Origin: Corynebacterium simulans | GTDB taxonomy: Bacteria > Actinomycetota > Actinomycetes > Mycobacteriales > Mycobacteriaceae | NCBI RefSeq assembly: GCF_001586215.1 | Contig: NZ_CP014634.1 | Location: forward strand, 1,984,001 to 2,048,000 | Direction: 5' to 3' | Length of the DNA: 64,000 nucleotides | Part shown: piece by piece, positions 1-64,000 of the stretch | Layout of the letters: each line of letters starts with the position of its first letter | Numbering within the stretch: position 1 is the first letter of the stretch | Notes under the pieces: model-generated | Database searches by the model: none | What the model was told of the DNA's origin: nothing | The model's input: only the letters and a program-made list of their open reading frames with translations | Translations under genes and position numbers: made by a program

Positions 1-1
1 G

Positions 2-1201
2 GTTACCTCCATGCTCTTAGTTGGCGCCGCCGTCGGCGCGCTCGTTGCCGGCCGCGTCGCGGATGCAATCGGCCGCCGCAAGACCCTGATTCTCGGTGGC
101 GCAGTATTCGTCGCTGGTTCGGTGTGGTGTGCGCTTGCCGGTTCTGTTGTGGCACTAGCTGCCGCCCGCACCTTCCTGGGGGTTGCGGTAGGCGCAGTAT
201 CCATTGTTTCGCCGATGTATATCTCCGAAATTTCCCCAGCGCGTGCCCGCGGGCGCCTGGTTTCGCTGAATACCTTGATGATCGTTGTCGGTCAGCTGGT
301 GGCCTACCTGGTCAACTCCGCGCTCGCCGGCACCGGCTCATGGCGGTGGATGCTAGGTCTTGCCGCCGTTCCTGGCGCCATGCTCGCCGTGGGCATGACC
401 TTCCTGCCTGATACACCGGCCTGGCTGCTAAAGAAGCATCGCATCGACGAGGCCTGGAAGCTTGCCGCGCGCGTCGGTATCTCTGGAACCGAGCTCGGAA
501 CCGCTGGGGCGGCGGGAGCTTCCGGAGCCGCAAAACGCGGCGAATGGGCGCGCCTAAAGGAAGAACGCTGGCTGCAAGTGACCGTGCTGCTTGCCATGCT
601 GATGGGGCTTACTCAGCAGATAACCGGCGTTAATGCCATCGTGTACTTTGCCCCGACCATGATGAGTCAGGTGGGTATTTCTACAGCGAACGCCGTGTAT
701 ACCTCCATCCTCATCGGCACCGTCTCCGTAGTCGCCTGCTGGTTGGGCCTGAAAGTCGTCGACCGCATCGGGCGCAAGCGCCTGCTCAGCATCGGCCTGA
801 CCGGAAACGTCATTTCCTTGGTCGTTCTTTCCATCGCGTACCGCTTTGCCGAGGGCTCAACACCTATGGCGTTGTTGTCGCTGGCGTTTATGGCCCTTTT
901 CATTGCTTTCCAGCAGGCCGCTGTATCGCCGACCACCTGGCTGCTCATCTCCGAGCTCGTTCCCCCTGAGGTCCGCGGCATCGGCATGGGTATCGCCGGG
1001 CTTTCCCTGTGGGTAACCAACTGGGCGGTCGCGCAGTTCTTCCTGCCAATGGTCGAGTGGTTGACTGGTCCCGTTGCCTTTATGATCTTTGCTTTCTTAG
1101 GCTTTGCGGCGATCGCTTATACCAAGCTGTTGGTGCCGGAGACGATGGGCCGTAGTCTGGAAGAAGTAGGCGATGAGATGCAGGAGCGCTACGCTAATTA
1201 A
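2..1201 (+). CDS. Sugar transporter of the major facilitator family, 5' end outside window
   Basis: Membrane permease of the MFS sugar-porter family, expected to carry a sugar or polyol into the cell by proton symport. The frame is already open at base 2 and reads VTS before the first in-window ATG (base 11). In this family that stretch lies at the start of the second membrane helix, so the gene begins upstream and the first helix is missing here. Visible family signatures are the loop DAIGRRK after the second helix, a QQITGVNAIVYF stretch, a second GRK repeat (DRIGRKR) halfway through, and the C-terminal PETMGRSLEEV. About 399 residues are present against roughly 450-500 for the family. No substrate can be named; inositol, glucose and other sugar porters look alike. 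No neighbour in the window suggests one. Confidence 0.85.
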   Translation, partial: VTSMLLVGAAVGALVAGRVADAIGRRKTLILGGAVFVAGSVWCALAGSVVALAAARTFLGVAVGAVSIVSPMYISEISPARARGRLVSLNTLMIVVGQLVAYLVNSALAGTGSWRWMLGLAAVPGAMLAVGMTFLPDTPAWLLKKHRIDEAWKLAARVGISGTELGTAGAAGASGAAKRGEWARLKEERWLQVTVLLAMLMGLTQQITGVNAIVYFAPTMMSQVGISTANAVYTSILIGTVSVVACWLGLKVVDRIGRKRLLSIGLTGNVISLVVLSIAYRFAEGSTPMALLSLAFMALFIAFQQAAVSPTTWLLISELVPPEVRGIGMGIAGLSLWVTNWAVAQFFLPMVEWLTGPVAFMIFAFLGFAAIAYTKLLVPETMGRSLEEVGDEMQERYAN

Positions 1202-1327
1202 TCAGTGTTTTGGTTATGGCGCGCGCGTGGGGTAAGATTTTTCCTCGTGTCATGGCCGTAACTTTGATGGCTGTGCTTTAAAAGTATTCAACCGCATGAA
1301 GTTTGCGCATAACGAAAGGAGCGCCCG

Positions 1328-1450
1328 ATGAAGGTTCGTAAGTCTCTTCGGTCGCTGAAGAAGAAGCCGGGCGCCCAGGTTATTCGCCGCCACGGTAAGG
1401 TCTTCGTGATCAACAAGAAGGATCCGCGCTTCAAGGCTCGCCAGGGCTAG
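1328..1450 (+). CDS. rpmJ: 50S ribosomal protein L36, zinc-independent (YkgO) type
   Basis: Forty-residue, very basic protein starting [18 protein letters not shown] and ending FKARQG, which is the alternative L36 of the large ribosomal subunit. It contains no cysteine, so it lacks the zinc-binding residues of the standard L36 (the C-minus paralogue). C-minus paralogues usually replace the zinc form when zinc is scarce and are often under Zur control. I see no clear Zur palindrome in the 126 bases upstream, so that regulation is not shown here. The start is an ATG 7 bases after AAAGGAG. A strong terminator follows at 1473. In corynebacteria this gene commonly stands just upstream of nrdH, as here. 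Confidence 0.93.
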
Positions 1451-1472
1451 AAGCATCGGCTTTCTTGATTAG

Positions 1473-1514
1473 AAGCACCCTCCTAGGACTTCGGTTCTAG
1501 GCGGGTGCTTTTCT
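1473..1514 (+). terminator. Rho-independent terminator after rpmJ
   Basis: Long stem AAGCACCC-CCTAG / CTAGG-GGGTGCTT (1473-1510) with a short loop, followed by TTCTTTT. It isolates rpmJ from the nrd operon. Confidence 0.85.
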
Positions 1515-1893
1515 TTTACGCTTGCCGACGTCGCCTTGGCTGCCCGATCCGCATCTCCTGTTGCGGGTGTTTTTAAAACGATCGGTGGGCAAAGAATTGG
1601 TGACAATAGTGTTCTTTGTCACAACTTTAGGTTGCCGGCAGGTAAACTTGCAGGAGTCTCATCGGTGTAATTTCATGGCCGAGCGTCGGGCGGGTCAACA
1701 TGTGGGGTCTGGGTAGATAACATGCTGGGAATATCACGAATGTAACTACTATATGTAGTATGGGTTGCAGCTTTTTGCCACAAAGTATAGTGTCGTTCGT
1801 GTCGTTCCGGTGGGCTGGATAAAGCGCTAAAGGCGCACCTAGTTAGGCCGGATAACCCTTAAAAACTTGAACTAGCGTCAAAGGACTTTCATC
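1515..1893 (+). promoter_or_regulatory. Intergenic control region of nrdHIE
   Basis: About 380 bases without a convincing gene; an open frame at 1522-1716 has no ribosome-binding site or recognisable product. It holds two NrdR boxes (listed separately). It also holds AGTGTTCTTTGTCACA at 1608-1623, which keeps most of the GlxR/CRP consensus TGTGANNTANNTCACA and is only a weak candidate. nrdH is preceded by AAAGGACTTTCATC, a good ribosome-binding site. Confidence 0.5.
1746..1793 (+). promoter_or_regulatory. Two tandem NrdR boxes
   Basis: CTACTATATGTAGTAT (1746-1761) and CCACAAAGTATAGTGT (1778-1793) both fit the NrdR consensus ACACWATATATWGTGT, with about 12 and 13 of 16 positions. Their starts are 32 bases apart, three helix turns, which is the usual spacing of NrdR box pairs. 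NrdR is the ATP/dATP-sensing repressor of ribonucleotide reductase operons. The nrdR gene itself is not in this window. Confidence 0.75.
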
Positions 1894-2133
1894 ATGAGCA
1901 TCACTCTCTACACCAAGCCAGCTTGCGTCCAGTGCAACGCTACTAAGAAGGCCCTCGACCGTGCTGGCCTTGAATACACCTCTGTAGACGTCACCCTTGA
2001 TGATGATGCTCGTGACTACGTCATGGCACTGGGGTATGTGCAGGCGCCGGTCGTTGAGGCTAATGGTGAGCACTGGTCTGGCTTCCGCCCAGAGCGCATC
2101 AAGGAGCTGGCCGCTCTAAGCGCCACCGCTTAA
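1894..2133 (+). CDS. nrdH: Glutaredoxin-like NrdH redoxin
   Basis: Small cytoplasmic redoxin (79 residues) that passes electrons, usually from thioredoxin reductase, to the class Ib ribonucleotide reductase NrdEF. The redox centre is CVQC at residues 11-14, and the NrdH-specific WSGFRP motif starts at residue 61, which separates it from ordinary glutaredoxins. The start is an ATG after AAAGGACTTTCATC. It is the first gene of nrdHIE; nrdI follows 20 bases downstream. The NrdR boxes at 1746-1793 should control the operon. Confidence 0.96.
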
Positions 2134-2153
2134 ACGGGGCAGGGCTTATAGCA

Positions 2154-2585
2154 ATGTTGGTTGTGTATTTTTCCTCCGCAACGGAAAATACCCGCCGTTT
2201 CGTTGACAAGCTGGGCCTGCCAAGCGCCCGCATCCCGCTGCGCAAGAATGATGAACCGCTCATTGTGAGTGAGCCTTATGTTCTTGTCTGCCCCACCTAC
2301 GGGGGAGGGGCCTCTATTAGCCGCGAGAACTCTCGCCCTGTTCCGGGGCAAGTCATTCGCTTTCTCAACAATGAGCACAACCGCGGCCTCATCCGCGCGG
2401 TTATCTCCGGCGGAAACAGTAACTTCGGCGCAGACTTTGGCAAGGCCGGAGACGTAATCTCCGCCAAGTGCAAGGTGCCCTACGTTTATCGCTTCGAGTT
2501 ACTTGGTACCGATGAAGACGTTAAGATTTGTAGGGAAGGCCTGCTGGCGAACGCAACGGCCCTAGGGCTGGAAGCCGCTGCCTAA
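2154..2585 (+). CDS. nrdI: Flavodoxin-like NrdI, ribonucleotide reductase maturation protein
   Basis: FMN-binding flavodoxin-like protein (143 residues) that supplies the oxidant needed to build the dimanganese-tyrosyl radical cofactor of NrdF. The N-terminus [16 protein letters not shown] holds the phosphate-binding SSATENT loop. Later YGGG and SGGNSNFG segments match the flavin-contacting loops of NrdI. It lies between nrdH and nrdE in one operon, with 20 bases before and about 114 after (counting from the chosen nrdE start). No strong Shine-Dalgarno precedes the ATG (GGGGCAGGG is 10 or more bases away), so translation may partly follow from nrdH. Confidence 0.95.
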
Positions 2586-2699
2586 ACTTATAAAAAATAG
2601 GTAACTGTGCAATGCGCAGTTACCTTACATATTTTTCTAAACCGTTTCTCACCGCGGCGTAAGACATGCGCTGCCAAGCAAAGGAAGGCTCCAAAAGCC

Positions 2700-4862
2700 G
2701 TGACAACGCAATTGGGCAAGACCGTAGCCGAACCCGTGAAGCCAGAAGAACAGCTTGATTACCACGCTCTGAATGCCCTGCTGAACCTTTACGACGAAGA
2801 GGGCAAGATTCAGTTCGATAAGGACCACGAGGCTGCCAACCAGTTCTTCCTGCAGCATGTCAACCAGAACACGGTCTACTTCCACGACTTGGAAGAAAAG
2901 ATGCGTTACTTGGTGGAAAACAAGTACTACGAGCCAGCTCTGCTCGAGCAGTACGACTTTGACTTCATCAAGTCCCTTTTCAAGCGCGCTTATTCCTATA
3001 AATTCCGCTTCAAGTCCTTCTTGGGTGCGTACAAGTATTACACCTCTTATACGCTCAAGACTTTTGACGGCCGCCGTTACCTCGAGCGCTTCGAGGACCG
3101 CGTTTCTATGACTGCTCTGTTCTTGGCAGACGGTGACACCACCATCGCTGAGCACCTAGTCGACGAAATCATGACCGGCCGCTTCCAGCCGGCAACCCCG
3201 ACCTTCCTCAACGCTGGCAAGGCGCAGCGCGGCGAGCTCGTTTCCTGCTTCCTCCTGCGTATCGAGGACAACATGGAGTCCATCGGCCGTTCCATTAACT
3301 CTGCGCTGCAGCTTTCCAAGCGCGGCGGCGGCGTGGCACTCTTACTGTCCAACATCCGCGAGGCCGGCGCTCCGATCAAGCACATCGAGAACCAGTCCTC
3401 CGGCGTTATCCCAGTCATGAAGCTGTTGGAGGATTCCTTCTCCTACGCAAACCAGTTGGGTGCGCGTCAGGGCGCAGGTGCTGTTTACCTCAACGCACAC
3501 CACCCGGACATCATGAACTTCCTCGACACTAAGCGTGAGAATGCTGACGAGAAGATTCGTATCAAGACTCTCTCTCTGGGCGTTGTCATCCCTGATATCA
3601 CCTTCGAGCTGGCCAAGAATAATGACGACATGTACCTGTTCTCGCCATACGACGTTGAGCGCGTCTACGGCAAGGCCTTCGGTGACATCTCCATCACCGA
3701 GCACTACGAAGAGATGGTCGAGGACCCACGCATCCGCAAGAAGAAGGTCAATGCTCGTCACTTCTTCCAGACCATCGCCGAGCTGCAGTTCGAATCCGGT
3801 TACCCGTACATCATGTTCGAGGACACCGTGAATAACGCGAACCCGGTCAAGACCGGTCGCATCAACATGTCCAACCTCTGCTCGGAAATCCTGCAGGTCA
3901 ACTCTCCGTCCGTATTTGCCGACGATCTCAGCTACGAGACCATGGGCTCCGATATCTCCTGCAACCTCGGTTCGCTGAATATCGCCACCACCATGGATTC
4001 CCCAGACTTCGCTCTGACCGTCGAGACCGCCATCCGTGGTCTAACCGCAGTGGCTGATAAGACCGCTATCAACTCCGTACCTTCCGTGCGCAAGGGCAAC
4101 GATGATTCTCACGCCATCGGCCTTGGCCAGATGAACCTCCACGGTTTCCTAGGGCGCGAGCACATCGAGTACGGCTCCGAGGAAGCACTGGACTTCACCA
4201 ACGCCTACTTCGCCGCGGTTCTCTACGCTGCTCTGCGCGCTTCCAACAAGATTGCCCGCGAGCGCGGCGAGTACTTCTCCGAGTTCCCGCAGTCTGAGTA
4301 CGCCTCCGGTGAGTTCTTCGATCGTTATGACCCAGCCGAGTTTGCCCCACGTACTGCACGTGTGCAGGAGCTTTTCGACGCCTCGTCTATCCACACCCCA
4401 ACTGCGGAAGACTGGGCTGCGCTGAAGGCGGACGTCGCCAAGCATGGCCTCTACAACCGCAACCTACAGGCAGTGCCGCCGACAGGCTCCATTTCTTACA
4501 TCAACAACTCGACCTCTTCGATTCACCCAATTGCGTCGAAGATCGAAATCCGTAAGGAAGGCAAGATCGGCCGCGTCTACTACCCGGCGCCGCACATGGA
4601 CAACGACAATCTGGAGTACTTCAAGGACTCCTACGAGATTGGCTACGAAAAGATCATCGATACCTACGCTGCCGCCACCAAGTACGTGGATCAGGGCTTG
4701 TCGCTGACCTTGTTCTTCAAGGACACTGCCACCACCCGCGATATCAACAGGGCGCAGATTTACGCATGGCGCAAGGGCATCAAGACCTTGTATTACATCC
4801 GCCTGCGTCAGATGGCGCTTGAAGGAACCGAAGTCGAAGGCTGCGTTTCCTGCATGCTCTAA
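2700..4862 (+). CDS. nrdE: Class Ib ribonucleoside-diphosphate reductase alpha subunit
   Basis: Catalytic large subunit (720 residues) that reduces ribonucleoside diphosphates to deoxyribonucleotides with NrdF. Visible family parts are the [13 protein letters not shown] region, the NMSNLCSEI and SCNLGSLN cysteine motifs around the active site, and the C-terminal EGCVSCML with redox cysteines 715 and 718 that NrdH re-reduces. The N-terminus lacks the ATP-cone regulatory domain, as expected for class Ib. The open frame extends back to 2607, but GTG 2700 has AAGGAAGG (2681-2688) at good distance and gives the usual NrdE length, so I chose it. A shared terminator separates it from the converging GntR gene. 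Confidence 0.96.
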
Positions 4863-4868
4863 CGGTAA

Positions 4869-4912
4869 AGAGTCCTCACCTTAACGGGTGAGGACTCTAC
4901 TTTAGTTCTTTT
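4869..4912 (+). terminator. Terminator between nrdE and the converging regulator gene
   Basis: Perfect 12-base stem AGAGTCCTCACC / GGTGAGGACTCT (4869-4880 with 4887-4898), 6-base loop, then ACTTTAGTTCTTTT. It ends nrdHIE. The stem could also serve the GntR gene arriving from the other strand, though the A-run needed on that side is weak. Confidence 0.85.
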
Positions 4913-4977
4913 GCTTGTTTCGCTCTTTTCGCTTTGCTTGTTTGCTTCTTTCCCCTTGCTTGTCGCAAAGGAGCCTT

Positions 4978-5694
4978 TTAAGCCTTCGCTCCGGCGCTTG
5001 CGCGGGCCTCGTCCAGGATGGAGCGCGCGATAGTCTCCGCCTCGTCTGGGCGTTGCTCCGCGATGGCGCGTGCCAACTCTTGATGCAAGTGCGCGGTGCC
5101 GGCGATGGGGTTGCGCTTTTCCGAACCGAAAACTGACTTTCCTTTGAGCATTGAGAGTAGGGAAGGGGTAAGTGCCGCGAACATCTCGTTGCCCGAAGCG
5201 TGCAGCACCATACTGTGGAAGCGCAGATCCGTTGCTAGCTCTTCGCCAACTCGGCGGGAAGGCTTCATCTCCAACTCGTGGAGACGCTCTGCGAGCTCCA
5301 GGATCTCTTCTCTTTCCTCTTCTGTTGATTCCGTGGCGGCCATCCTTGCGGCGATCGGTTCGATGGCAAGGCGGAGCTGATTGAGAGAATTGAGCTGCTT
5401 TTTCTGGGAAGCCTCGCAAGCTAGGCGCCAGTTAATAATCGATTGATCGAATACGGACCACTCGCTCAACGGCAGAACCGTAATACCGACGCGCCGTGAG
5501 GAAGAAACCATGCCTAGCTGCTCCAGAGCGCGCATAGCCTCGCGGGCAACGGTGCGCGAAATGTCGAAACGAACGCAGATATCCTGCAAGGTGAAGCGCT
5601 GGCCGGTTTCAATGGCGCCGCTTACTATTTCTGCGCCGATTTCGTCTAGAACCGTATTGAGCAGGGGAGTAGGAGACTCGCTGGTGCTGGTCAC
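4978..5694 (-). CDS. gntR1: GntR-family (FCD subfamily) transcriptional regulator, GntR1-like
   Basis: DNA-binding repressor of the FadR/GntR type (238 residues). Residues about 12-75 form the winged helix, with EIVSGAIETGQRFTLQ and the recognition segment DISRTVAREAMRALEQLG. The rest is an alpha-helical FCD ligand domain with conserved arginine/histidine residues such as DLRFHSMVLHASGN. Start GTG 5694 is chosen because AAAGGAGG lies 10 bases upstream; the frame continues to 5775 without a comparable site. A GntR gene between nrdE and nrdF is also found in C. glutamicum, where GntR1 controls gluconate and pentose phosphate genes in response to gluconate. That role is inferred here from position and family, not shown. 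Confidence 0.75.
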   Translation of the reverse strand: MTSTSESPTPLLNTVLDEIGAEIVSGAIETGQRFTLQDICVRFDISRTVAREAMRALEQLGMVSSSRRVGITVLPLSEWSVFDQSIINWRLACEASQKKQLNSLNQLRLAIEPIAARMAATESTEEEREEILELAERLHELEMKPSRRVGEELATDLRFHSMVLHASGNEMFAALTPSLLSMLKGKSVFGSEKRNPIAGTAHLHQELARAIAEQRPDEAETIARSILDEARASAGAKA

Positions 5695-7096
<1,402 letters not shown>

Positions 7097-7500
7097 CTCG
7101 CCCCGCCTTTTTACCTGGCTCCCTTGAGTCGCATGTTTAACAGTGTCTCTTGAGCGTTGGGAGCCACGCGCACTTCCAAGGATTAATCAATCTTCCGGTT
7201 GATTACCTTAGGGGGTGCGTTTCGTCGTTTTAACGCCAGGCAACCGCAAAAACTTGTGGCGAGAATCACGCGGAAGCGCAATGGTTTTGGGGCAGGTTTT
7301 CGGCCGGCGGCCGTCGTGCTGGGAATTTTCGAAAAATACTGCCTAAAAACGGGGTTAACTAGCTTCTATGGCCATTGGGGAAAGCTGGAAATTTCACAGC
7401 GAAGTCCCCTAATATAAGTCGAGTAAACCTAGGTGTTGTGGCGCTAGGTCCTATTTTTGGGCTTTGGCGTGAACGACACTTGTTCTTCAGGAGGAAATTA
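7097..7500 (+). promoter_or_regulatory. Intergenic region upstream of ctaD
   Basis: About 400 bases, no convincing gene. TGGCTCCC (7116-7123) and GGGAGCCA (7159-7166) can pair over a 35-base loop just after nrdF and may help end its transcript. TGTGGCGAGAATCACG at 7255-7270 resembles a degenerate GlxR site. A -10 like TATAAG lies at 7413-7418, and AGGAGGAAATTA just before ctaD is a strong ribosome-binding site. Confidence 0.4.
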
Positions 7501-9195
7501 ATGACCGCTGTGGCGCCAAGGCTCGACGATTACGTCGCGCCAACTCGTCCGGAGCCTACTGGCAATGCCAAGACCGGCTCTAAGGCTTGGGTAATGCTCA
7601 CCACCACCGACCACAAGCAGCTGGGCATCATGTACTTGATTATGTCCTTCAGCTTCTTCTTCCTCGGTGGCTTCATGGCCCTGTTGATTCGTGCTGAGCT
7701 TTTCAGCCCGGGTCTGCAGTTCCTGTCCAACGAGCAGTTCAACCAGCTGTTCACCATGCACGGCACTGTGATGCTGCTGCTGTTCGCAACTCCCGTTGTG
7801 TGGGGTTTCGGTAACTACATCCTGCCGCTGCAGATTGGCGCGCCGGACGTTGCCTTCCCACGTCTGAACGCATTTGGCTTCTGGATCACCCTGACTGGCG
7901 GCATCGTTATGCTGCTGGGCTTTGTCACCCCGGGCGGTGCAGCTGACTTCGGCTGGACCATGTACGTCCCGCTTGCCGACGCCGTCCACACCCCAGGCAT
8001 CGGTGCCGACATGTGGATTGTCGGTGTTGGCGCTACCGGTGTTGGCACCATTGCTTCCGCAGTCAACATGATCACCACCATCCTCACCCTGCGTGCGCCT
8101 GGCATGACCATGTTCCGCCTGCCGGTATTCACCTGGTGTATCTTCACTGCTTCCGTCATCGTTCTGATGATCTTCCCGCTGCTGACCTCTGCAGCACTGG
8201 GCATCCTGTATGACCGCAAGCTCGGCGGCCACATCTACGACTCCGCTAACGGCGGCGCCATCCTGTGGCAGCACCTCTTCTGGTTCTTCGGCCACCCTGA
8301 GGTTTACGTCCTGGCACTTCCGTTCTTCGGCGTTATCTCCGAGGTCGTTCCGGTCTTCTCCCGTAAGCCAGTCTTTGGCTACATCGGCCTGGTGTTCGCG
8401 GTTCTGGCCATCGGCTCCCTGTCCATGGCTGTGTGGGCGCACCACATGTTCGTTACCGGCGCTATCCTGCTGCCGTTCTTCTCCTTCATGACCTTCCTCA
8501 TCGCGGTTCCGACCGGCGTTAAGTTCTTCAACTGGGTAGGCACCATGTGGAAGGGCCACATCACCTGGGATACCCCGATGATCTTCGCTATGGGCTTCAT
8601 GTCCACCTTCCTCTTCGGCGGTATGACCGGCGTTATGCTCGCTTCCCCGGCACTGGACTTCCACCTTGCTGAGTCCTACTTCCTGATTGCGCACTTCCAC
8701 TACACCCTGTTCGGTACGGTTGTGTTCTCCGCGTTCGCAGGTCTGTACTTCTGGTTCCCGAAGATGACCGGCCGCATGCTCGACGAGCGCCTCGGCAAGA
8801 TTCACTTCTGGCTGACCTTCATCGGCTTCCACGGCACCTTCCTTATCCAGCACTGGGTGGGCAACATGGGTATGCCACGTCGTTACGCTGACTACCTCGA
8901 GTCTGATGGCTTCACCGTCTACAACCAGATCTCCACGATCTTCTCCTTCGTTCTCGGCGCATCCGTTATCCCGCTGGTTTGGAACGTCTTCAAGTCCTGG
9001 CGCTACGGCGAGATCGTTACCGTTGATGACCCTTGGGGCTACGGTAACTCCCTCGAGTGGGCTACCTCCTGCCCGCCGCCGCGCCACAACTTCGTTTCCC
9101 TGCCGCGTATCCGCTCTGAGCGTCCTGCCTTCGAGCTGCACTACCCGCACATGGTTAAGCGCATGCGCGAGGAAGCACACGTCGGCCACCACTAG
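7501..9195 (+). CDS. ctaD: Cytochrome aa3 oxidase subunit I
   Basis: Catalytic subunit (564 residues) of the aa3-type terminal oxidase that reduces oxygen to water and pumps protons across the cytoplasmic membrane. Many membrane helices are present. Expected ligands are all seen: His87 (heme a, TMHGTVM), His265 with Tyr269 (CuB and the His-Tyr crosslink, FFGHPEVY), His314 and His315 (CuB, AHHMF), His398 (heme a3) and His400 (heme a) in AHFHY. The start ATG 7501 is set by AGGAGGAAATTA; the upstream extension to 7375 has no family residues. It is a single-gene unit closed by a terminator. Subunits II and III are not in the window, as usual for corynebacteria, where ctaD stands apart. Confidence 0.97.
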
Positions 9196-9246
9196 AGCTT
9201 TTAGCACCGACTGTTAAGCACTAGAGCTAGCCGCTTTACTCCTGAC

Positions 9247-9288
9247 AACCGCCTCCCCAACTGCACTGGCAATGGGGGAGGCGGTTTT
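9247..9288 (+). terminator. Rho-independent terminator after ctaD
   Basis: AACCGCCTCCCC (9247-9258) pairs with GGGGAGGCGGTT (9275-9286) over a 16-base loop, followed by TTGTG. The stem is long and GC-rich but the T-run is short. Confidence 0.8.
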
Positions 9289-9366
9289 GTGCGTTCAAGG
9301 CACTATCCAAGTCGAATGTTTGGCGATTACTCCCATTTCCATCGATTCGCGTGGGATACTAACCGA

Positions 9367-10572
9367 GTGGATTATCAAGCTGACAACGTAAAGGATCCCG
9401 CGTGTGATACCTTCGCGGTGATTACGACTTCCGGTCCCGATAAGCCTGGCGTATCGGCGGCATTCTTCCGAGTGCTCTCTTCGCATAGCGCGGAGCTTGT
9501 CGATGTCGAGCAAGCCATCTTTTCGGGCCGCATCTCGCTTTCGGCCTATGTCCGTCTTGCTGGCGAAAGATTGCCGCAACTGGAACACGGCCTGCGCAAT
9601 ACGTTGAGTATCTATAGCCAACAGGTGACTCTATCTGTAGAAGAGGCAGAGTCCGGCTCCCGCCCGCGTTCGACTCACTCGGTGGTGATTCTGGGGGAGC
9701 AGCTATCAGCCCAGACTATGTCATCACTTGCTCAGTGCCTGGCAAACTTCGATGCGAATATCGATCGTATTCGCGGGTTGTCGACTTCCCCGCTTTTAGG
9801 ATTCGAACTATTCATTACCTTGGAAGGCTCTGCCGATCCAGTCCGTGCAGCTTTGGCGCAGTTGTCGAAGGAGCTTGGCGTTGACATCGCGATCGAGAGA
9901 GCAGGCCTGCAGCGTAGGGCAAAGCGCCTCGTGTGCTTCGATTGCGATTCCACGCTTATCACAGGAGAGGTCATCGAAATGTTGGCCGCTCACGCAGGCA
10001 AAGAAGCAGAAGTCGCTGCAGTAACCGAAAGGGCAATGCGGGGCGAGCTCGATTTTGAGCAGTCTCTTCGTGAGCGTGTAGCTACTTTGGCTGGCTTGGA
10101 CGTGGAAGTAGTCGACGAAGTTGCTCAGCAGTTGGAGCTTACCCCAGGAGCGCGGACAACCGTGCGAACCCTAAAGCGGATGGGATATCGCACTGCTGTA
10201 GTCTCCGGCGGATTTATCCAAGTGCTGGAAACCCTCGCCAAGGAACTGGAGCTTGACTATGTGCGCGCTAATACCCTGGAGATCGTCGACGGGAAGCTCA
10301 CCGGCCGTGTTATCGGCAAGGTCGTTGACCGAAAGGCGAAGGAAGAGTTCCTTCGCGAGTTCGCCGCGGACTCGGGTCTCCTGATGAGCCAAACAGTCGC
10401 AGTTGGGGATGGCGCTAATGACATCGATATGATCACTGCTGCGGGCCTTGGAATCGCGTTCAATGCGAAACCTGCGCTTAAAGAAGTCGCTGATGCTTCC
10501 GTCAATCATCCGTATATGGACGAAATTCTCCAGATTCTTGGGGTGCCCGCAGAGGAGATTGCAATTGACTAG
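9367..10572 (+). CDS. serB: Phosphoserine phosphatase SerB
   Basis: Last enzyme of serine synthesis; hydrolyses phosphoserine to serine. The N-terminal half carries ACT-type regulatory domains (begins DTFAVITTSGPDKPGV), the C-terminal half a HAD phosphatase: DCDSTL (nucleophile Asp), SGGF, a lysine in VVDRKAKEEF, and GDGANDIDM. Start choice: GTG 9367 has a -10-like GATACT at 9355-9360, exactly placed for a leaderless mRNA. The longer frame from 9289 would begin inside the ctaD terminator. From 9367 the protein has 401 residues. The next gene overlaps its stop by 8 bases, so the two are probably cotranscribed. Confidence 0.9.
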   Translation: MDYQADNVKDPACDTFAVITTSGPDKPGVSAAFFRVLSSHSAELVDVEQAIFSGRISLSAYVRLAGERLPQLEHGLRNTLSIYSQQVTLSVEEAESGSRPRSTHSVVILGEQLSAQTMSSLAQCLANFDANIDRIRGLSTSPLLGFELFITLEGSADPVRAALAQLSKELGVDIAIERAGLQRRAKRLVCFDCDSTLITGEVIEMLAAHAGKEAEVAAVTERAMRGELDFEQSLRERVATLAGLDVEVVDEVAQQLELTPGARTTVRTLKRMGYRTAVVSGGFIQVLETLAKELELDYVRANTLEIVDGKLTGRVIGKVVDRKAKEEFLREFAADSGLLMSQTVAVGDGANDIDMITAAGLGIAFNAKPALKEVADASVNHPYMDEILQILGVPAEEIAID

Positions 10573-11293
10573 CTTTGATGTTGCGCATGCACGTCTGGTG
10601 AGCGCCATGGACTCGCGCAACTGGCGTGACGACCCAGAAGATCCTGCAAAGCCAGAAACCGTTCAAGCAATGCAGATTGCGTTGCATATCCCGAAGCAGC
10701 CCGTTCCGAGCCGTACTGAGGTGCTGGAAGCCGCCGCCCAGGCAGTGGTAGCGGTTTGCCTCGATGAGCGCGCCGGCGAGGATGGTGCCTTTTCAGCAGC
10801 GCTCGCGCAATGGTACGGACACCGCATCCGCAAGGTCGCACGCCGCGCGCGGAACAAAGCATGGAGCGATGTCCAACAGCTACCTGGCGTTACCGTTAGC
10901 GATCGTGCTCGTGCTTTTGTGCCTTCTGCGGTCGCTGATGTTGAACCGGCCATCCGGAAACTACAGATCGGTCACACCGACTTAGAGCGGGACGAACCAG
11001 GCCCAGCATTACCGGATACGCCGGTTATTTACGTCGATGGTTCGCTAGGAATGTCGGTCGGTAAAGCAGCGGCCCAGGTGGGGCATGGGTCGATGATGCT
11101 TGCGGCGACAATGAGCCTCGACGAGGCGCAGGCGTGGGCTGAGCGCGACTTCGCGCTTTCAGTACGCGAGGTAAGCCACGCCGACTTCCAAGAAGCCTGC
11201 GCGCACCCTAATGCCGTTGTCATTCGCGACGCCGGCTTTACTGAGGTCGCCCCTGACTCTGCTACTGTGTGCGCGCTGCCACGAGCCGTTTAA
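10565..11293 (+). CDS. Peptidyl-tRNA hydrolase Pth2-like protein
   Basis: Protein of 242 residues whose C-terminal half matches the Pth2 family: VIYVDGSLGMSVGKAAAQ followed by VGHGSMM fits the Pth2 pattern of a hydrophobic strand, GK-A-AQ and a histidine-containing helix. Pth2 enzymes release peptides from peptidyl-tRNA. The N-terminal 130 or so residues are helical and not recognised. Start is TTG 10565, overlapping the serB stop, with GAGGAG 8 bases upstream. No ATG or GTG start is as well supported. The 3' end overlaps the opposing helicase gene by 32 bases. Actual hydrolase activity is inferred. Confidence 0.65.
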   Translation: MTSFDVAHARLVSAMDSRNWRDDPEDPAKPETVQAMQIALHIPKQPVPSRTEVLEAAAQAVVAVCLDERAGEDGAFSAALAQWYGHRIRKVARRARNKAWSDVQQLPGVTVSDRARAFVPSAVADVEPAIRKLQIGHTDLERDEPGPALPDTPVIYVDGSLGMSVGKAAAQVGHGSMMLAATMSLDEAQAWAERDFALSVREVSHADFQEACAHPNAVVIRDAGFTEVAPDSATVCALPRAV

Positions 11294-13244
11294 GGGCTTC
11301 TTTTACAGTCCCGGAATTGGTTGTTGTCCAAAAACGCGGCATGGATGCTTTCAGGAATCCGCCGTAGCGTTTGGTTTCGAGGCGGTTATCCAAGACTGCG
11401 ACGACGCCGCGGTCATTGATCGAGCGCAATAACCGCCCAGCTCCCTGTGCCATGAGCAGTGCCGCATGAGTTGCAGATACCTCCATGAACCCACTGCGCC
11501 CTGCTGCCTGCGCGGCCTCGGTACGCGCTTGCATGAGGGGATTATCGGGGCGGGGGAAGGGGATGCGGTCAATCAGCACGAGCGAGCAGGAAGGCCCCGG
11601 CACGTCGACGCCCTGCCAGAGCGTGAGCGTACCGAAGAGGCAAGAATTTTCGTTCTTGCTGAATTTATCGACAAGCGCTCCAATTGAGTCTTCACCTTGG
11701 ACATAAATATCGAAAGGGAGCTTGGCTTTGAGTTCCTGTGCCGCCTGCTCTGCAGCGCGTCGCGAGGAGAATAACCCGAGGGTCCGGCCGCCTGCGGCCA
11801 TGATGAGCTCACGCATTTCCTCGAGTGTCTCTGGAGCAAGCCCATCGCGGCCAGGCTGCGGCAAGTGCTTGGCCACGTAAAGGATTCCCTTCTTCGCAGG
11901 ATCAAAAGGCGTGCCCGCATCGAGGGAATCCCACGTTCCCTTCGGCATGCCCCATTGCGCGGCCATGGCATCGAAGCGGCCACCTAGCGCGAGGGTCGCC
12001 GAGGTAAGCACAACAGTTTGCTCACCGAAGAGTTTCTCGTGCAGCATTCCGGCGATGGATAAGGGAGCTACAGCCAACGCATCGATCATCGAACGCTCAT
12101 CGCGCTCTACCCACACCACGTCCTCCTGCGCGGAAGGATCACCGGTGGCGAAGACATCCAGAATACGGGCAACTGCCTCAGACATAGTGACCAAGTGATT
12201 GGCCAAGTTCTGGCGTTCGGCGAAGGTTTCTGGATCATTCGCCTGCTCACCTTCAGGCGCGCGAGCGATGGCTTCTTTGCAATCACGCAGGGTATCGCCC
12301 AAAGAGGTCAACTGTTGCTTGGCATTGTCCGGCATATCGATCCAGCGGCCGGGCGGAAACTCGCCCAGAAGCATCACGAATTCATCGGCCATCTGCGAAA
12401 GCCTTTGGTCTTTGCCTTGCGCACCAAGTGATTTGGCGCGGTTAGCCGCCATCTTGATTGCACGACCGGTGATTTCCGCAGTAGACACCGAGGTGATACG
12501 CCCATCGAGTTCGTGGGCCTCATCGATGATTACAACTTCGTGCTCGGGGAGAATATTGATATCCGATACCGCATCGATGGCAAGCAGGGCGTGGTTCGTC
12601 ACCACGATGTTGACATCCGCTGCTTTTCGCCGCGCCGCCTCAGCAAAGCATTCCTCACCGTGCGGGCAACGCGATGCGCCGAGGCATTCGGCAGAAGTGA
12701 CAGAAACTTGGCGCCAAGCTAAGTCGGGGACGCCAGGGTCAAGATCGTCGCGGTCACCCGATTCGGTCTCATCCGCCCACTCATAGATGCGCTGAATATG
12801 CCGACCCATTCGGGAGACTTCTTGTTCTTCCATCAGGGCTTCTTCCGCCGCCAATTCCTCGGCTCGCGCCACCTTGTTCATACAGAGGTAGTTGGAACGG
12901 CCCTTCATGATTGCGAATGTGGGCTCAACTTCCATTACTGCTTTCAGAGCGTCGACCAATCGCGGAAGGTCACGCTCAACAAGCTGACGCTGCAGCGCCA
13001 AGGTAGCAGTTGAGACGATGACGGTGTGCCCGGAGTTCTGCGCATGTCTGATCGCCGGAACTAGATAAGCCAGCGACTTGCCCGTACCTGTGCCAGCCTG
13101 TACGGCAAGATGGCGCTCTGACTCGAGCGCGCGCGTGACTGCATTTGCCATCTTCATCTGGCCATCACGCCGCGCGCCGCCGAGCGCTTCGACGGCAGTA
13201 TCGAGGAGCAGTTCCGTGGTTTGATTCAAAGGCTGGTCGCTCAC
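11262..13244 (-). CDS. dinG: DinG/XPD-type ATP-dependent DNA helicase
   Basis: Superfamily 2 helicase (660 residues) of the iron-sulfur DinG/Rad3 group, acting on DNA repair intermediates. Walker A is AGTGTGKSLAY with Lys56. Between motifs I and II are four cysteines (one in NYLCMNKVA, then ECLGASRCPHGEECF) that would bind a 4Fe-4S cluster. The helicase box is DEAH (VVIIDEAHELDGR). C-terminal motifs include FGTLTLWQGVDVPG and GAGRLLRS. The GTG at 13244 is chosen because TAGACT stands 7 bases upstream, a leaderless start; the longer frame to 13469 runs into the neighbouring HNH gene. Same strand as that gene, convergent with the Pth2-like gene. Confidence 0.9.
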   Translation of the reverse strand: MSDQPLNQTTELLLDTAVEALGGARRDGQMKMANAVTRALESERHLAVQAGTGTGKSLAYLVPAIRHAQNSGHTVIVSTATLALQRQLVERDLPRLVDALKAVMEVEPTFAIMKGRSNYLCMNKVARAEELAAEEALMEEQEVSRMGRHIQRIYEWADETESGDRDDLDPGVPDLAWRQVSVTSAECLGASRCPHGEECFAEAARRKAADVNIVVTNHALLAIDAVSDINILPEHEVVIIDEAHELDGRITSVSTAEITGRAIKMAANRAKSLGAQGKDQRLSQMADEFVMLLGEFPPGRWIDMPDNAKQQLTSLGDTLRDCKEAIARAPEGEQANDPETFAERQNLANHLVTMSEAVARILDVFATGDPSAQEDVVWVERDERSMIDALAVAPLSIAGMLHEKLFGEQTVVLTSATLALGGRFDAMAAQWGMPKGTWDSLDAGTPFDPAKKGILYVAKHLPQPGRDGLAPETLEEMRELIMAAGGRTLGLFSSRRAAEQAAQELKAKLPFDIYVQGEDSIGALVDKFSKNENSCLFGTLTLWQGVDVPGPSCSLVLIDRIPFPRPDNPLMQARTEAAQAAGRSGFMEVSATHAALLMAQGAGRLLRSINDRGVVAVLDNRLETKRYGGFLKASMPRFWTTTNSGTVKEALKRLVAARTQ

Positions 13245-13389
13245 TCGACACAGTCTAGCTACTTGCCACACTAAGTAAGAACCATGAGGCTTAGCCAACG
13301 GCAGCAATGCCGGAGCAATGCTGAAGGCATGCCGAATTGGCCTTTCGAGCTGTGCTTGAAAGGCTAGGGCTAAGCTCGAAAGGCTAGGG

Positions 13390-14409
13390 CTAATCAACTC
13401 GGCACGCGATGGGTTCAGCGAAAGGCGGGATGAACATAACGCCTTGTTTAGTTCGCCGATAAGTAGCATGTTCTGCTTTCAGGCCGTTGTGGTAACGACA
13501 CAAGGGCAATAGGTTTCCGGCATTTGTTTCGCCTCCCGACTTCCAAGGGGTGATGTGGTCAACCTGGCAGTCTGTGCCGGGAATCGTACATCCGGGATGC
13601 GCGCATTGTGGAAATGTCGAAAGCACCATGTCCCTTTGTTTCGCATTGGCAAAACGCTGCATACGGTACTGATTAACTGGCCCGTGCCGCGGATGAACGA
13701 GGGTTGCAAGCCCATGCTGGGCTAAGCGTTCAGCGACAAAATCGGTGCCGTTGCGCACCGTACCGTCGGTTGCTCTCAGCTGTATTTCTTCGCCAGCGCC
13801 TTGTGCGATTTGGGTGAGTTCGTCGAGCGTAATGATGACGTTGGCTACACGCGCTGGGGCAGGAGCGACGTCGTTAAGCGAGGCCTCACCCCGTCCTAAT
13901 TTTTCGAAGCCTCTTAGGATTGCCGACTCACTAGGGGTAACGGAATCGCTAAGGCCGGTGATCCGCTGGAGAGCATCCTTCAGCCAAGGTTTGTCGGTGG
14001 TAATGGCCAGCCGCATCCATCCGTTCGCGCCGTGGGAAAAGCTGGCGCGTGGTTTCCGCGGTGGCTTCTTGATGAGTTTGCGGGCGGTGGCGTCGATAAG
14101 GTGCTCCGGTGTGGCACAAAGGCGAGCGCGTATCTGCCAGGAGTTGCGTACCTTCGCTAGTTTGCCCTCGATCTTCTCTAGAACGCGCAGGCTATGGCCT
14201 TGGGACTGAGCATTTGCGCGGGCTGCGGCCTGGAGGCGTGTGGCATGAGTCTTTCCGTAATAAACCTCGGCGAGGCGCACGGCCATGGTTGCATCGACAC
14301 GGCTTACACCCATGCGCGTGAGAGCGCGGACGTCTAGACCAGCGATGGGCTCAAGGCTGGTGACGTCGAGCCGCAACGCTGCGATAAGCGGTGGGTGCGT
14401 GGTTGTCAT
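13390..14409 (-). CDS. HNH endonuclease domain protein
   Basis: Protein of 339 residues with a C-terminal HNH nuclease module: PGCTIPGTDCQVDHI, then SGGETNAGNLLPLCRYHN, giving two CxxC-like zinc cysteine pairs and the H-N-H residues. The N-terminal two thirds is helical and basic and resembles the DUF222-type part of the large actinobacterial 13E12/HNH family. Such proteins occur in many copies in actinobacteria and their role is not settled; a link to mobile DNA is often assumed but no transposon ends are seen here. ATG start 14409 has TACTGT 7 bases upstream (leaderless). Downstream dinG begins 145 bases after its end. Confidence 0.8.
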   Translation of the reverse strand: MTTTHPPLIAALRLDVTSLEPIAGLDVRALTRMGVSRVDATMAVRLAEVYYGKTHATRLQAAARANAQSQGHSLRVLEKIEGKLAKVRNSWQIRARLCATPEHLIDATARKLIKKPPRKPRASFSHGANGWMRLAITTDKPWLKDALQRITGLSDSVTPSESAILRGFEKLGRGEASLNDVAPAPARVANVIITLDELTQIAQGAGEEIQLRATDGTVRNGTDFVAERLAQHGLATLVHPRHGPVNQYRMQRFANAKQRDMVLSTFPQCAHPGCTIPGTDCQVDHITPWKSGGETNAGNLLPLCRYHNGLKAEHATYRRTKQGVMFIPPFAEPIACRVD

Positions 14410-14462
14410 AGCCCTGACAGTAGGGGCTGCCAGGAAGACAAAACAAGAGGCATTTTTCTGCC

Positions 14463-14542
14463 TGTGGATAACTCGCGGCTGGTCTAGTCTGGTGCCTAGC
14501 CGCCCGGTCAGCTTCGTTTATTCGTCAACAAAGTTATCCACA
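14463..14542. promoter_or_regulatory. Pair of perfect inverted DnaA boxes
   Basis: TGTGGATAA (14463-14471) and TTATCCACA (14534-14542) are both exact matches to the consensus DnaA box, in opposite orientation 62 bases apart, in the gap between the HNH gene and pncB. Whether DnaA binds here is inference. Confidence 0.6.
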
Positions 14543-14597
14543 GCTGTGCTACGTTCATTGCAGTTTTCGCAACTCAGCTGTGGCTTTGCCAGCGGTA

Positions 14598-15947
14598 TTA
14601 GGAGTGCTCGGGAAATCCCACCAGGCGGGTTGGAACTGCCGGCTCATCACGAGTAAGCGCAAGGCCTTCCCACGGCAGGGTGGTAATCGCTTGGGCACGA
14701 TATTCGCGGGCCTGGTGCAGGTTGGGCAGTCCCTCGACAATCTCTCCGTCACGCATTAGCGGGACTGTCATCTCGCGGGTGGAAAGAGTGCCAGTGTCAG
14801 GATCCGCGGCGTCGAAAGGCAGCACAATCTCCTCGACCGCGACACCTGTGGAGCGGTAGGTGCGCAAAGCACGCTTGGCGCCGCCTTGCGATTGCTTCGA
14901 AGAAGAACGCTTTGCCACCGGATGGCCCTCTACCTCAACGACCTTGTAGACCATGCCGGCAGTTGGCGCGCCGGAGCCGGTAACGACGGAGGTACCCACG
15001 CCGTAGACGTCAACCGGATCGCCACGTAGGCCCGCGATGGCGAACTCGTCGAGGTCGGAGGAGACCACAATCTTGGTGTTGTGGTTGCCTAGGTCGTCGA
15101 GTTGTTTGCGCACGCGGCGGGTAACTGGGCCGAGATCGCCGGAATCGATACGTACTCCGCCCAACTGCGGACCAGCTACTTTCACTGCGGTTTCGACACC
15201 CTTGGTGATGTCATAGGTATCGACCAAGAGGGTGGTATCGACTCCGAGCGTTTCAATCTGGGAGCGAAACGCTGCTTCCTCATTGTGTGAGCCATCCTTG
15301 TTGACGTGCGCTAGTGTCCAAGCGTGGGCAGCGGTGCCAGAGACGGGTATGTCGTAGCGGTATCCGGCCTCCAGATTCGAGGTGGCGTTGAAGCCCGCCA
15401 GGTAGGCGGCGCGGGCAGCGGTGACTGCGGCATATTCGTGGGTGCGGCGGGAGCCCATTTCAATGATGGGGCGCCCATCTGCAGCGGTAACCATTCGCGA
15501 GGCTGCCGACGCCACTGCCGAGTCGGAGTTCATGATTGACAGGATGACGGTCTCTAGGATTAGGCACTCGCCGAAGGTACCCCGAACGGTAAGCAGGGGA
15601 GTGTTAGGGAAATAAATCTCGCCCTCGCGGTAGCCGTCGATGTGACCGGAAAAGCGGTAGTTGCGCAGGTACTCTTTGGTCTGCTCATCGAGAAAGTCCA
15701 TCTGCGCCAGCTGCTGTGCGGTGAACTGGAAATCTCGAACCGCACGTAGCACACGCTCAGTGCCGGCGACCACGCCATAACGCCGCTCATTGGGCAGCCG
15801 ACGGGCAAAAACTTCGCAGGTCACTTGGCGGTGCGCGGAACCGTCTTTGAGCGCTGCTTGGAGCATAGTCAGCTCGTACTTATCGGTCAGCAGCGCTGTG
15901 GAGCGGTCAGGGTCGGAGGGAAAAGTATGTTCGGCGATGTTAGTCAC
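14598..15947 (-). CDS. pncB: Nicotinate phosphoribosyltransferase
   Basis: NAD salvage enzyme (449 residues) that joins nicotinate to PRPP, giving nicotinate mononucleotide. Family signatures: TDKYELTMLQAAL near the N-terminus, FARRLPNERRYGVVAG, the IEMGSRRTHEY segment with the autophosphorylated-histidine region (GTAAHAWTLAH), and VRIDSGDLGPV for phosphoribosyl binding. Start is GTG 15947, with TACCAT 7 bases upstream (leaderless). It is divergent from clpS, the usual actinobacterial arrangement. Its substrate can come from PncA, encoded at 47 kb in this window. Confidence 0.95.
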   Translation of the reverse strand: MTNIAEHTFPSDPDRSTALLTDKYELTMLQAALKDGSAHRQVTCEVFARRLPNERRYGVVAGTERVLRAVRDFQFTAQQLAQMDFLDEQTKEYLRNYRFSGHIDGYREGEIYFPNTPLLTVRGTFGECLILETVILSIMNSDSAVASAASRMVTAADGRPIIEMGSRRTHEYAAVTAARAAYLAGFNATSNLEAGYRYDIPVSGTAAHAWTLAHVNKDGSHNEEAAFRSQIETLGVDTTLLVDTYDITKGVETAVKVAGPQLGGVRIDSGDLGPVTRRVRKQLDDLGNHNTKIVVSSDLDEFAIAGLRGDPVDVYGVGTSVVTGSGAPTAGMVYKVVEVEGHPVAKRSSSKQSQGGAKRALRTYRSTGVAVEEIVLPFDAADPDTGTLSTREMTVPLMRDGEIVEGLPNLHQAREYRAQAITTLPWEGLALTRDEPAVPTRLVGFPEHS

Positions 15948-16039
15948 ATCGGAAATGGTACCTAGCGGCCAACTTCTTAGCAGCGATTACTCCTTTAATC
16001 TTTTAATGCATGTGTAGAAATTTCGATAGGGTAGAAGGC

Positions 16040-16378
16040 ATGAATGCGCACTTTGCTCTACCTGGTGGTTCTGTCCGCCTGGGGTCGCCCATGGCCACTC
16101 CGGAATTAGATGAGGCCATCGAGGTCGATGTTGCAACCAGCGAAAACCTCCCTTGGATGTGCATTGTTTGGGACGACCCAGTCAATCTGATGAGCTACGT
16201 TTCCTACGTCTTCCAGACGGTTTTGGGCTACGACAAAATGCGCGCAAACGAGCTGATGATGCAGGTCCATACTGAGGGCAAGGCTGCGGTATCGACGGGC
16301 GAGCGCGACAAAGTCGAGGCAGACGTAAAGAAGCTGCAGATTGCTGGTCTGTGGGCCACTATGCAGCAGGCAGGCTAG
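16040..16378 (+). CDS. clpS: ATP-dependent Clp protease adaptor ClpS
   Basis: Small adaptor (112 residues from the chosen start) that delivers N-end-rule substrates to ClpAP/ClpCP. The conserved core is [16 protein letters not shown], then VFQTVLGY and the helix with [15 protein letters not shown] 16040 follows TAGGGT (16027-16032) by 7 bases, a leaderless start. ATG 16091 (MATPELDE) is an alternative that would leave the usual length of about 95. First gene of a same-strand series that runs to rdgB; DUF2017 follows after 14 bases. Confidence 0.92.
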
Positions 16379-16392
16379 GAAGGCACAGTCAG

Positions 16393-16929
16393 ATGCAGGC
16401 TTGGAAAAAGAAGAAGTCGCTGATGCGCGCGGTGCGTTACACCACCATTTTGGAGCCGATGGAGCGCGAGGTTTTAGGTGACCTCACCTCTACCGTCTCT
16501 GAGGCGATTATTGCCCGTGCTCAGTCTGCCCCGCAGGATGAGCTTGCGCAGATGCTGGATATGCCAACTGGGCATACGGAAGCGCCGGAAGACCCTTCCT
16601 TGGCTCGTCTTTTCCCTGACTTTGAGAAGCCGGGGGATGAGGAATACGAAGGCGATAACTCTCTTCTGCGTTCTTTGCATGAAAATGACATTGCGCGCGC
16701 AAAGCTGAAGAACCTGCAGGTTATTAACACCGCGTTGGGGCCGACGGGCGGCGTGGAGGTCACTATCAGCGAGGAAGAAGCGCATGCCTTCCTTACGGGT
16801 TTGAACGATCTGCGTTTGTTTGTGGCTGCAGGCGATGTCCCGGAGGAATCGATGAGCGAGGACCGCGACATGCTCGTGGAATGGTTGGCTTATTGCCAAG
16901 ATTCCCTGCTGCAGGTGTTGATGGACTAG
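16393..16929 (+). CDS. DUF2017 family protein
   Basis: Cytoplasmic protein of 178 residues of unknown function, a constant downstream neighbour of clpS in actinobacteria. Starts MQAWKKKKSLMRAVRYTTIL; the C-terminus has LNDLRLFVA and a conserved acidic/helical MLVEWLAYCQDSLL. No catalytic motif is visible. AGGAAGG precedes the ATG by about 10 bases. Coupling with clpS suggests a link to protein turnover, but this is only context. Confidence 0.85.
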   Translation: MQAWKKKKSLMRAVRYTTILEPMEREVLGDLTSTVSEAIIARAQSAPQDELAQMLDMPTGHTEAPEDPSLARLFPDFEKPGDEEYEGDNSLLRSLHENDIARAKLKNLQVINTALGPTGGVEVTISEEEAHAFLTGLNDLRLFVAAGDVPEESMSEDRDMLVEWLAYCQDSLLQVLMD

Positions 16930-16932
16930 ATC

Positions 16933-17868
16933 ATGGCGCTTATCTCCATTGGCCATGTCAGCAGGCATGACACTGGCGTCACGGTTTTATATTGCGGCGC
17001 CGAAGGAGCGCTCGCGAGCGTCGACGTTCGTGGCGGCGGCCCAGGCACGCGGGAGACGGATCTCCTCGAGCCACACAACACGGTTGAGCGCGTGCATGCC
17101 ATCACTTTGGCTGGCGGTTCTGCTTTTGGGCTCGCGGCTGCCGACGGCGTGATGAACGAGCTAGCTTCCCAAGGCATCGGTTTCCCTGTGCTGGGTGAGG
17201 ACAAGCCTGGTCCGCGGGTGCCGATTGTGCCGGCGGCGGTGATTTTCGATCTCCTTGTTGGTGCTGAGCGCCCCACAGCAGCTGATGGAGCGGAGGCGGT
17301 GCGGCGCGCTATTGCGGAACATGATGATTCGACGGGCAGCGTAGGCGCTGGTGTGGGCGCTACTGCTGGCAAGCTTCGCGGCGGTTTGGGCTTGACGGAG
17401 CAGCAGGTACGCACGCCGATGGGGCAGTTTACGGTTGGTGCCGTGGTGGTAGCGAACCCAGTGGGCAACGTTGTGGACGCAGAGACTGGGCGCCTATTTG
17501 GTGCGCCGCATGCCGCGCCTATCGACGTCGCGCGTTTCGGCCAGCTGCAGCACCCCGCGGAGTCCAAGCTCAACACCACGATTGGAGCAGTGTTTTGCGA
17601 CGCCCCGGTAACCAAGGCTCAAGCCAAGCGCTTGGCCATGGTGGGCCATGACGGTATCGCTCGGGCAGTGCGTCCGGCGCATTCGCCGTTGGACGGGGAC
17701 ACGCTTTTCGCGCTGTCGACTGCCACGGAAAACGGTGGGGTTGATACCGCGACGCAAGCGGCGCTATGCGATGCTGCGGCGGGGGTTGTCGAACAAGCGA
17801 TAGTCGAGGCAATCGTGAAAGCGGCTCCTGGCCTGGGCTTAGAGGCCTATAGCTCCATGCTGGACTAA
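16933..17868 (+). CDS. P1 family (S58/DmpA-like) peptidase
   Basis: N-terminal-nucleophile hydrolase of 311 residues related to the DmpA aminopeptidases. Family segments: HNTVERVHAITLAGGSAFGL with the following AADGV, and a glycine-rich VGAGVGATAGKLRGG. LNTTIGAV (residues 213-220) is the likely autocleavage point, with Thr215 as candidate nucleophile where DmpA has serine. Its end GMARAV-like stretch (HDGIARAVRPAHSPLDGD) is also typical. It starts 3 bases after the DUF2017 stop, so translation is likely coupled. The physiological substrate is unknown; activity on small amidated or beta-peptides is a family property only. Confidence 0.88.
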   Translation: MALISIGHVSRHDTGVTVLYCGAEGALASVDVRGGGPGTRETDLLEPHNTVERVHAITLAGGSAFGLAAADGVMNELASQGIGFPVLGEDKPGPRVPIVPAAVIFDLLVGAERPTAADGAEAVRRAIAEHDDSTGSVGAGVGATAGKLRGGLGLTEQQVRTPMGQFTVGAVVVANPVGNVVDAETGRLFGAPHAAPIDVARFGQLQHPAESKLNTTIGAVFCDAPVTKAQAKRLAMVGHDGIARAVRPAHSPLDGDTLFALSTATENGGVDTATQAALCDAAAGVVEQAIVEAIVKAAPGLGLEAYSSMLD

Positions 17869-17881
17869 AGTTATTGCCATT

Positions 17882-18523
17882 ATGACTTCAGGTGATTCCT
17901 CGCGTTCTACCGCTTTGAAAAATCGTGGCGATTCAAAAAATTACACACGCGGCGGACGCATCCGCACAGGCCTGGGGATTGCCGTGGCCTTTTTGGTTGT
18001 GGAATGGGCCGTGCAGTTGGTCAACTACGTGCTTTTTAATGGCAACTTGGCCAACTACGGCATCCACCCGCTGGATTTCAACGGTATCTGGGGCATCTTT
18101 ACGGCGCCGTTGCTGCATGCGAACTTTGAGCATCTCATCGGCAATTCGGTGCCGGGCGCTATCTTTTGCTTCCTCATTGGTCTTTCTGGCAGAAAAGCCT
18201 GGTGGGAGGTCACGATCATCACGGTGCTGATTGCCGGCATAGGCACTTGGCTCCTCGGCGGGCCTGGTACCTCGCACATCGGTGCTTCTTCTTTGGTTTA
18301 TGGCTGGCTGAGCTATCTCATCGTGCGTGGCCTGTTTAACCGTTCTTTCGCCCAAACGGCATTGGGCGTATTCCTCGGTTTTGCTTATTCGGGCTTGGTG
18401 TGGGGCGTGCTGCCGGTCTATGAGGGAGTCTCGTGGCAAGGGCACCTCTTCGGCGCGATCGGGGGTATCGCGGCGGGTATGATCATCACTTCCGACGACC
18501 CAGTGAAGGTGGCGAAGAAGTAA
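17882..18523 (+). CDS. Rhomboid family intramembrane serine protease
   Basis: Membrane protein of 213 residues with about six helices. The rhomboid dyad is present: Ser136 in GASSLVYG and His188 in WQGHLFGAIGG; the N-terminal HANFEHLIGN motif matches the family loop/helix with its histidine and asparagine. Rhomboids cleave membrane proteins within the bilayer. Substrates are unknown here. It lies 13 bases after the P1 peptidase and directly abuts murI (no gap), a gene order common in corynebacteria and mycobacteria. Confidence 0.92.
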   Translation: MTSGDSSRSTALKNRGDSKNYTRGGRIRTGLGIAVAFLVVEWAVQLVNYVLFNGNLANYGIHPLDFNGIWGIFTAPLLHANFEHLIGNSVPGAIFCFLIGLSGRKAWWEVTIITVLIAGIGTWLLGGPGTSHIGASSLVYGWLSYLIVRGLFNRSFAQTALGVFLGFAYSGLVWGVLPVYEGVSWQGHLFGAIGGIAAGMIITSDDPVKVAKK

Positions 18524-19300
18524 ATGGCATCCGCTGCATCCCCGATCGGTATTTTCGATTCCGGCGTGGGCGGTCTCACGGTTGCGCGAACGATCATTGA
18601 GCAGCTGCCCAACGAGTCCATCATCTACATAGGCGATACCGCGCATTCGCCGTACGGCCCGCGGCCCATCGCTGAGGTGCGCGAGCTATCTACCGCCATT
18701 GCAGATGAACTCGTAGAACGCGGCTGCAAGATGATCGTCATCGCTTGCAATACCGCCACGGCGGCCTTCTTGCACGATGCCCGCGAGCGCTATGACATCC
18801 CAGTTGTTGAGGTCATCCGCCCGGCAGTCCGACGCGCCATCGCTACTACGCGCAATGGCAAAATCGGCGTTATCGGTACTGAGGGCACCGTGAACTCTGG
18901 TGCCTATCAAGACCTTTTCGCTGTCAACCCACACATCGAGGCGCATGCGGTGGCGTGTCCGGACTTTGTAGGTTTTGTCGAGCGGGGGATTACTGCCGGC
19001 CGCCAGATTCTCGGCGTCGCTGAGGGCTACCTCGCACCGCTGCAGTCCGCGGGTGTCGACACCCTGGTGCTCGGCTGCACGCATTACCCACTGCTGACTG
19101 GCGTCATCCAGCTGGCCATGGGCGAATCCGTCACCCTCGTTTCTTCTGCAGAAGAAACAGCCAAGGACGTCATGCGTATCCTTACTGAAACCGACATGCT
19201 GGCGCCGGAAGACGCCACTCCGATCCGTAAATTTGAATCGACCGGTGACCCAGAGACCTTTTCACGTTTGGCTTCCCGCTTCTTAGGCCCGCAATTGTGA
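18524..19300 (+). CDS. murI: Glutamate racemase
   Basis: Makes D-glutamate for peptidoglycan (258 residues). Motifs: [15 protein letters not shown], first catalytic cysteine in IACNTATAA, second in LGCTHYPLL. The ATG follows the rhomboid stop codon directly (TAAATG), implying translational coupling. The next gene starts 80 bases downstream and may have its own promoter. Confidence 0.96.
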
Positions 19301-19380
19301 CCTACCGCGCGTGACACGGTTTCACGTCTTTTTCACCCCAATCCCAGCAATCGGGAAGGTTTCGTGGAACTATTGGACAC

Positions 19381-20148
19381 ATGAAGCTGACGATTCTTGG
19401 CTGTTCCGGCTCCGTCCCAGTCCCGGGAAACGCCGCCTCTGGGTATCTGGTGTCCTTTCCTGATGCGCCATCAATCGTGATGGATATGGGGCCTGGAACT
19501 TTGGCGCGCCTGCAAGAAGTCCAAGACCCCTGCGATGCGCATGTCGCATTTAGCCATCTTCACGCCGACCACTGCATGGACTTTCCCTCGTTGATGGTAT
19601 GGCGTCGCTTCCATCCCACGGCACCTGCGCCTTCGCGTAATTTTTGCCTTGGGCCGTCTTATACGCCACAGCACCTGGGTCGTCTTTCCTCTGACGAAGT
19701 CGACGGTGTCGACGATATGTCGGATACCTTCGCCTTTTCCCCGTGGGTAGACCGCGAGCGTCAGCTCATCGATGACGTTTATATGACTCCTTTTAAGGTC
19801 ATTCACCCAGTAGAGACGTATTCGTTGCGCATGGAGCATGCGAAGACCGGTAAGACCATTACTTACTCCGGCGATACCTGCCCAACCCCCGCGCTTGTCG
19901 ATGCTGCCCGCAACGCCGATCTCTTCTTATGCGAGGCCGCATGGGGAGCGACGTCGGAAGGCAAGGCACCTAATATGCATATGTCGGGCGCGGAGGCAGG
20001 CCGCGTGGCACGCGAGGCGGGCGTAGCAAAGCTGGTGCTCGTTCACCTTCAGCCATGGGGAGATAGTTCAGAAACCCTGCGTGCAGCACAGACGGAGTTC
20101 GACGGCGAGATCGTCTTGGGCGCGCCGGGCATGGAGTTTGAGCTCTAG
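19381..20148 (+). CDS. Metallo-beta-lactamase-fold hydrolase
   Basis: Protein of 255 residues with the zinc motif HLHADHCMD (His59, His61, Asp63, His64), later SGDTCP and VLVHLQPWG supplying more ligands. The fold and length resemble RNase Z-like or cyclic-nucleotide phosphodiesterase-like hydrolases of actinobacteria. The insertion around [12 protein letters not shown] is family typical. The substrate is not known. In this position (murI, this gene, rph, rdgB) it is conserved in the order Mycobacteriales. AACTAT stands 7 bases before the ATG, a weak leaderless candidate. Confidence 0.85.
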
Positions 20149-20161
20149 TACCCTTGGGTGC

Positions 20162-20890
20162 ATGACTGATTTTTCTCGTGCTGATGGTCGCGCGCTAGAC
20201 CAAATGCGAAGCGTGCGTATTACCCGTAACTTCACCACCAACCCGGCAGGTTCCGTGCTCGTCGAGTTTGGCAACACCCGCGTGATGTGCACCGCCTCCG
20301 TGGAGTTTGGCGTGCCGCGCTTTAAGAAGGACTCCGGCGAGGGCTGGTTGACCGCTGAGTACTCGATGTTGCCGGCAGCAACGCACGACCGAATGCCTCG
20401 CGAGTCCATGAAGGGCAAAGTCAAGGGCCGTACCCACGAGATTTCCCGCTTGGTCGGGCGCTCTCTGCGTGCTGCCGTGGACCTTTCCGAGCTGGGCGAG
20501 AACACCATCCAGCTCGACTGCGACGTTCTGCAGGCAGACGGCGGTACCCGCACGGCTTCGATTACCGGTGCGTACGTGGCCTTGGCAGATGCTATCGAGT
20601 ACCTGAAGTCCGAGGGCGTCGTGCCGGGCGAGCCGCTGCTGGACCCAATCGCCGCGGTATCCGTGGGCATCATCGATGGCGAGATTTGCCTCGACCTGCC
20701 TTATGAAGAAGATTCCCGCGCGGAGGTCGACCTGAACGTGGTGATGCAGGAAGGCGGCGACTTCGTGGAGATTCAGGGCACCGGCGAACACGGCTTGTTC
20801 GGCCGCGCTGAGCTGAACTCCATGCTGGATGTGGCACAGAAGGGCTGCACCGAGCTGATTGCTGCGCAGAAGGCTGCTTTGGGATGGTAA
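20162..20890 (+). CDS. rph: Ribonuclease PH
   Basis: Phosphate-dependent 3' exoribonuclease that trims tRNA precursors (242 residues). Signatures: [13 protein letters not shown], the VEFGVPRF / [11 protein letters not shown] block, [13 protein letters not shown], and [17 protein letters not shown] 20162 is chosen over the longer frame from 20081, which overlaps the previous gene. TACCCT at 20149-20154 sits 7 bases before it (leaderless candidate). It overlaps rdgB by 7 bases. Confidence 0.96.
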
Positions 20891-21486
20891 AGCTTCTCGT
20901 CGCATCGAATAATAAGAAGAAACTTGGCGAGCTCGAACGCATCCTCGCAGACGCGGGAATCGAAGGCGTCGAGCTGCTACCACTTTCCGCTGTGCCGGCG
21001 TATGACGAACCGGTGGAGGACGGACGCACGTTTGCCGATAACGCACTGATTAAAGCCCGTGCTGGCGTTGCCAATACTGGTATCGCCACGATTGCGGATG
21101 ACTCGGGTATCGCCGTCGAAGAGCTCAATGGAATGCCGGGCGTGCTCTCCGCGCGCTGGTCTGGCCAGCACGGCGATGACCAAGCCAACAACGAGCTGCT
21201 TCTCGCACAGATGGCTGATGTTCCCGACGAACGCCGCCAAGCCGCCTTTGTCTCCGTGTGCGCATTGGTCACGCCAGACGGCGCGGAACACGTGGCTGAG
21301 GGCCGGTGGCCAGGAATGCTGCTGCGCGCACCAAAGGGCGAGAATGGCTTCGGCTATGACCCGCTTTTCCAGCCGGAGGGCGAGCAGCGCTCCTCGGCGC
21401 AAATGAGCCCGGAGGAAAAGAACGCGGTTTCCCACCGCGGGCGTGCGCTGGCGCAGCTTACTAGCGCCATCGCCAAGCTGGCGTAG
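20884..21486 (+). CDS. rdgB: XTP/dITP diphosphatase (RdgB/HAM1)
   Basis: House-cleaning nucleotide pyrophosphatase (200 residues) that removes non-canonical purine triphosphates before they enter DNA. The substrate-binding start [38 protein letters not shown] and SHRGRAL are all present. The ATG overlaps the rph stop (ATGGTAA), so the two are translationally coupled. A terminator at 21506 ends the series. Confidence 0.95.
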
Positions 21487-21505
21487 CTTTACCCCGGATA
21501 CACTT

Positions 21506-21533
21506 AAGGCCCAGCAGATGCTGGGCCTTTTCT
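21506..21533 (+). terminator. Rho-independent terminator after rdgB
   Basis: AAGGCCCAGC / GCTGGGCCTT (21506-21515 with 21520-21529), four-base loop, TTTTCT tail. Confidence 0.9.
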
Positions 21534-21536
21534 AGC

Positions 21537-21881
21537 TTAAAGCTGGAATTGCTCGGTGACTTCGCGGCGTCGCTTGTATTCCATCCAGAAGGATAGGAAA
21601 GGCACAACGCCGGCTAGGGCAGTAGTGATGAGCTTGCCTGCCGGCCACAGCGCACGCGGGCCGAGGATGAGAATCGAAAGCAAGTAAATCATGTAAGCCA
21701 CGCCGTGGGCCTGGGCAATGTAGAGGCCCCAGTGCGGAATCTCCACGCCGACGATGTACTCGAGAACCATGCGCGCAACCAAGAGAAGTAGGAAGATACC
21801 GGTCACGGTTGCGGCGATGGAAAAGAACTTGAGTGGGCCGCGGATGCGGGCCTTACGGTCTGGGTGGATTTGGTTAGTCAT
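21537..21881 (-). CDS. DUF3817 membrane protein
   Basis: Small membrane protein (114 residues) with about three helices and a conserved histidine-containing segment YIAQAHGVAYMIYLL, which fits DUF3817. Function unknown. It lies 11 bases after the other small membrane protein gene on the same strand, so both are probably one operon, convergent with rdgB. Confidence 0.85.
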   Translation of the reverse strand: MTNQIHPDRKARIRGPLKFFSIAATVTGIFLLLLVARMVLEYIVGVEIPHWGLYIAQAHGVAYMIYLLSILILGPRALWPAGKLITTALAGVVPFLSFWMEYKRRREVTEQFQL

Positions 21882-21892
21882 GGCCCTACTTT

Positions 21893-22306
21893 CTAATTCT
21901 GGTCGTCGCCACGCCTGCGGCGCTGTTGGTTTAAGGCGTTAAAGGTTTCTACGTCCATCTGTGGGCGCTGCGGCAAGAAGTCCTCATCGATCTTAGTGAC
22001 TTCGCCTTGCTCGGACTTTGCTTGGTGCTGGTAGTCCGTGACACCCATTTCGGCGGCTTCGTTCTCTGCCTCGATGCGCTCATTTTCATAACCTAGGGCG
22101 GTCTTATACGCATAAACCACAAAGACAGCGAAGAGTGGCCATTGGAAGGCATAGCCTAAATTTTGGAAGGTGCCGGAGCCGGAGCGGAAGCGCGTCCACT
22201 GCCAGTAGGCGAGCAATAAAAAGAGCACCACGAAAAACGCGATGAGGACGATATGCCACCATCGCACTTTCAGCTTCTGCCGCTTTGGCGCTTTGTTATT
22301 ACTCAC
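21893..22306 (-). CDS. Small membrane protein with two helices, function unknown
   Basis: Product of 137 residues: short basic N-terminus, helix at about 19-37 (WWHIVLIAFFVVLFLLLAY), second helix at about 50-65, then a charged cytoplasmic tail rich in Glu, Gln and Arg. I recognise no enzyme. In corynebacteria a protein of this type is commonly paired with DUF3817 next to rdgB. GTG 22306 is chosen: TAGGCT stands 7 bases upstream (leaderless). The longer frame to 22501 would run through tRNA-Leu and is not credible. Confidence 0.75.
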   Translation of the reverse strand: MSNNKAPKRQKLKVRWWHIVLIAFFVVLFLLLAYWQWTRFRSGSGTFQNLGYAFQWPLFAVFVVYAYKTALGYENERIEAENEAAEMGVTDYQHQAKSEQGEVTKIDEDFLPQRPQMDVETFNALNQQRRRRGDDQN

Positions 22307-22400
22307 CCGTAACAGCCTACTCAACACAAACAAAAAACTGGATTCGGGTGCGCCAGTTTTAGCGTGGGCGTAGAAAACATGTAAACTACTTTCGTTGCAA

Positions 22401-22482
22401 GCGCCCGTGGCGGAATTGGCAGACGCGCTAGATTTAGGTTCTAGTGTCTTATGACGTGAGAGTTCAAGTCTCTCCGGGCGCA
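22401..22482 (+). tRNA. tRNA-Leu (UAG)
   Basis: Acceptor GCGCCCG pairs with CGGGCGC, discriminator A. Anticodon stem CTAGA/TCTAG encloses loop TTTAGGT with anticodon TAG, reading CUN leucine codons. A long variable arm is present, as expected for class II leucine tRNA. TTCAAGT forms the T loop. The CCA end is not encoded. Confidence 0.95.
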
Positions 22483-22487
22483 CGCTT

Positions 22488-22514
22488 AGCCTCCGTGTCA
22501 CACGGAGGCTTTTT
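22488..22514 (+). terminator. Terminator after tRNA-Leu
   Basis: AGCCTCCGTG / CACGGAGGCT perfect 10-base stem with 3-base loop, followed by TTTTT. Confidence 0.92.
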
Positions 22515-22629
22515 GCCGTTCAGGGCTTATTTCTTGGCGCCATGAACATTTCACGTGAAGGTAATACTTTCGCAACCTAAGTTTCTTAGGCTCTTGAGGT
22601 CCCCTCGGAATCTCATACGGAGAAAATTC

Positions 22630-24780
22630 ATGGTCCTCTCGCATCGTAAAATCGGCATTCTTGTTATCTCTTCGCTGTGCGCAAGCAGCCTCGTTGCCCC
22701 ACATGCGCTGGCGCAGTCTGCTTCGGAAGGCTCACGCTTTACACTCGGCGTGCTTCCCGATACGCAGTTCTACTCTCGCTATTCCACCCCTGAGACTGGC
22801 AACCTCGCGCAGGAGCGCTACGGAAGTGAGCCTTATCGGGCGCAAACCGAATGGCTTGCGGAAAACAAAGACGCCCTAAATATGCAGTTTGCTACTCACT
22901 TGGGCGATGTCGTGGACCAGTCTGATGTGGAAGGGGAGTGGAAGGTCGCCGACGAGGCGATGCGTACGCTCGACCAGTCGGATCTTAACTACTCCATCCT
23001 TCCTGGCAATCACGACCTGACCGGCGATGCTTCCTACCAGCCTTTCAACCAGTGGTTTGGGGCTGACCGCGCCAAGGAGGCCAACTCGACGTTCCAGGAA
23101 CGCTTCACTGGGGTCGATTCTGATTCCGAGTACCACATTTTTGAAGCCGAAGGCCAAGAGTATTTGGTCTTGGCCCTTGCATGGCGCGCCAACAACGAGG
23201 TGCTGGATTGGGCGCAGCAGGCTATCGATGAACACCCTGACCTTCCGGTAATCCTGACTACCCATGAGGTCTTGAACATTGATGGCTCCGGTGAGGTTTT
23301 CTATTCAGACGATTATGGCAAGCACTTGTGGGACGATTTCATCAGTAAAAACGACCAGATTTTCCTCACCATGGGTGGTCATCACCATGGCGCAGGCTAC
23401 CGAGTGGACAAGAACGACTACGGACACGATGTTGTAGCTATCTTGCAGGATTATCAGATGGCCTATCAGGGCGGAAACGGCCTTTTGGGCGTCCTTGAGT
23501 TTGATCTCACCGGCAACGAACTCGAGATGGCAGCGCTTTCGCCATGGGTCGCGCAGAAGCCCCAGGAAGAACTCACGCAATTCGATGAGCTGATTTTGGA
23601 GGGCAAGGGCGATAGTTACAAGATTCCGTTCAATTTCGCGGAACGCTTCGCTGATTTTGACCCGCAGTTCCAGGTCGGTGATGAAAACAATGGCGATTTG
23701 GCGCAGGAGGCGCGCGATATCGTGTCTGCCGGTTATCGGCCATACGAAATTAAGGCCGATGAGCTTCCGCAGGGTCCGGATGACTTTGTGAAAAATGACA
23801 ACACTGTCTTCCATTGGCGTCCAGGTGAGGCAAAGGACAAGGAAGGTGCAGCGCTTAACGACGGCGCACCTGCCGGCGCTGGCACCATCATTCCGGATAT
23901 TGCGGGTGAGGGTGACTTGCATCGTGAAGGCGGCGTCGTTGGCGCAGACCGGGTGACGTATAGCTCGGACCATCACCCATTGTCGTCGGATAGCGGCTCG
24001 CTTTATTGGGCTGACCCGGCCGGCAAACCTACGACTGCGGAGTTTAAGTCGGCCAAGGATGCAGCTATTAATCGCTTTGATTCCGATTCGGGCTATACCT
24101 TTGAGTCTTTTGTGAAGCTGCCGGAGGACTTTGATGGCGAAAAGCATGGCTGGGGCAGTGCGATTTCGCGGGATTCGCAGATTTCCAAGTTAGTACCGGG
24201 CTCGACGGATACTGATCCCACCGTGATGTTCGGTGTGTCGAACTTGCGGGAGTTGCGCTGGTGGGCAGAGCCGGAAGAAGGAAGCGGCTCGACTGTGTGG
24301 TCGCACGAGGTGCCGAAGGACGAGTGGATGCACATTGCTGTGGTCAACGACCCAGAAAAGGACACCGTGGAGATGTTCATCAACGGTGCGCCGATTTTGC
24401 GTAATGCCAAGGGAGCGGAGGGGCTGTTGCCGCGTGACCTGCAGTGGGTAATGGGCGCAGGCCGCGGAGAAGGCCACCCACAAGACCCGTGGTACGGCTG
24501 GATCGGCGAGACCCGTCTGAGCAGCGGCGTGCTGGATAAGGAACAGTGGCTAACTGCTCGGGATCATGATGCTGATGCATCTGCCAACGGATCGGCTTCG
24601 GGATCGGCATCTGGGTCTTCCACTGGCTCTGCGGCGGGCCTGTCGAGCGGGGCGTCGAGTAGCGGCGGCGTCCTAGCCGCGGTGGTGGTGGGCCTTTTGG
24701 CGGTAGTCGGTGGAGGCTTTGCGCTGGCGAATTTCTTGAGCCGAACATTGGGAATTCCGCTGCCACGGTTGCCTTTCTAA
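22630..24780 (+). CDS. Secreted, membrane-anchored metallophosphoesterase with LamG-like domain
   Basis: Surface protein of 716 residues. Residues 1-28 are a signal peptide ending in ALA. A calcineurin-type phosphoesterase domain follows: LPDTQFY (Asp44), HLGDVVDQ, LPGNHD (about 125), and GGHHHG (about 248). Residues about 470-640 resemble a concanavalin-like LamG module. A Ser/Gly-rich spacer then leads to a C-terminal membrane helix (GGVLAAVVVGLLAVVGGGFA) with a short tail. ATG 22630 is chosen over earlier in-frame codons because the signal peptide starts there. The substrate is unknown; the layout suggests an envelope-attached enzyme acting on extracellular phosphoesters or polymers. It stands alone, about 500 bases from pflB. 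Confidence 0.85.
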   Translation: MVLSHRKIGILVISSLCASSLVAPHALAQSASEGSRFTLGVLPDTQFYSRYSTPETGNLAQERYGSEPYRAQTEWLAENKDALNMQFATHLGDVVDQSDVEGEWKVADEAMRTLDQSDLNYSILPGNHDLTGDASYQPFNQWFGADRAKEANSTFQERFTGVDSDSEYHIFEAEGQEYLVLALAWRANNEVLDWAQQAIDEHPDLPVILTTHEVLNIDGSGEVFYSDDYGKHLWDDFISKNDQIFLTMGGHHHGAGYRVDKNDYGHDVVAILQDYQMAYQGGNGLLGVLEFDLTGNELEMAALSPWVAQKPQEELTQFDELILEGKGDSYKIPFNFAERFADFDPQFQVGDENNGDLAQEARDIVSAGYRPYEIKADELPQGPDDFVKNDNTVFHWRPGEAKDKEGAALNDGAPAGAGTIIPDIAGEGDLHREGGVVGADRVTYSSDHHPLSSDSGSLYWADPAGKPTTAEFKSAKDAAINRFDSDSGYTFESFVKLPEDFDGEKHGWGSAISRDSQISKLVPGSTDTDPTVMFGVSNLRELRWWAEPEEGSGSTVWSHEVPKDEWMHIAVVNDPEKDTVEMFINGAPILRNAKGAEGLLPRDLQWVMGAGRGEGHPQDPWYGWIGETRLSSGVLDKEQWLTARDHDADASANGSASGSASGSSTGSAAGLSSGASSSGGVLAAVVVGLLAVVGGGFALANFLSRTLGIPLPRLPF

Positions 24781-25281
24781 AGCTTGCGAAAATCGCGATC
24801 GGAAGTGGAAACAATCGGGCGCAGAATGTGATTTTGTGCCCGATTTATCCTGTTGCTGAAGTAAATAAACACAATGTGCATTAAGAATCTGAGCTGGTGT
24901 TTAGCTATAGAAATTCGCAACAATGGTTTTCTTCCGATCGGCAGGTAATTCGGAAATCGCTGATAAAAAAGCTATCAATGCGATGTGGGGAAGCTTACGA
25001 TCGGGGGCAATTTACCCCCGATCTAAACGGTATGTCCGTCTTTTATGAAATTGATGACCTGCGCGGGCATCGAATAAACACGGATGTGCTCTGTTACACA
25101 ATTGCTCAAGTAGGAGGGTGTAGTCACGGCTCCTAAAATTGGAGACAAGAGGCGCTCGTCGCTTAGAAGGTGAGACCAAAGTTTCCGGCAGGAAACGCGT
25201 GGAACACAGTGACAGGAAACAGCGGCAAGGCGCCCCGAATCACTTGAATGAAATGTGTCAAACAAGAAGGGAGTCACAATC
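24781..25281 (+). promoter_or_regulatory. Long leader/promoter region of the pfl operon
   Basis: About 500 bases, AT-richer than its surroundings. An open frame at 24897-25136 has no ribosome-binding site or known product. It contains two perfect inverted repeats: GATCGGGGG / CCCCCGATC (24999-25007, 25015-25023, 7-base loop, no T tail) and GTTTCC-GGCA-GGAAAC (25191-25206). They may be operators or mRNA structures; anaerobic control of pfl would be expected but no known binding motif is certain. Confidence 0.45.
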
Positions 25282-27372
25282 GTGACCACCGCAACGCAAC
25301 CGCTGCAGTTTGAAGCCTGGAAAGGATTCGAGCCTGGTCCATGGACTGAAGGCATCAACGTCCGGGACTTCATCCAGCGCAACTACACTCCGTACGATGG
25401 AGACGCTTCCTTCCTCGCGGGCCCAACCGAAAAGACCCAGCGCACGTGGGACACCCTCGAAAAGGACTACCTGTCAGTAGAGCGCCAAAAGCGCATTTTC
25501 GATGTGGATACCCACACCCCAACTGACATCGATGCTTTCCCGGCCGGCTACATCTCTGAGGATGACGACGTCATCGTCGGCCTGCAGACCGACACTCCGC
25601 TCAAGCGTGCCATGATGCCAAACGGCGGCTGGCGCATGGTTGAGCAGGCCATCCGTGAGGCAGGCAAGGAGCCGGAGGAAGACATCAAGAAGATCTTCAC
25701 CCGCTACCGCAAGACCCACAACGACGCTGTCTTCGATATCTACACCCCACGTATTCGTGCGGCTCGATCATCACACATCATCACCGGTCTGCCTGACGCA
25801 TACGGTCGCGGCCGCATCATCGGTGACTACCGCCGCGTGGCTCTCTACGGTGTCGACTACCTGATTGCCGAGAAGGACGCCAAGAAGCACGAGGTCGGCG
25901 AGCTCGGTTTCAGCGAGCACTGGGCACGCTACCGCGAGGAGCACGCAGAGCAGATCAAGGCTCTGAAGAAGCTCAAGGTCATGGCACAGTCCTACGGCTT
26001 CGACATCTCCGGTCCTGCAAAGACTGCTCACGAAGCTGTTCAGTGGACCTACTTCGGCTACTTGGCTTCCATCAAGTCCCAGGACGGCGCCGCAATGTCC
26101 ATCGGCCGCCTGTCTGCATTCTTCGACTGCTACTTCGAGCGCGACCTCGCAGCCGGCATCATCACCGAAGAGGACGCACAGGAAATCATCGACCAGCTCG
26201 TTCTGAAGCTGCGCATCGTTCGCTTCCTGCGCACCGAGGACTACGACCAGATCTTCTCCGGCGACCCATACTGGGCAACTTGGTCTGACGCTGGTTTCGG
26301 CAATGACGGCCGCCACATGGTTACCAAGACCTCCTTCCGTCTGCTGCAGACCCTGGTCAACCTTGGCCCGTCACCAGAGCCAAACATCACCATTTTCTGG
26401 GACCCAGCACTGCCAGAGGGCTACAAGAAGTTCTGTGCTCACATCTCGATCACCACTTCTTCCATCCAGTACGAGTCTGACAAGCAGATTCGTGAGCAGT
26501 GGGGCGACGACGCAGCGATTGCTTGCTGTGTTTCCCCGATGGAAGTTGGCAAGCAGATGCAGTTCTTCGGCGCTCGCGTTAACGCTGCAAAGGCCCTGCT
26601 CTACGCCATCAACGGCGGCCGCGACGAGGTCACCGGCAAGCAGGTTGTCGAGGGCTACGACGCTATCCAGGGCGACGGCCCGCTCGACTTCGACGAGGTT
26701 TGGAAGAAGTACGAGGAGATGCTCGACTGGGTAGTCGGCACCTACGTCGAGGCTCTGAACATCATCCACTTCTGCCACGATAAGTACGCTTACGAGGCAA
26801 TCGAGATGGCGCTGCACGATTCCAACATCGTCCGCTCCATGGGCTGCGGCATCGCTGGTCTGTCCATCGTGGCTGACTCGCTGTCCGCCATCAAGTACGC
26901 TAAGGTTTACCCGGTCCGTGACGAGTCCGGCCTCATCGTTGACTACAAGACCGAGGGCGACTTCCCGTTCTACGGCAACGATGATGACCGCGCCGACGAC
27001 ATCGCTGCAACCATCGTCCACACCGTGATGGATAAGATTAAGGCCATCCCGATGTACCGCAACGCAATTCCAACCCAGTCCGTTCTGACCATTACCTCCA
27101 ACGTGGTCTACGGCAAGGCAACCGGTGCTTTCCCATCCGGCCACAAGGCAGGTACCCCGTTCGCACCGGGCGCAAACCCAGAGAACGGCGCCGACAGCCA
27201 CGGCATGGTCGCTTCCATGCTGTCGGTGGGCAAGCTGGACTACAAGGATGCGTTGGATGGCATCTCGCTGACCAACACCATTACCCCGTCTGGTCTCGGC
27301 CGCACTCCGGAGGAGCGCATCGACAACCTGGTGGGCGTGCTGGACGCAGGCTTCATCATGGAGTCCGAGTAA
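25282..27372 (+). CDS. pflB: Pyruvate formate-lyase catalytic part, lacking the glycyl-radical domain
   Basis: Converts pyruvate and CoA to acetyl-CoA and formate during anaerobic growth. The protein has 696 residues instead of about 760. The two active-site cysteines are Cys415-Cys416 ([12 protein letters not shown]). It ends [18 protein letters not shown], just where the glycine-radical domain begins in E. coli PflB. That missing domain is encoded by the next gene (27432). The start is GTG 25282, with GGGAG 8 bases upstream; an upstream in-frame GTG at 25255 lacks a site. There is no sign of sequence damage at the 3' end: a clean stop, a 59-base gap and a good ribosome-binding site follow. 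The operon is pflB, glycyl-radical subunit, pflA. Confidence 0.93.
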
Positions 27373-27431
27373 GCCACCCCGGCAATCAAGTTTCCCCCAT
27401 TCAACCTCAACTCACTTCAAGGAGTATCACC

Positions 27432-27683
27432 ATGGCAACCCCAACTTTCGACGAGCGCTTGGCAGACATGAAGGCTAACCGCGACGAGCACCAGATGAAC
27501 GCGGGCCTGTACCACGCAAACATCAACGTTCTGGACAAGGCAACCCTCGAGGACGCTGTCGAGCACCCAGAGAAGTACCCGAACCTGACCGTCCGTGTTT
27601 CTGGCTACGCAGTTAACTTCGTCAAGCTGACCAAGGAGCAGCAGCTCGACGTTATCTCCCGTACCTTCCACCAGGGTTCATAA
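27432..27683 (+). CDS. grcA: Separate glycyl-radical subunit of pyruvate formate-lyase (GrcA/YfiD-like)
   Basis: 83-residue protein carrying the glycyl-radical loop RVSGYAVNF with Gly58 as the radical site, preceded by the HPEKYPNLT strand and followed by [14 protein letters not shown]. From about residue 20 it aligns with the last 60 or so residues of E. coli PflB. The first 19 residues ([19 protein letters not shown]) are extra. In E. coli the similar YfiD replaces an oxygen-damaged domain of an intact PflB. Here PflB has no such domain, so this protein should be essential for activity. AAGGAG precedes the ATG. It sits between pflB and pflA; pflA starts 3 bases after its stop. Confidence 0.92.
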
Positions 27684-27686
27684 AAA

Positions 27687-28556
27687 ATGGCTGATGGCAT
27701 TACTGGAGTCGTGCACCTCGACCCCCAAGCGGGCGAGAAGGTGCGCGGTGCGGCCGTCGGCCTAGGTACCGATAACTCCCTCGACGAGATCAAGCGCCCG
27801 GAGCTCATGGAGGCACGCCGTACTGGTGATATCGCCTTAGTGCACTCCTGGGAGCTGGTGACCTCCGTCGATGGTCCCGGTACCCGCATGACGATGTTCA
27901 TGTCCGGTTGTCCACTGCGCTGTCAGTACTGCCACAACCCAGACACCATGGAGATGAAGGTGGGCACCCTCGAGCGCATCGAGGACGTCGTCAAGCGCAT
28001 CAAGCGCTACAAGCCCATCTTCAAGGCTTCCGGTGGCGGTCTGACCATCTCAGGTGGCGAGCCGTTGTTCCAGATTGCGTTCACGCGCCGCGTGCTCAAG
28101 GAAGTCCACGATGCGGGTATCCATACCACCATCGATACCTCGGGCTTTTTGGGTATGCGCCTGCGGGACGAGGACTTGGAAAACATCGATCTTGTGCTTC
28201 TCGACGTCAAGTCTGGCGACGAAGAAACCTACAAAAAGGTCACTCGCCGCGAGCTGCAGCCAACCATCGATTTCGGTGACCGGCTGTCGGCGATGGGTAA
28301 GCCGGTGTGGATCCGCTTCGTAGTGGTTCCAGGCCTGACGGATTCCCCGGAAAATGTGCGAAACGTCGCCGAGATCGTGGGGCGTTGGAGCAACAACGTC
28401 GAGCGTATCGAGGTGCTTCCGTTCCACAACATGGGTGCTGATAAGTGGCATGAACTGGGCTATCCGTACACCCTCGAGGATACGAAGCCGCCAAAGCCGG
28501 AGGATATCGAAGCAATTCGAGACGTCTTCCGTGCAAAGGGATTCACCGTTTACTAA
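27687..28556 (+). CDS. pflA: Pyruvate formate-lyase activating enzyme (radical SAM)
   Basis: Radical SAM enzyme (289 residues) that takes a hydrogen from the glycine of the PFL radical domain. The 4Fe-4S motif is CPLRCQYC (Cys75, Cys79, Cys82), followed by SGGGLTISGGEP for SAM binding. An N-terminal extension of about 50 residues precedes the catalytic domain, which starts near GDIALVHSWELV. Its substrate glycine lies on the adjacent 83-residue protein. It starts 3 bases after that gene, in TAAAAAATG, with translation probably coupled. A terminator follows. Confidence 0.95.
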   Translation: MADGITGVVHLDPQAGEKVRGAAVGLGTDNSLDEIKRPELMEARRTGDIALVHSWELVTSVDGPGTRMTMFMSGCPLRCQYCHNPDTMEMKVGTLERIEDVVKRIKRYKPIFKASGGGLTISGGEPLFQIAFTRRVLKEVHDAGIHTTIDTSGFLGMRLRDEDLENIDLVLLDVKSGDEETYKKVTRRELQPTIDFGDRLSAMGKPVWIRFVVVPGLTDSPENVRNVAEIVGRWSNNVERIEVLPFHNMGADKWHELGYPYTLEDTKPPKPEDIEAIRDVFRAKGFTVY

Positions 28557-28583
28557 ACGAGTGTTCCCTGAATAAGAAAAGTT

Positions 28584-28621
28584 TTTAGCGCTGCGCCACT
28601 ATGGTGCGGCGCTAAACTTTT
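28584..28621 (+). terminator. Terminator after pflA
   Basis: TTTAGCGCTGCGCCA (28584-28598) pairs with TGGTGCGGCGCTAAA (28602-28616) with one mismatch, then CTTTT. The right arm contains TAAACT, a possible -10 box of the next gene. Confidence 0.85.
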
Positions 28622-28625
28622 ATCT

Positions 28626-29870
28626 ATGACTCGTCGATTTGGATACCCAGTTAAAGAGCACACACTTTCCGTCCCGTGGGACTACAACGACCCGCAACAG
28701 GGCACGCTTAAACTCTATGCTCGCGAAATCGGCGACCCGGATAAGCCCGCCATTCTCTATAACCAGGGCGGGCCAGGCTTCCCAGCCCCGCGTCCACTGG
28801 GGGCGTCAGGTGTCATCGGCAAGGGCCTGGAGCGCTACCGCTGGATCCTCATGGATCAGCGTGGCACCGGCCGCAGTCATCGCATTGATGAGCTTTCCGA
28901 GGCCGCCGACTTAAGCGTCGAGCGCCTTAAACTACTGCGCCAGGACAACATCGTGCGCGATGCGGAGCGGCTGCGTGAGTACCTTGGCATCGACAAATGG
29001 TCTTTGTTCGGCCAGTCCTTTGGCGGATTCTGCATCACGAGCTACGTCTCCTTGTTCCCCGAGTCAGTGGACAAGGCCTTCCTGACCGGCGGCCTACCGA
29101 CCCTGGACAAGGGCGCAGACGATCTTTACCGTTCCACGTTCACCAAGCTCAAGGTGCGCCAACAACGCTTCTTCGACTACGTACCTTTCGCGCAGCAGCG
29201 CATCGCGGAAATCATCGATCACCTGGACAACTCGCAGGAGGTTTTGCCTACTGGGGAGCGCTTGAGCTCGCTTCGCTTCCGCACCATCGGCATCGAGCTG
29301 GGCCGCGGCTCTGGATTCGATTCCCTGGGCTACCTGCTTGAGGAACCCTTCCGCACCGTGGGTGGGGAGAAGCGCTTGCGCTCCGATTTCCTCCACGAGG
29401 TCGGTGCTCGCGTGAGCTTCCAGGGTGGGCCATTGTATGCGGCCATCCACGAATCCATATATGGCAGTGTGGGCGGCCAGCACGTCACGGGCTGGGCGGC
29501 GCACCGCGTGCGCGAAGAGTTCCCGGAGTTTGCCGAGTCAGGCACGTGGCTGACAGGCGAGCACATCTTCCCGTGGCAGTTCGATGAGGATCCGGCGCTG
29601 CATGCCTTCAAGGATTCGGCAGAAGCGTTGGCGCAGCTTGAGTGGGACGCTGCGCCTTACGACGCCGCGGCATTGGGCAACGCCGAAGTGCAGGCCGCCG
29701 CAGCTGTCTATCTGGATGACATCTTCGTGCCCTTCGAAGAGTCGATGCAGACCGCTAGCGCCTACCGTGACCTGCGCCCAATGGTGACTAACAAGTTCCA
29801 ACATAACGGAATCGGCCACGACGGCGAGGGCATTCTGGGCGAGCTTTTCCGCTTGGTTGATGACCACTAG
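28626..29870 (+). CDS. Alpha/beta hydrolase, proline iminopeptidase-like (S33 family)
   Basis: Protein of 414 residues. Oxyanion segment NQGGPGFPAPRP, MDQRGTGRSHRI and the nucleophile elbow GQSFGGFC are characteristic of S33 aminopeptidases that release N-terminal proline. A helical cap follows at about 180-330, and the C-terminal VDDH-like end with GIGHDGEG contributes the catalytic histidine (NKFQHNGIGHDG). ATG 28626 follows TAAACT (28613-28618) by 7 bases, so the transcript is probably leaderless with its -10 inside the previous terminator. It is monocistronic. Substrate preference is inferred from the family. Confidence 0.85.
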   Translation: MTRRFGYPVKEHTLSVPWDYNDPQQGTLKLYAREIGDPDKPAILYNQGGPGFPAPRPLGASGVIGKGLERYRWILMDQRGTGRSHRIDELSEAADLSVERLKLLRQDNIVRDAERLREYLGIDKWSLFGQSFGGFCITSYVSLFPESVDKAFLTGGLPTLDKGADDLYRSTFTKLKVRQQRFFDYVPFAQQRIAEIIDHLDNSQEVLPTGERLSSLRFRTIGIELGRGSGFDSLGYLLEEPFRTVGGEKRLRSDFLHEVGARVSFQGGPLYAAIHESIYGSVGGQHVTGWAAHRVREEFPEFAESGTWLTGEHIFPWQFDEDPALHAFKDSAEALAQLEWDAAPYDAAALGNAEVQAAAAVYLDDIFVPFEESMQTASAYRDLRPMVTNKFQHNGIGHDGEGILGELFRLVDDH

Positions 29871-30123
29871 AACACCCGTTTGCGCCGGCCGGCCCCGGTC
29901 GGTCGTCGATCAGTTCCTGCGCCAGGCGGTGGCGGCACGACGCTGCACAGAGTGGAAGATGGAAAAGCAGACGGCGGACTTGGCGCTCGCTGCCTAGCCC
30001 CTTGTCTTATTCGATAGCAGTTTCATTAAGACTCTTCTTTCCTGCTCGCACACTTATTCAAGGTGTGGCAAGGTGGGGAGAGAATCAAGAATTGAACAAA
30101 GAATTGAACGAGAGGAAGAACCA

Positions 30124-31251
30124 ATGATCGGAATGATTGTTGTTGGCGTTGTTCTGCTGGCGATTGTTTTGACCATTTTTGATGGCTACTACATCGTGCG
30201 CACCCGTGAGGCTGCCATTGTGGAGCGCCTGGGTAAGTTCGTGACCGTGGCGCACGCTGGCCTGCACTTCAAGCTGCCGTGGGTTGATCGCGTGCGCGAC
30301 AAGATCAGCCTGCAGGTGCGCCAGCTCGATGTCATGGTGGAGACCAAGACCAAGGACAACGTCTTCGTTCAGATTCCGGTCGCCGTTCAATACGAGGTTG
30401 TTCAAGGTCGCGAGCGCGAGGCCTACTACATGCTCTCCAACCACGAACAGCAGATTGTGGCCTACGTGCAGGATAACGTTCGTTCCTCGGTTGCCAATAT
30501 GGACTTGGATGATTCCTTCTCATCCAAGGACACCATTGCACAAAACGTCGCAATGTCCTTGCGCGATAACATGGCCGCTTATGGCTGGCACTTCGTAAAC
30601 ACCCTGGTTACCGATATTCGCCCGGATACCCGCGTGCGCGAGTCGATGAACTCCATTAACGCTGCGCAGCGTGAGCGCGAGGCGGCTATCGCACAGGCTG
30701 AGGCGGAGAAGATTCGCGTGGTTAAGGAAGCCGAAGGTGCCGCTGAGGCAAAGAAGCTGCAGGGTCGCGGTGTGGCTGAGCAGCGTAAGGAGATTGTCGA
30801 AGGCATTGCGCAGCAGTACGAGATGCTGCGTGCTGCAGGCGTTCAGGAAAACCCGGAGACCCTCATGCTTGTCTCCCAGTACCTGGACGCGATGGTCGAC
30901 GTCGCCGACCGTTCTCACACCAACGTCCTCTACATGCCTTCGAATCCAGGCGGCATGCAGGATCTCTTCGGCGGCATGCGCGACGTATTGCTTTCGACTC
31001 AGGCTATTAACAACGAAGCCTCTGATGGACTCGACCGCGAGCAGCGCAAGCGCTTGGAGCAGCTGCGTGCGCAGAAGGCGCAGCGCGCGCAGCAGGAGGC
31101 GCGCGAGGTGCAGCAGCGCGCTGAGCACGCCTTTGAGCAGGCTCCTTACGGCGGCCAGCAGCCACAGGCTCCACAGCAGCAGGGTCAGCACCCACAAAAC
31201 GCACGTCAATACTTTGATGAGCTGCGCAAGCACCTCAAGGATGAGGGTTAG
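30124..31251 (+). CDS. SPFH-domain (stomatin/prohibitin-like) membrane protein
   Basis: Protein of 375 residues: one N-terminal membrane helix (MIGMIVVGVVLLAIVLTIF), then a band-7/SPFH domain (YYIVRTREAAIVERLGKF onward), a helical Ala/Glu-rich coiled-coil segment around 195-250, and a Gln-rich low-complexity C-terminus. Such proteins form membrane-associated oligomers and organise lipid microdomains or protect proteases. No partner NfeD-type gene is adjacent. Start ATG 30124 has GAGAGGAAG about 6 bases upstream; the longer frame from 30073 has no helix-forming start. A terminator at 31287 follows. Confidence 0.88.
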   Translation: MIGMIVVGVVLLAIVLTIFDGYYIVRTREAAIVERLGKFVTVAHAGLHFKLPWVDRVRDKISLQVRQLDVMVETKTKDNVFVQIPVAVQYEVVQGREREAYYMLSNHEQQIVAYVQDNVRSSVANMDLDDSFSSKDTIAQNVAMSLRDNMAAYGWHFVNTLVTDIRPDTRVRESMNSINAAQREREAAIAQAEAEKIRVVKEAEGAAEAKKLQGRGVAEQRKEIVEGIAQQYEMLRAAGVQENPETLMLVSQYLDAMVDVADRSHTNVLYMPSNPGGMQDLFGGMRDVLLSTQAINNEASDGLDREQRKRLEQLRAQKAQRAQQEAREVQQRAEHAFEQAPYGGQQPQAPQQQGQHPQNARQYFDELRKHLKDEG

Positions 31252-31735
31252 TACTTCCGTGGAAGGACTCTAAGGATCGCACCTGCAAGCCGTCTTCGGT
31301 GAAGTTGGATTTATCTAACCACGCCTCGAAGACGGCTTTTTTGCAGCCATTCGGCGTCGGTGATGGAAAGCCACTCGGTGTCGCGGGAGCGACCTTTGTA
31401 AACCATGTGGTTGCGGAATATGCCCTCCGGAACAAATCCCAAGCGTACAGCGGTGTTGCGGGAAGGCTGCTTGAGATGCTTGGAATAGTAGACCCATCCC
31501 ATCTCCACGCTGCCGTGCTCGGGCACTGCGTTGATGAGTGAAATTGAGCCAATGGCTTGCTCAGCTATCGCCGTGCGAAACTCAGCAGAGTCCTCGAATG
31601 GGCCGGAACCATTGAAGTAGGTCAAATAGTGCTTTGGAGCTCGCCTTCGAAAGCTGCCACCATGTCGTCGCCGTGCTTGTCAGCATCCAACGGCTCGAGG
31701 CGGCAATAGCGACCCTCCAGCGTTACAGGTTGGGG
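31235..31735 (-). pseudogene. Decayed GNAT acetyltransferase (RimJ/RimL type)
   Basis: Pieces of one acetyltransferase lie in three frames on the minus strand. The N-terminal piece starts near 31726 and reads VTLEGRYCRLEPLDADKH. The middle piece (31625-31311) reads LTYFNGSGPFED to RSRDTEWLSITDAEWLQ. The C-terminal piece, ending at 31235, reads EAWLDKSNFTEDGLQVRS. At least two frameshifts are needed, near 31640 and near 31320. The middle piece also jumps from YYSKHLKQ straight to PSRNTAVRLGF, so about 33 residues of the acetyl-CoA-binding region are missing in frame. No start codon is visible for the N-terminal piece. The 3' end overlaps the end of the SPFH gene. Confidence 0.75.
31287..31342 (+). 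terminator. Terminator after the SPFH gene, inside the decayed acetyltransferase
   Basis: AAGCCGTCTTCG (31287-31298) and CGAAGACGGCTT (31327-31338) pair perfectly over a 28-base loop, followed by TTTT. The loop is long but the stem is strong. Confidence 0.7.
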
Positions 31736-31842
31736 AAGCGAACGAGTGGTCTAATTCTTGGGTCTAATGGGTTGGTCGAGTTTGTTGATACGTGTCGTGT
31801 TGACATCCTAAAGGTGCTCGTTCCCCCACGCCGGCGGCGACG

Positions 31843-32604
31843 CTAGTTCGCTGGGCATGCGGCGAGTAATCCTGCGAGCGCGTCGCGCTCAGCCTCGGTG
31901 ACCCACAGCCCGTAGGTTGACTTCACATCGATGATTCGCTGGGCGTAAGAGCAGCGGTAGCCATTGTTCGGCGGCAGCCAGGTTGCTGCGTCGCCTGCGG
32001 ATTTCTGCTGATTAAGTGGGCCGTCGACCGCGAGGAGATTGCGCGGGTCGTTGGCAAAGTCGCGGCGCTTTTCCGGTGACCATTCTTGGGCGCCTTTTTG
32101 CCAGGCGTCGGCAAGCGGGACTACGTGGTCGATCTGAACCTTGTCTGAAGTGTCTTGCCCGCGCTGGAAGCTGATCTCCGTGCCGGAATAGGGATCGTGC
32201 AGCGTACCTGTCAGGACCACGCAGTCATGAGTGTTTTCTTTGAGCGTGATATCCACGAGGTCACGGCGCAGAATGTCGTTTCGCGTATCGCAGCCGTTGT
32301 GGCCAAATTCCACGGTGACATCGTCAGACCACGCCTGCCCGAACTGCTCACGTTCGTAGTCAGTCTTTGGCGCGCGGCCCTTAACCGGCAGTGCGTTGAG
32401 CTGTTCTAATGCAGGATTTGGTGCAGGTGCCGCGGGGGTGTTGGGTGCATTGTCCAGACTATCGTTTGCAGTGGTTGTGGGCGCAGTCGCTGAGGTGGAC
32501 GAAGTCGGGGCGTCGAGAGTTGCGCCAAAGATGACGAGAGCTGCGACGATGAGGTTGAGGATGCCGACTATGTAGTACGGGCGAAAAGGGGAGCGGGCTG
32601 CCAT
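31843..32604 (-). CDS. Secreted HNH nuclease (DUF1524/GmrSD type)
   Basis: Protein of 253 residues from ATG 32604: N-terminal membrane helix or uncleaved signal (PYYIVGILNLIVAALVIFG), a Thr/Ser/Ala/Pro-rich spacer to about residue 75, then a nuclease domain with QIDHVVPLADAWQKGAQ, DPRNLLAVDGPLNQQKSAGD and a WLPPNN segment, the HNH pattern of DUF1524. Two cysteines around GHNGCDTRND and HDCVV and a late pair (YRCSYA, LAACPAN) could form disulfides outside the cell. Related exported nucleases are common in corynebacteria; use of DNA as nutrient or in defence is only a possibility. It is divergent from the small gene at 32642. Confidence 0.88.
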   Translation of the reverse strand: MAARSPFRPYYIVGILNLIVAALVIFGATLDAPTSSTSATAPTTTANDSLDNAPNTPAAPAPNPALEQLNALPVKGRAPKTDYEREQFGQAWSDDVTVEFGHNGCDTRNDILRRDLVDITLKENTHDCVVLTGTLHDPYSGTEISFQRGQDTSDKVQIDHVVPLADAWQKGAQEWSPEKRRDFANDPRNLLAVDGPLNQQKSAGDAATWLPPNNGYRCSYAQRIIDVKSTYGLWVTEAERDALAGLLAACPAN

Positions 32605-32641
32605 GATGGGGATGATTTTAGCGGCTAGACTGGCGCCGGTA

Positions 32642-32845
32642 ATGAGTATTGATAGGTTCTTTGATGAATACACGCAACAGCGCGGGATTGTCCGCAGTGC
32701 GCTTGTGGTTCCGGCGAGTGCATGTGAGATTTATGCAGAGGTAGAGCCCGAAGGTCCTGCCGGGGAAGGCATGCGACGGGGCCAATCGCGCGTGGAACTA
32801 AAGCGTGCTGAAGAGCTAGTTTCCCAGCTCTTGGGTGATTTCTAG
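32642..32845 (+). CDS. Possible small protein of unknown function
   Basis: An open frame of 67 residues from ATG 32642, product MSIDRFFDEYTQQRGIV to RAEELVSQLLGDF, acidic with a helical C-terminus. There is no recognisable family. TAGACT lies 10 bases before the ATG and could give a nearly leaderless transcript. It is too short for certainty, but the composition is protein-like and it is the only frame between the nuclease gene and fas. Confidence 0.35.
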   Translation: MSIDRFFDEYTQQRGIVRSALVVPASACEIYAEVEPEGPAGEGMRRGQSRVELKRAEELVSQLLGDF

Positions 32846-32992
32846 CCGTATTCTCGCCGCCGTGATTTACGAGCGGCACCCACACACGCCGTCAAAAGAT
32901 GATGGTTTCCTCATGATTTTGTGGCATGCTGTTTTTCTGACTTTCTGATACAAAACAATTCTGGCCGCACTCGCATAGGAGCAGCAACCACA

Positions 32993-35900
32993 GTGAGTAC
33001 CACCCCGCGTACCGAAACTACGACCATTATCCAGCCGCATTCCACAGGAAAACGCTTGGTCAACCGCCTAGACGCCGAACCTTTCGCGCTGTCATTTTCG
33101 GGCCAGGGCTATGCCTGGCTTCCCAATCTGCAGGCATCCATCGCCGCAGGCGCAGGCACCCGCCTTGCCGGGCACCTGAAGCAGGCGGAAAAGATCCTCG
33201 AGCCACTCGCAGACGATCTCGCCGCCGCCTTCCCGCACGGCTTTGCCCCGCTCGAGTGGGCAGCACCAGCGAACTCGCCGCGCATTAACCTGGCGGATTC
33301 TGCTATCTCTACCCCGGGCATCGTCACCGCCCAGGTTGGTGTGCTCGAAGCGCTTTCTGCCCAGGGGCTCGACGTCTCGCAGGCGGTCGCGGCCATTGGT
33401 CATTCCCAGGGCACCTTGAGCACGTTTGTTGCCACCGGCCGCGCCGAAGCCGGCGAGGTCATCGTTTTGGCGCAGCTCATCGGTGCCGCTATCACGCGTA
33501 CAGCCCGCACTCATGGTTTGGTCCGCAACGCTGAGGGTTCTCCTATGGTGGCAGTCTCCGGTGCCACTCAAGAGCAGATTGAAAAGGCTGGCGGTCGTAT
33601 CGGCCTGCGCAATGGCCGCGACAAGTTCATCATCGTCGGTACCCCGGCGGAGGTAGCCGCAGTTCAAGGCCGCCTCGAAGCGGCGGCCTCCAAGGACGCT
33701 AAGCTCGTCGAATCCAAGCAGCGCGGCGGCGCCCCGTTCGCACCTCGCTTTAGCCAGCTCGACATCCAGGCTGCCTACCACCACCCGGCAATGGAAGAGG
33801 CCGTTGCGCAGGTCATCGTGTGGGGTAAAACCGCAGGTCTTGATCCCGTGCTCGTGGAGGAGGGCGCCCGCGCCGTCCTCACCGACATCGTCGATTGGCC
33901 AGCCCGCGTCACCGAGGCCATCGAGGCAGGCGCCCGCTGGATCTTCGAGTGCGGCCCTGATGGTGGCGTCGAGCCGCTGACCCGAGACATCGTCGCAGGA
34001 CGAGGAATCGGCACCTTGGTGGTGTGCGGTTCGCAAGGGCAGTCGCAGCTTTTCGACGCCGGCCAGGCACCCGCCCTGCCCATGTCCTGGGAGCGCTTCC
34101 GTCCGACCTTGCGCGCAGGTCGCCTTTTCACCAAGTTCACCGAGGCAACCGGCTATTCGCCAGTCATGCTGCCCGGCATGACCCCTTCCACCGTCGACCC
34201 AGAAATCGTGGCTGCAGCAGCCAACGCTGGTCACTGGGCAGAGCTCGCAGGCGGTGGCCAGACTACCAACGCCTTGCTGGCACGCAACTTGGAGAAGCTA
34301 GAGGAACTCCTCGAGCCAGGCGTGAACGCACAGTTCAACGCCATGTATCTCTCCGCATCGCAGTGGCGCCGCCAGATCGCTGGCGAGCGCGCCCTACCCA
34401 AGGCACGCGCAAACGGTGCGCCCATCAACGGCGTGGTTGTCTCTGCTGGTATCCCACCGCTCGATGAGGCAGTGGAACTCGTAGAATCTCTGCACGCGGA
34501 CAACTTCCCGTGGGTCGCATTCAAGCCAGGCACCATCAAGCAGATCGACCAAGTACTGCGCATCGCCGAGCAGGCCCCAGGACTTATCATCATGCAGGTC
34601 GAAGGCGGTCACGCCGGTGGCCACCACTCGTGGGAGGACCTCGACGAGCTGCTCGCTGCCACCTATGGTCGCATCCGCGAGCACGACAACGTGGTGCTGG
34701 CCGTCGGCGGCGGCATCGGCACCCCAGCCCGCGGCGTTCAGTACCTGCTGGGCACCTGGGCACACAAGCAGGGGCTGCCGGATGCGCCTGTCGACGCCAT
34801 CATGGTGGGCACCGCCGCCATGGCGACCAAGGAATCCACCGCTTCCGAATCCGTGAAGCGCGCACTCGTGGCCGCGCAGCCGACCGTCCAGAACGACGGC
34901 TGGGCCGGCGTGGGCGCTGCAGCCCAGGACTTCGGCGGCTCCGTGACCTCCGGACTGTCCCAGCTGGGCGCGGACATCCACGAGATCGACAACTCCTTCG
35001 CACGCGCCGGGCGCCTGCTCGACGAGGTCGCGGGCGACGCTGAGGCCGTGGCCGCACGTCGTGACGAGATCATCGAGGCCATCGGCAAGACCTGCAAGCC
35101 TTACTTCGGCGACCTTGACTCTATGACCTACGCGCAGTGGCTCGAGCGCTACCTTGAGCTTTCCTACATGGGGCAGTGGGTCGACGAATCCTGGTTCCAG
35201 CGCTTCGTCGCGATGGTGGAGCGCACCGAGGCCCGCCTCAACCCGGCGGACCACGGCGAGATTGAACTTCAGGTCACCGCAGAGCGCGAGAACCCGGAGC
35301 AGGCAGTCAAGCAGCTGCGCGAGCTCCTGGGCAGCGCCGCCCTCGACCAGCTCGTCCACCCAGGCGACGCCGCGTGGTTCCTGCAGCTGCTCAACCAGAA
35401 GGGCAAGCCCGCCAACTTCGTCCCCGTCATCGACGCGGAGGTCCGCCGTCTGTGGCGCCAGGACTCCCTGTGGCAGGCCCACGACGAGCGCTACGACGCC
35501 GACCAAGTTTGCATCATCCCAGGCACCACCGCAGTCGGCGGCATCGAGCGCGCTGACGAGCCGGTGGCTGAGCTGCTTGCCCGCTTCGAGCAGGCCGCAA
35601 CAGATGAGCTGACCCAGGCCGGTGTACAAGACAAACCAGAGCACTCGGACTTCGACACAATCCTCAAGGCACCAATGGTCAATTGGGCAGGCCGCGAGCA
35701 GCTCAACCCGCTTCGCCTCGTGCTTAGCACCGGCCAGTTCCTGGCTGAGTCGATCGAGAGCAAAGACAACGGCTCCCGCTTTCAGAAGCTTGCCGAAGGC
35801 GAGTACTGGCTGAGCGTCCCGCTCAAGGGCGCGATTGCAGGCGCGCAGCTGCGCCTGCGCATCACCCCACCGCAGATTCCGGGCGCCTCGCCGCTTATCA

Positions 35901-38900
35901 CCGAGGCCGATGCCGCTGAGTCCATGCGCGAGCTGGCTCGCGTCGCCGCGGGCGGCACCCTGCCGGAGGTAACCGGTGGCACCGCCATCTGGTCCGGCGA
36001 GCTCAGCGCCGCGGATTCCGCGGACTATGAAAACGTCACCGCGGGCTATGCACCTGCCGACGCCCTTTCCGCAGACGTTGCCGAGGGCGCACACGTGGCC
36101 CCAGACGTCCTCGTGGGCAAGGCCTGGCCAGCCGTGTTCGCGGTCATCGCCAATGCAGTTACCGAAGACGGAACCAACGTCGTTGAAGGCCTGCTCAACC
36201 TGGTCCACCTGGAGCACAACCTCGAACTCAAGTCCGCGCTGCCGCGCGAGGCGAAGCTGCGCATCACCGCCACCGCGGGCGAGGTCCGCGACACCCCAGT
36301 CGGCCGCGTCGTCGACGTCGCAGTAGATATTGAGACGGCCACCGATGGTGCTTCCGTAGCTGGTGCAGACACCGCAGGTACCCCGGTTGCGCGCCTCTTC
36401 GAGCGCTTCGCCATCCAAGGCCGTCGCGGCGAGCAGGAACTCGGCGCAGCGGACTCCGTCGCAGGTGAAGCGTCCACCACTGCGGAAAAGCCGCGCAGCT
36501 TCCGCCACGAAATGACCGTGACCGCCCCGCAGTCGATGCACCCATTCGCCGTGGTCACGGGCGACCGCAACCCCATCCACGTTGCCGATCTCGCCGCCCA
36601 GCTGGCTGGCCTGAAGGATGGCGTCATCGTCCACGGCATGTGGACCTCCGCGCTGGCGCAGCTGGCTGCAGCTTTCGACGGCGCCGCAGTCCGTGAGTGG
36701 AGCGCCACCATGCAGGCGCCTGTCCTGCCCGGCGCGCAGGTCACCTTCGTGGTCGAGCGCGTGGGCCTGGACACCCGCCCAGGCTTCGGCGAGGTCCGAG
36801 CCGTCACCGCTTCCGTCGACGGCGTTCCGGTCCTTGAGGCTCGCGCAACTGTCGCTGACAAGCTGACCTTCTACGGCTTCCCCGGCCAGGGCATCCAGTC
36901 GCAGGGGATGGGCATGGACGCCTTCGCGGCGTCGTCAAGCGCCCGCTCCGTGTGGGAACGCGCGGACAAGCACACCCGCTCCAAGTTGGGATTTTCCATC
37001 CTGGAGATCGTGCGCAACAATCCGCAGTCCGTCACTGTGCGCGGCGAGGAGTTCACGCACCCGGACGGAGCTCTTTTCCTGACCCAGTTCACGCAGGTAG
37101 CCATGGCTACCCTGGGCTGCGCGCAGATCGCCGAGATGCAGGAGGCCGGCGTCCTTGACTCCGGCGCCTACTTTGCGGGCCACTCCGTGGGCGAGTACAA
37201 CGCCCTTGCCGCCTACGCGCAGGTGCTCTCCCTCGAAGCAGTCGTGGAGATCGTCTACGCCCGTGGCCTGACCATGCACCGCCTGGTCGAGCGCGACGCC
37301 GAGGGGAACTCCAACTATGGACTGGCGGCGCTGCGTCCGAACAAGATCGGCGTCTCCGCCAAGGACGTGTTCCCGTACGTTGCTGAGATTTCCGCGCAGA
37401 CCGGCGAGTTCCTGGAGATCGTCAACTACAACATTGCAGGCGTGCAGTACGCCGTCGCCGGTACTCGCGCGGGGCTTAACGCCCTGCGTGCCGACGCCGA
37501 GCGCCGCGCGCCGGGGGCGCGTGCCTTCATCCAGATCCCGGGCATCGACGTGCCGTTCCACTCCTCTCATCTGCTGGGCGGCGTGCCTGCCTTCCGCGAG
37601 CACCTCGATTCCCTGATTCCGGCGGACATCGACCTGGATATCCTCGTGGGCCACTACGTGCCGAACCTGGTCGCGCGTCCATTTGAGCTCACTGAAGAAT
37701 TCGTGCAGGCCATTGACTCCGTGGTGGACTCTGAGCCCGTCAAGGCCATCCTGTCTGACTTCGCGGGCGCCCTTGAGAACCCGGTTCAGTTGGGCCGCAC
37801 CTTGCTCATTGAGCTTTTGGCCTGGCAGTTCGCTTCACCTGTCCGATGGATCGAAACCCAGGATCTCCTGCTTAGCGAGCCGGGCACCATCGGCGGCGCT
37901 GGCACCCCGGGCCTGGGCGTGGGGCGCTTTGTCGAGGTGGGCGTGGGTTCCTCGCCAACGCTGGCGAACATGCTGGGCCAGACCCTGCGCCTGCCGCAGT
38001 ATGCAGGCCACGGCATCGAGGTGCTCAACATCGAGCGCGACCGCGATGTCGTCTTCGCTGAGGATGCCATCGCTCGCCCGGAGCCGGAGCAGACTGCAGC
38101 GGCTCAATCTGGTGCCGAGGGTGGTGCTGTCGAATCTGACGCTACCGCAGCAAGCCTGGTCCCTGAGACCTCGGCAGCAGCGGAGACCACGACCCTCGTG
38201 GCTCCGGTTCCGGCACCTGCTGCGGGTGGCGAGACCCCAGCGGATAAGCCGTTGAGCGCGCAGTTCGCCACCGAAATGCTCGTGGCGGTGTGGACCAAGG
38301 TTCGCCTGGATCAGATGGGTCCTGCCGATACCATCGAACTGCTCGTCGAGGGCGTGTCCTCCCGCCGCAACCAGCTCCTGCTGGATCTGGGGGTGGAGTT
38401 CGGCCTGGGCGCTATCGATGGCGCGGCCGATGCTGCGCTGTCGGAACTCAAGGAGACTGTCGCAGGCATGGCCAAGGGCTATAAGGCCTTTGGCCCGGTC
38501 CTGGGCGAGCAGGTAGCTGATGCGCTGCGCCGCCTTACTGGACCTGCCGGAAAGAAGCCTGGCTACGTGGCTGAGCGCGTCACCGGCGCCTGGGGCTTGG
38601 GCGAAGGCTGGGCAGACCGCGTCATCGCTGAGCTTGTCCTCGGCACTCGCGAGGGCGCGTCCCTACGCGGCGGCGACCTGGCCACGCTCGGCACGGGCGC
38701 TGCGAATGCCAAGGAGCTGGATGCGCTTATCGACGCCGCCGTGACCGCCGCCGGACAGCGCGAGGGGATTAGCATCGCGATGCCTTCCGCGGGTGGTGCC
38801 GCGGGCGGTGGGGTAGTGGACTCCGCGGCTTTGGATGCCTACACCGCGGAAATGACCGATACCCTTGCAGAGACCGCCCGCACCTTGCTGTCCAAGCTGG

Positions 38901-41900
38901 GAGTTGCGGCGCCTGCCACCGAGTTCTCGGAAGTAGATGAGAACGCCGCACTGGCGGAGCTAGTCTCCCGTGAGCTGGGCTCCGATTGGGCCAAGCAGGT
39001 GGCGCCGTCCTTCGATGCGGATAAAGCAGTGCTTCTTGACGACCGCTGGGCTTCTGCCCGCGAGGATCTTGCGCGTGTTGCCGCGGGCGAGCTCAACGCT
39101 GCGGACGTCGATGTTCTGGGCGCTGGCGAAGCCGTGGCGCGGCTGGCGGAGCACTTTGGGCTGCCGGATCACGCGCAGGAAGCGCGTGTGGATGCCGCTA
39201 GCTTGACCATGAGCAACGACGTTGCCGTGGTTACTGGTGGCTCCCCGAACTCGATTGCGGCCGCTATCATCGGCGAGCTCCTCAACGAGGGCGCCACTGT
39301 GGTGGCAACCACCTCGCGCCTAAACCATGACCGCGTGGAGTTCTACAAGGAGCTCTACCGCACGCACGCCGCTGGTTCCGCCGCGTTGTGGGTGGTCCCT
39401 GCGAACTTGAGCTCCTTTAAAGATCTCGACGCCTTGGTGGAGTGGATTGGTAACGAGCAGACAGCCACAGTGGGTGGCAAGTCCAAGCTGGTCAAGCCGG
39501 CGCTGGTGCCGACCTTGCTCTTCCCGTTCGCTGCTCCGCGCGTGCAGGGCACGCTGGCCGACGCCGGCGCCCAGGCCGAGTCGCAGATGCGTCTGCTGCT
39601 GTGGTCGGTGGAGAAGCTCATCGCGGGCCTGTCTCAGCTGGGCGCGGATACCCACGTGGGCCAGCGCCTGCACGTGGTGCTGCCAGGCAGCCCGAACCGT
39701 GGTCGCTTCGGTGGCGACGGCGCCTATGGTGAGGCCAAGGCGGCACTCGACGCCCTGGTTACCCGCTGGAAGGCAGAGCCTGTCTGGGGCGAGCGCACCT
39801 CGCTGGTCCACGCCCACATTGGTTGGGTACGTGGCACTGGCCTGATGGGCGGAAACGACCCAATGGTCGAGCTTGTCGAGGCCAAGGGCGTGGAAACCTA
39901 CTCCACCGAGGAAATGGCTATCAAGCTGGTCGACGGCGGCGCCAACTCCGATGTGCGTGAGCAGGCGGCCCAGGGTCCAGTCACCCTTGACTTCACCGGC
40001 GGGCTGGGCGAGGCCGACCTCAACCTGCCTGAACTGGCCCGCGAGGCCACGCAGCGTGCGGAGCAAACAAGCGCATCCAATGGCGGCGTCATCCGGGCCC
40101 CGAAGACGGTGCAAGCACTGCCGAACCCGCTGTCCCCGTTGCAGTGGACCACGCCAGACTTCAGCGGCGTGACGCAGTCGTTCGATGACATGGTCGTCAT
40201 CGTCGGCGCAGGTGAGCTCGGTCCGCTGGGTTCCTCGCGTACCCGCTTCGAGGTCGAGCTCTCCGGCGAGCTTTCCGCTGCCGGCGTGCTTGAGCTGGCC
40301 TGGACCACGGGCCTTATCAAGTGGGATGCGCAGTCGGCCCAGTGGATCGTTCTGGAGACCGGCGAAGCCATTGCCGAGGAAGACGTCTACGAACAGTTCC
40401 ATGACCAAGTGATGGCCAACATCGGCGTGCGCCGCTACCACGATGACTTCGGCCCGCACATGCCGATGGTGGACAACCTCGCACCTGAATTGACCACCAT
40501 TTACCTGGAGAAGCCGCTGACCTTCACCGTGGACGATGAAGCAACCGCCAAGTCCTTCGTAGAAGAAGTTGAGGGCGCTACGGCGCACTTCGATGGTGAG
40601 GAATGGCAGGTTACCCGCCCGGCCGGCTCGCCAGTGCGTGTGCCGCGCCGCGTGGCAATGTCGCGCTTCGTCGGCGGCCAGGTACCCACCGGATTCGACC
40701 CGGCGGTCTATGGCATCCCGGCCGACATGATCGACAACCTCGACCGCGTGGCGCTGTGGAACATCGTGTGCACCGTGGATGCATTCCTCTCGGCGGGCTT
40801 CAGCCCGGCAGAGCTGCTCGCGAGCGTTCACCCCGCACGCGTGTCCTCGACGCAGGGCACCGGCATGGGCGGCATGGCCTCCCTGCGCTCGCTCTACGTG
40901 GATAAGCTGCTGGCGCAGTCGCGCCCGAACGACATCCTGCAGGAAGCCCTGCCGAATGTGGTGGCAGCGCACGTGATGCAGTCCTACGTGGGCGGCTACG
41001 GCCAGATGGTCCACCCGGTTGCAGCCTGCGCTACCGCTGCGGTCTCCGTGGAGGAAGCGATGGATAAGCTGCGCCTGCACAAGGCAGACTTCGTGGTCGC
41101 TGGTGGTATCGATGACTTGTCCATCGAAGGCATCACAGGCTTCGGAGACATGGCGGCCACCGCGGATTCCGCGGAGATGGAAGCCAAGGGAATCGACCAC
41201 AAGTACTTCTCCCGCGCAAACGACCGACGCCGTGGCGGCTTCATCGAGTCTGAAGGTGGCGGCACCCTGCTGTTGGCCCGTGGCTCATTCGCCGCGGAGC
41301 AGGGACTGCCGGTTCTGGGCGTGGTGGCCTTCGCGGAGTCCTTCGCGGACGGCGCTCACACCTCCATCCCCGCGCCGGGATTGGGCGCGCTGTCTGCTGC
41401 CCGTGGCGGCGTGGATTCCCGCTTGGCGCAGGCCCTGCGTGCTCATGGCGTCACGCCGGATGAGGTGTCCATCATCTCCAAGCACGACACCTCGACTAAT
41501 GCGAATGACCCGAACGAGTCGGATCTACACGAGCGCATTGCTGCCGCGATGGGACGCAATAGCGGCAACCCGATGTACGTGATTTCGCAGAAGACCCTGA
41601 CTGGCCACGCCAAGGGTGGTGCCGCCGCGTTCCAGATGGTTGGCCTGACGCAGGTCCTGCGTGAGGGCATCCTGCCGCCGAACCGCTCCCTGGATTGCGT
41701 GGACCCGGTGCTGGCTAAGCATGAGCACCTGGTTTGGCTACGTCATCAGCTGGACCTGCGCGGAAACCAGGCAAAAGCGCCGAAGGCTGGCCTTGTTACT
41801 TCGCTGGGATTCGGCCACGTCTCCGCTCTGGTGGCGGTGGTGCACCCCGGTGCGTTCTTGGTGGCATTGGCTGCGGCGCGCGGTAGCGATGCGGCAACAC

Positions 41901-42106
41901 GGTGGGAAGCGCGAGCTCAGGCACGTGAGCGCGCCGGGCTGCGTCGTATTGAGTCCGCCATGCGCGGTGGGGCAGCGCTCTATGAGCGCCCCGTCGACCG
42001 CAACCTGGGCGGGACTGGTGACGCCGTGAAGGAACGAGAAGCCCGTGTCCTCCTTGATGACAGCGCACGCTTGCAGGGTGGTGTGCTTAGCCTCGGGAAA
42101 GGATAA
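32993..42106 (+). CDS. fas: Type I fatty acid synthase (single-chain, multidomain)
   Basis: Single 3037-residue polypeptide that makes fatty acids de novo from acetyl- and malonyl-CoA. Domains in order: acetyltransferase (GHSQGTLSTF, Ser138), enoyl reductase (PGMTPSTVDPE and EGGHAGGHHSWEDLD), dehydratase (VVTGDRNPIHVAD, near 1190), malonyl/palmitoyl transferase (AGHSVGEYNALAA, Ser1398), acyl carrier domain with phosphopantetheine serine in EGVSSRRNQ (1789/1790), ketoreductase (VVTGGSPNSIAAAIIGE, about 2080), ketosynthase (AACATAAVSVEEA with Cys2679; KTLTGHAKGG with the late histidine). No phosphopantetheinyl transferase domain is present, so AcpS (45161) must load it. GTG 32993 has AGGAG 11 bases upstream. 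The terminal region is GC-rich but fully open. The local order resembles fasB of C. glutamicum. Confidence 0.97.
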   Translation: MSTTPRTETTTIIQPHSTGKRLVNRLDAEPFALSFSGQGYAWLPNLQASIAAGAGTRLAGHLKQAEKILEPLADDLAAAFPHGFAPLEWAAPANSPRINLADSAISTPGIVTAQVGVLEALSAQGLDVSQAVAAIGHSQGTLSTFVATGRAEAGEVIVLAQLIGAAITRTARTHGLVRNAEGSPMVAVSGATQEQIEKAGGRIGLRNGRDKFIIVGTPAEVAAVQGRLEAAASKDAKLVESKQRGGAPFAPRFSQLDIQAAYHHPAMEEAVAQVIVWGKTAGLDPVLVEEGARAVLTDIVDWPARVTEAIEAGARWIFECGPDGGVEPLTRDIVAGRGIGTLVVCGSQGQSQLFDAGQAPALPMSWERFRPTLRAGRLFTKFTEATGYSPVMLPGMTPSTVDPEIVAAAANAGHWAELAGGGQTTNALLARNLEKLEELLEPGVNAQFNAMYLSASQWRRQIAGERALPKARANGAPINGVVVSAGIPPLDEAVELVESLHADNFPWVAFKPGTIKQIDQVLRIAEQAPGLIIMQVEGGHAGGHHSWEDLDELLAATYGRIREHDNVVLAVGGGIGTPARGVQYLLGTWAHKQGLPDAPVDAIMVGTAAMATKESTASESVKRALVAAQPTVQNDGWAGVGAAAQDFGGSVTSGLSQLGADIHEIDNSFARAGRLLDEVAGDAEAVAARRDEIIEAIGKTCKPYFGDLDSMTYAQWLERYLELSYMGQWVDESWFQRFVAMVERTEARLNPADHGEIELQVTAERENPEQAVKQLRELLGSAALDQLVHPGDAAWFLQLLNQKGKPANFVPVIDAEVRRLWRQDSLWQAHDERYDADQVCIIPGTTAVGGIERADEPVAELLARFEQAATDELTQAGVQDKPEHSDFDTILKAPMVNWAGREQLNPLRLVLSTGQFLAESIESKDNGSRFQKLAEGEYWLSVPLKGAIAGAQLRLRITPPQIPGASPLITEADAAESMRELARVAAGGTLPEVTGGTAIWSGELSAADSADYENVTAGYAPADALSADVAEGAHVAPDVLVGKAWPAVFAVIANAVTEDGTNVVEGLLNLVHLEHNLELKSALPREAKLRITATAGEVRDTPVGRVVDVAVDIETATDGASVAGADTAGTPVARLFERFAIQGRRGEQELGAADSVAGEASTTAEKPRSFRHEMTVTAPQSMHPFAVVTGDRNPIHVADLAAQLAGLKDGVIVHGMWTSALAQLAAAFDGAAVREWSATMQAPVLPGAQVTFVVERVGLDTRPGFGEVRAVTASVDGVPVLEARATVADKLTFYGFPGQGIQSQGMGMDAFAASSSARSVWERADKHTRSKLGFSILEIVRNNPQSVTVRGEEFTHPDGALFLTQFTQVAMATLGCAQIAEMQEAGVLDSGAYFAGHSVGEYNALAAYAQVLSLEAVVEIVYARGLTMHRLVERDAEGNSNYGLAALRPNKIGVSAKDVFPYVAEISAQTGEFLEIVNYNIAGVQYAVAGTRAGLNALRADAERRAPGARAFIQIPGIDVPFHSSHLLGGVPAFREHLDSLIPADIDLDILVGHYVPNLVARPFELTEEFVQAIDSVVDSEPVKAILSDFAGALENPVQLGRTLLIELLAWQFASPVRWIETQDLLLSEPGTIGGAGTPGLGVGRFVEVGVGSSPTLANMLGQTLRLPQYAGHGIEVLNIERDRDVVFAEDAIARPEPEQTAAAQSGAEGGAVESDATAASLVPETSAAAETTTLVAPVPAPAAGGETPADKPLSAQFATEMLVAVWTKVRLDQMGPADTIELLVEGVSSRRNQLLLDLGVEFGLGAIDGAADAALSELKETVAGMAKGYKAFGPVLGEQVADALRRLTGPAGKKPGYVAERVTGAWGLGEGWADRVIAELVLGTREGASLRGGDLATLGTGAANAKELDALIDAAVTAAGQREGISIAMPSAGGAAGGGVVDSAALDAYTAEMTDTLAETARTLLSKLGVAAPATEFSEVDENAALAELVSRELGSDWAKQVAPSFDADKAVLLDDRWASAREDLARVAAGELNAADVDVLGAGEAVARLAEHFGLPDHAQEARVDAASLTMSNDVAVVTGGSPNSIAAAIIGELLNEGATVVATTSRLNHDRVEFYKELYRTHAAGSAALWVVPANLSSFKDLDALVEWIGNEQTATVGGKSKLVKPALVPTLLFPFAAPRVQGTLADAGAQAESQMRLLLWSVEKLIAGLSQLGADTHVGQRLHVVLPGSPNRGRFGGDGAYGEAKAALDALVTRWKAEPVWGERTSLVHAHIGWVRGTGLMGGNDPMVELVEAKGVETYSTEEMAIKLVDGGANSDVREQAAQGPVTLDFTGGLGEADLNLPELAREATQRAEQTSASNGGVIRAPKTVQALPNPLSPLQWTTPDFSGVTQSFDDMVVIVGAGELGPLGSSRTRFEVELSGELSAAGVLELAWTTGLIKWDAQSAQWIVLETGEAIAEEDVYEQFHDQVMANIGVRRYHDDFGPHMPMVDNLAPELTTIYLEKPLTFTVDDEATAKSFVEEVEGATAHFDGEEWQVTRPAGSPVRVPRRVAMSRFVGGQVPTGFDPAVYGIPADMIDNLDRVALWNIVCTVDAFLSAGFSPAELLASVHPARVSSTQGTGMGGMASLRSLYVDKLLAQSRPNDILQEALPNVVAAHVMQSYVGGYGQMVHPVAACATAAVSVEEAMDKLRLHKADFVVAGGIDDLSIEGITGFGDMAATADSAEMEAKGIDHKYFSRANDRRRGGFIESEGGGTLLLARGSFAAEQGLPVLGVVAFAESFADGAHTSIPAPGLGALSAARGGVDSRLAQALRAHGVTPDEVSIISKHDTSTNANDPNESDLHERIAAAMGRNSGNPMYVISQKTLTGHAKGGAAAFQMVGLTQVLREGILPPNRSLDCVDPVLAKHEHLVWLRHQLDLRGNQAKAPKAGLVTSLGFGHVSALVAVVHPGAFLVALAAARGSDAATRWEARAQARERAGLRRIESAMRGGAALYERPVDRNLGGTGDAVKEREARVLLDDSARLQGGVLSLGKG

Positions 42107-42130
42107 AAACCTTTAGGACTGCGGTTTAGG

Positions 42131-42164
42131 GAGGGCACCCCAGCTTGTGGGGTAGCCCTCTTCT
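42131..42164 (+). terminator. Terminator after fas
   Basis: GAGGGC-CCCC (42131-42141) pairs with GGGG-GCCCTC (42149-42160) with a small bulge, followed by TTCTT. Confidence 0.75.
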
Positions 42165-42289
42165 TGTGTGTTGTTCGCGCAAAACGGGGGTGAAATTCGC
42201 CGCGAAAGTGCCAGCGTGTTCCGTCTGAAACGATAAAGATGCAGGTCATGAGGTTTGAGTAGCTGCTTGCGGTGGGGCACTATGCAAGG

Positions 42290-43282
42290 GTGAAGTTCAA
42301 CGTTAAAGCAAGCAAGATTGTGGGAACTGTGGCTTTGGTAGCCGCACTTGGGGGATGTTCGGCTACAGGCGGTGCCCCGCGTGCTGACGAAGAAGGCGGC
42401 CTCGCCGGGGGAGTGGACACCGAGCGCATCGTGGTGTCGATGATCTCCCACGGCGCCCCTGGTGATACCTACTGGGACTTGGTCCGCAAGGGCGCCGAGG
42501 ACGCTGCCAAGAAGGACAACATCGAGCTGCGCTACTCCTCCGACCCACAGGCGCCGAACCAGGCTAACCTCGTCCAATCCGCCATCGATTCCGGCGTCGA
42601 CGGCATCGCCGTAACCATGCCGAACGCGGGTGCCATCGGCCCAGTGGCCAAAAAGGCTTCCGAGGCTGGAATTCCCACCGTCGGCCTGAATGCCGGCATG
42701 GATGAGTATCAAAAGTACGGCATGAGCGCTTTCTTTGGTCAAGAAGAAAAGGTAGCTGGCAACAAGGCGGGTGAGCGCCTGAAATCCGAGGGCGCGAAGC
42801 ACACGCTGTGCGTTATCCACGAGCAAGGCAACAAGTCCCAGGAGGACCGCTGCGCTGGTCTCAAGAAGGGGCAGGGCAGCAAGGTGGAACTGCTCTACGT
42901 CAACGGTCAGGATCTCACTGCCGCGCAGTCCACGCTGAACGCTAAGCTCGCCCAGGATAAGTCCATCGACTGGGTCATGGCGCTCCAGGCGCCCGTCGCG
43001 CTTCGCGCGGTCGACGCTATTGCCGACGCCGGTGCATCCGCCAAGGTCGCCACCTTCGATACCAACGCTGAGCTTGTCGACGCCATCGCCCAAGGCGACG
43101 TCGCCTGGGCCGTGGATCAGCAGCCTTATATGCAGGGCTACCTCGCAGTCGATGCGCTGTGGCTTGCGCACCGCAATGGTTCGACCGTCGGCGGTGGCCG
43201 CCCGGTCTATACCGGCCCATCCTTCGTTGACGAGAACAACGTTGACGTGATTTCTGAATCTGCGAAGGAAGGCCTGCGATGA
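42290..43282 (+). CDS. Sugar-type ABC transporter substrate-binding lipoprotein
   Basis: Ribose/xylose-type periplasmic-binding-protein homologue of about 330 residues. From GTG 42290 the N-terminus is a lipoprotein signal (KFNVKASKIVGTVALVAALGGC) with Cys23 as lipid anchor. The PBP1 fold is seen in SMISHGAPGDTYWDLVRKGA, SAIDSGVDGIAVTMPNAG and IPTVGLNAGMDEYQKYG. GTG 42272 in the same frame is possible but adds an unusual N-terminus. The gene overlaps the permease by 4 bases (ATGA). The ligand cannot be named; ribose, inositol and other sugars share this fold. Confidence 0.88.
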   Translation: MKFNVKASKIVGTVALVAALGGCSATGGAPRADEEGGLAGGVDTERIVVSMISHGAPGDTYWDLVRKGAEDAAKKDNIELRYSSDPQAPNQANLVQSAIDSGVDGIAVTMPNAGAIGPVAKKASEAGIPTVGLNAGMDEYQKYGMSAFFGQEEKVAGNKAGERLKSEGAKHTLCVIHEQGNKSQEDRCAGLKKGQGSKVELLYVNGQDLTAAQSTLNAKLAQDKSIDWVMALQAPVALRAVDAIADAGASAKVATFDTNAELVDAIAQGDVAWAVDQQPYMQGYLAVDALWLAHRNGSTVGGGRPVYTGPSFVDENNVDVISESAKEGLR

Positions 43283-44373
43283 CAGTTCGGACCACGCAAG
43301 TAGCAAACGCTGCGGCTAAAGCTGCGGCAAAGGGCGAGGAAAATACGGCGTCGCCAAGCGCGGATGGAAGGCTGCACAAGCGCAGCCTGAGCACGAGAAT
43401 CATGCGCCGCCCCGAACTGGCCAGCGTGCTCGGCGCGCTCGTCATCTTCGCGCTGTTTATGGCAGTCGCGCCCTCGTTCCGCTCGATGGAGGCCTTCTCC
43501 ACGGTGCTCTATGCCAGCTCCACGCTCGGCATCGTCGCGCTTGCCGTGGGCCTTTTGATGATTGGTAACGAGTTTGACTTATCGTCCGGCGTTGCCGTAA
43601 CCACTGCGGCGCTGGTGGCCACCATGCTCAACTACAACCTGCACCTAAACTCCTGGGTGGGCGCGGGGCTCTCGCTGCTGGTCGCACTTTCCATCGGCGC
43701 CCTAAATGGCCTGCTCGTGGTGCACACGAAGATTGATTCTTTCCTTATCACTCTCGCTGCTTTCCTTATGTTGCAGGGCTTAAACCTCGCAGTAACGAAG
43801 CTGATTACCGGCCAAGTGGCCACCCCGTCCATTGCGGATATGGAGGGTTTTCCTACAGCGCAGACCATATTCGCTGGGACCATCCACATCGGTACACTCA
43901 GCATTCGCTCCACCGTCTTGTGGTGGATTTTCTTCGTGGCGCTGGCCTCCTTCGTGCTGTACAAGACCCGCTTTGGTAACTGGGTCTTTGCCGTCGGCGG
44001 CGATGCAGAAGCAGCGCGCGCAGTGGGCGTTCCGGTGCGCCGTGTGAAGGTGATTTTGTTTATGCTCGTCGGCTTCGCCGCGTGGTTCGTCGGCATGCAT
44101 ACCCTCTTTGCTTTCGATTCAATTCAGGCGGGTCAAGGCATTGGTAACGAATTCCTCTACATCATCGCGGCCGTCATCGGCGGCTGCTCCATGACTGGCG
44201 GACGCGGCACCGCAGTGGGCACCGCTATTGGCGCAGTCATCTTCGGCATGACCAACCAAGGCATCGTGTATGCCGGCTGGAACCCGGACTGGTTCAAGTT
44301 CTTCCTCGGCGCCATGTTGCTGTTTGCGGTGCTGACCAATAGTTCCGTGGCTAATTTCAACAAGCGAAAGTAG
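43279..44373 (+). CDS. Sugar-type ABC transporter permease
   Basis: Membrane subunit of 364 residues of the RbsC/BPD-transp-2 family, with about 8-10 helices after a polar N-terminus of about 40 residues. IGNEFDLSSGVAVTTAALVA and AVGGDAEAARAVGVPVRRVK match the family signature that contacts the ATPase. IAAVIGGCSMTGGRGTAVGT is the conserved late helix. It overlaps the lipoprotein gene by ATGA and precedes the ATPase gene by 11 bases, one operon. Confidence 0.93.
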   Translation: MTVRTTQVANAAAKAAAKGEENTASPSADGRLHKRSLSTRIMRRPELASVLGALVIFALFMAVAPSFRSMEAFSTVLYASSTLGIVALAVGLLMIGNEFDLSSGVAVTTAALVATMLNYNLHLNSWVGAGLSLLVALSIGALNGLLVVHTKIDSFLITLAAFLMLQGLNLAVTKLITGQVATPSIADMEGFPTAQTIFAGTIHIGTLSIRSTVLWWIFFVALASFVLYKTRFGNWVFAVGGDAEAARAVGVPVRRVKVILFMLVGFAAWFVGMHTLFAFDSIQAGQGIGNEFLYIIAAVIGGCSMTGGRGTAVGTAIGAVIFGMTNQGIVYAGWNPDWFKFFLGAMLLFAVLTNSSVANFNKRK

Positions 44374-44384
44374 GGCAGACCATC

Positions 44385-45149
44385 ATGACTACTACAGCTA
44401 TTGAGCTGCGTGAGATTGAGCAATCATTCGGCAACTTTCAGGCGCTGCGCGGGATTTCCATGAAACTGGTCCCTGGCACGGTCACGTGCGTGCTGGGCGA
44501 TAACGGCGCCGGCAAGTCCACGCTGATCAAAATTTTGTCCGGCCTGAATACTCCAACAGGCGGGCAGCTGCTTGTCGACGACGCGCCCACCACCTTCTCT
44601 AACCCCCGCGACGCGTTGGACGCGGGCATTGCCACCGTCTACCAAGACTTGGCACTCGTGCCGCAGCTTTCGGTCTGGCGTAACTTCTTCTTGGGCCAGG
44701 AGCTTACGGGCCGTTTCGGCGGGCTGCAGGAGAAGAAAATGCGCGCCATCGCCCGCGAGCAGCTGGCGCAGATGGGCGTGGAGCTGCCCGACATCGACGT
44801 CGAGTTGGAGGCGCTTTCCGGCGGGCAGCGCCAGGTGGTCGCGATTGCCCGTGCCATTTATTTCGGCGCGCGCTACATCGTGCTGGACGAGCCGACTGCA
44901 GCACTAGGCGTCAAGCAATCCGGCATGGTGCTGCGCTTTATCGCGGCGGCCAAGCAGCGCGGCATGGGCGTGGTCTTTATTACCCACAACCCGCAGCACG
45001 CTTACCTGGTGGGAGATCGCTTCGTGGTCTTAAACCTCGGCGAGGTGGCACTGAACGCTGACAAGGCCGACGTGAGCGTCGAAGAGCTGACGAAGTGGAT
45101 GGCCGGTGGCGCAGAGATGGAAACCCTCAAGGCGGAGTTGGCCAGCTAG
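44385..45149 (+). CDS. Sugar-type ABC transporter ATP-binding protein
   Basis: Single-domain ATPase of 254 residues: Walker A GDNGAGKSTLIKILSG, Q loop, signature LSGGQRQVVAIARAI, Walker B IVLDEPTAALGV and the switch histidine in VVFITHNPQHA. Most rbs-type importers have a double ATPase of about 500 residues (RbsA). Here there is one domain, so it should act as a homodimer with the permease dimer, as in fructose (FrcA)-type systems. RBS is weak (AGGGCAGACCATC). A -10 box for acpS overlaps its stop. Confidence 0.92.
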   Translation: MTTTAIELREIEQSFGNFQALRGISMKLVPGTVTCVLGDNGAGKSTLIKILSGLNTPTGGQLLVDDAPTTFSNPRDALDAGIATVYQDLALVPQLSVWRNFFLGQELTGRFGGLQEKKMRAIAREQLAQMGVELPDIDVELEALSGGQRQVVAIARAIYFGARYIVLDEPTAALGVKQSGMVLRFIAAAKQRGMGVVFITHNPQHAYLVGDRFVVLNLGEVALNADKADVSVEELTKWMAGGAEMETLKAELAS

Positions 45150-45160
45150 AATAAGCGGCC

Positions 45161-45592
45161 ATGAGCCAAGCAACCTTCGCCGTGGGCACGGACCTCGTTT
45201 GTATCTCCGAGTTTGCCCGGCAGCTGGAGCTGCCAGGCACTCGCTTCGAGGGCGTCTTTAGCCCCACGGAGTTGCGCGTGGCAGCGACGAAGCCGAGTCC
45301 ACAGCGCCGCGCTGAGCATTTGGCCGGACGCTGGGCGGCAAAGGAAGCCTTCATCAAAGCGTGGTCCCAGGCCCTCTATGGGCGCCCGCCGGTGCTTCCA
45401 GAAGAAGAGGTGCGTTGGGCAGAAATTGAGGTCCAGCCCGACGCCTGGGGCAGGGTAGCTATCTCGCTTAAAGGCGCAATCCGCGAGCATGTCGCAGCCA
45501 GCCTGGGCCAGTTTTTCACCTCGCTGAGCATTAGCCACGATGGTGATTACGCCACCGCGACGGTGCTGCTGCGGTTTGTTCCAGCTGGTTAG
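45161..45592 (+). CDS. acpS: Holo-[acyl carrier protein] synthase
   Basis: Phosphopantetheinyl transferase (143 residues) that activates the carrier domain of the fatty acid synthase. FAVGTDLVCISEF holds the metal-binding Asp11; RWAAKEAFIKAW is the second family motif; FFTSLSISHDGDYATA is the third. TAGAAT (45147-45152), overlapping the stop of the ABC ATPase gene, lies 8 bases before the ATG, so it probably has its own leaderless transcript. It converges with and overlaps the regulator gene fasR by 4 bases. The fas gene it serves lies 3 kb upstream. Confidence 0.95.
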   Translation: MSQATFAVGTDLVCISEFARQLELPGTRFEGVFSPTELRVAATKPSPQRRAEHLAGRWAAKEAFIKAWSQALYGRPPVLPEEEVRWAEIEVQPDAWGRVAISLKGAIREHVAASLGQFFTSLSISHDGDYATATVLLRFVPAG

Positions 45593-46221
45593 CTCGTCGC
45601 TACAGCAAAGAGATAGGCGATGAGCATGCGCTTGATTTCGCGCACGACGTCATCAAAGTTCTCCGGCTCCCCCGAAGCCGCGTAATTGAGCATGGAGACC
45701 ACCGTGTGCACCAAGAAACCGGAAAGTTCGATGCGTTCGTCATAGCTCATCTGCTGGGCAAGCGGCTCCAAGATATCTGCCAAGGGCTTGAGCATCTGCA
45801 GCTCGGTATCGGCGGCGGTAGCTCGAGTGCCAGGGGTGGACTGCACCGCATGCCAGACTGCCCGGCGCGAAGGATCCTCACGCCACATACGGGCCAGATG
45901 GTCGATGAACTCGTCCAAGAAATCCGGCCACTGCAGGGCCGGGACATGCTCGGAGAAGCGGCGGATTTCCTCCAGGTTGCCCGCGGTATCTTGACGGTCT
46001 AGTTCGCAGATGAGCACATATTTATTGGCGAAGAACTGATACAGCGTGCCGATGGGAACCTCGGCGCGGCGGGAGACTTCGTCGAAGGTGAAGGACTCAA
46101 AGCCGACGTCGACAAGCACGCTTCGCGCAGCCTTGAGGATTCGATTGAACTTCTCGCGGCTGCGTGCTTGGGCGGGGCGCCGGCGGGGAACCAGCAGCTC
46201 TGTGTCCTGCTTAGTGCTCAT
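45589..46221 (-). CDS. fasR: TetR-family regulator, FasR-like
   Basis: Repressor-type regulator of 210 residues. The N-terminal helix-turn-helix is FTFDEVSRRAEVPIGTLYQFF; the rest is an all-helical ligand-binding domain. In C. glutamicum the TetR protein FasR, encoded next to acpS, controls fasA, fasB and acetyl-CoA carboxylase genes, probably sensing acyl-CoA. The same position here makes FasR likely, though no operator was identified in front of fas. It starts 8 bases after the bcp stop and is likely cotranscribed with bcp. Confidence 0.82.
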   Translation of the reverse strand: MSTKQDTELLVPRRRPAQARSREKFNRILKAARSVLVDVGFESFTFDEVSRRAEVPIGTLYQFFANKYVLICELDRQDTAGNLEEIRRFSEHVPALQWPDFLDEFIDHLARMWREDPSRRAVWHAVQSTPGTRATAADTELQMLKPLADILEPLAQQMSYDERIELSGFLVHTVVSMLNYAASGEPENFDDVVREIKRMLIAYLFAVATS

Positions 46222-46229
46222 TTGTTTGT

Positions 46230-46700
46230 TTAGGAAAGCCCCTTCATCACGCGAGCCACGTGGCCGGTGGCCTTGACGTTGTAGAGTGCCTGGCCGATGG
46301 TGCCATCGGCCTCGACCAAGAAGGTGGAGCGGATAACGCCCTGGACTACCTTGCCGTAGTTCTTCTTCTCACCAAATGCGCCGTATGCGCTCATGACCTC
46401 TTTGTCAGGATCTGAAAGCAGCGGGAAGTTCAGCTCGTGGTCTGCGCGGAACTTGGCCAGGGCCTCCGGCTTATCAGGGGAGATGCCAACAACGGCAATG
46501 TCTAGACCATTGAGCTGCTCGAGAGCATCCCGGAAGTCACAAGCCTCCTTGGTACAACCCGGGGTATTGGCGCGCGGGTAGAAGTACACAAGCACGCGCT
46601 TTCCTGCGTAATCGCTAAGGCTGACGGAGTTGCCTTCGTCATCGCTCAAAGTAAAGGTGGGGGCGGTATCTCCGATTTCCAAACGCTTTGCTTCAGTCAT
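46230..46700 (-). CDS. bcp: Thioredoxin-dependent peroxiredoxin (Bcp/PrxQ)
   Basis: Reduces hydrogen and organic peroxides (156 residues). The peroxidatic Cys49 is in FYPRANTPGCTKEACDF and the probable resolving Cys54 follows five residues later, the usual PrxQ layout. ATG 46700 is preceded by TATGGT at 7 bases (leaderless), which decides against the longer frame to 46733. It is followed directly by fasR. Confidence 0.95.
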   Translation of the reverse strand: MTEAKRLEIGDTAPTFTLSDDEGNSVSLSDYAGKRVLVYFYPRANTPGCTKEACDFRDALEQLNGLDIAVVGISPDKPEALAKFRADHELNFPLLSDPDKEVMSAYGAFGEKKNYGKVVQGVIRSTFLVEADGTIGQALYNVKATGHVARVMKGLS

Positions 46701-46818
46701 GCTCTCAACCATACCGTGCACACCGGCGGGCAAACACTGTAGACTTGTTCCTTGATTGACTCGGTGGAAGCTGAGCCATTAACGCCATTAATGCGAAAAC
46801 AAATTCAGGAGTTACAAC

Positions 46819-47097
46819 GTGGCACGCGACATTAACGACATTCAGCGCGACATCGAGCGCACCCGCCGCCAGCTGGCTAGCACCCTCGACGAGCTCGCGG
46901 ATCGCAGCAAGCCGCAGAACTTGGTTGATGACGCAAAGGGCGCCGCAACCGAGAAGCTGCAGGACCGCAACGTACAGATGGCACTCGCCGGCGTCGGCGC
47001 AGCAGTAGTTGGCCTTATCGCTTTTTCTGTATTCCGTTCCAAGCGTCGCAAGAATGACCTGAAGGAACTGCAGCGCCTGCTCGCTGAGCGCCGCTAA
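46819..47097 (+). CDS. DUF3618 small membrane protein
   Basis: Protein of 92 residues: DINDIQRDIERTRRQLASTL is the DUF3618 signature (an N-terminal amphipathic helix), followed by a single membrane helix at about 55-71 and a basic cytoplasmic tail. Function unknown; the family is common in actinobacteria next to peroxiredoxin or pncA genes. GTG 46819 follows AGGAGTTACAAC. The terminator of this transcript lies in the 3' end of the opposing pncA. Confidence 0.85.
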   Translation: MARDINDIQRDIERTRRQLASTLDELADRSKPQNLVDDAKGAATEKLQDRNVQMALAGVGAAVVGLIAFSVFRSKRRKNDLKELQRLLAERR

Positions 47098-47119
47098 CTC
47101 GGCGCGGAATTAACCGCTT

Positions 47120-47683
47120 TTAGCTGACCTTTGCCCCTGCCTCTAGCAGTTCGGCAAAGGTCTTTTTTGCGCGCTCTTCGCTCACCGGCGCGCAGTAATT
47201 TTCTAGAACGTTGACGTCAAAGCCCTCTTTTAATGCATCGAGAGCGGTGGCGCGCACGCAGTGATCGGTGGCGATTCCCACGATGTCGAGGCTCTTAACA
47301 CCACGGTCGCGCAGCCACTGCGCGAGGCTTGCTCCATCGTCGGTGCACTCGGCCTCAAAGCCGGAGTAGGCAGCGGTGTAGGCGCCTTTGTGGAAGTAGG
47401 CGTCGATGGGGGCGTCGGCAAGCGCAGCGTGCATGGCCGCACCCTGGCTGCCTGCAACGCAATGCACTGGCCAGGTATCGATGAAATCCGGCTCGGTGGC
47501 AAAGTGCCCCTCCGGCTCGATGTGCCAATCCTGGGTAGCCACGACGATGTCATACGGCGTTTCACGCACAAGCTTTGCGATGTCGCGGGCTACCGCATCG
47601 CCGCGACTCGTTGCGAGAGCGCCGCCGGGGCAGAAGTCATTTTGTACGTCCACAATCACAAGAACCTGAGGAGTGCTGTTCAT
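47120..47683 (-). CDS. pncA: Nicotinamidase/pyrazinamidase
   Basis: Deamidates nicotinamide to nicotinate for NAD salvage (187 residues); in pathogens it also activates pyrazinamide. Catalytic triad Asp12 (IVDVQNDF), Lys99 (YFHKGAYT) and Cys142 (ATDHCVRAT) is complete, with the cis-peptide before the cysteine and metal ligands Asp52/His54 (QDWHIEP). ATG 47683 is preceded by TATGCT at 7 bases (leaderless). Divergent from glsA. The product feeds PncB (14.6 kb). Confidence 0.95.
   Translation of the reverse strand: MNSTPQVLVIVDVQNDFCPGGALATSRGDAVARDIAKLVRETPYDIVVATQDWHIEPEGHFATEPDFIDTWPVHCVAGSQGAAMHAALADAPIDAYFHKGAYTAAYSGFEAECTDDGASLAQWLRDRGVKSLDIVGIATDHCVRATALDALKEGFDVNVLENYCAPVSEERAKKTFAELLEAGAKVS
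47126..47168 (+). terminator. Terminator of the DUF3618 gene inside the pncA coding end
   Basis: GACCTTTGCC (47126-47135) and GGCAAAGGTC (47153-47162) pair perfectly over a 17-base loop, followed by six T. It serves the plus-strand transcript and overlaps the last codons of pncA. Confidence 0.8.
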
Positions 47684-47718
47684 GCGGGCTAGCATAGTCA
47701 TCCGTAAGCTAGAGCGAG

Positions 47719-48996
47719 ATGAAAACACCAATTCCTTTTTACTTACGGGAAATCCTCGACCATGTCCGTGATGATGAACGCGGAAAAGTAGCGGACTATA
47801 TCCCAGAGCTTGCGGTTGCGAACCCGGACTACCTAGGCGCGGCGATGTGCACCACCACCGGCCACGTCTATTGGGCAGGCGATGCAGATATCGAGTTCAC
47901 CATGCAGTCCATCTCCAAGCCTTTTGTGTATGCGCTTGCATTGCAGGAGCTGGGGCTGGAAGCGGTGCGCTCGATTGTGGGAATGGAGCCTTCCGGTGAG
48001 GCCTTCAACGAGTTGTCTTTGAACCGCGACGACCACCGCCCGGTCAACCCGATGATCAACGCGGGCGCAATTGCGGTCACGCAGCTCATCAACGGCGTGG
48101 ACTCGGGCGTCGATGAACGTGTTGAGCGTATCCGCAGCTACATGTCGCGTCTGGCGGGCCATGAGCTGCATATTGACGAAAGCGTTTCCGGCTCTGAGCT
48201 TGAAAATGCGGAACGCAACCTCGCGCTCGCGCACATGCTGCGCAATTACAACATTATTGAGGACGAAGCCCACGATGCGGTGCTGACTTATACCAGGCAG
48301 TGCTCTATCCGCGTGACAGTCAAAGACCTCGCGGTGATGTCTGCGACGCTGGCTAACGGCGGCCGTCACCCGATAACCGATGACAAGATCCTCGATGCCG
48401 ACGTTTGCCGCCTCACGCTGGCGCTGATGAGCTCGGCAGGCATGTACGACGGCGCGGGTCGCTGGATGGCGGAGGTCGGCATTCCGGCGAAGTCGGGCGT
48501 GGCAGGCGGCCTGCTGGGTACGCTGCCGGGCCAGCTGGGTGTGGCTACCTTCTCGCCGCGTCTGAATGAGGAAGGCAACTCCGTGCGCGGCGTGGAAGCC
48601 TTCAAGCTTTTGTCTAAGGACATGGGTTTGCATCTGATGTCCACTGAGGAGCGCTACGGCGTGCAGCCAATCCGCCACATCGTGGACGAAGACACCGCGA
48701 CGGTTATCTACCTGCAGGGCGTTCTCAACTTCAACGCCGCGGAGACCGTCCTGCACGAGCTGGAGCGCTATGACTTGAGCGCCGCCAAGGTGGTCTTGGA
48801 GCTTTCCAACGTCACCGCGACTAACCGCATGGGGCGCCGCATGCTGAAGGAGGGCCTGCGCCGCATCCGCGAGTCGGGCTTCGATATCGAGCTGGTTGAC
48901 CCAGACCAGGAGCTCGAGGACCTCAAGATGTCCGACGGCACCGAGGTTCCAGTTGGCGATCCGGAGGACTATCAGATTGCGGGCGAGCCAATCTAA
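47719..48996 (+). CDS. glsA: Glutaminase with C-terminal STAS domain
   Basis: Converts glutamine to glutamate and ammonia (425 residues). Residues about 1-310 are the beta-lactamase-like glutaminase fold with the Ser-x-x-Lys nucleophile motif in MQSISKPFVYALAL, NPMINAGAIAVT and a later YTRQCSIRV region. Residues about 325-415 (DTATVIYLQGVLNFNAAET onward) form a STAS domain, found in only part of the family and thought to bind ligands or partner proteins. TAAGCT stands 8 bases before the ATG (leaderless). Divergent from pncA. Confidence 0.93.
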   Translation: MKTPIPFYLREILDHVRDDERGKVADYIPELAVANPDYLGAAMCTTTGHVYWAGDADIEFTMQSISKPFVYALALQELGLEAVRSIVGMEPSGEAFNELSLNRDDHRPVNPMINAGAIAVTQLINGVDSGVDERVERIRSYMSRLAGHELHIDESVSGSELENAERNLALAHMLRNYNIIEDEAHDAVLTYTRQCSIRVTVKDLAVMSATLANGGRHPITDDKILDADVCRLTLALMSSAGMYDGAGRWMAEVGIPAKSGVAGGLLGTLPGQLGVATFSPRLNEEGNSVRGVEAFKLLSKDMGLHLMSTEERYGVQPIRHIVDEDTATVIYLQGVLNFNAAETVLHELERYDLSAAKVVLELSNVTATNRMGRRMLKEGLRRIRESGFDIELVDPDQELEDLKMSDGTEVPVGDPEDYQIAGEPI

Positions 48997-49317
48997 CGCT
49001 TTCTGTGGCGTGGTGCTGCCTCCTCCTGCGCCCGCAGTGGCAAATGGTGAGGTCGCCCCGCGGCCAATGGGGTGCGTGTTAACTGGTGGGGCTGGTGACG
49101 GCTGACCTCACCATCCTTTCCTCACCATTTGGAAAATCGACCTCACCATCTAGGTTTGTCTGCATTTGGAGTTCAGGCGGGTGGCCGATTCCGGAGAAGA
49201 TTAAGGGCGTTTTCCGTGGGGCGAATCGAGCCTTTTCTAAAAACGTAAAATCGCGCCGCTTCTGCTGATATAACTGTTTGCTGGTGGGGATGCGGCGCCT
49301 CGGCGGAGGTGGCAAAA
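48997..49317. other. Non-coding stretch with repeated CGACCTCACCAT motif
   Basis: About 320 bases after glsA without a credible gene. GACCTCACCATC occurs at 49104-49115 and 49139-49150, CCTCACCAT at 49120-49128, and the inverse ATGGTGAGGTCG at 49044-49055. CAAATGGTGAGG (49041-49052) and CCTCACCATTTG (49120-49131) are a perfect 12-base inverted repeat. There is no run of T; a role as operator cluster or RNA structure is unknown. Confidence 0.55.
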
Positions 49318-49359
49318 TGAAAAATCTCGCGGCCTCCATGAAAGGAAACCGCGAGATTC
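49318..49359 (-). terminator. Terminator after tRNA-Lys
   Basis: AATCTCGCGG / CCGCGAGATT (49323-49332 with 49349-49358) with a 16-base loop; on the minus strand it is followed by TTTTTCATTTT. Confidence 0.85.
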
Positions 49360-49366
49360 TGTACTG

Positions 49367-49439
<73 letters not shown>

Positions 49440-49725
49440 TTATGTTGTCTGGCTGGTTTGTTTGCCTGCCGTGCAACGAGAAATAACTTTAACACCCACT
49501 ATTCAAAACTGTAAAATCGCCAGGCCATTGTGTGTTTTTAGGGTGTTTTATGGTGGTTTAATAGGGCTTCAAGATCCGCCATCGAAGAAGGCGGGTGGGG
49601 CAGGGGTGTTCTTCTTATAACAATTGATTAACGCGTGAAGCGCCGTGTGGTGTTTTGAAGGTGTGCGATATACGCTAATTGAGAAATTCTGACCGTCTTA
49701 TATGCACAAATTTTAAAGGGCCCAA
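49440..49725 (+). promoter_or_regulatory. AT-rich leader of the L,D-transpeptidase gene
   Basis: About 285 AT-rich bases. TATATG (49699-49704) with TAATTG 17 bases upstream (49676-49681) is a plausible promoter; AAAGGG five bases before GTG 49726 is the ribosome-binding site. No gene seen. It also contains the promoter of tRNA-Lys on the other strand, not located. Confidence 0.4.
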
Positions 49726-50946
49726 GTGTTTAATTCCCTCTCTCTCGCTCGTCGCGTCCTTGCCACTACCGCTGTAGCCCTAACAGCCACTGTTGCGGCA
49801 GCGTGCACCATTGATTCTTCCGCTCAAGATAATGCCGCTGAACAAGCCGCTTCCGCTGATGGCAGCCAGGGTGGTGCAGAGCAGTCGCAAGCGCCAAAGG
49901 CGAAGGAACTGCAGTTCTCCGTTAAAGACGGTGCGAAAGACGTCGATCCTTCCGAGCTCGTCACGGTAAAGACCGAGGGTAAGCTGAAGTCCGTCACCAT
50001 GACCAATGAGCTTGGCGTTGAGGTTGCGGAAAAGCTTTCCTCTGACGCGAAGACCTGGTCCACCGATGAGGTTCTGGGCTATAACCACACCTACACAATC
50101 AAAGCCGCCGACGTTGATGGAAACGAAAAGACCATCACCTTCAGCACCCCGCAGGCGGCGGGTGTCTCTGAGGTTGCGCTTTCCCCGATTCCGGGCGCCG
50201 AAGTGGGCGTTGGTCAGGTCATCGGCGTGCGCTTTGGCAACTACGTCACCGACCGCAAGGCTGCCGAGGAAGCAATCACCGTCAAGACCACCCCAGAGGT
50301 TGAAGGCGCCTTCTACTGGATCAATGACCAGGAAGTGCGCTGGCGTCCGAAGGATTACTGGCAGCCAGGCACCAAGGTTGAGGTCAACGTTGATCTCTAC
50401 GGCCGCAACTTGGGCGGCGGCATCTATGGCGGCGAGGACGCTTCCACCAACTTCACCATCGGTGACCGTGTGATTTCCCTGGTGGACAACGCCACCAAGA
50501 CTATGAAGGTATTTAAGAACGGCCAACTGCTGCGCGAGATTCCGGTTTCCCTGGGCACCGATGGCCAGTGGGATACTCCGAATGGCCGCTACATCATCGG
50601 CGATGAGTACGAGTCGTTGGTCATGGACTCCAGCACCTTTGGCTTGGCTGTCGACGCCGGCGGCTACCGTACCTCCGTCAATTACGCTACGCAGATGTCC
50701 TACTCCGGCATCTACGTTCACTCCGCACCGTGGTCCATCGGCGCACAGGGCGTCTACAACCAGTCCCACGGCTGCATCAACCTCTCCCCGGAGGCCGCGC
50801 AGTGGTTCCAGTCTGTGGTCAAGCGCGGCGACATCGTCCGCGTCTTCAACACTGGCGGTGCGCAGCTCAACCCATTCGATGGCTTGGGCGATTGGAACAT
50901 GGACTGGGATACTTGGTCCAAGGGCAATACCAACGCCAACGCTTAA
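49726..50946 (+). CDS. L,D-transpeptidase lipoprotein
   Basis: Peptidoglycan cross-linking enzyme of 406 residues that forms 3-3 links, anchored outside the membrane. Lipobox VAAAC places the lipid on Cys27. A Ser/Ala/Gln-rich linker, two immunoglobulin-like domains (about 60-145 and 145-245) and the YkuD catalytic domain (from about 250) follow, as in mycobacterial LdtB. The active site is SHGCINLS with His348 and Cys350, and an upstream [11 protein letters not shown]. Start GTG 49726 with AAAGGG. It converges on crtI; a weak inverted repeat GCTTAAAG / CTTTAAGC (50941-50985) spans the gap. These enzymes resist most beta-lactams except carbapenems. Confidence 0.94.
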
Positions 50947-50979
50947 AGTAGAGCTTCAAGCAGCGGTTAACGCAGAGCT

Positions 50980-52587
50980 TTAAGCGGGATAAAAGGAACT
51001 CAGCGGCGACGCTGTGGCGTCGCCGTGCATGCGTTTGAGCACATTCTCGGCGGAAATCAGGCACATCGGAACGCCCACTCCGGGCACTGTCGTGGCACCG
51101 GCATAGTACAGCCCGGCAACCTTGGAAGAGACGTTCTTTCCGCGCAAGAACGCAGACTGCGCCAGCGTGTGCGCCGGGCCGATCGAGCCGCCGCGCCAGG
51201 CGTGATAGCGTTCTGCGAAATCCGCTGGGCCCAGCGTGCGGCGGATTACGATGCGCTCTTCCAAGTCTGCGATACCGGCCCAATCACCAATCTGCTTCAC
51301 CGCAGCGTCAGCGATGGCCTCCACGCGGGCGGAAGGACTATCGCGGTAGGCGTTGCCATGTCCCAGCGCGGAATCAGCCGGCACTGGCACGAGCACGAAG
51401 AGATTCTCGTGGCCTTCCGGCGCCACATCGGGGTCCGTCGCCGAGGTCTTGGAGATGTAGATGGAGCGCGAACAGTCCAGCGGACGGGCTGGCTCAGGGC
51501 CGTGATAGACCGCGCGGAAGTCCGGGGCCCAGTCCTTGCTAAACAACAGCGTGTGGTGTGAAAACTCCGGAAGCTTGCCCGTCACTCCGAGCAGCACCAG
51601 CACGGTTCCAAGCCCCGCATCCCGCCCGGCAAAATACTTTTCCGGGTAGGTGCGCAGGCGTTGTGGGAGGAGCGCGTTCTCGGTGTGGTGAAGATCGGCG
51701 GCGGAAACCACGGCGTCGGCAAGCAGCTTTTGCGTGCCGGAGGCGTCGGTGATGCGCACGCCCGTCGCGCGCGGGGAGGCGCCCGCTGTGAGGATGCTGG
51801 TGACCTCCGCGCCCAAGCGGAACTGCACGCCGGCGAGCTGGGCCTGCTTGGCGATGGCGCGTACCACCGCATCGAAGCCACCCAGCGGGTAGCGCACGCC
51901 CTCGACCAAGTCCGTGTGGCTCATCAGCGAGTACAACGCCGGCGCCGCCGCGGGTTCGCTGGATAAGAACACCGCTGGATAGCTGAGCACCTGGCGCAGC
52001 CGGTAATCGCTAAAGGACTGCGCCACATGTTTGTCCAGCGTCCGTACAAGGAGCTGCGCCAGCATACCTAGCCGGGAGCGAACCGCGGGGCCTAAAAGCT
52101 CGCGGGGACTGCTGAAAGTGGTGTAAAGGAACTTCGATAGTGCCACGTTGTAGATGTCGCTGGCCTGGGCGAGGTAGGCGCGGATGCGGGCGCCGGCGCC
52201 GGGTTCGATGGACTCGAAGAGTTTGGCGACTTTCTCAACGCCGGTCTCGACGTCGAGGAAGTCACCATCGTCGTTGTAGACGCGGTAGGCGGGGCTGAGA
52301 TCGATAAGCTCGAGCTCTGCCTGCGTGGACGTGCCACAGAGCTCAAAGAAGTGGTCGAATGCCTCTGGCATCAGGTACCAGGAAGGGCCCGTATCCCAAC
52401 GAAAGCCCGCTTCTGTCAGGCTGCCCGCGCGGCCGCCCACCTCTTCTAGTTTGTCCACTACGGTGACCTTCTTGCCATCGCGCGCAAGCAACGCTGCGGT
52501 GGCAAGGCCGGCGACGCCTGCCCCGATGACGATGACGGTCTCGGGCTGCCCGCTGGAGTGGGCGGTAGAAAGGCGGGGCAGTTTCAT
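50980..52587 (-). CDS. crtI: Phytoene desaturase (carotenoid synthesis)
   Basis: FAD-dependent desaturase of 535 residues that introduces double bonds into phytoene. Dinucleotide fold at the N-terminus (VIVIGAGVAGLATAALLA, GAGVAG at 22-27, then EEVGGRAGS). The bacterial-type CrtI end GLYYAGATTVPGVGVPMCLI is present. The number of desaturation steps cannot be told. The start codon overlaps the last base of the crtB stop, so the two are translated together. No crtE or cyclase gene lies nearby. Confidence 0.92.
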   Translation of the reverse strand: MKLPRLSTAHSSGQPETVIVIGAGVAGLATAALLARDGKKVTVVDKLEEVGGRAGSLTEAGFRWDTGPSWYLMPEAFDHFFELCGTSTQAELELIDLSPAYRVYNDDGDFLDVETGVEKVAKLFESIEPGAGARIRAYLAQASDIYNVALSKFLYTTFSSPRELLGPAVRSRLGMLAQLLVRTLDKHVAQSFSDYRLRQVLSYPAVFLSSEPAAAPALYSLMSHTDLVEGVRYPLGGFDAVVRAIAKQAQLAGVQFRLGAEVTSILTAGASPRATGVRITDASGTQKLLADAVVSAADLHHTENALLPQRLRTYPEKYFAGRDAGLGTVLVLLGVTGKLPEFSHHTLLFSKDWAPDFRAVYHGPEPARPLDCSRSIYISKTSATDPDVAPEGHENLFVLVPVPADSALGHGNAYRDSPSARVEAIADAAVKQIGDWAGIADLEERIVIRRTLGPADFAERYHAWRGGSIGPAHTLAQSAFLRGKNVSSKVAGLYYAGATTVPGVGVPMCLISAENVLKRMHGDATASPLSSFYPA

Positions 52588-53483
52588 CAGTTGCTCTTTC
52601 TTAAAGAATGCAAGGTGGCGCGGGTTAAAAGTGACAGCTTGCGTGGGGTGCTGACGCGGGTGCGTTGGGAAAAGACGGCGTCGGCAGGCAGTGCTGCAAG
52701 GTCGTTGGTCAAGGCCTCGAAAAGGTCAGTGGCGGCGGTGACACCGACACGCGCCGAGAATGGAAGCCTGCCGGTAACGGCGCGGGCAGTGGCGAGATCG
52801 CTGCGGATATCGGCGATGAGCAGGTCTTTGTCCTGCGTGCTCAAGCCGCCGTCGCCTGCCTGCGGGAAGTAGCTGCGGCCAAGTTGTGCGGTATCCGCGC
52901 CGAGGTCGCGCAAAAAGTTGACCTTTTGAAAGGCGGCGCCGAGGCGCCGTGCACCCGTCTCGAGCTGGCTCAGCTCGGGGCCAGAAACTGGATGATCCAC
53001 CAAGAAAGCAGACAGGCACAAAAGCCCAATGACCTCCGCGGAGCCGTAGATATAGGCCTCGAGATCTTCCTCGTCGACGTAATCGCACTGGTGAAGGTCG
53101 CGGCGCATCGACGCGAAGAAGGCCCGAATGTGCTCATTCTTGAACCCGCAGCGCCTGGCGGAAATGCCATAGGCATGCAGAACCGGATCAGTGTGAAAGC
53201 GTTGCGAAGGCGCGCGCAGAACCGCCTCTTCGTATGCATTGAGAGTCTGTTCGACTTCTGTTGTGTTAAGGCCCGCGGCGGTTGCGGCGCCGTCGACGAT
53301 TTCATCCGCTATGCGAACCACGGCATAAAGATTGCGGATATCGGTGCGTGTGCGGGGAGCGAGCAGCTCGGAGGCAAAGGAAAAGCTCGTGGAATAGGCC
53401 GCGATGATTTGTGCTGCGGCTCTTTGGGCACTTTGGTCATAGCGTGGCAAAGGCTGAGTGGGGAAGCGAGAAATCCCAAACAC
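52587..53483 (-). CDS. crtB: Phytoene synthase
   Basis: Joins two geranylgeranyl diphosphates to phytoene (298 residues). First Asp-rich motif DEIVD at 60-64, TSFSFASELL with its substrate-binding residues, second motif NFLRDLGAD near 200. GTG 53483 has AAGGTGG 6 bases upstream. First gene of the crtB-crtI pair, overlapping by one base. The geranylgeranyl diphosphate supplier (crtE) must be elsewhere. C. glutamicum has a similar isolated second crtB/crtI set. Confidence 0.92.
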   Translation of the reverse strand: MFGISRFPTQPLPRYDQSAQRAAAQIIAAYSTSFSFASELLAPRTRTDIRNLYAVVRIADEIVDGAATAAGLNTTEVEQTLNAYEEAVLRAPSQRFHTDPVLHAYGISARRCGFKNEHIRAFFASMRRDLHQCDYVDEEDLEAYIYGSAEVIGLLCLSAFLVDHPVSGPELSQLETGARRLGAAFQKVNFLRDLGADTAQLGRSYFPQAGDGGLSTQDKDLLIADIRSDLATARAVTGRLPFSARVGVTAATDLFEALTNDLAALPADAVFSQRTRVSTPRKLSLLTRATLHSLRKSN

Positions 53484-53521
53484 AATCGGCCACCTTAATC
53501 CACGGGGCTAAAAATAGCGCG

Positions 53522-53565
53522 AGAAAAGTATAAGGCCCTAACCTGAAAAATAACAGGTTAGGGCC
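53522..53565 (-). terminator. Terminator after tRNA-His
   Basis: GGCCCTAACCTG / CAGGTTAGGGCC perfect 12-base stem (53534-53545 with 53554-53565), 8-base loop; the minus strand continues TTATACTTTTCTC. Confidence 0.85.
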
Positions 53566-53573
53566 CTCATCGG

Positions 53574-53647
53574 GGTGGCTGACGGGGCTCGAACCCGCGA
53601 CACCCAGGATCACAACCTGGTGCTCTACCAGCTGAACTACAGCCACC
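53574..53647 (-). tRNA. tRNA-His (GUG)
   Basis: Minus-strand cloverleaf with anticodon GTG in CCAGGTTGTGATCCTGG. The extra 5' G(-1) opposite C73, the identity mark of histidine tRNAs, is encoded (53647 and 53574). Acceptor GTGGCTG / CAGCCAC. CCA not encoded. Confidence 0.95.
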
Positions 53648-53696
53648 ATCGCTGCCTTAAAAGCAGCACGGATAAGATTAACTCACGCCGCGTAAA

Positions 53697-54329
53697 TTAC
53701 AAAAACGCCTGGTAGTCAGTGGTAGTTGACTCCTTGAGATCCGCTGCTTCCGCGGAGGAGGGACCGTCGTCGGTGCGGAACACACTGCGGCGGTAGTAGT
53801 CCAACTCGCGGATGGACTCGATGATGTCCTGGAGCGCGCGGTGCGCCATGCCTTTGTCTGGCTGGTTGTAATAAGCGCGCGGGAACCAACGGCGGCTGAG
53901 CTCCTTGATGGTGGAAACGTCAATCATGCGGTAGTGCAGCGCTTCATCCAAGCGCGGCATGTAGGCGCGAATGAAGGTGCGGTCGGTGGCGATGGAGTTG
54001 CCTGCCAGGGGGGCAGGATGCTCGGGGTCGCAGTGCTCAGCGATGAGCGCCAGGACGGCATCTTCGGCTTCCCGCAGAGTGGTGGTGGATTCGCGGATTT
54101 CCTTATCCAGGCCGGAGTTGGCGTGCATGTTGGTGACAAAGTCATCCATCTCAGTGAGCTCCGCTTCCGTGGCATGGACCACTAGGTCGATTCCCTCACC
54201 AATGACGTTGAGGTTGCCATCAGTGATGATGGCGGCCACCTCCACGATGACGTGGCGCTTCGGGTCCAGCCCTGTCATCTCCAAGTCAATCCAGACGAGT
54301 CGGTCATTCTTCGGGGCGATGTCAGTCAT
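53697..54329 (-). CDS. orn: Oligoribonuclease
   Basis: DEDDh 3'-5' exonuclease (210 residues) that degrades RNA dinucleotides and pGpG. Exo I motif WIDLEMTGL (Asp15, Glu17), Exo [16 protein letters not shown], Exo [14 protein letters not shown] with its histidine and aspartate. ATG 54329 has TAAGGT 7 bases upstream (leaderless). Essential in many actinobacteria. Confidence 0.95.
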
Positions 54330-54661
54330 GGGTTTAACCTTAGTCTTCCTAGAGCCGCGCTTGTCGACGCCTCCCTTCCCACCGTCTGATTTAATCCACC
54401 GGCGTGGAAGGTGTGGCGGGGGTAGGCAAAGGGTGTGTTTTGGTGCAGATAGTTCAGTTTTTCTAAATGGTTTGTCTTAGCGGTATTGACGGTCCTTGAG
54501 CTGTGCATTAAATTTCGTTCAACCGACAGGTAATGTGAAGAATTAGATTCTTCCAAAACATTTTCGTGATTATCCTCACAAAGTTCGATTGAAGTAGTGC
54601 ATGATTCTTTATGTCACTCTTTATGTTAGAGATCACACTTTTAGAAAGTAGGTTCCCTCAT
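54330..54661. promoter_or_regulatory. Divergent promoter region of orn and the amino-acid symporter
   Basis: About 330 bases, no gene. GAAGAA-TTAGA-TTCTTC (54537-54553) is a perfect inverted repeat that could be an operator. TCTTTATGT occurs twice (54606-54614 and 54618-54626). AT-rich sequence around 54590-54640 probably holds the symporter promoter. Confidence 0.4.
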
Positions 54662-56173
54662 ATGGCCGGGTTCTTGGATGTTCTCAACTCCCTCATTTGG
54701 TCCCCAGCACTCGTGTTCCTGTGCTTGGGCGCCGGTGTCTATTTCACGATCGTGACCAAGGGGTTGCAGATTCGCTGTATTCCCGACATGATTGCGCAGC
54801 TGAAGAACGGCGAGAAATCAGACTCCGGTGTTTCTTCCTTCCAGTCCCTGATGATTTCCCTCGCCGGTCGCGTCGGCGTCGGCAATATTGCCGGTGTTGC
54901 CACGGCGATCGCCTTCGGTGGCCCAGGTGCTGTCTTTTGGATGTGGGCGGTGTCGCTGTTGGGGTCCGCTACCTCGTTCGTGGAATGTACTCTCGCCCAG
55001 GTCTACAAGGAAAAGGATCAGGACACCGGCGAGTACCGCGGTGGCCCGGCGTACTACATCGAAAAGGCTTACCGTCACACCTCTGTGGGCCCGTTCATGC
55101 TGGTCTACGGCATCATCTTCGCTGTCGCCATGACTCTGGCTACCAGCTACTTTCTCCCAGGCATCCAGGCCAACGGTGTGGCCGCTGCAGTGGGGAACGC
55201 CTGGGGTGTCAACGTCACCTGGTCCGCAGTCATCCTGGCTGGCGTCTTGGCCTTCATCATCATCGGTGGCGTCAAGCGTATCGCTAACTTCACCTCGCTC
55301 ATCGTTCCATTCATGGCCGGCGCTTATATCATCATTGCGCTGACCATCCTGTTCATGAACTTCGGCGACATTCCACACGTTTTTGGCCTCATCTTCAAGT
55401 CTGCATTTGACATGGAAGCAGGATTCGCGGGCATGCTGGGCTCTGCAATCATGTGGGGCGTAAAGCGCGGTATCTACTCCAACGAGGCAGGCCAGGGCAC
55501 CGGCCCGCAGTCGGCAGCAGCTGCTGAGGTTTCCCACCCAGCAAAGCAGGGCTTCGTTCAAGCATTCGCCGTCTACGTCGATACCCTCTTCGTCTGCTCG
55601 GCCACCGCCTTCATCATCATCTCCACTGACATGTACAAGGTCTTCGAAGGCGAGTCCGAGGGCGGCGCCGTTCGCTACGCCGGCTCCCTGCCTGACGGCA
55701 TTGAGGTCGGCCCAGGCTTCGTTCAATCCGGTATGGACTCGGTATTCAACGGGGTCGGCGCTTCCTTCGTGGCAATTGCTATCGCGTTCTTCGCCTTCAC
55801 CACCGTTCTGGCTTACTACTACATGGCAGAGACCAACCTCACCTACTTCAACCGCTGGATCAAGAATGCTGGCGCACGCCGCGCGCTGGTGTGGGTCCTG
55901 CGCGGCCTCATCATCATCTCCGTCATCATTGGTGCTACCACCACCCCGGGCTCCGCGTGGGCATTGGGCGACATCGGAGTGGGCGCCACCGCATGGCTTA
56001 ACATCATCGCCGTCCTCTTCCTCCAGGTCCCGGCACTCAAGTGCCTCAAGGACTACAGCGCGCAGAAGAAGGCTGGCAAGGATCCGGTCTTCGACCCTGA
56101 AGCTCTGGGCATCAAGAACGCCGACTTCTGGGTAGAGCGCAAGAACGCTCGCTCTTCCTCTGTAGTTGAGTAA
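54662..56173 (+). CDS. Alanine/glycine:cation symporter (AGCS family)
   Basis: Membrane transporter of 503 residues with about 11 helices, importing alanine or glycine with sodium. Family stretches: KSDSGVSSFQSLMISLAGRVG with the following GNIAGVA, TSFVECTLAQVYKEKD and RGIYSNEAGQGTGP. ATG 54662 is chosen; the open frame from 54611 has a non-hydrophobic start. An AGAAAGTAGG ribosome-binding-like stretch lies about 12 bases upstream. Convergent with the dehydrogenase gene. Substrate is by family only. Confidence 0.93.
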   Translation: MAGFLDVLNSLIWSPALVFLCLGAGVYFTIVTKGLQIRCIPDMIAQLKNGEKSDSGVSSFQSLMISLAGRVGVGNIAGVATAIAFGGPGAVFWMWAVSLLGSATSFVECTLAQVYKEKDQDTGEYRGGPAYYIEKAYRHTSVGPFMLVYGIIFAVAMTLATSYFLPGIQANGVAAAVGNAWGVNVTWSAVILAGVLAFIIIGGVKRIANFTSLIVPFMAGAYIIIALTILFMNFGDIPHVFGLIFKSAFDMEAGFAGMLGSAIMWGVKRGIYSNEAGQGTGPQSAAAAEVSHPAKQGFVQAFAVYVDTLFVCSATAFIIISTDMYKVFEGESEGGAVRYAGSLPDGIEVGPGFVQSGMDSVFNGVGASFVAIAIAFFAFTTVLAYYYMAETNLTYFNRWIKNAGARRALVWVLRGLIIISVIIGATTTPGSAWALGDIGVGATAWLNIIAVLFLQVPALKCLKDYSAQKKAGKDPVFDPEALGIKNADFWVERKNARSSSVVE

Positions 56174-56213
56174 GGCACACCAAAAGCAGGCTCGCGGAAA
56201 GGGTGGGAGTGCC

Positions 56214-57026
56214 TTAGGCCATCTTTGAGTAGAAGCTGCCGATGAGCGGTGCGGCAATCGGGGTAGGAATGATTTGGCCAAGCGTATTCATGGCCTTCGA
56301 CAGCGGGCCTGGCACCACGCGGCGCTGGTTGCGAGCCATAGCCTCTAGGGTCTCTGCGGAGCAGGACTCGTAGGTGGTCCACAGGAAGTCAGGAACTACC
56401 TTATCTACGATGGACTGCTCTTCTTCCGGGATGACGGCATCGCGCACCGGGCCGGGGGCTAGCAAGGTACAGCTGACGCCAGATCCTTTGAGCTCGTAGT
56501 GCAGCGCCTCGGTGAAAGCGTTGACGCCTGCCTTTGTAAATACATAGGTGGCGTTGTTCGGGATGGAGACGTTGCCCGCTGCAGAACCAACGTTGCAGAT
56601 AGCGCCGGAGCGACGCGGCAGCATCTGGTCCAAAGCGGCGCGGGTCAGGCGGTGCACGGCCTTGCCGTTGAGATCGAATTGCTTGTTCTCATAGTCCCAG
56701 TCCTGGTCCATGAATTTGCCAAAGCTGGCGATGCCCGCGGAGTTGACGATGATGGAAATCTCTTTGCCGGCCATGAACTCGATGACGCGGTCGACGTCGG
56801 CTTCCTTTGCTAAGTCGGCGGCCAGAGCGATCGCATCGATCTCGTGCTTCGTCTTCAGTTCATCCGCGATGCGCTCGAGGACTTCCTGGCGGCGCGCCAC
56901 CAAAATGACGTTATAACCGCGGGCGGCCAGATCGCGCGCCATCGCCTCGCCGATGCCCTGGCTAGCGCCCGTAAGTAGCGCATAGGAATTGCGGGTGGGT
57001 GCGGGAAGACCTGCGTTTTTAGCCAT
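56214..57026 (-). CDS. Short-chain dehydrogenase/reductase
   Basis: NAD(P)-dependent oxidoreductase of 270 residues. Cofactor motif TGASQGIG, NSAG-type loop (IIVNSAGIASFG), serine in CNVGSAAG, and catalytic Tyr-x-x-x-Lys in YVFTKAG. Substrate not predictable. ATG 57026 has GAAAGGACAC 6-10 bases upstream. Divergent from the PspC gene; CATCAGG / CCTGATG (57084-57115) lies between them. Confidence 0.9.
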   Translation of the reverse strand: MAKNAGLPAPTRNSYALLTGASQGIGEAMARDLAARGYNVILVARRQEVLERIADELKTKHEIDAIALAADLAKEADVDRVIEFMAGKEISIIVNSAGIASFGKFMDQDWDYENKQFDLNGKAVHRLTRAALDQMLPRRSGAICNVGSAAGNVSIPNNATYVFTKAGVNAFTEALHYELKGSGVSCTLLAPGPVRDAVIPEEEQSIVDKVVPDFLWTTYESCSAETLEAMARNQRRVVPGPLSKAMNTLGQIIPTPIAAPLIGSFYSKMA

Positions 57027-57172
57027 TGTGATTGTGTCCTTTCGCCGAAAAGAAGTTTTCAACCAGCGTAGACGAAAGCAAAACATCAGGGTGATTCTCG
57101 GGGTTTTACCTGATGCGTGTGGCCTGCCGAGAAGCTTTAATGGAAGGCGCACACTAAGAAGAAAGGACAATC

Positions 57173-57358
57173 ATGAATACCCGTTTGACCCGCTCGAGCA
57201 CAGATTTGTACATCGGAGGCGTGTGCGGCGGCATTGCTCAGACCTACAACCTGGATCCCACGTTGGTGCGCATCCTCTTCGTTGTTGCCACTTTGGCAGG
57301 CTTTTCCGGTGTGCTGGCTTATATCATCCTGTGGGTCGTGATGCCGGTAGGCAGCTAA
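57173..57358 (+). CDS. PspC-domain small membrane protein
   Basis: Sixty-one residues, almost all one PspC domain: RSSTDLYIGGVCGGIAQTYN then LDPTLVRILFVVATLAGFSG and a second hydrophobic run. Such proteins are linked to membrane stress. AGAAAGGACAATC precedes the ATG. It ends 3 bases before the opposing sulfatase-like gene. Confidence 0.9.
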   Translation: MNTRLTRSSTDLYIGGVCGGIAQTYNLDPTLVRILFVVATLAGFSGVLAYIILWVVMPVGS

Positions 57359-57361
57359 GCC

Positions 57362-58024
57362 CTACTGCAGTGGCCCAAAGCCCATGAACCTATGCCAGGT
57401 TTCCCATTCATCGCGGAGCCTGGCGGCGTGGTGTGCGGGGCTGGCGACGTCGTCGATAAGCACCGCGTCCTGCATGCGCACGCCATTGTCGAAGAACAAC
57501 GCCGCGTGCCCGGAAGCGCCATAGCGCACGACAGGAACGAGGTTGAGGCCGTCGAAGGAAAGATGCGCATTCGGGCGCACATCAAGGCCCGCGATGGCGG
57601 CAAGCGTCGGCGCCAGGTCCATCGGGGAGACTAGCTCTGGGCACGGCTCCACCAGCTTTTGATCCGTAACACCCGGCCACGACAGCGACATCGGCGAGGG
57701 CCCGCCGCTTAAGGAACACACAGCAAGGACGCTGTGCTTGGCGACGTCGCGCAACCGCGCCGGCTCCGCAGGTTCCTCGAGCAGCCGGAACACGGGCTGC
57801 TCAGCAGTGCCGGGGGCCGAGTCGATGTCCTCGCTGATACGGTAGCCGGCCTCGCGGAAGATATCGGTGATACGGGTTGTGGCGCCGCGCTGCGGATACT
57901 GGCCGGTCAGAACCGAGTTGCGCGATTGTGCGTATTCCGGCGAAGGCGCCCATGCGTTGGCAAAACGCATGCCGATGAGCGCTTCTTCTGGGGCAGTGAC
58001 GAAGGTGGCCAGCGTGATATCCAT
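57362..58024 (-). CDS. Short sulfatase-like protein with altered active site
   Basis: Protein of 220 residues resembling alkaline phosphatase/sulfatase-fold enzymes: APSPEYAQSRNSVLTGQYPQ aligns with the family block CSPSRxxLLTG, and LVSPMDLAPTLAAIAGL with the late conserved helix. The usual nucleophile cysteine or serine position appears to be tyrosine here (YAQSR), and the protein is about half the usual length, without the N-terminal metal site. It is probably inactive as a sulfatase, or has a changed role. TAAAAT 8 bases before the ATG suggests it is still expressed. Convergent with the PspC gene. Confidence 0.65.
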   Translation of the reverse strand: MDITLATFVTAPEEALIGMRFANAWAPSPEYAQSRNSVLTGQYPQRGATTRITDIFREAGYRISEDIDSAPGTAEQPVFRLLEEPAEPARLRDVAKHSVLAVCSLSGGPSPMSLSWPGVTDQKLVEPCPELVSPMDLAPTLAAIAGLDVRPNAHLSFDGLNLVPVVRYGASGHAALFFDNGVRMQDAVLIDDVASPAHHAARLRDEWETWHRFMGFGPLQ

Positions 58025-58069
58025 GCTTTGTCATTTTAGGCGCGCTTACTAATCCAGACCGATAAAACC

Positions 58070-58122
58070 AAAGAAAAGGCCACCAATCTGTGGAAGAAAC
58101 TTTCCAGTAAAGTGGCCTTTTC
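58070..58122 (-). terminator. Terminator after tRNA-Arg
   Basis: AAAAGGCCAC (58074-58083) and GTGGCCTTTT (58112-58121) pair across a loop that may contain a second hairpin (TGGAAGAAACTTTCCA). The minus strand ends in TTTTCTTTGG. Confidence 0.75.
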
Positions 58123-58127
58123 GGCGG

Positions 58128-58201
58128 TGCCCCCAGCAGGACTCGAACCCGCGACACATGGGGTAGAAACCCACTGCTCTAATCCGCTGAGCTATGGAGG
58201 C
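58128..58201 (-). tRNA. tRNA-Arg (UCU)
   Basis: Minus-strand cloverleaf: acceptor GCCTCCA / TGGGGGC (one G-U pair), D arm GCTC..GAGC, anticodon stem GTGGG / CCCAT with loop TTTCTAC and anticodon TCT (reads AGA), T loop TTCGAGT. Discriminator A; CCA not encoded. Confidence 0.9.
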
Positions 58202-58257
58202 TTAGGCCTTCATCTTAGATCAGCCAGCCTCGCGCGCTAAAAGTAGGGCTTAGCGTC

Positions 58258-59223
58258 TTAGGCCTTGTCCGCTTCTGCCGAGTGGGCGGACTTGTGAAGA
58301 AGGGTTTCTTCGCTCTCGCCGCCAACGGAAAGGATGAGATCTACCAGCTGGTTGGCGGCAGGGGAAAGGTCGCGGTCGCGGCGGTAGATGAGCAAGGACT
58401 GCATCGGTGGGATGCCTTCTGCAATCTCGCGGAGGTGAATGCCGCGGTGGTTGAGCGCCTGCGCCGAGCTGGGGACAAGGCACACGCCGATGCCGCCGGA
58501 AACCAGCGGGAGGCCGGTCTGGAGGGTAGAGATTTCTTGGACGCGGCTAGGGACGGCGTCCGGGTGCTTGGCAAAGACCTGGTCCAGCAGCTCAGGAAGG
58601 CCAACGAATTCAGGGTTGCGCGGAGGCAGGATCCACGTTTCTTCCGCGATGTCGTGAAGGGAAACAGGGTTGGGCAGGTGCTGGAGGCGATCCGGTACAG
58701 CGACGCGGAATTCCATCTCGCTGGCTACATGGACGTTGAGCTCGTCGTGGTAACGCTGGGCAAATGCGTGTGGGTCAGTCGAAGGCATCAGGCCTAGGTC
58801 GATGGAGCCTTCGAGGATGCGGCGCAGGGTTATGGTCGGTTCCGGATCGTCCAAGAAGATGTTGACCTCAGGGGCGCGTTCCACCATGCGGTGAAGAACC
58901 TCTGGCATAAACAGCCAGTTGAACTCCGGCGCAGATGCGATAGAGACGCTGCCGGCGGCGCCGCTGGCGATCTCGGTGATGCGCTGTGCGGCGTCGCTAA
59001 GCAGGGTGTCCATCTTCGCTGCGATGGAATAGAGGTAGTCGCCCGCTTCGGTGGTCTTAACACCGGCGCGGCCGCGGGTCAGGAGTCGAACGTCAAGCTC
59101 CTTTTCGAGCTTACGGATAGAGAGACTGAGAGAAGGCTGAGTCATATCTAGAGCTTCAGCCGCATGAGTGAAAGATCCGTAGTCCACTACGGAACGAAAG
59201 TAGAGTAGCTGGCGTGAATCCAT
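58258..59223 (-). CDS. LysR-family transcriptional regulator
   Basis: Regulator of 321 residues: N-terminal helix-turn-helix (LLYFRSVVDYGSFTHAAEAL, then TQPSLSLSIRKLEKEL) and a C-terminal effector domain from about 90. A cysteine occurs in GIGVCLVP, but the paired redox cysteines of OxyR are not seen, so OxyR is unlikely. The effector is unknown. CATAAT stands 8 bases before the ATG (leaderless). Divergent from the CopD-CtaG gene 75 bases away, which is a candidate target. Confidence 0.9.
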   Translation of the reverse strand: MDSRQLLYFRSVVDYGSFTHAAEALDMTQPSLSLSIRKLEKELDVRLLTRGRAGVKTTEAGDYLYSIAAKMDTLLSDAAQRITEIASGAAGSVSIASAPEFNWLFMPEVLHRMVERAPEVNIFLDDPEPTITLRRILEGSIDLGLMPSTDPHAFAQRYHDELNVHVASEMEFRVAVPDRLQHLPNPVSLHDIAEETWILPPRNPEFVGLPELLDQVFAKHPDAVPSRVQEISTLQTGLPLVSGGIGVCLVPSSAQALNHRGIHLREIAEGIPPMQSLLIYRRDRDLSPAANQLVDLILSVGGESEETLLHKSAHSAEADKA

Positions 59224-59298
59224 AGGGGATAATTATGCCAGAACTTAAAAGATTATTCGTTTTAGGTAAGAAGACGGTTTGGGCGGTAGACTGCGCCT

Positions 59299-61419
59299 AT
59301 GGAAAAGCGGGAAGAAACTGCCAGCTCAGCGGCTCGCGCGGCTTCGGCAACGGATTCACCGGCGCAGGGCGCTGCGTCCAAGAACACAGTTTTCAAAGGT
59401 GGAAAACGTGGCGCCAAAGGTGCTACAACGGTCTACCTCGCGGCTCTTATCGTTTCAGGGCTGGTTGCTGGTGTCATTTCCCTGTTCTTTCTGGCGGAGT
59501 CACTCGCGGCATTGGGCATTCCCGATCCCGGGCGTTTGACCACATTCGGCCTGCCATTTTTCCGCGGCGTCGCCTGGATTTTAATGGCGCTGTCGGTGGG
59601 CTCGTACATGGTTTCAGCCTTTCTCGTTGCGCCGCAAATTCCTAAAAAAGACAATGATTGTCTCATTGAGTCGCGCTTAAGCGTCGATGGACACATCGCC
59701 GCCCGCGCCGGCGCCCTGGCAGCTTTTGGCGTGGCAGTGGTATCTCTGCTGGAAGTGCCGCTGGTTATGTCCGATCTGACGGGCACGCCTTTCCTCAAAG
59801 TCCTCAACCCGCAGCTGATGAGCATGGCGATGGATAGCATTTCCACCTCCCAGGCCTGGTTGGTTACAGCCGCCATCGCGGTTGTTGCCGGCGTGCTGGG
59901 CCTGGTTTCTAAGAAATGGTCCCTGCAGCCCATTGCGTTTTTCTTCGCACTCATGCAGATTGTGCCCCTCGGCATGGAAGGTCACTCTGCTTCCGGCGGC
60001 GATCATGATTACGGCACGAACTCCCTGCTCTTCCACCTTTTCTTCATGGTGCTTTGGGTGGGTGGATTGCTGGGGCTTATAGCCCATAGTCGCCGTCTGG
60101 GACCAGACATGCCTACGGCTGTGCGCCGCTACTCGGTGGTTGCTTTCATCTCCATCGTGGCTATGGCCGCCTCCGGCGTGATTAATGCGCTCATCCGCGT
60201 TGAGCTAGCAGACCTGTTTAGCACCCGCTATGGCCTTATCATCGTCACCAAGGCGGTGCTTACTGTTCTGCTTGCCGTCTTTGGACTAGCGCATCGCCAG
60301 ATCACCATGCCGCAGCTGGAGCGCCGTCCGCTGCTTTTCCGCCGCGTCGCATTCGTGGAAATCCTCGTGATGGCAGCCACCGTGGGCGTGGCTATTTCCA
60401 TGGGCCGCACGCCGCCCCCGCCGCCGCGCGATCCGAACCTGAACAACATGCAGGTGCTCTTGGGCTACGAGCTTCTCGACGCCCCGACGGTGACCAACGT
60501 CTGGACCATGTACCGCTATGACCTCATGTTTGGCACTTTGGGGCTCGTGCTTGCTGCCGCCTATGGCTACGCGCTGCTGCGCCTGCGCCGCCGCGGCCTT
60601 AACTGGTCGCGGGTCCGAACCACCTGGTTTATGCTGGGCGCCTTAGGCCTGACCTTCATCATGAGCTCGGGCATCGGCCTTTATATCCCGGCGCTTTATT
60701 CCATACACATGCTGGGGCATATGCTCCTTTCCATGGCGGTTCCGCTCTTCCTCGTGCTCGGCGCACCGCTGACCTTGGTGATGGAGGCCTTTGAGCCCGG
60801 CGCGCCGGGGCGTCCCACTGTCCATGACTTGGCGGTGGCGGTAACTAAGTCGAAGCTTTTGAAGTTTCTTACCCATCCGGCGGTCAATCTGATTCAGTTC
60901 CTGACCTTTTTGTACGTGCTCTACCTTTATCCGGAGCTGTATCAGTTCGCGGTTTCTGAGCATGCCGGCCACGTAATCATGAACTGGGTCTTCTTGGTCT
61001 CGGGCTATATCTATTACTGGGAGGTTATCGGCCCGGATCCGTTGCCGTTCCGCGCGCCGACTAACCTGCGCCTTCTGGTGTTGTTCTTCTCGATGCCGCT
61101 GCACCTTTTCGCCGGCGTCTACCTGATGCAGCTGCAGAGCGTGCTCGGCGTGGAGTTTTATGAGTCGCTGGGGCTGCCGTGGCACCCGGACTTGCTGCAG
61201 GATCAGCGCGTGGGCGGCGGCATCGCGTGGGGCTTTGGCCAGTTCCCGTTGGTCATCGTCTTTGGCAAACTTTTTTTGGACTGGCTGCGCGATGACCGTG
61301 CTACCGCTCGCCGCCACGATGCAAAGGCAGAGGTCGACGGCGATGCGGAGCTGGAGGATTACAACGAAATGTTGCGCCGCATGAGTGAGGGCGACGCCAC
61401 TGGATTCCGGCAGCAGTAA
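59299..61419 (+). CDS. CopD-CtaG fusion protein, copper import/oxidase assembly
   Basis: Membrane protein of 706 residues. After a polar N-terminus of about 45 residues, the first half (to about 370) is a CopD-like copper transport domain with GLIAHSRRLGPD and FGLAHRQITMP. The second half (about 390-670) is a CtaG-type oxidase assembly domain with a helix containing LYSIHMLGHMLLSM, the histidines HAGHVIMNW, and HPDLLQDQRVGGGIAW. Both parts bind or move copper, likely for the CuB site of CtaD. TAGACT 6 bases before the ATG marks a leaderless start. A terminator at 61472 follows. Confidence 0.9.
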   Translation: MEKREETASSAARAASATDSPAQGAASKNTVFKGGKRGAKGATTVYLAALIVSGLVAGVISLFFLAESLAALGIPDPGRLTTFGLPFFRGVAWILMALSVGSYMVSAFLVAPQIPKKDNDCLIESRLSVDGHIAARAGALAAFGVAVVSLLEVPLVMSDLTGTPFLKVLNPQLMSMAMDSISTSQAWLVTAAIAVVAGVLGLVSKKWSLQPIAFFFALMQIVPLGMEGHSASGGDHDYGTNSLLFHLFFMVLWVGGLLGLIAHSRRLGPDMPTAVRRYSVVAFISIVAMAASGVINALIRVELADLFSTRYGLIIVTKAVLTVLLAVFGLAHRQITMPQLERRPLLFRRVAFVEILVMAATVGVAISMGRTPPPPPRDPNLNNMQVLLGYELLDAPTVTNVWTMYRYDLMFGTLGLVLAAAYGYALLRLRRRGLNWSRVRTTWFMLGALGLTFIMSSGIGLYIPALYSIHMLGHMLLSMAVPLFLVLGAPLTLVMEAFEPGAPGRPTVHDLAVAVTKSKLLKFLTHPAVNLIQFLTFLYVLYLYPELYQFAVSEHAGHVIMNWVFLVSGYIYYWEVIGPDPLPFRAPTNLRLLVLFFSMPLHLFAGVYLMQLQSVLGVEFYESLGLPWHPDLLQDQRVGGGIAWGFGQFPLVIVFGKLFLDWLRDDRATARRHDAKAEVDGDAELEDYNEMLRRMSEGDATGFRQQ

Positions 61420-61462
61420 TCGTTGCAGTAGAGCCGGTTATTTTTCTGAGCGAAGTTCTTTT

Positions 61463-61532
61463 TGTGGATAGATCCCCTGCCGCTTCGGGCAGGGGATTAA
61501 CTTTTGTTGACGCTTCCAACAAGTTATCCACA
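61463..61532. promoter_or_regulatory. DnaA boxes flanking a terminator, upstream of ssb
   Basis: TTATCCACA (61524-61532) is a perfect DnaA box; TGTGGATAG (61463-61471) is a one-mismatch box in opposite orientation. The perfect box is embedded in AAGTTATCCACAGCT, identical to the sequence at 14531-14545. The boxes flank the terminator at 61472. Confidence 0.55.
61472..61506 (+). terminator. Terminator after the CopD-CtaG gene
   Basis: ATCCCCTGCC / GGCAGGGGAT (61472-61481 with 61488-61497), 6-base loop, then TAACTTTTGTT. Confidence 0.85.
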
Positions 61533-61681
61533 GCTAGGAAAATCGGCCCTTGTGACAGTGCTAGGACGCTAGCGATGATTCGAGCAAGGAAGGCATTTAC
61601 ACGACCTCCTTAAAACACCGCGAGGCAGGAAGACCTGTACTCACAAGTTTCGCTAGCTCAGCAAAGGGTTTTCTAAAGCAC

Positions 61682-62281
61682 ATGTCTCAGCTACCAATCA
61701 CCATCACCGGCCACCTCACGCACGAACCCGAGCTCATTAAAGTCAACACCGACATGTACAAGGCGCGCCTGCGCGTGGCATCGTCCCGCCGCATCCCGGT
61801 GGATAACGCGGACAACGGAGTCCGCGAGTGGCGCGATACCGACCTCATCTACATCGACGTGGAGCTGTGGGGTCAGTTCGCGATCAACGTTAAGAAGTCA
61901 TTGCACCGCGGAATGCCGGTCATCGTGGTCGGCTCGGTCTGCTCCGATTCCTGGCTGGCGCCCGATGGCCAGAATAAGTTCCGCACCTTTATCAAGGCTT
62001 TCTATGTCGGCCTAGACCTAAACCGCTACGTTATCTCCTCCCGCAAGCTCGAGCGCGTCTATGAAACCGACGGATTGGAGGCACCTGCTTCGGGCGAGAC
62101 GATGCCGGAAGTCGATGTGGACAGGACGGCGTCGATGGCCGCAGGTGCCGGCACCCAAGACCATGACGATAAGCACGACACCGCAGCCGATCGCCGTCAA
62201 GCTGCGCATAGTAAGGCGAATACAGCCGAGGAGTCGTTCGAGGAGACCGAGGCGCCCGCCGAGCAATCGGTAGGCAGCTAA
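61682..62281 (+). CDS. ssb: Single-stranded DNA-binding protein paralogue
   Basis: Protein of 199 residues with one OB fold at about 1-115 (PITITGHLTHEPEL, RVASSRRIPV, YIDVELWGQFA, KKSLHRGMPVIVVG). The acidic, low-complexity tail ends EAPAEQSVGS and lacks the canonical DDDIPF tip that binds partner proteins. It is therefore more likely a secondary SSB than the replicative one, which in actinobacteria lies with rpsF/rplI. The ATG 61682 has no close ribosome-binding site (AAAGGG is 23 bases away). DnaA boxes lie upstream. Confidence 0.85.
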   Translation: MSQLPITITGHLTHEPELIKVNTDMYKARLRVASSRRIPVDNADNGVREWRDTDLIYIDVELWGQFAINVKKSLHRGMPVIVVGSVCSDSWLAPDGQNKFRTFIKAFYVGLDLNRYVISSRKLERVYETDGLEAPASGETMPEVDVDRTASMAAGAGTQDHDDKHDTAADRRQAAHSKANTAEESFEETEAPAEQSVGS

Positions 62282-62310
62282 GCACCGCCTTGTGGATGCC
62301 TGCGACCTGG

Positions 62311-62371
62311 GCGCCCCGGGGAGGTGCAAAGCGGGGGATTGAAATCACACGCTAATCCCAGCCCGGGGCGC
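62311..62371 (+). other. Two-tier inverted repeat between ssb and ettA
   Basis: GCGCCCCGGG (62311-62320) and CCCGGGGCGC (62362-62371) pair perfectly; inside, GGGATT (62335-62340) pairs with AATCCC (62354-62359). No T run follows, so it is not a standard terminator. It may be a structured leader or a weak terminator for ssb. Confidence 0.5.
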
Positions 62372-62441
62372 TAGGTACATCCATGTCATGTACTCTTTGT
62401 TGTGTTATAAACCATTCCCAAGTTCAAGCAAAGGGTGAAAC

Positions 62442-64000
62442 ATGGGCGAATTCATCTACACGATGAAAAACGTGCGTAAGGCAGTCGGCGAGAAGCTCAT
62501 TCTCGACAATGTAACGATGGCCTTCTACCCAGGCGCCAAGATTGGCGTCGTCGGCCCGAATGGTGCAGGTAAGTCCTCCATTCTGAAGATTATGGCCGGC
62601 ATTGATCAGCCTTCCAACGGTGAAGCATTCATCGACCCGGGCAAGACCGTGGGCATCCTCATGCAGGAGCCACCGCTCAACGAGGAAAAGACCGTCCGCG
62701 GCAACGTGGAAGAGGGCCTCGGTGACATCTTCGAGAAGAAGCAGCGCTTCGAAGCTATCGCGGAAGAGATGGCTACCAACTACACCGACGAGCTCATGGA
62801 AGAAATGGGCAAGCTGCAGGAGGAGCTGGACGCTGCCGACGCCTGGGAGGTCGACTCCAAGATCGAGCAGGCCATGGAAGCGCTGCGCTGCCCGCCTTCC
62901 GATGCCCCGGTAAACAACCTTTCCGGTGGTGAGCGCCGCCGCGTTGCGCTGGCGAAGCTGCTGCTTTCCGAGCCTGACCTGTTGCTGCTCGACGAGCCAA
63001 CCAACCACCTGGACGCCGAGTCCGTGGAGTGGCTGGAAAAGCACCTTGCTGACTATCCGGGTGCCGTCCTAGCCGTTACCCACGACCGTTACTTCCTCGA
63101 CCACGTCGCGGGTTGGATCTGTGAGGTTGACCGCGGCAAGCTCTACCCATACGAGGGCAACTACTCCACCTACCTGGAGAAGAAGGCCGAGCGTCTCGAG
63201 GTTGCTGGCGCCAAGGATAAGAAGCTGCAAAAGCGCCTGAAGGAAGAGCTCGCCTGGGTTCGTTCCGGTGCCAAGGCACGCCAGGCAAAGAACAAGGCTC
63301 GTCTCCAGCGCTATGAGGAGATGGCTGCTGAGGCTGAGCAGTACCGCAAGCTCGACTTCGAAGAAATCCAGATCCCAACCCCTCCACGCCTGGGTAACAA
63401 GGTTGTTGAGGTTAAGAATCTGGTCAAGGGCTTCGATGGTCGCACCCTGATCAAGGATCTCTCCTTCACCCTGCCGCGTAACGGCATCGTGGGCGTCATC
63501 GGCCCGAACGGCGTCGGTAAGTCCACCCTGTTCAAGACCATCGTTGGCTTGGAGCAGCCGGACGAGGGCACCGTCGAGGTTGGCGAGACCGTCAAACTGT
63601 CCTACGTTGACCAGGGCCGCGAGAACATTGACCCAGAGGCAACCGTCTGGGAGGTCGTTTCTGACGGATTGGATTACATCCACGTCGGCCAGAACGAAAT
63701 GCCTTCTCGTGCATACCTGTCCGCATTCGGTTTCAAGGGCCCGGACCAACAGAAGCCTTCCAAGGTGCTCTCCGGTGGTGAGCGCAACCGCCTGAACCTG
63801 GCGCTGACCCTGAAAGAGGGCGGCAACCTGATCCTCCTCGATGAGCCAACCAACGACCTGGACGTCGAGACCCTGGGCTCCCTGGAAAACGCTCTAGAGA
63901 AGTTCCCGGGCTGTGCAGTGGTCATTTCCCACGACCGCTGGTTCCTGGACCGCACATGTACCCACATCCTCGCGTGGGAGGGCAACGTTGCAGAAGGCCA
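62442..64000 (+). CDS. ettA: Energy-dependent translational throttle EttA (ABC-F), 3' end cut by window
   Basis: ABC-F ATPase acting at the ribosomal E site to gate translation by energy level. About 519 residues are present and the frame is still open at the window end; full EttA is about 555. Two ATPase domains: GPNGAGKSSIL / LSGGERRRVALA / LLLLDEPTNHLD and GPNGVGKSTLF / LSGGERNRLNLA / LILLDEPTNDLD. The linker (about 245-310) is charged and helical, as in the family, and includes KARQAKNKARLQRYEE. ATG 62442 follows AAAGGGTGAAAC. Confidence 0.95.
   Translation, partial: MGEFIYTMKNVRKAVGEKLILDNVTMAFYPGAKIGVVGPNGAGKSSILKIMAGIDQPSNGEAFIDPGKTVGILMQEPPLNEEKTVRGNVEEGLGDIFEKKQRFEAIAEEMATNYTDELMEEMGKLQEELDAADAWEVDSKIEQAMEALRCPPSDAPVNNLSGGERRRVALAKLLLSEPDLLLLDEPTNHLDAESVEWLEKHLADYPGAVLAVTHDRYFLDHVAGWICEVDRGKLYPYEGNYSTYLEKKAERLEVAGAKDKKLQKRLKEELAWVRSGAKARQAKNKARLQRYEEMAAEAEQYRKLDFEEIQIPTPPRLGNKVVEVKNLVKGFDGRTLIKDLSFTLPRNGIVGVIGPNGVGKSTLFKTIVGLEQPDEGTVEVGETVKLSYVDQGRENIDPEATVWEVVSDGLDYIHVGQNEMPSRAYLSAFGFKGPDQQKPSKVLSGGERNRLNLALTLKEGGNLILLDEPTNDLDVETLGSLENALEKFPGCAVVISHDRWFLDRTCTHILAWEGNVAEG

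Follow-up and report, generated by a model that had tools for sequence, protein, structure and literature searches.

A probable two-chain pyruvate formate-lyase with a separate glycyl-radical subunit in Corynebacterium simulans and other Actinomycetota

Introduction

Pyruvate formate-lyase (PFL), the textbook example of a glycyl-radical enzyme, is vulnerable to oxygen, which cleaves it at the radical glycine. At one locus of Corynebacterium simulans, the gene for the catalytic chain ends short of that glycine, which raises the question of whether a damaged PFL gene lies beside a spare part or whether the enzyme works as two chains. The parts themselves are already known, the radical protein families GrcA2 and GrcA3 having been named by NCBI as "autonomous cofactors", i.e., spare parts. 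A two-chain PFL that evolved twice appears to be undescribed in the open-access literature that we searched. If the two-chain reading is true, the oxygen-vulnerable part could be replaced alone, the annotation of both families would change along with the view of fermentation in actinobacteria common on the skin and in the mouth and gut, and an oxygen-repairable design would become available for glycyl-radical enzyme engineering. A natural two-chain PFL would also make testable what keeps a free radical domain in place, which the E. coli tPFL:YfiD pair does poorly, and whether damage is repaired by subunit exchange; a separate small radical subunit would do the same for how the radical domain moves out of the active site to be activated.

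Results

The radical segment of PFL is encoded by the next gene

The window, i.e., the whole stretch of 64,000 nucleotides of C. simulans DNA that was analyzed, contains the following features.

25282..27372, + strand: pflB, catalytic chain of pyruvate formate-lyase, 696 aa, without the glycyl-radical segment (TIGR01255 match)
26524..26529, + strand: codons of the catalytic cysteine pair Cys415-Cys416, read from the sequence (motif ACCVSPM)
27373..27431, + strand: spacer of 59 bases, with the ribosome-binding sequence AAGGAG at 27419-27424 (sequence)
27432..27683, + strand: grcA2, separate glycyl-radical subunit, 83 aa (NF008341 match)
27432..27500, + strand: GrcA2 residues 1-23, added N-terminal segment, proposed docking segment (conserved Arg9/Met13/Arg17; predicted helix 6-19)
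27603..27605, + strand: codon of the radical glycine Gly58 (E. coli Gly734), within RVSGYA (sequence and alignment)
27687..28556, + strand: pflA, radical-SAM activating enzyme, 289 aa (TIGR02493 match)

The pflB start codon is the GTG at 25282, with AAGGGAG 8 nt upstream. AAGGAG lies 7 nt 5′ of the grcA2 start, and the ribosome-binding sequence of pflA, which follows the grcA2 stop after a gap of 3 bases, looks weak. An earlier, sequence-only reading had described a PflB of 696 residues with a cysteine pair at 415/416, an 83-residue protein encoded 59 bases downstream with RVSGYA and Gly58, and pflA 3 bases after the small gene, all of which is borne out by the sequence (pflA at 27687-28556).

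In a profile scan begun at the upstream GTG at 25255, PflB filled positions 1-680 of the 744 positions of TIGR01255 (996.9 bits, against a cut-off of 994.2), and the small protein, GrcA2, filled positions 685-742. The Gly_radical domain (PF01228) is divided between the two, with positions 1-65 in PflB and 66-106 in GrcA2. PflB aligns with residues 9-695 of E. coli PFL (1h16) and does stop, as had been claimed, where the radical domain begins, its end aligning with residue 695. GrcA2 aligns with residues 700-757 of E. coli PFL, Gly58 corresponding to Gly734, and with residues 69-125 of YfiD. Its alignment with the missing domain had been placed from about residue 20; the alignment itself held, but the unmatched part is residues 1-23 and not 1-19. 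Together, the two halves cover the PFL model nearly without loss. PflB has the adjacent catalytic cysteines that characterize pyruvate formate-lyase (Cys415/416) and lacks a glycyl-radical segment in the same chain, the segment being supplied by the next gene. Compared with E. coli PflB (1h16, 2pfl), the catalytic chain (9-695), the radical segment (700-757), the cysteine pair, and the glycine are all kept; however, what is one chain in E. coli is encoded here by two genes, and the second chain has 23 extra N-terminal residues.

Among the family profiles, GrcA2 passed the cut-off of NF008341 (165.3 bits, cut-off 145) and failed those of TIGR04365, the YfiD/GrcA spare part (86.5, cut-off 170), and of NF038360, GrcA3 (101.3, cut-off 158), while PflA passed that of TIGR02493 (313.6 bits, cut-off 231.75). 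The 83-aa protein of the window is a member of NCBIfam GrcA2 (NF008341), whose name implies a spare part, whereas the gene content here points to a required subunit. It resembles E. coli YfiD/GrcA (6owr; TIGR04365) in being a radical domain that stands alone, the alignment beginning at YfiD residue 69, and differs from it in that YfiD rescues an existing full-length PFL and that the N-terminal half of YfiD does not align with GrcA2.

No other PFL was found in the genome

The C. simulans genome is a single contig of 2.74 Mb, and the window PflB shares 98% identity with a PflB recorded for C. simulans. In a profile search of the whole of it, pflB was the sole PFL-like match, with no second PFL-like gene and no Gly_radical (PF01228) match beyond the PflB and GrcA2 halves. 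A full-length PflB elsewhere in the genome had been named beforehand as fatal to the sequence-only reading; it was searched for and none was found, and with it no full-length PFL available for a YfiD-type rescue. A class III ribonucleotide reductase, an enzyme distinct from PFL, is present (NRDD match) and absent from the Gly_radical search listing. A cox1-type oxidase match is located at about 7621-8952 of the window and, together with the anaerobic enzymes, would fit a facultative lifestyle.

The split is shared across Corynebacterium

In a survey that sampled the genus with 201 Corynebacterium genomes, a PFL-like gene was present in 96, and the DNA of all 96 loci was taken. Full-length PflB in related genomes, which the sequence-only reading had proposed as a check, proved to be rare within this genus: 94 of the 96 encode the catalytic chain and the radical part in two genes, one genome (G121) has PflB and the radical part in one open frame, and in another (G130) contig ends interrupt the locus, PflB still ending before a separate radical gene. 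An assembly artefact was rejected as an explanation, the split being present in 94 genomes, many of them in one contig.

All 94 split loci have ACCVSPM in PflB and RVSGYA in GrcA2. The spacer ranges from 3 to 287 bases (median of 41) and occurs in all three frames (39/23/32, in-frame in 39), and the pflB stop codon is TAA in 65 loci, TAG in 21, and TGA in 8. This variation, and the starts, stops, and ribosome-binding sites that both genes of the window have of their own, agree with the earlier claim that there is no frameshift. The grcA2 gene starts with ATG in 92 loci and GTG in 2, preceded by AGGAG or longer in 86, by a four-letter Shine-Dalgarno-like word in 6, and by none in 2. GrcA2 is 83 aa long in 92 of the 94 loci (one of 84, one of 86), a common length that is partly by construction, as starts were chosen nearest to the position aligned with Met1 of the window protein. 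A pflA match on the same strand was present in 93 of the 94 loci (none in the stretch examined at L021), its first possible start lying −8 to 262 bases from the grcA2 stop. According to 92 comparisons with the window, grcA2 is under purifying selection (median pN of 0.117, pS of 0.508).

The fused frame belongs to Corynebacterium sp. Marseille-P4321 (G121; L102:1684-4095, L227), in which PflB and GrcA2 are joined via change or loss of the pflB stop codon, in one draft record where a sequencing error is possible. In Corynebacterium phocae (G170; L087, L240), grcA2 and pflA are intact, and a C-terminal remnant is all that can be recognized of pflB. Of the 201 genomes, 102 gave a Gly_radical match, namely, the 96 PFL-bearing ones, C. 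phocae, and five others in which the match comes from another protein only (G043, G087, G091, G144, and G156). A hidden full-length PFL was considered as the source of the full-length Gly_radical matches in some Corynebacterium genomes, of which the one that was read (L033) has motifs that we take to be NrdD-like, and it looks like NrdD.

Reach and origin of the split in Actinomycetes

The split is not unique to the window genome and reaches widely across genera of Actinomycetes. In a sample of the class, the PFL model matched in 30 of 296 genomes, with 25 full-length genes, two split (the genome of the window and G281), and three partial (G218, G208, and G273). Nine of the 149 genomes in the family of G281 matched the PFL model, four of them split (G281, G590, G508, and G553) and five full-length. 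A Schaalia GrcA2 query of a named genome collection returned at least 579 relatives, of which the best 80 were examined, some on contigs shared with the genus sample. Among these 80, separate ORFs were found at 24 loci and one ORF at 54, including the natural Corynebacterium fusion (L102), while L103 (Brachybacterium) was split on reading and L114 (Rarobacter) had no nearby PflB. The 24 separate-ORF loci include a Trueperella MAG in which pflB is interrupted (L093), a locus cut by its contig (L094), and the C. phocae remnant (L087). Taken with the genus reads, the best 80 place the split in Corynebacterium, Schaalia, Actinomyces, Propionibacterium, Rothia, Trueperella, Dermabacter, Brachybacterium, and a Cellulomonadaceae MAG.

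Across the break, the sequence of the closest fused relatives, e.g., Cellulomonas citrea and Sanguibacter, is LDAG-x-x-EGL(F/Y)HANINVL. The split proteins mostly end a few residues past LDAGF and restart with about 23 new residues followed by GL(Y/F)HANINVL.

As to whether the split arose once within Actinomycetes, the trees disagree. For the larger one, 196 distinct chains were reduced to 127 (<93% identity) and then to 85 rows by removing 42 by hand, namely, 41 full-length rows and L063, which had no radical match and the script label "split". This quick tree gave one full/split change, with the fused row uncounted, weak deciding branches, and long branches flagged. A hand-picked tree of 60 rows that included Coriobacteriia gave four full/split changes, three of them in Actinomycetes. 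The N-terminal segment common to the split proteins favors a single origin.

Several loci depart from the usual arrangement. In a Cellulomonadaceae MAG (L101:4995-5010), a 4-base overlap between pflB and grcA2 suggests that their translation is coupled. Rarobacter faecitabidus (L114:4866-5183) carries an orphan GrcA-like protein of 105 aa with a different N-terminus; neither pflB nor pflA was matched in the 10 kb examined, and the protein may be a genuine spare part. Contigs filed as viral contain PFL genes whose single ORF includes the radical segment (L166-L172, L168 being incomplete) or small GrcA-like ORFs (L163-L165).

A second split in Coriobacteriia

A GrcA2 search of 246 genomes of the phylum also detected small radical ORFs in Coriobacteriia, which are mostly strict anaerobes and gut bacteria. 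PFL scored above the cut-off in 74 of 197 Coriobacteriia genomes, with 16 full-length genes and 59 ending at positions 665-670 (one genome has both). A separate radical gene was present in all 21 of the 59 shortened loci that were read (L251-L257 and L274-L287). Both radical genes tested passed the cut-off of GrcA3 (NF038360), which is also the name given in source records to such proteins in Collinsella and Enorma. The pair follows the same two-chain logic as the window locus; however, its break lies about 11-16 model positions earlier (665-670 versus 680-685), GrcA3 still has the residues that directly precede the break of the window locus, and PflB bears its own C-terminal tail, with DCGCC as the final residues in 10 of the 14 whose ends were read. 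Placing all split rows of both classes in one clade was rejected (AU p 5e-45), and the split in Coriobacteriia (Collinsella and kin) appears, from these sequence comparisons, to be a second fission of separate origin. In Fannyhessea vaginae, a member of Coriobacteriia, grcA and pflB rank first and third among the lowered genes of one experiment (−17.96 and −14.31; expression list of PMC11979175), and their joint lowering, read from that list alone, is as expected of subunits.

A candidate docking segment in GrcA2

The suggestion of the sequence-only reading that the extra N-terminal residues may be a docking segment gained support from three features. Arg9, Met13, and Arg17 are invariant in all 75 distinct 83-aa GrcA2 proteins of Corynebacterium and likewise in a wider set of 31; AlphaFold predicts a helix over residues 6-19, both for GrcA2 alone, with middling confidence (72 for residues 1-10, 68 for residues 11-20), and in the fused protein, with low confidence (block means of 47 and 53); and the segment (1-23) is absent from the fused relatives that were read. 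In the 92 comparisons with the window, the median pN/pS is 0.25/0.47 for codons 2-23 and 0.06/0.51 for codons 24-83, which indicates that the segment evolves faster than the radical domain yet is constrained. The AlphaFold model of the Marseille-P4321 fused protein (803 residues) is PFL-like through the radical domain, a fold search matching its residues 7-803 to residues 4-757 of 2pfl (TM 0.90/0.95). Residues 1-23 are a plausible candidate for docking on PflB, and this segment probably replaces the lost covalent tether. An N-terminal extension of PflA was considered as its partner and rejected, as fused relatives have an extension of similar length (chosen set of loci).

An engineered E. coli pair, tPFL(1-695):YfiD, is cut at the same residue and is catalytically competent, its apparent kcat reaching 121 per second after activation, according to PMC8683613. 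The pair is artificial, however, and its activation was poor, 32-fold below that of cPFL:YfiD, with no detectable binding of YfiD to tPFL. The natural pair must have overcome such a binding problem, for which the N-terminal segment is the one candidate that we can name. A counterpoint to the docking role comes from the same source: removal of the YfiD N-terminus raised tPFL activation 5.4-fold.

Discussion

Taken together, the locus encodes, with a probability that we put at about 0.86, an obligate two-chain pyruvate formate-lyase. The formation and activity of a PflB-GrcA2 complex are inferred from gene structure, conservation, and fit to the PFL fold. PflB would provide the barrel, the substrate sites, and Cys415/416, and GrcA2 would dock as an obligate subunit at the site of the missing C-terminal strand, glycyl loop, and helix. 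PflA would take hydrogen from Gly58 of the docked GrcA2, and the radical would move on to the cysteines, pyruvate and CoA then yielding acetyl-CoA and formate. Oxygen would cut GrcA2 at Gly58 and leave PflB intact to accept a new 83-residue subunit. As for its origin, the arrangement would stem from gene fission in Actinomycetes, after which GrcA2 would have carried a new conserved N-terminal segment, probably in place of the covalent link. Against a two-chain enzyme, one species has a fusion by stop-codon loss, and C. phocae keeps grcA2 and pflA with a pflB remnant.

For the exchange of GrcA2 after oxygen damage, the odds are about even. The oxygen-exchange advantage is the weakest link of the proposal, because the second split sits in mostly anaerobic gut bacteria. 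A two-chain PFL could instead owe its split to neutral change, with a radical subunit that never exchanges and an oxygen tolerance that is unimproved, a variant compatible with the two-chain core. Gene fission can be neutral, a natural fusion exists, and the mostly strictly anaerobic Coriobacteriia weaken the oxygen argument. Selection is suggested, however, by the fact that the gene was broken independently in two lineages at almost one position and that the added segment is conserved, and we consider the neutral variant a real possibility with the balance somewhat against it. In a more general form, the exchange proposal holds that, within Actinomycetota, PFL was broken on two or more occasions into a durable catalytic chain and a dedicated radical subunit, a new lineage-specific segment taking the place of the covalent link each time. 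GrcA2 and GrcA3 would then be obligate and exchangeable, oxygen would cut only the small chain, and activity would return by exchange without rebuilding the large one; we would not lean either way on this generalization.

The remaining alternatives concern the two-chain core itself. GrcA2 might be a YfiD-like spare part that rescues an oxygen-cut full-length PFL, with the shortened PflB as a damaged gene. This is how E. coli YfiD acts (PMC8683613) and how NCBI names GrcA2 ("autonomous glycyl radical cofactor"); yet a full-length PFL was not found in the genome, and the shortened gene, with its catalytic residues, is common to 94 of the 96 PFL-bearing Corynebacterium genomes, which makes the spare part very improbable. 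GrcA2 reads as an obligate subunit because no full-length PFL was found in the genome and 94 of 96 PFL-bearing Corynebacterium genomes share the split, and the earlier claim to that effect is, with the purifying selection on grcA2, well supported by gene content. In E. coli, PflB G734A produced formate only with GrcA present (PMC12338860). PMC8683613 lists only YfiD and Y06I as validated GrcAs at that time and speculates that other GrcAs repair other enzymes. Joining of PflB and the radical domain at translation, by programmed frameshift or stop-codon readthrough giving some full-length PFL, can be dismissed almost entirely despite the 39 in-frame spacers and the true fusion in one species, because the spacers of the 94 loci vary in length, frame, and stop codon, and in 86 of them the small gene has AGGAG or a longer such sequence ahead of it.

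A PDB search with the window PflB returned 38lb as match no. 1 and 38la as no. 4, both named "Formate acetyltransferase". Neither 38la_A nor 38lb_A was among the PDB matches of the radical proteins, the radical segment was undetected in either, and neither entry was among the best 50 matches of either fold search (library to April 2026). With 1329 bits against a Coriobacteriia split PflB, 38lb is nearer to the Coriobacteriia catalytic chain than to the window PflB. No publication on the two entries was found, nor was a paper on split PFL listed in the searches of the open-access literature. Both entries look recent, and others may be working on split PFL.
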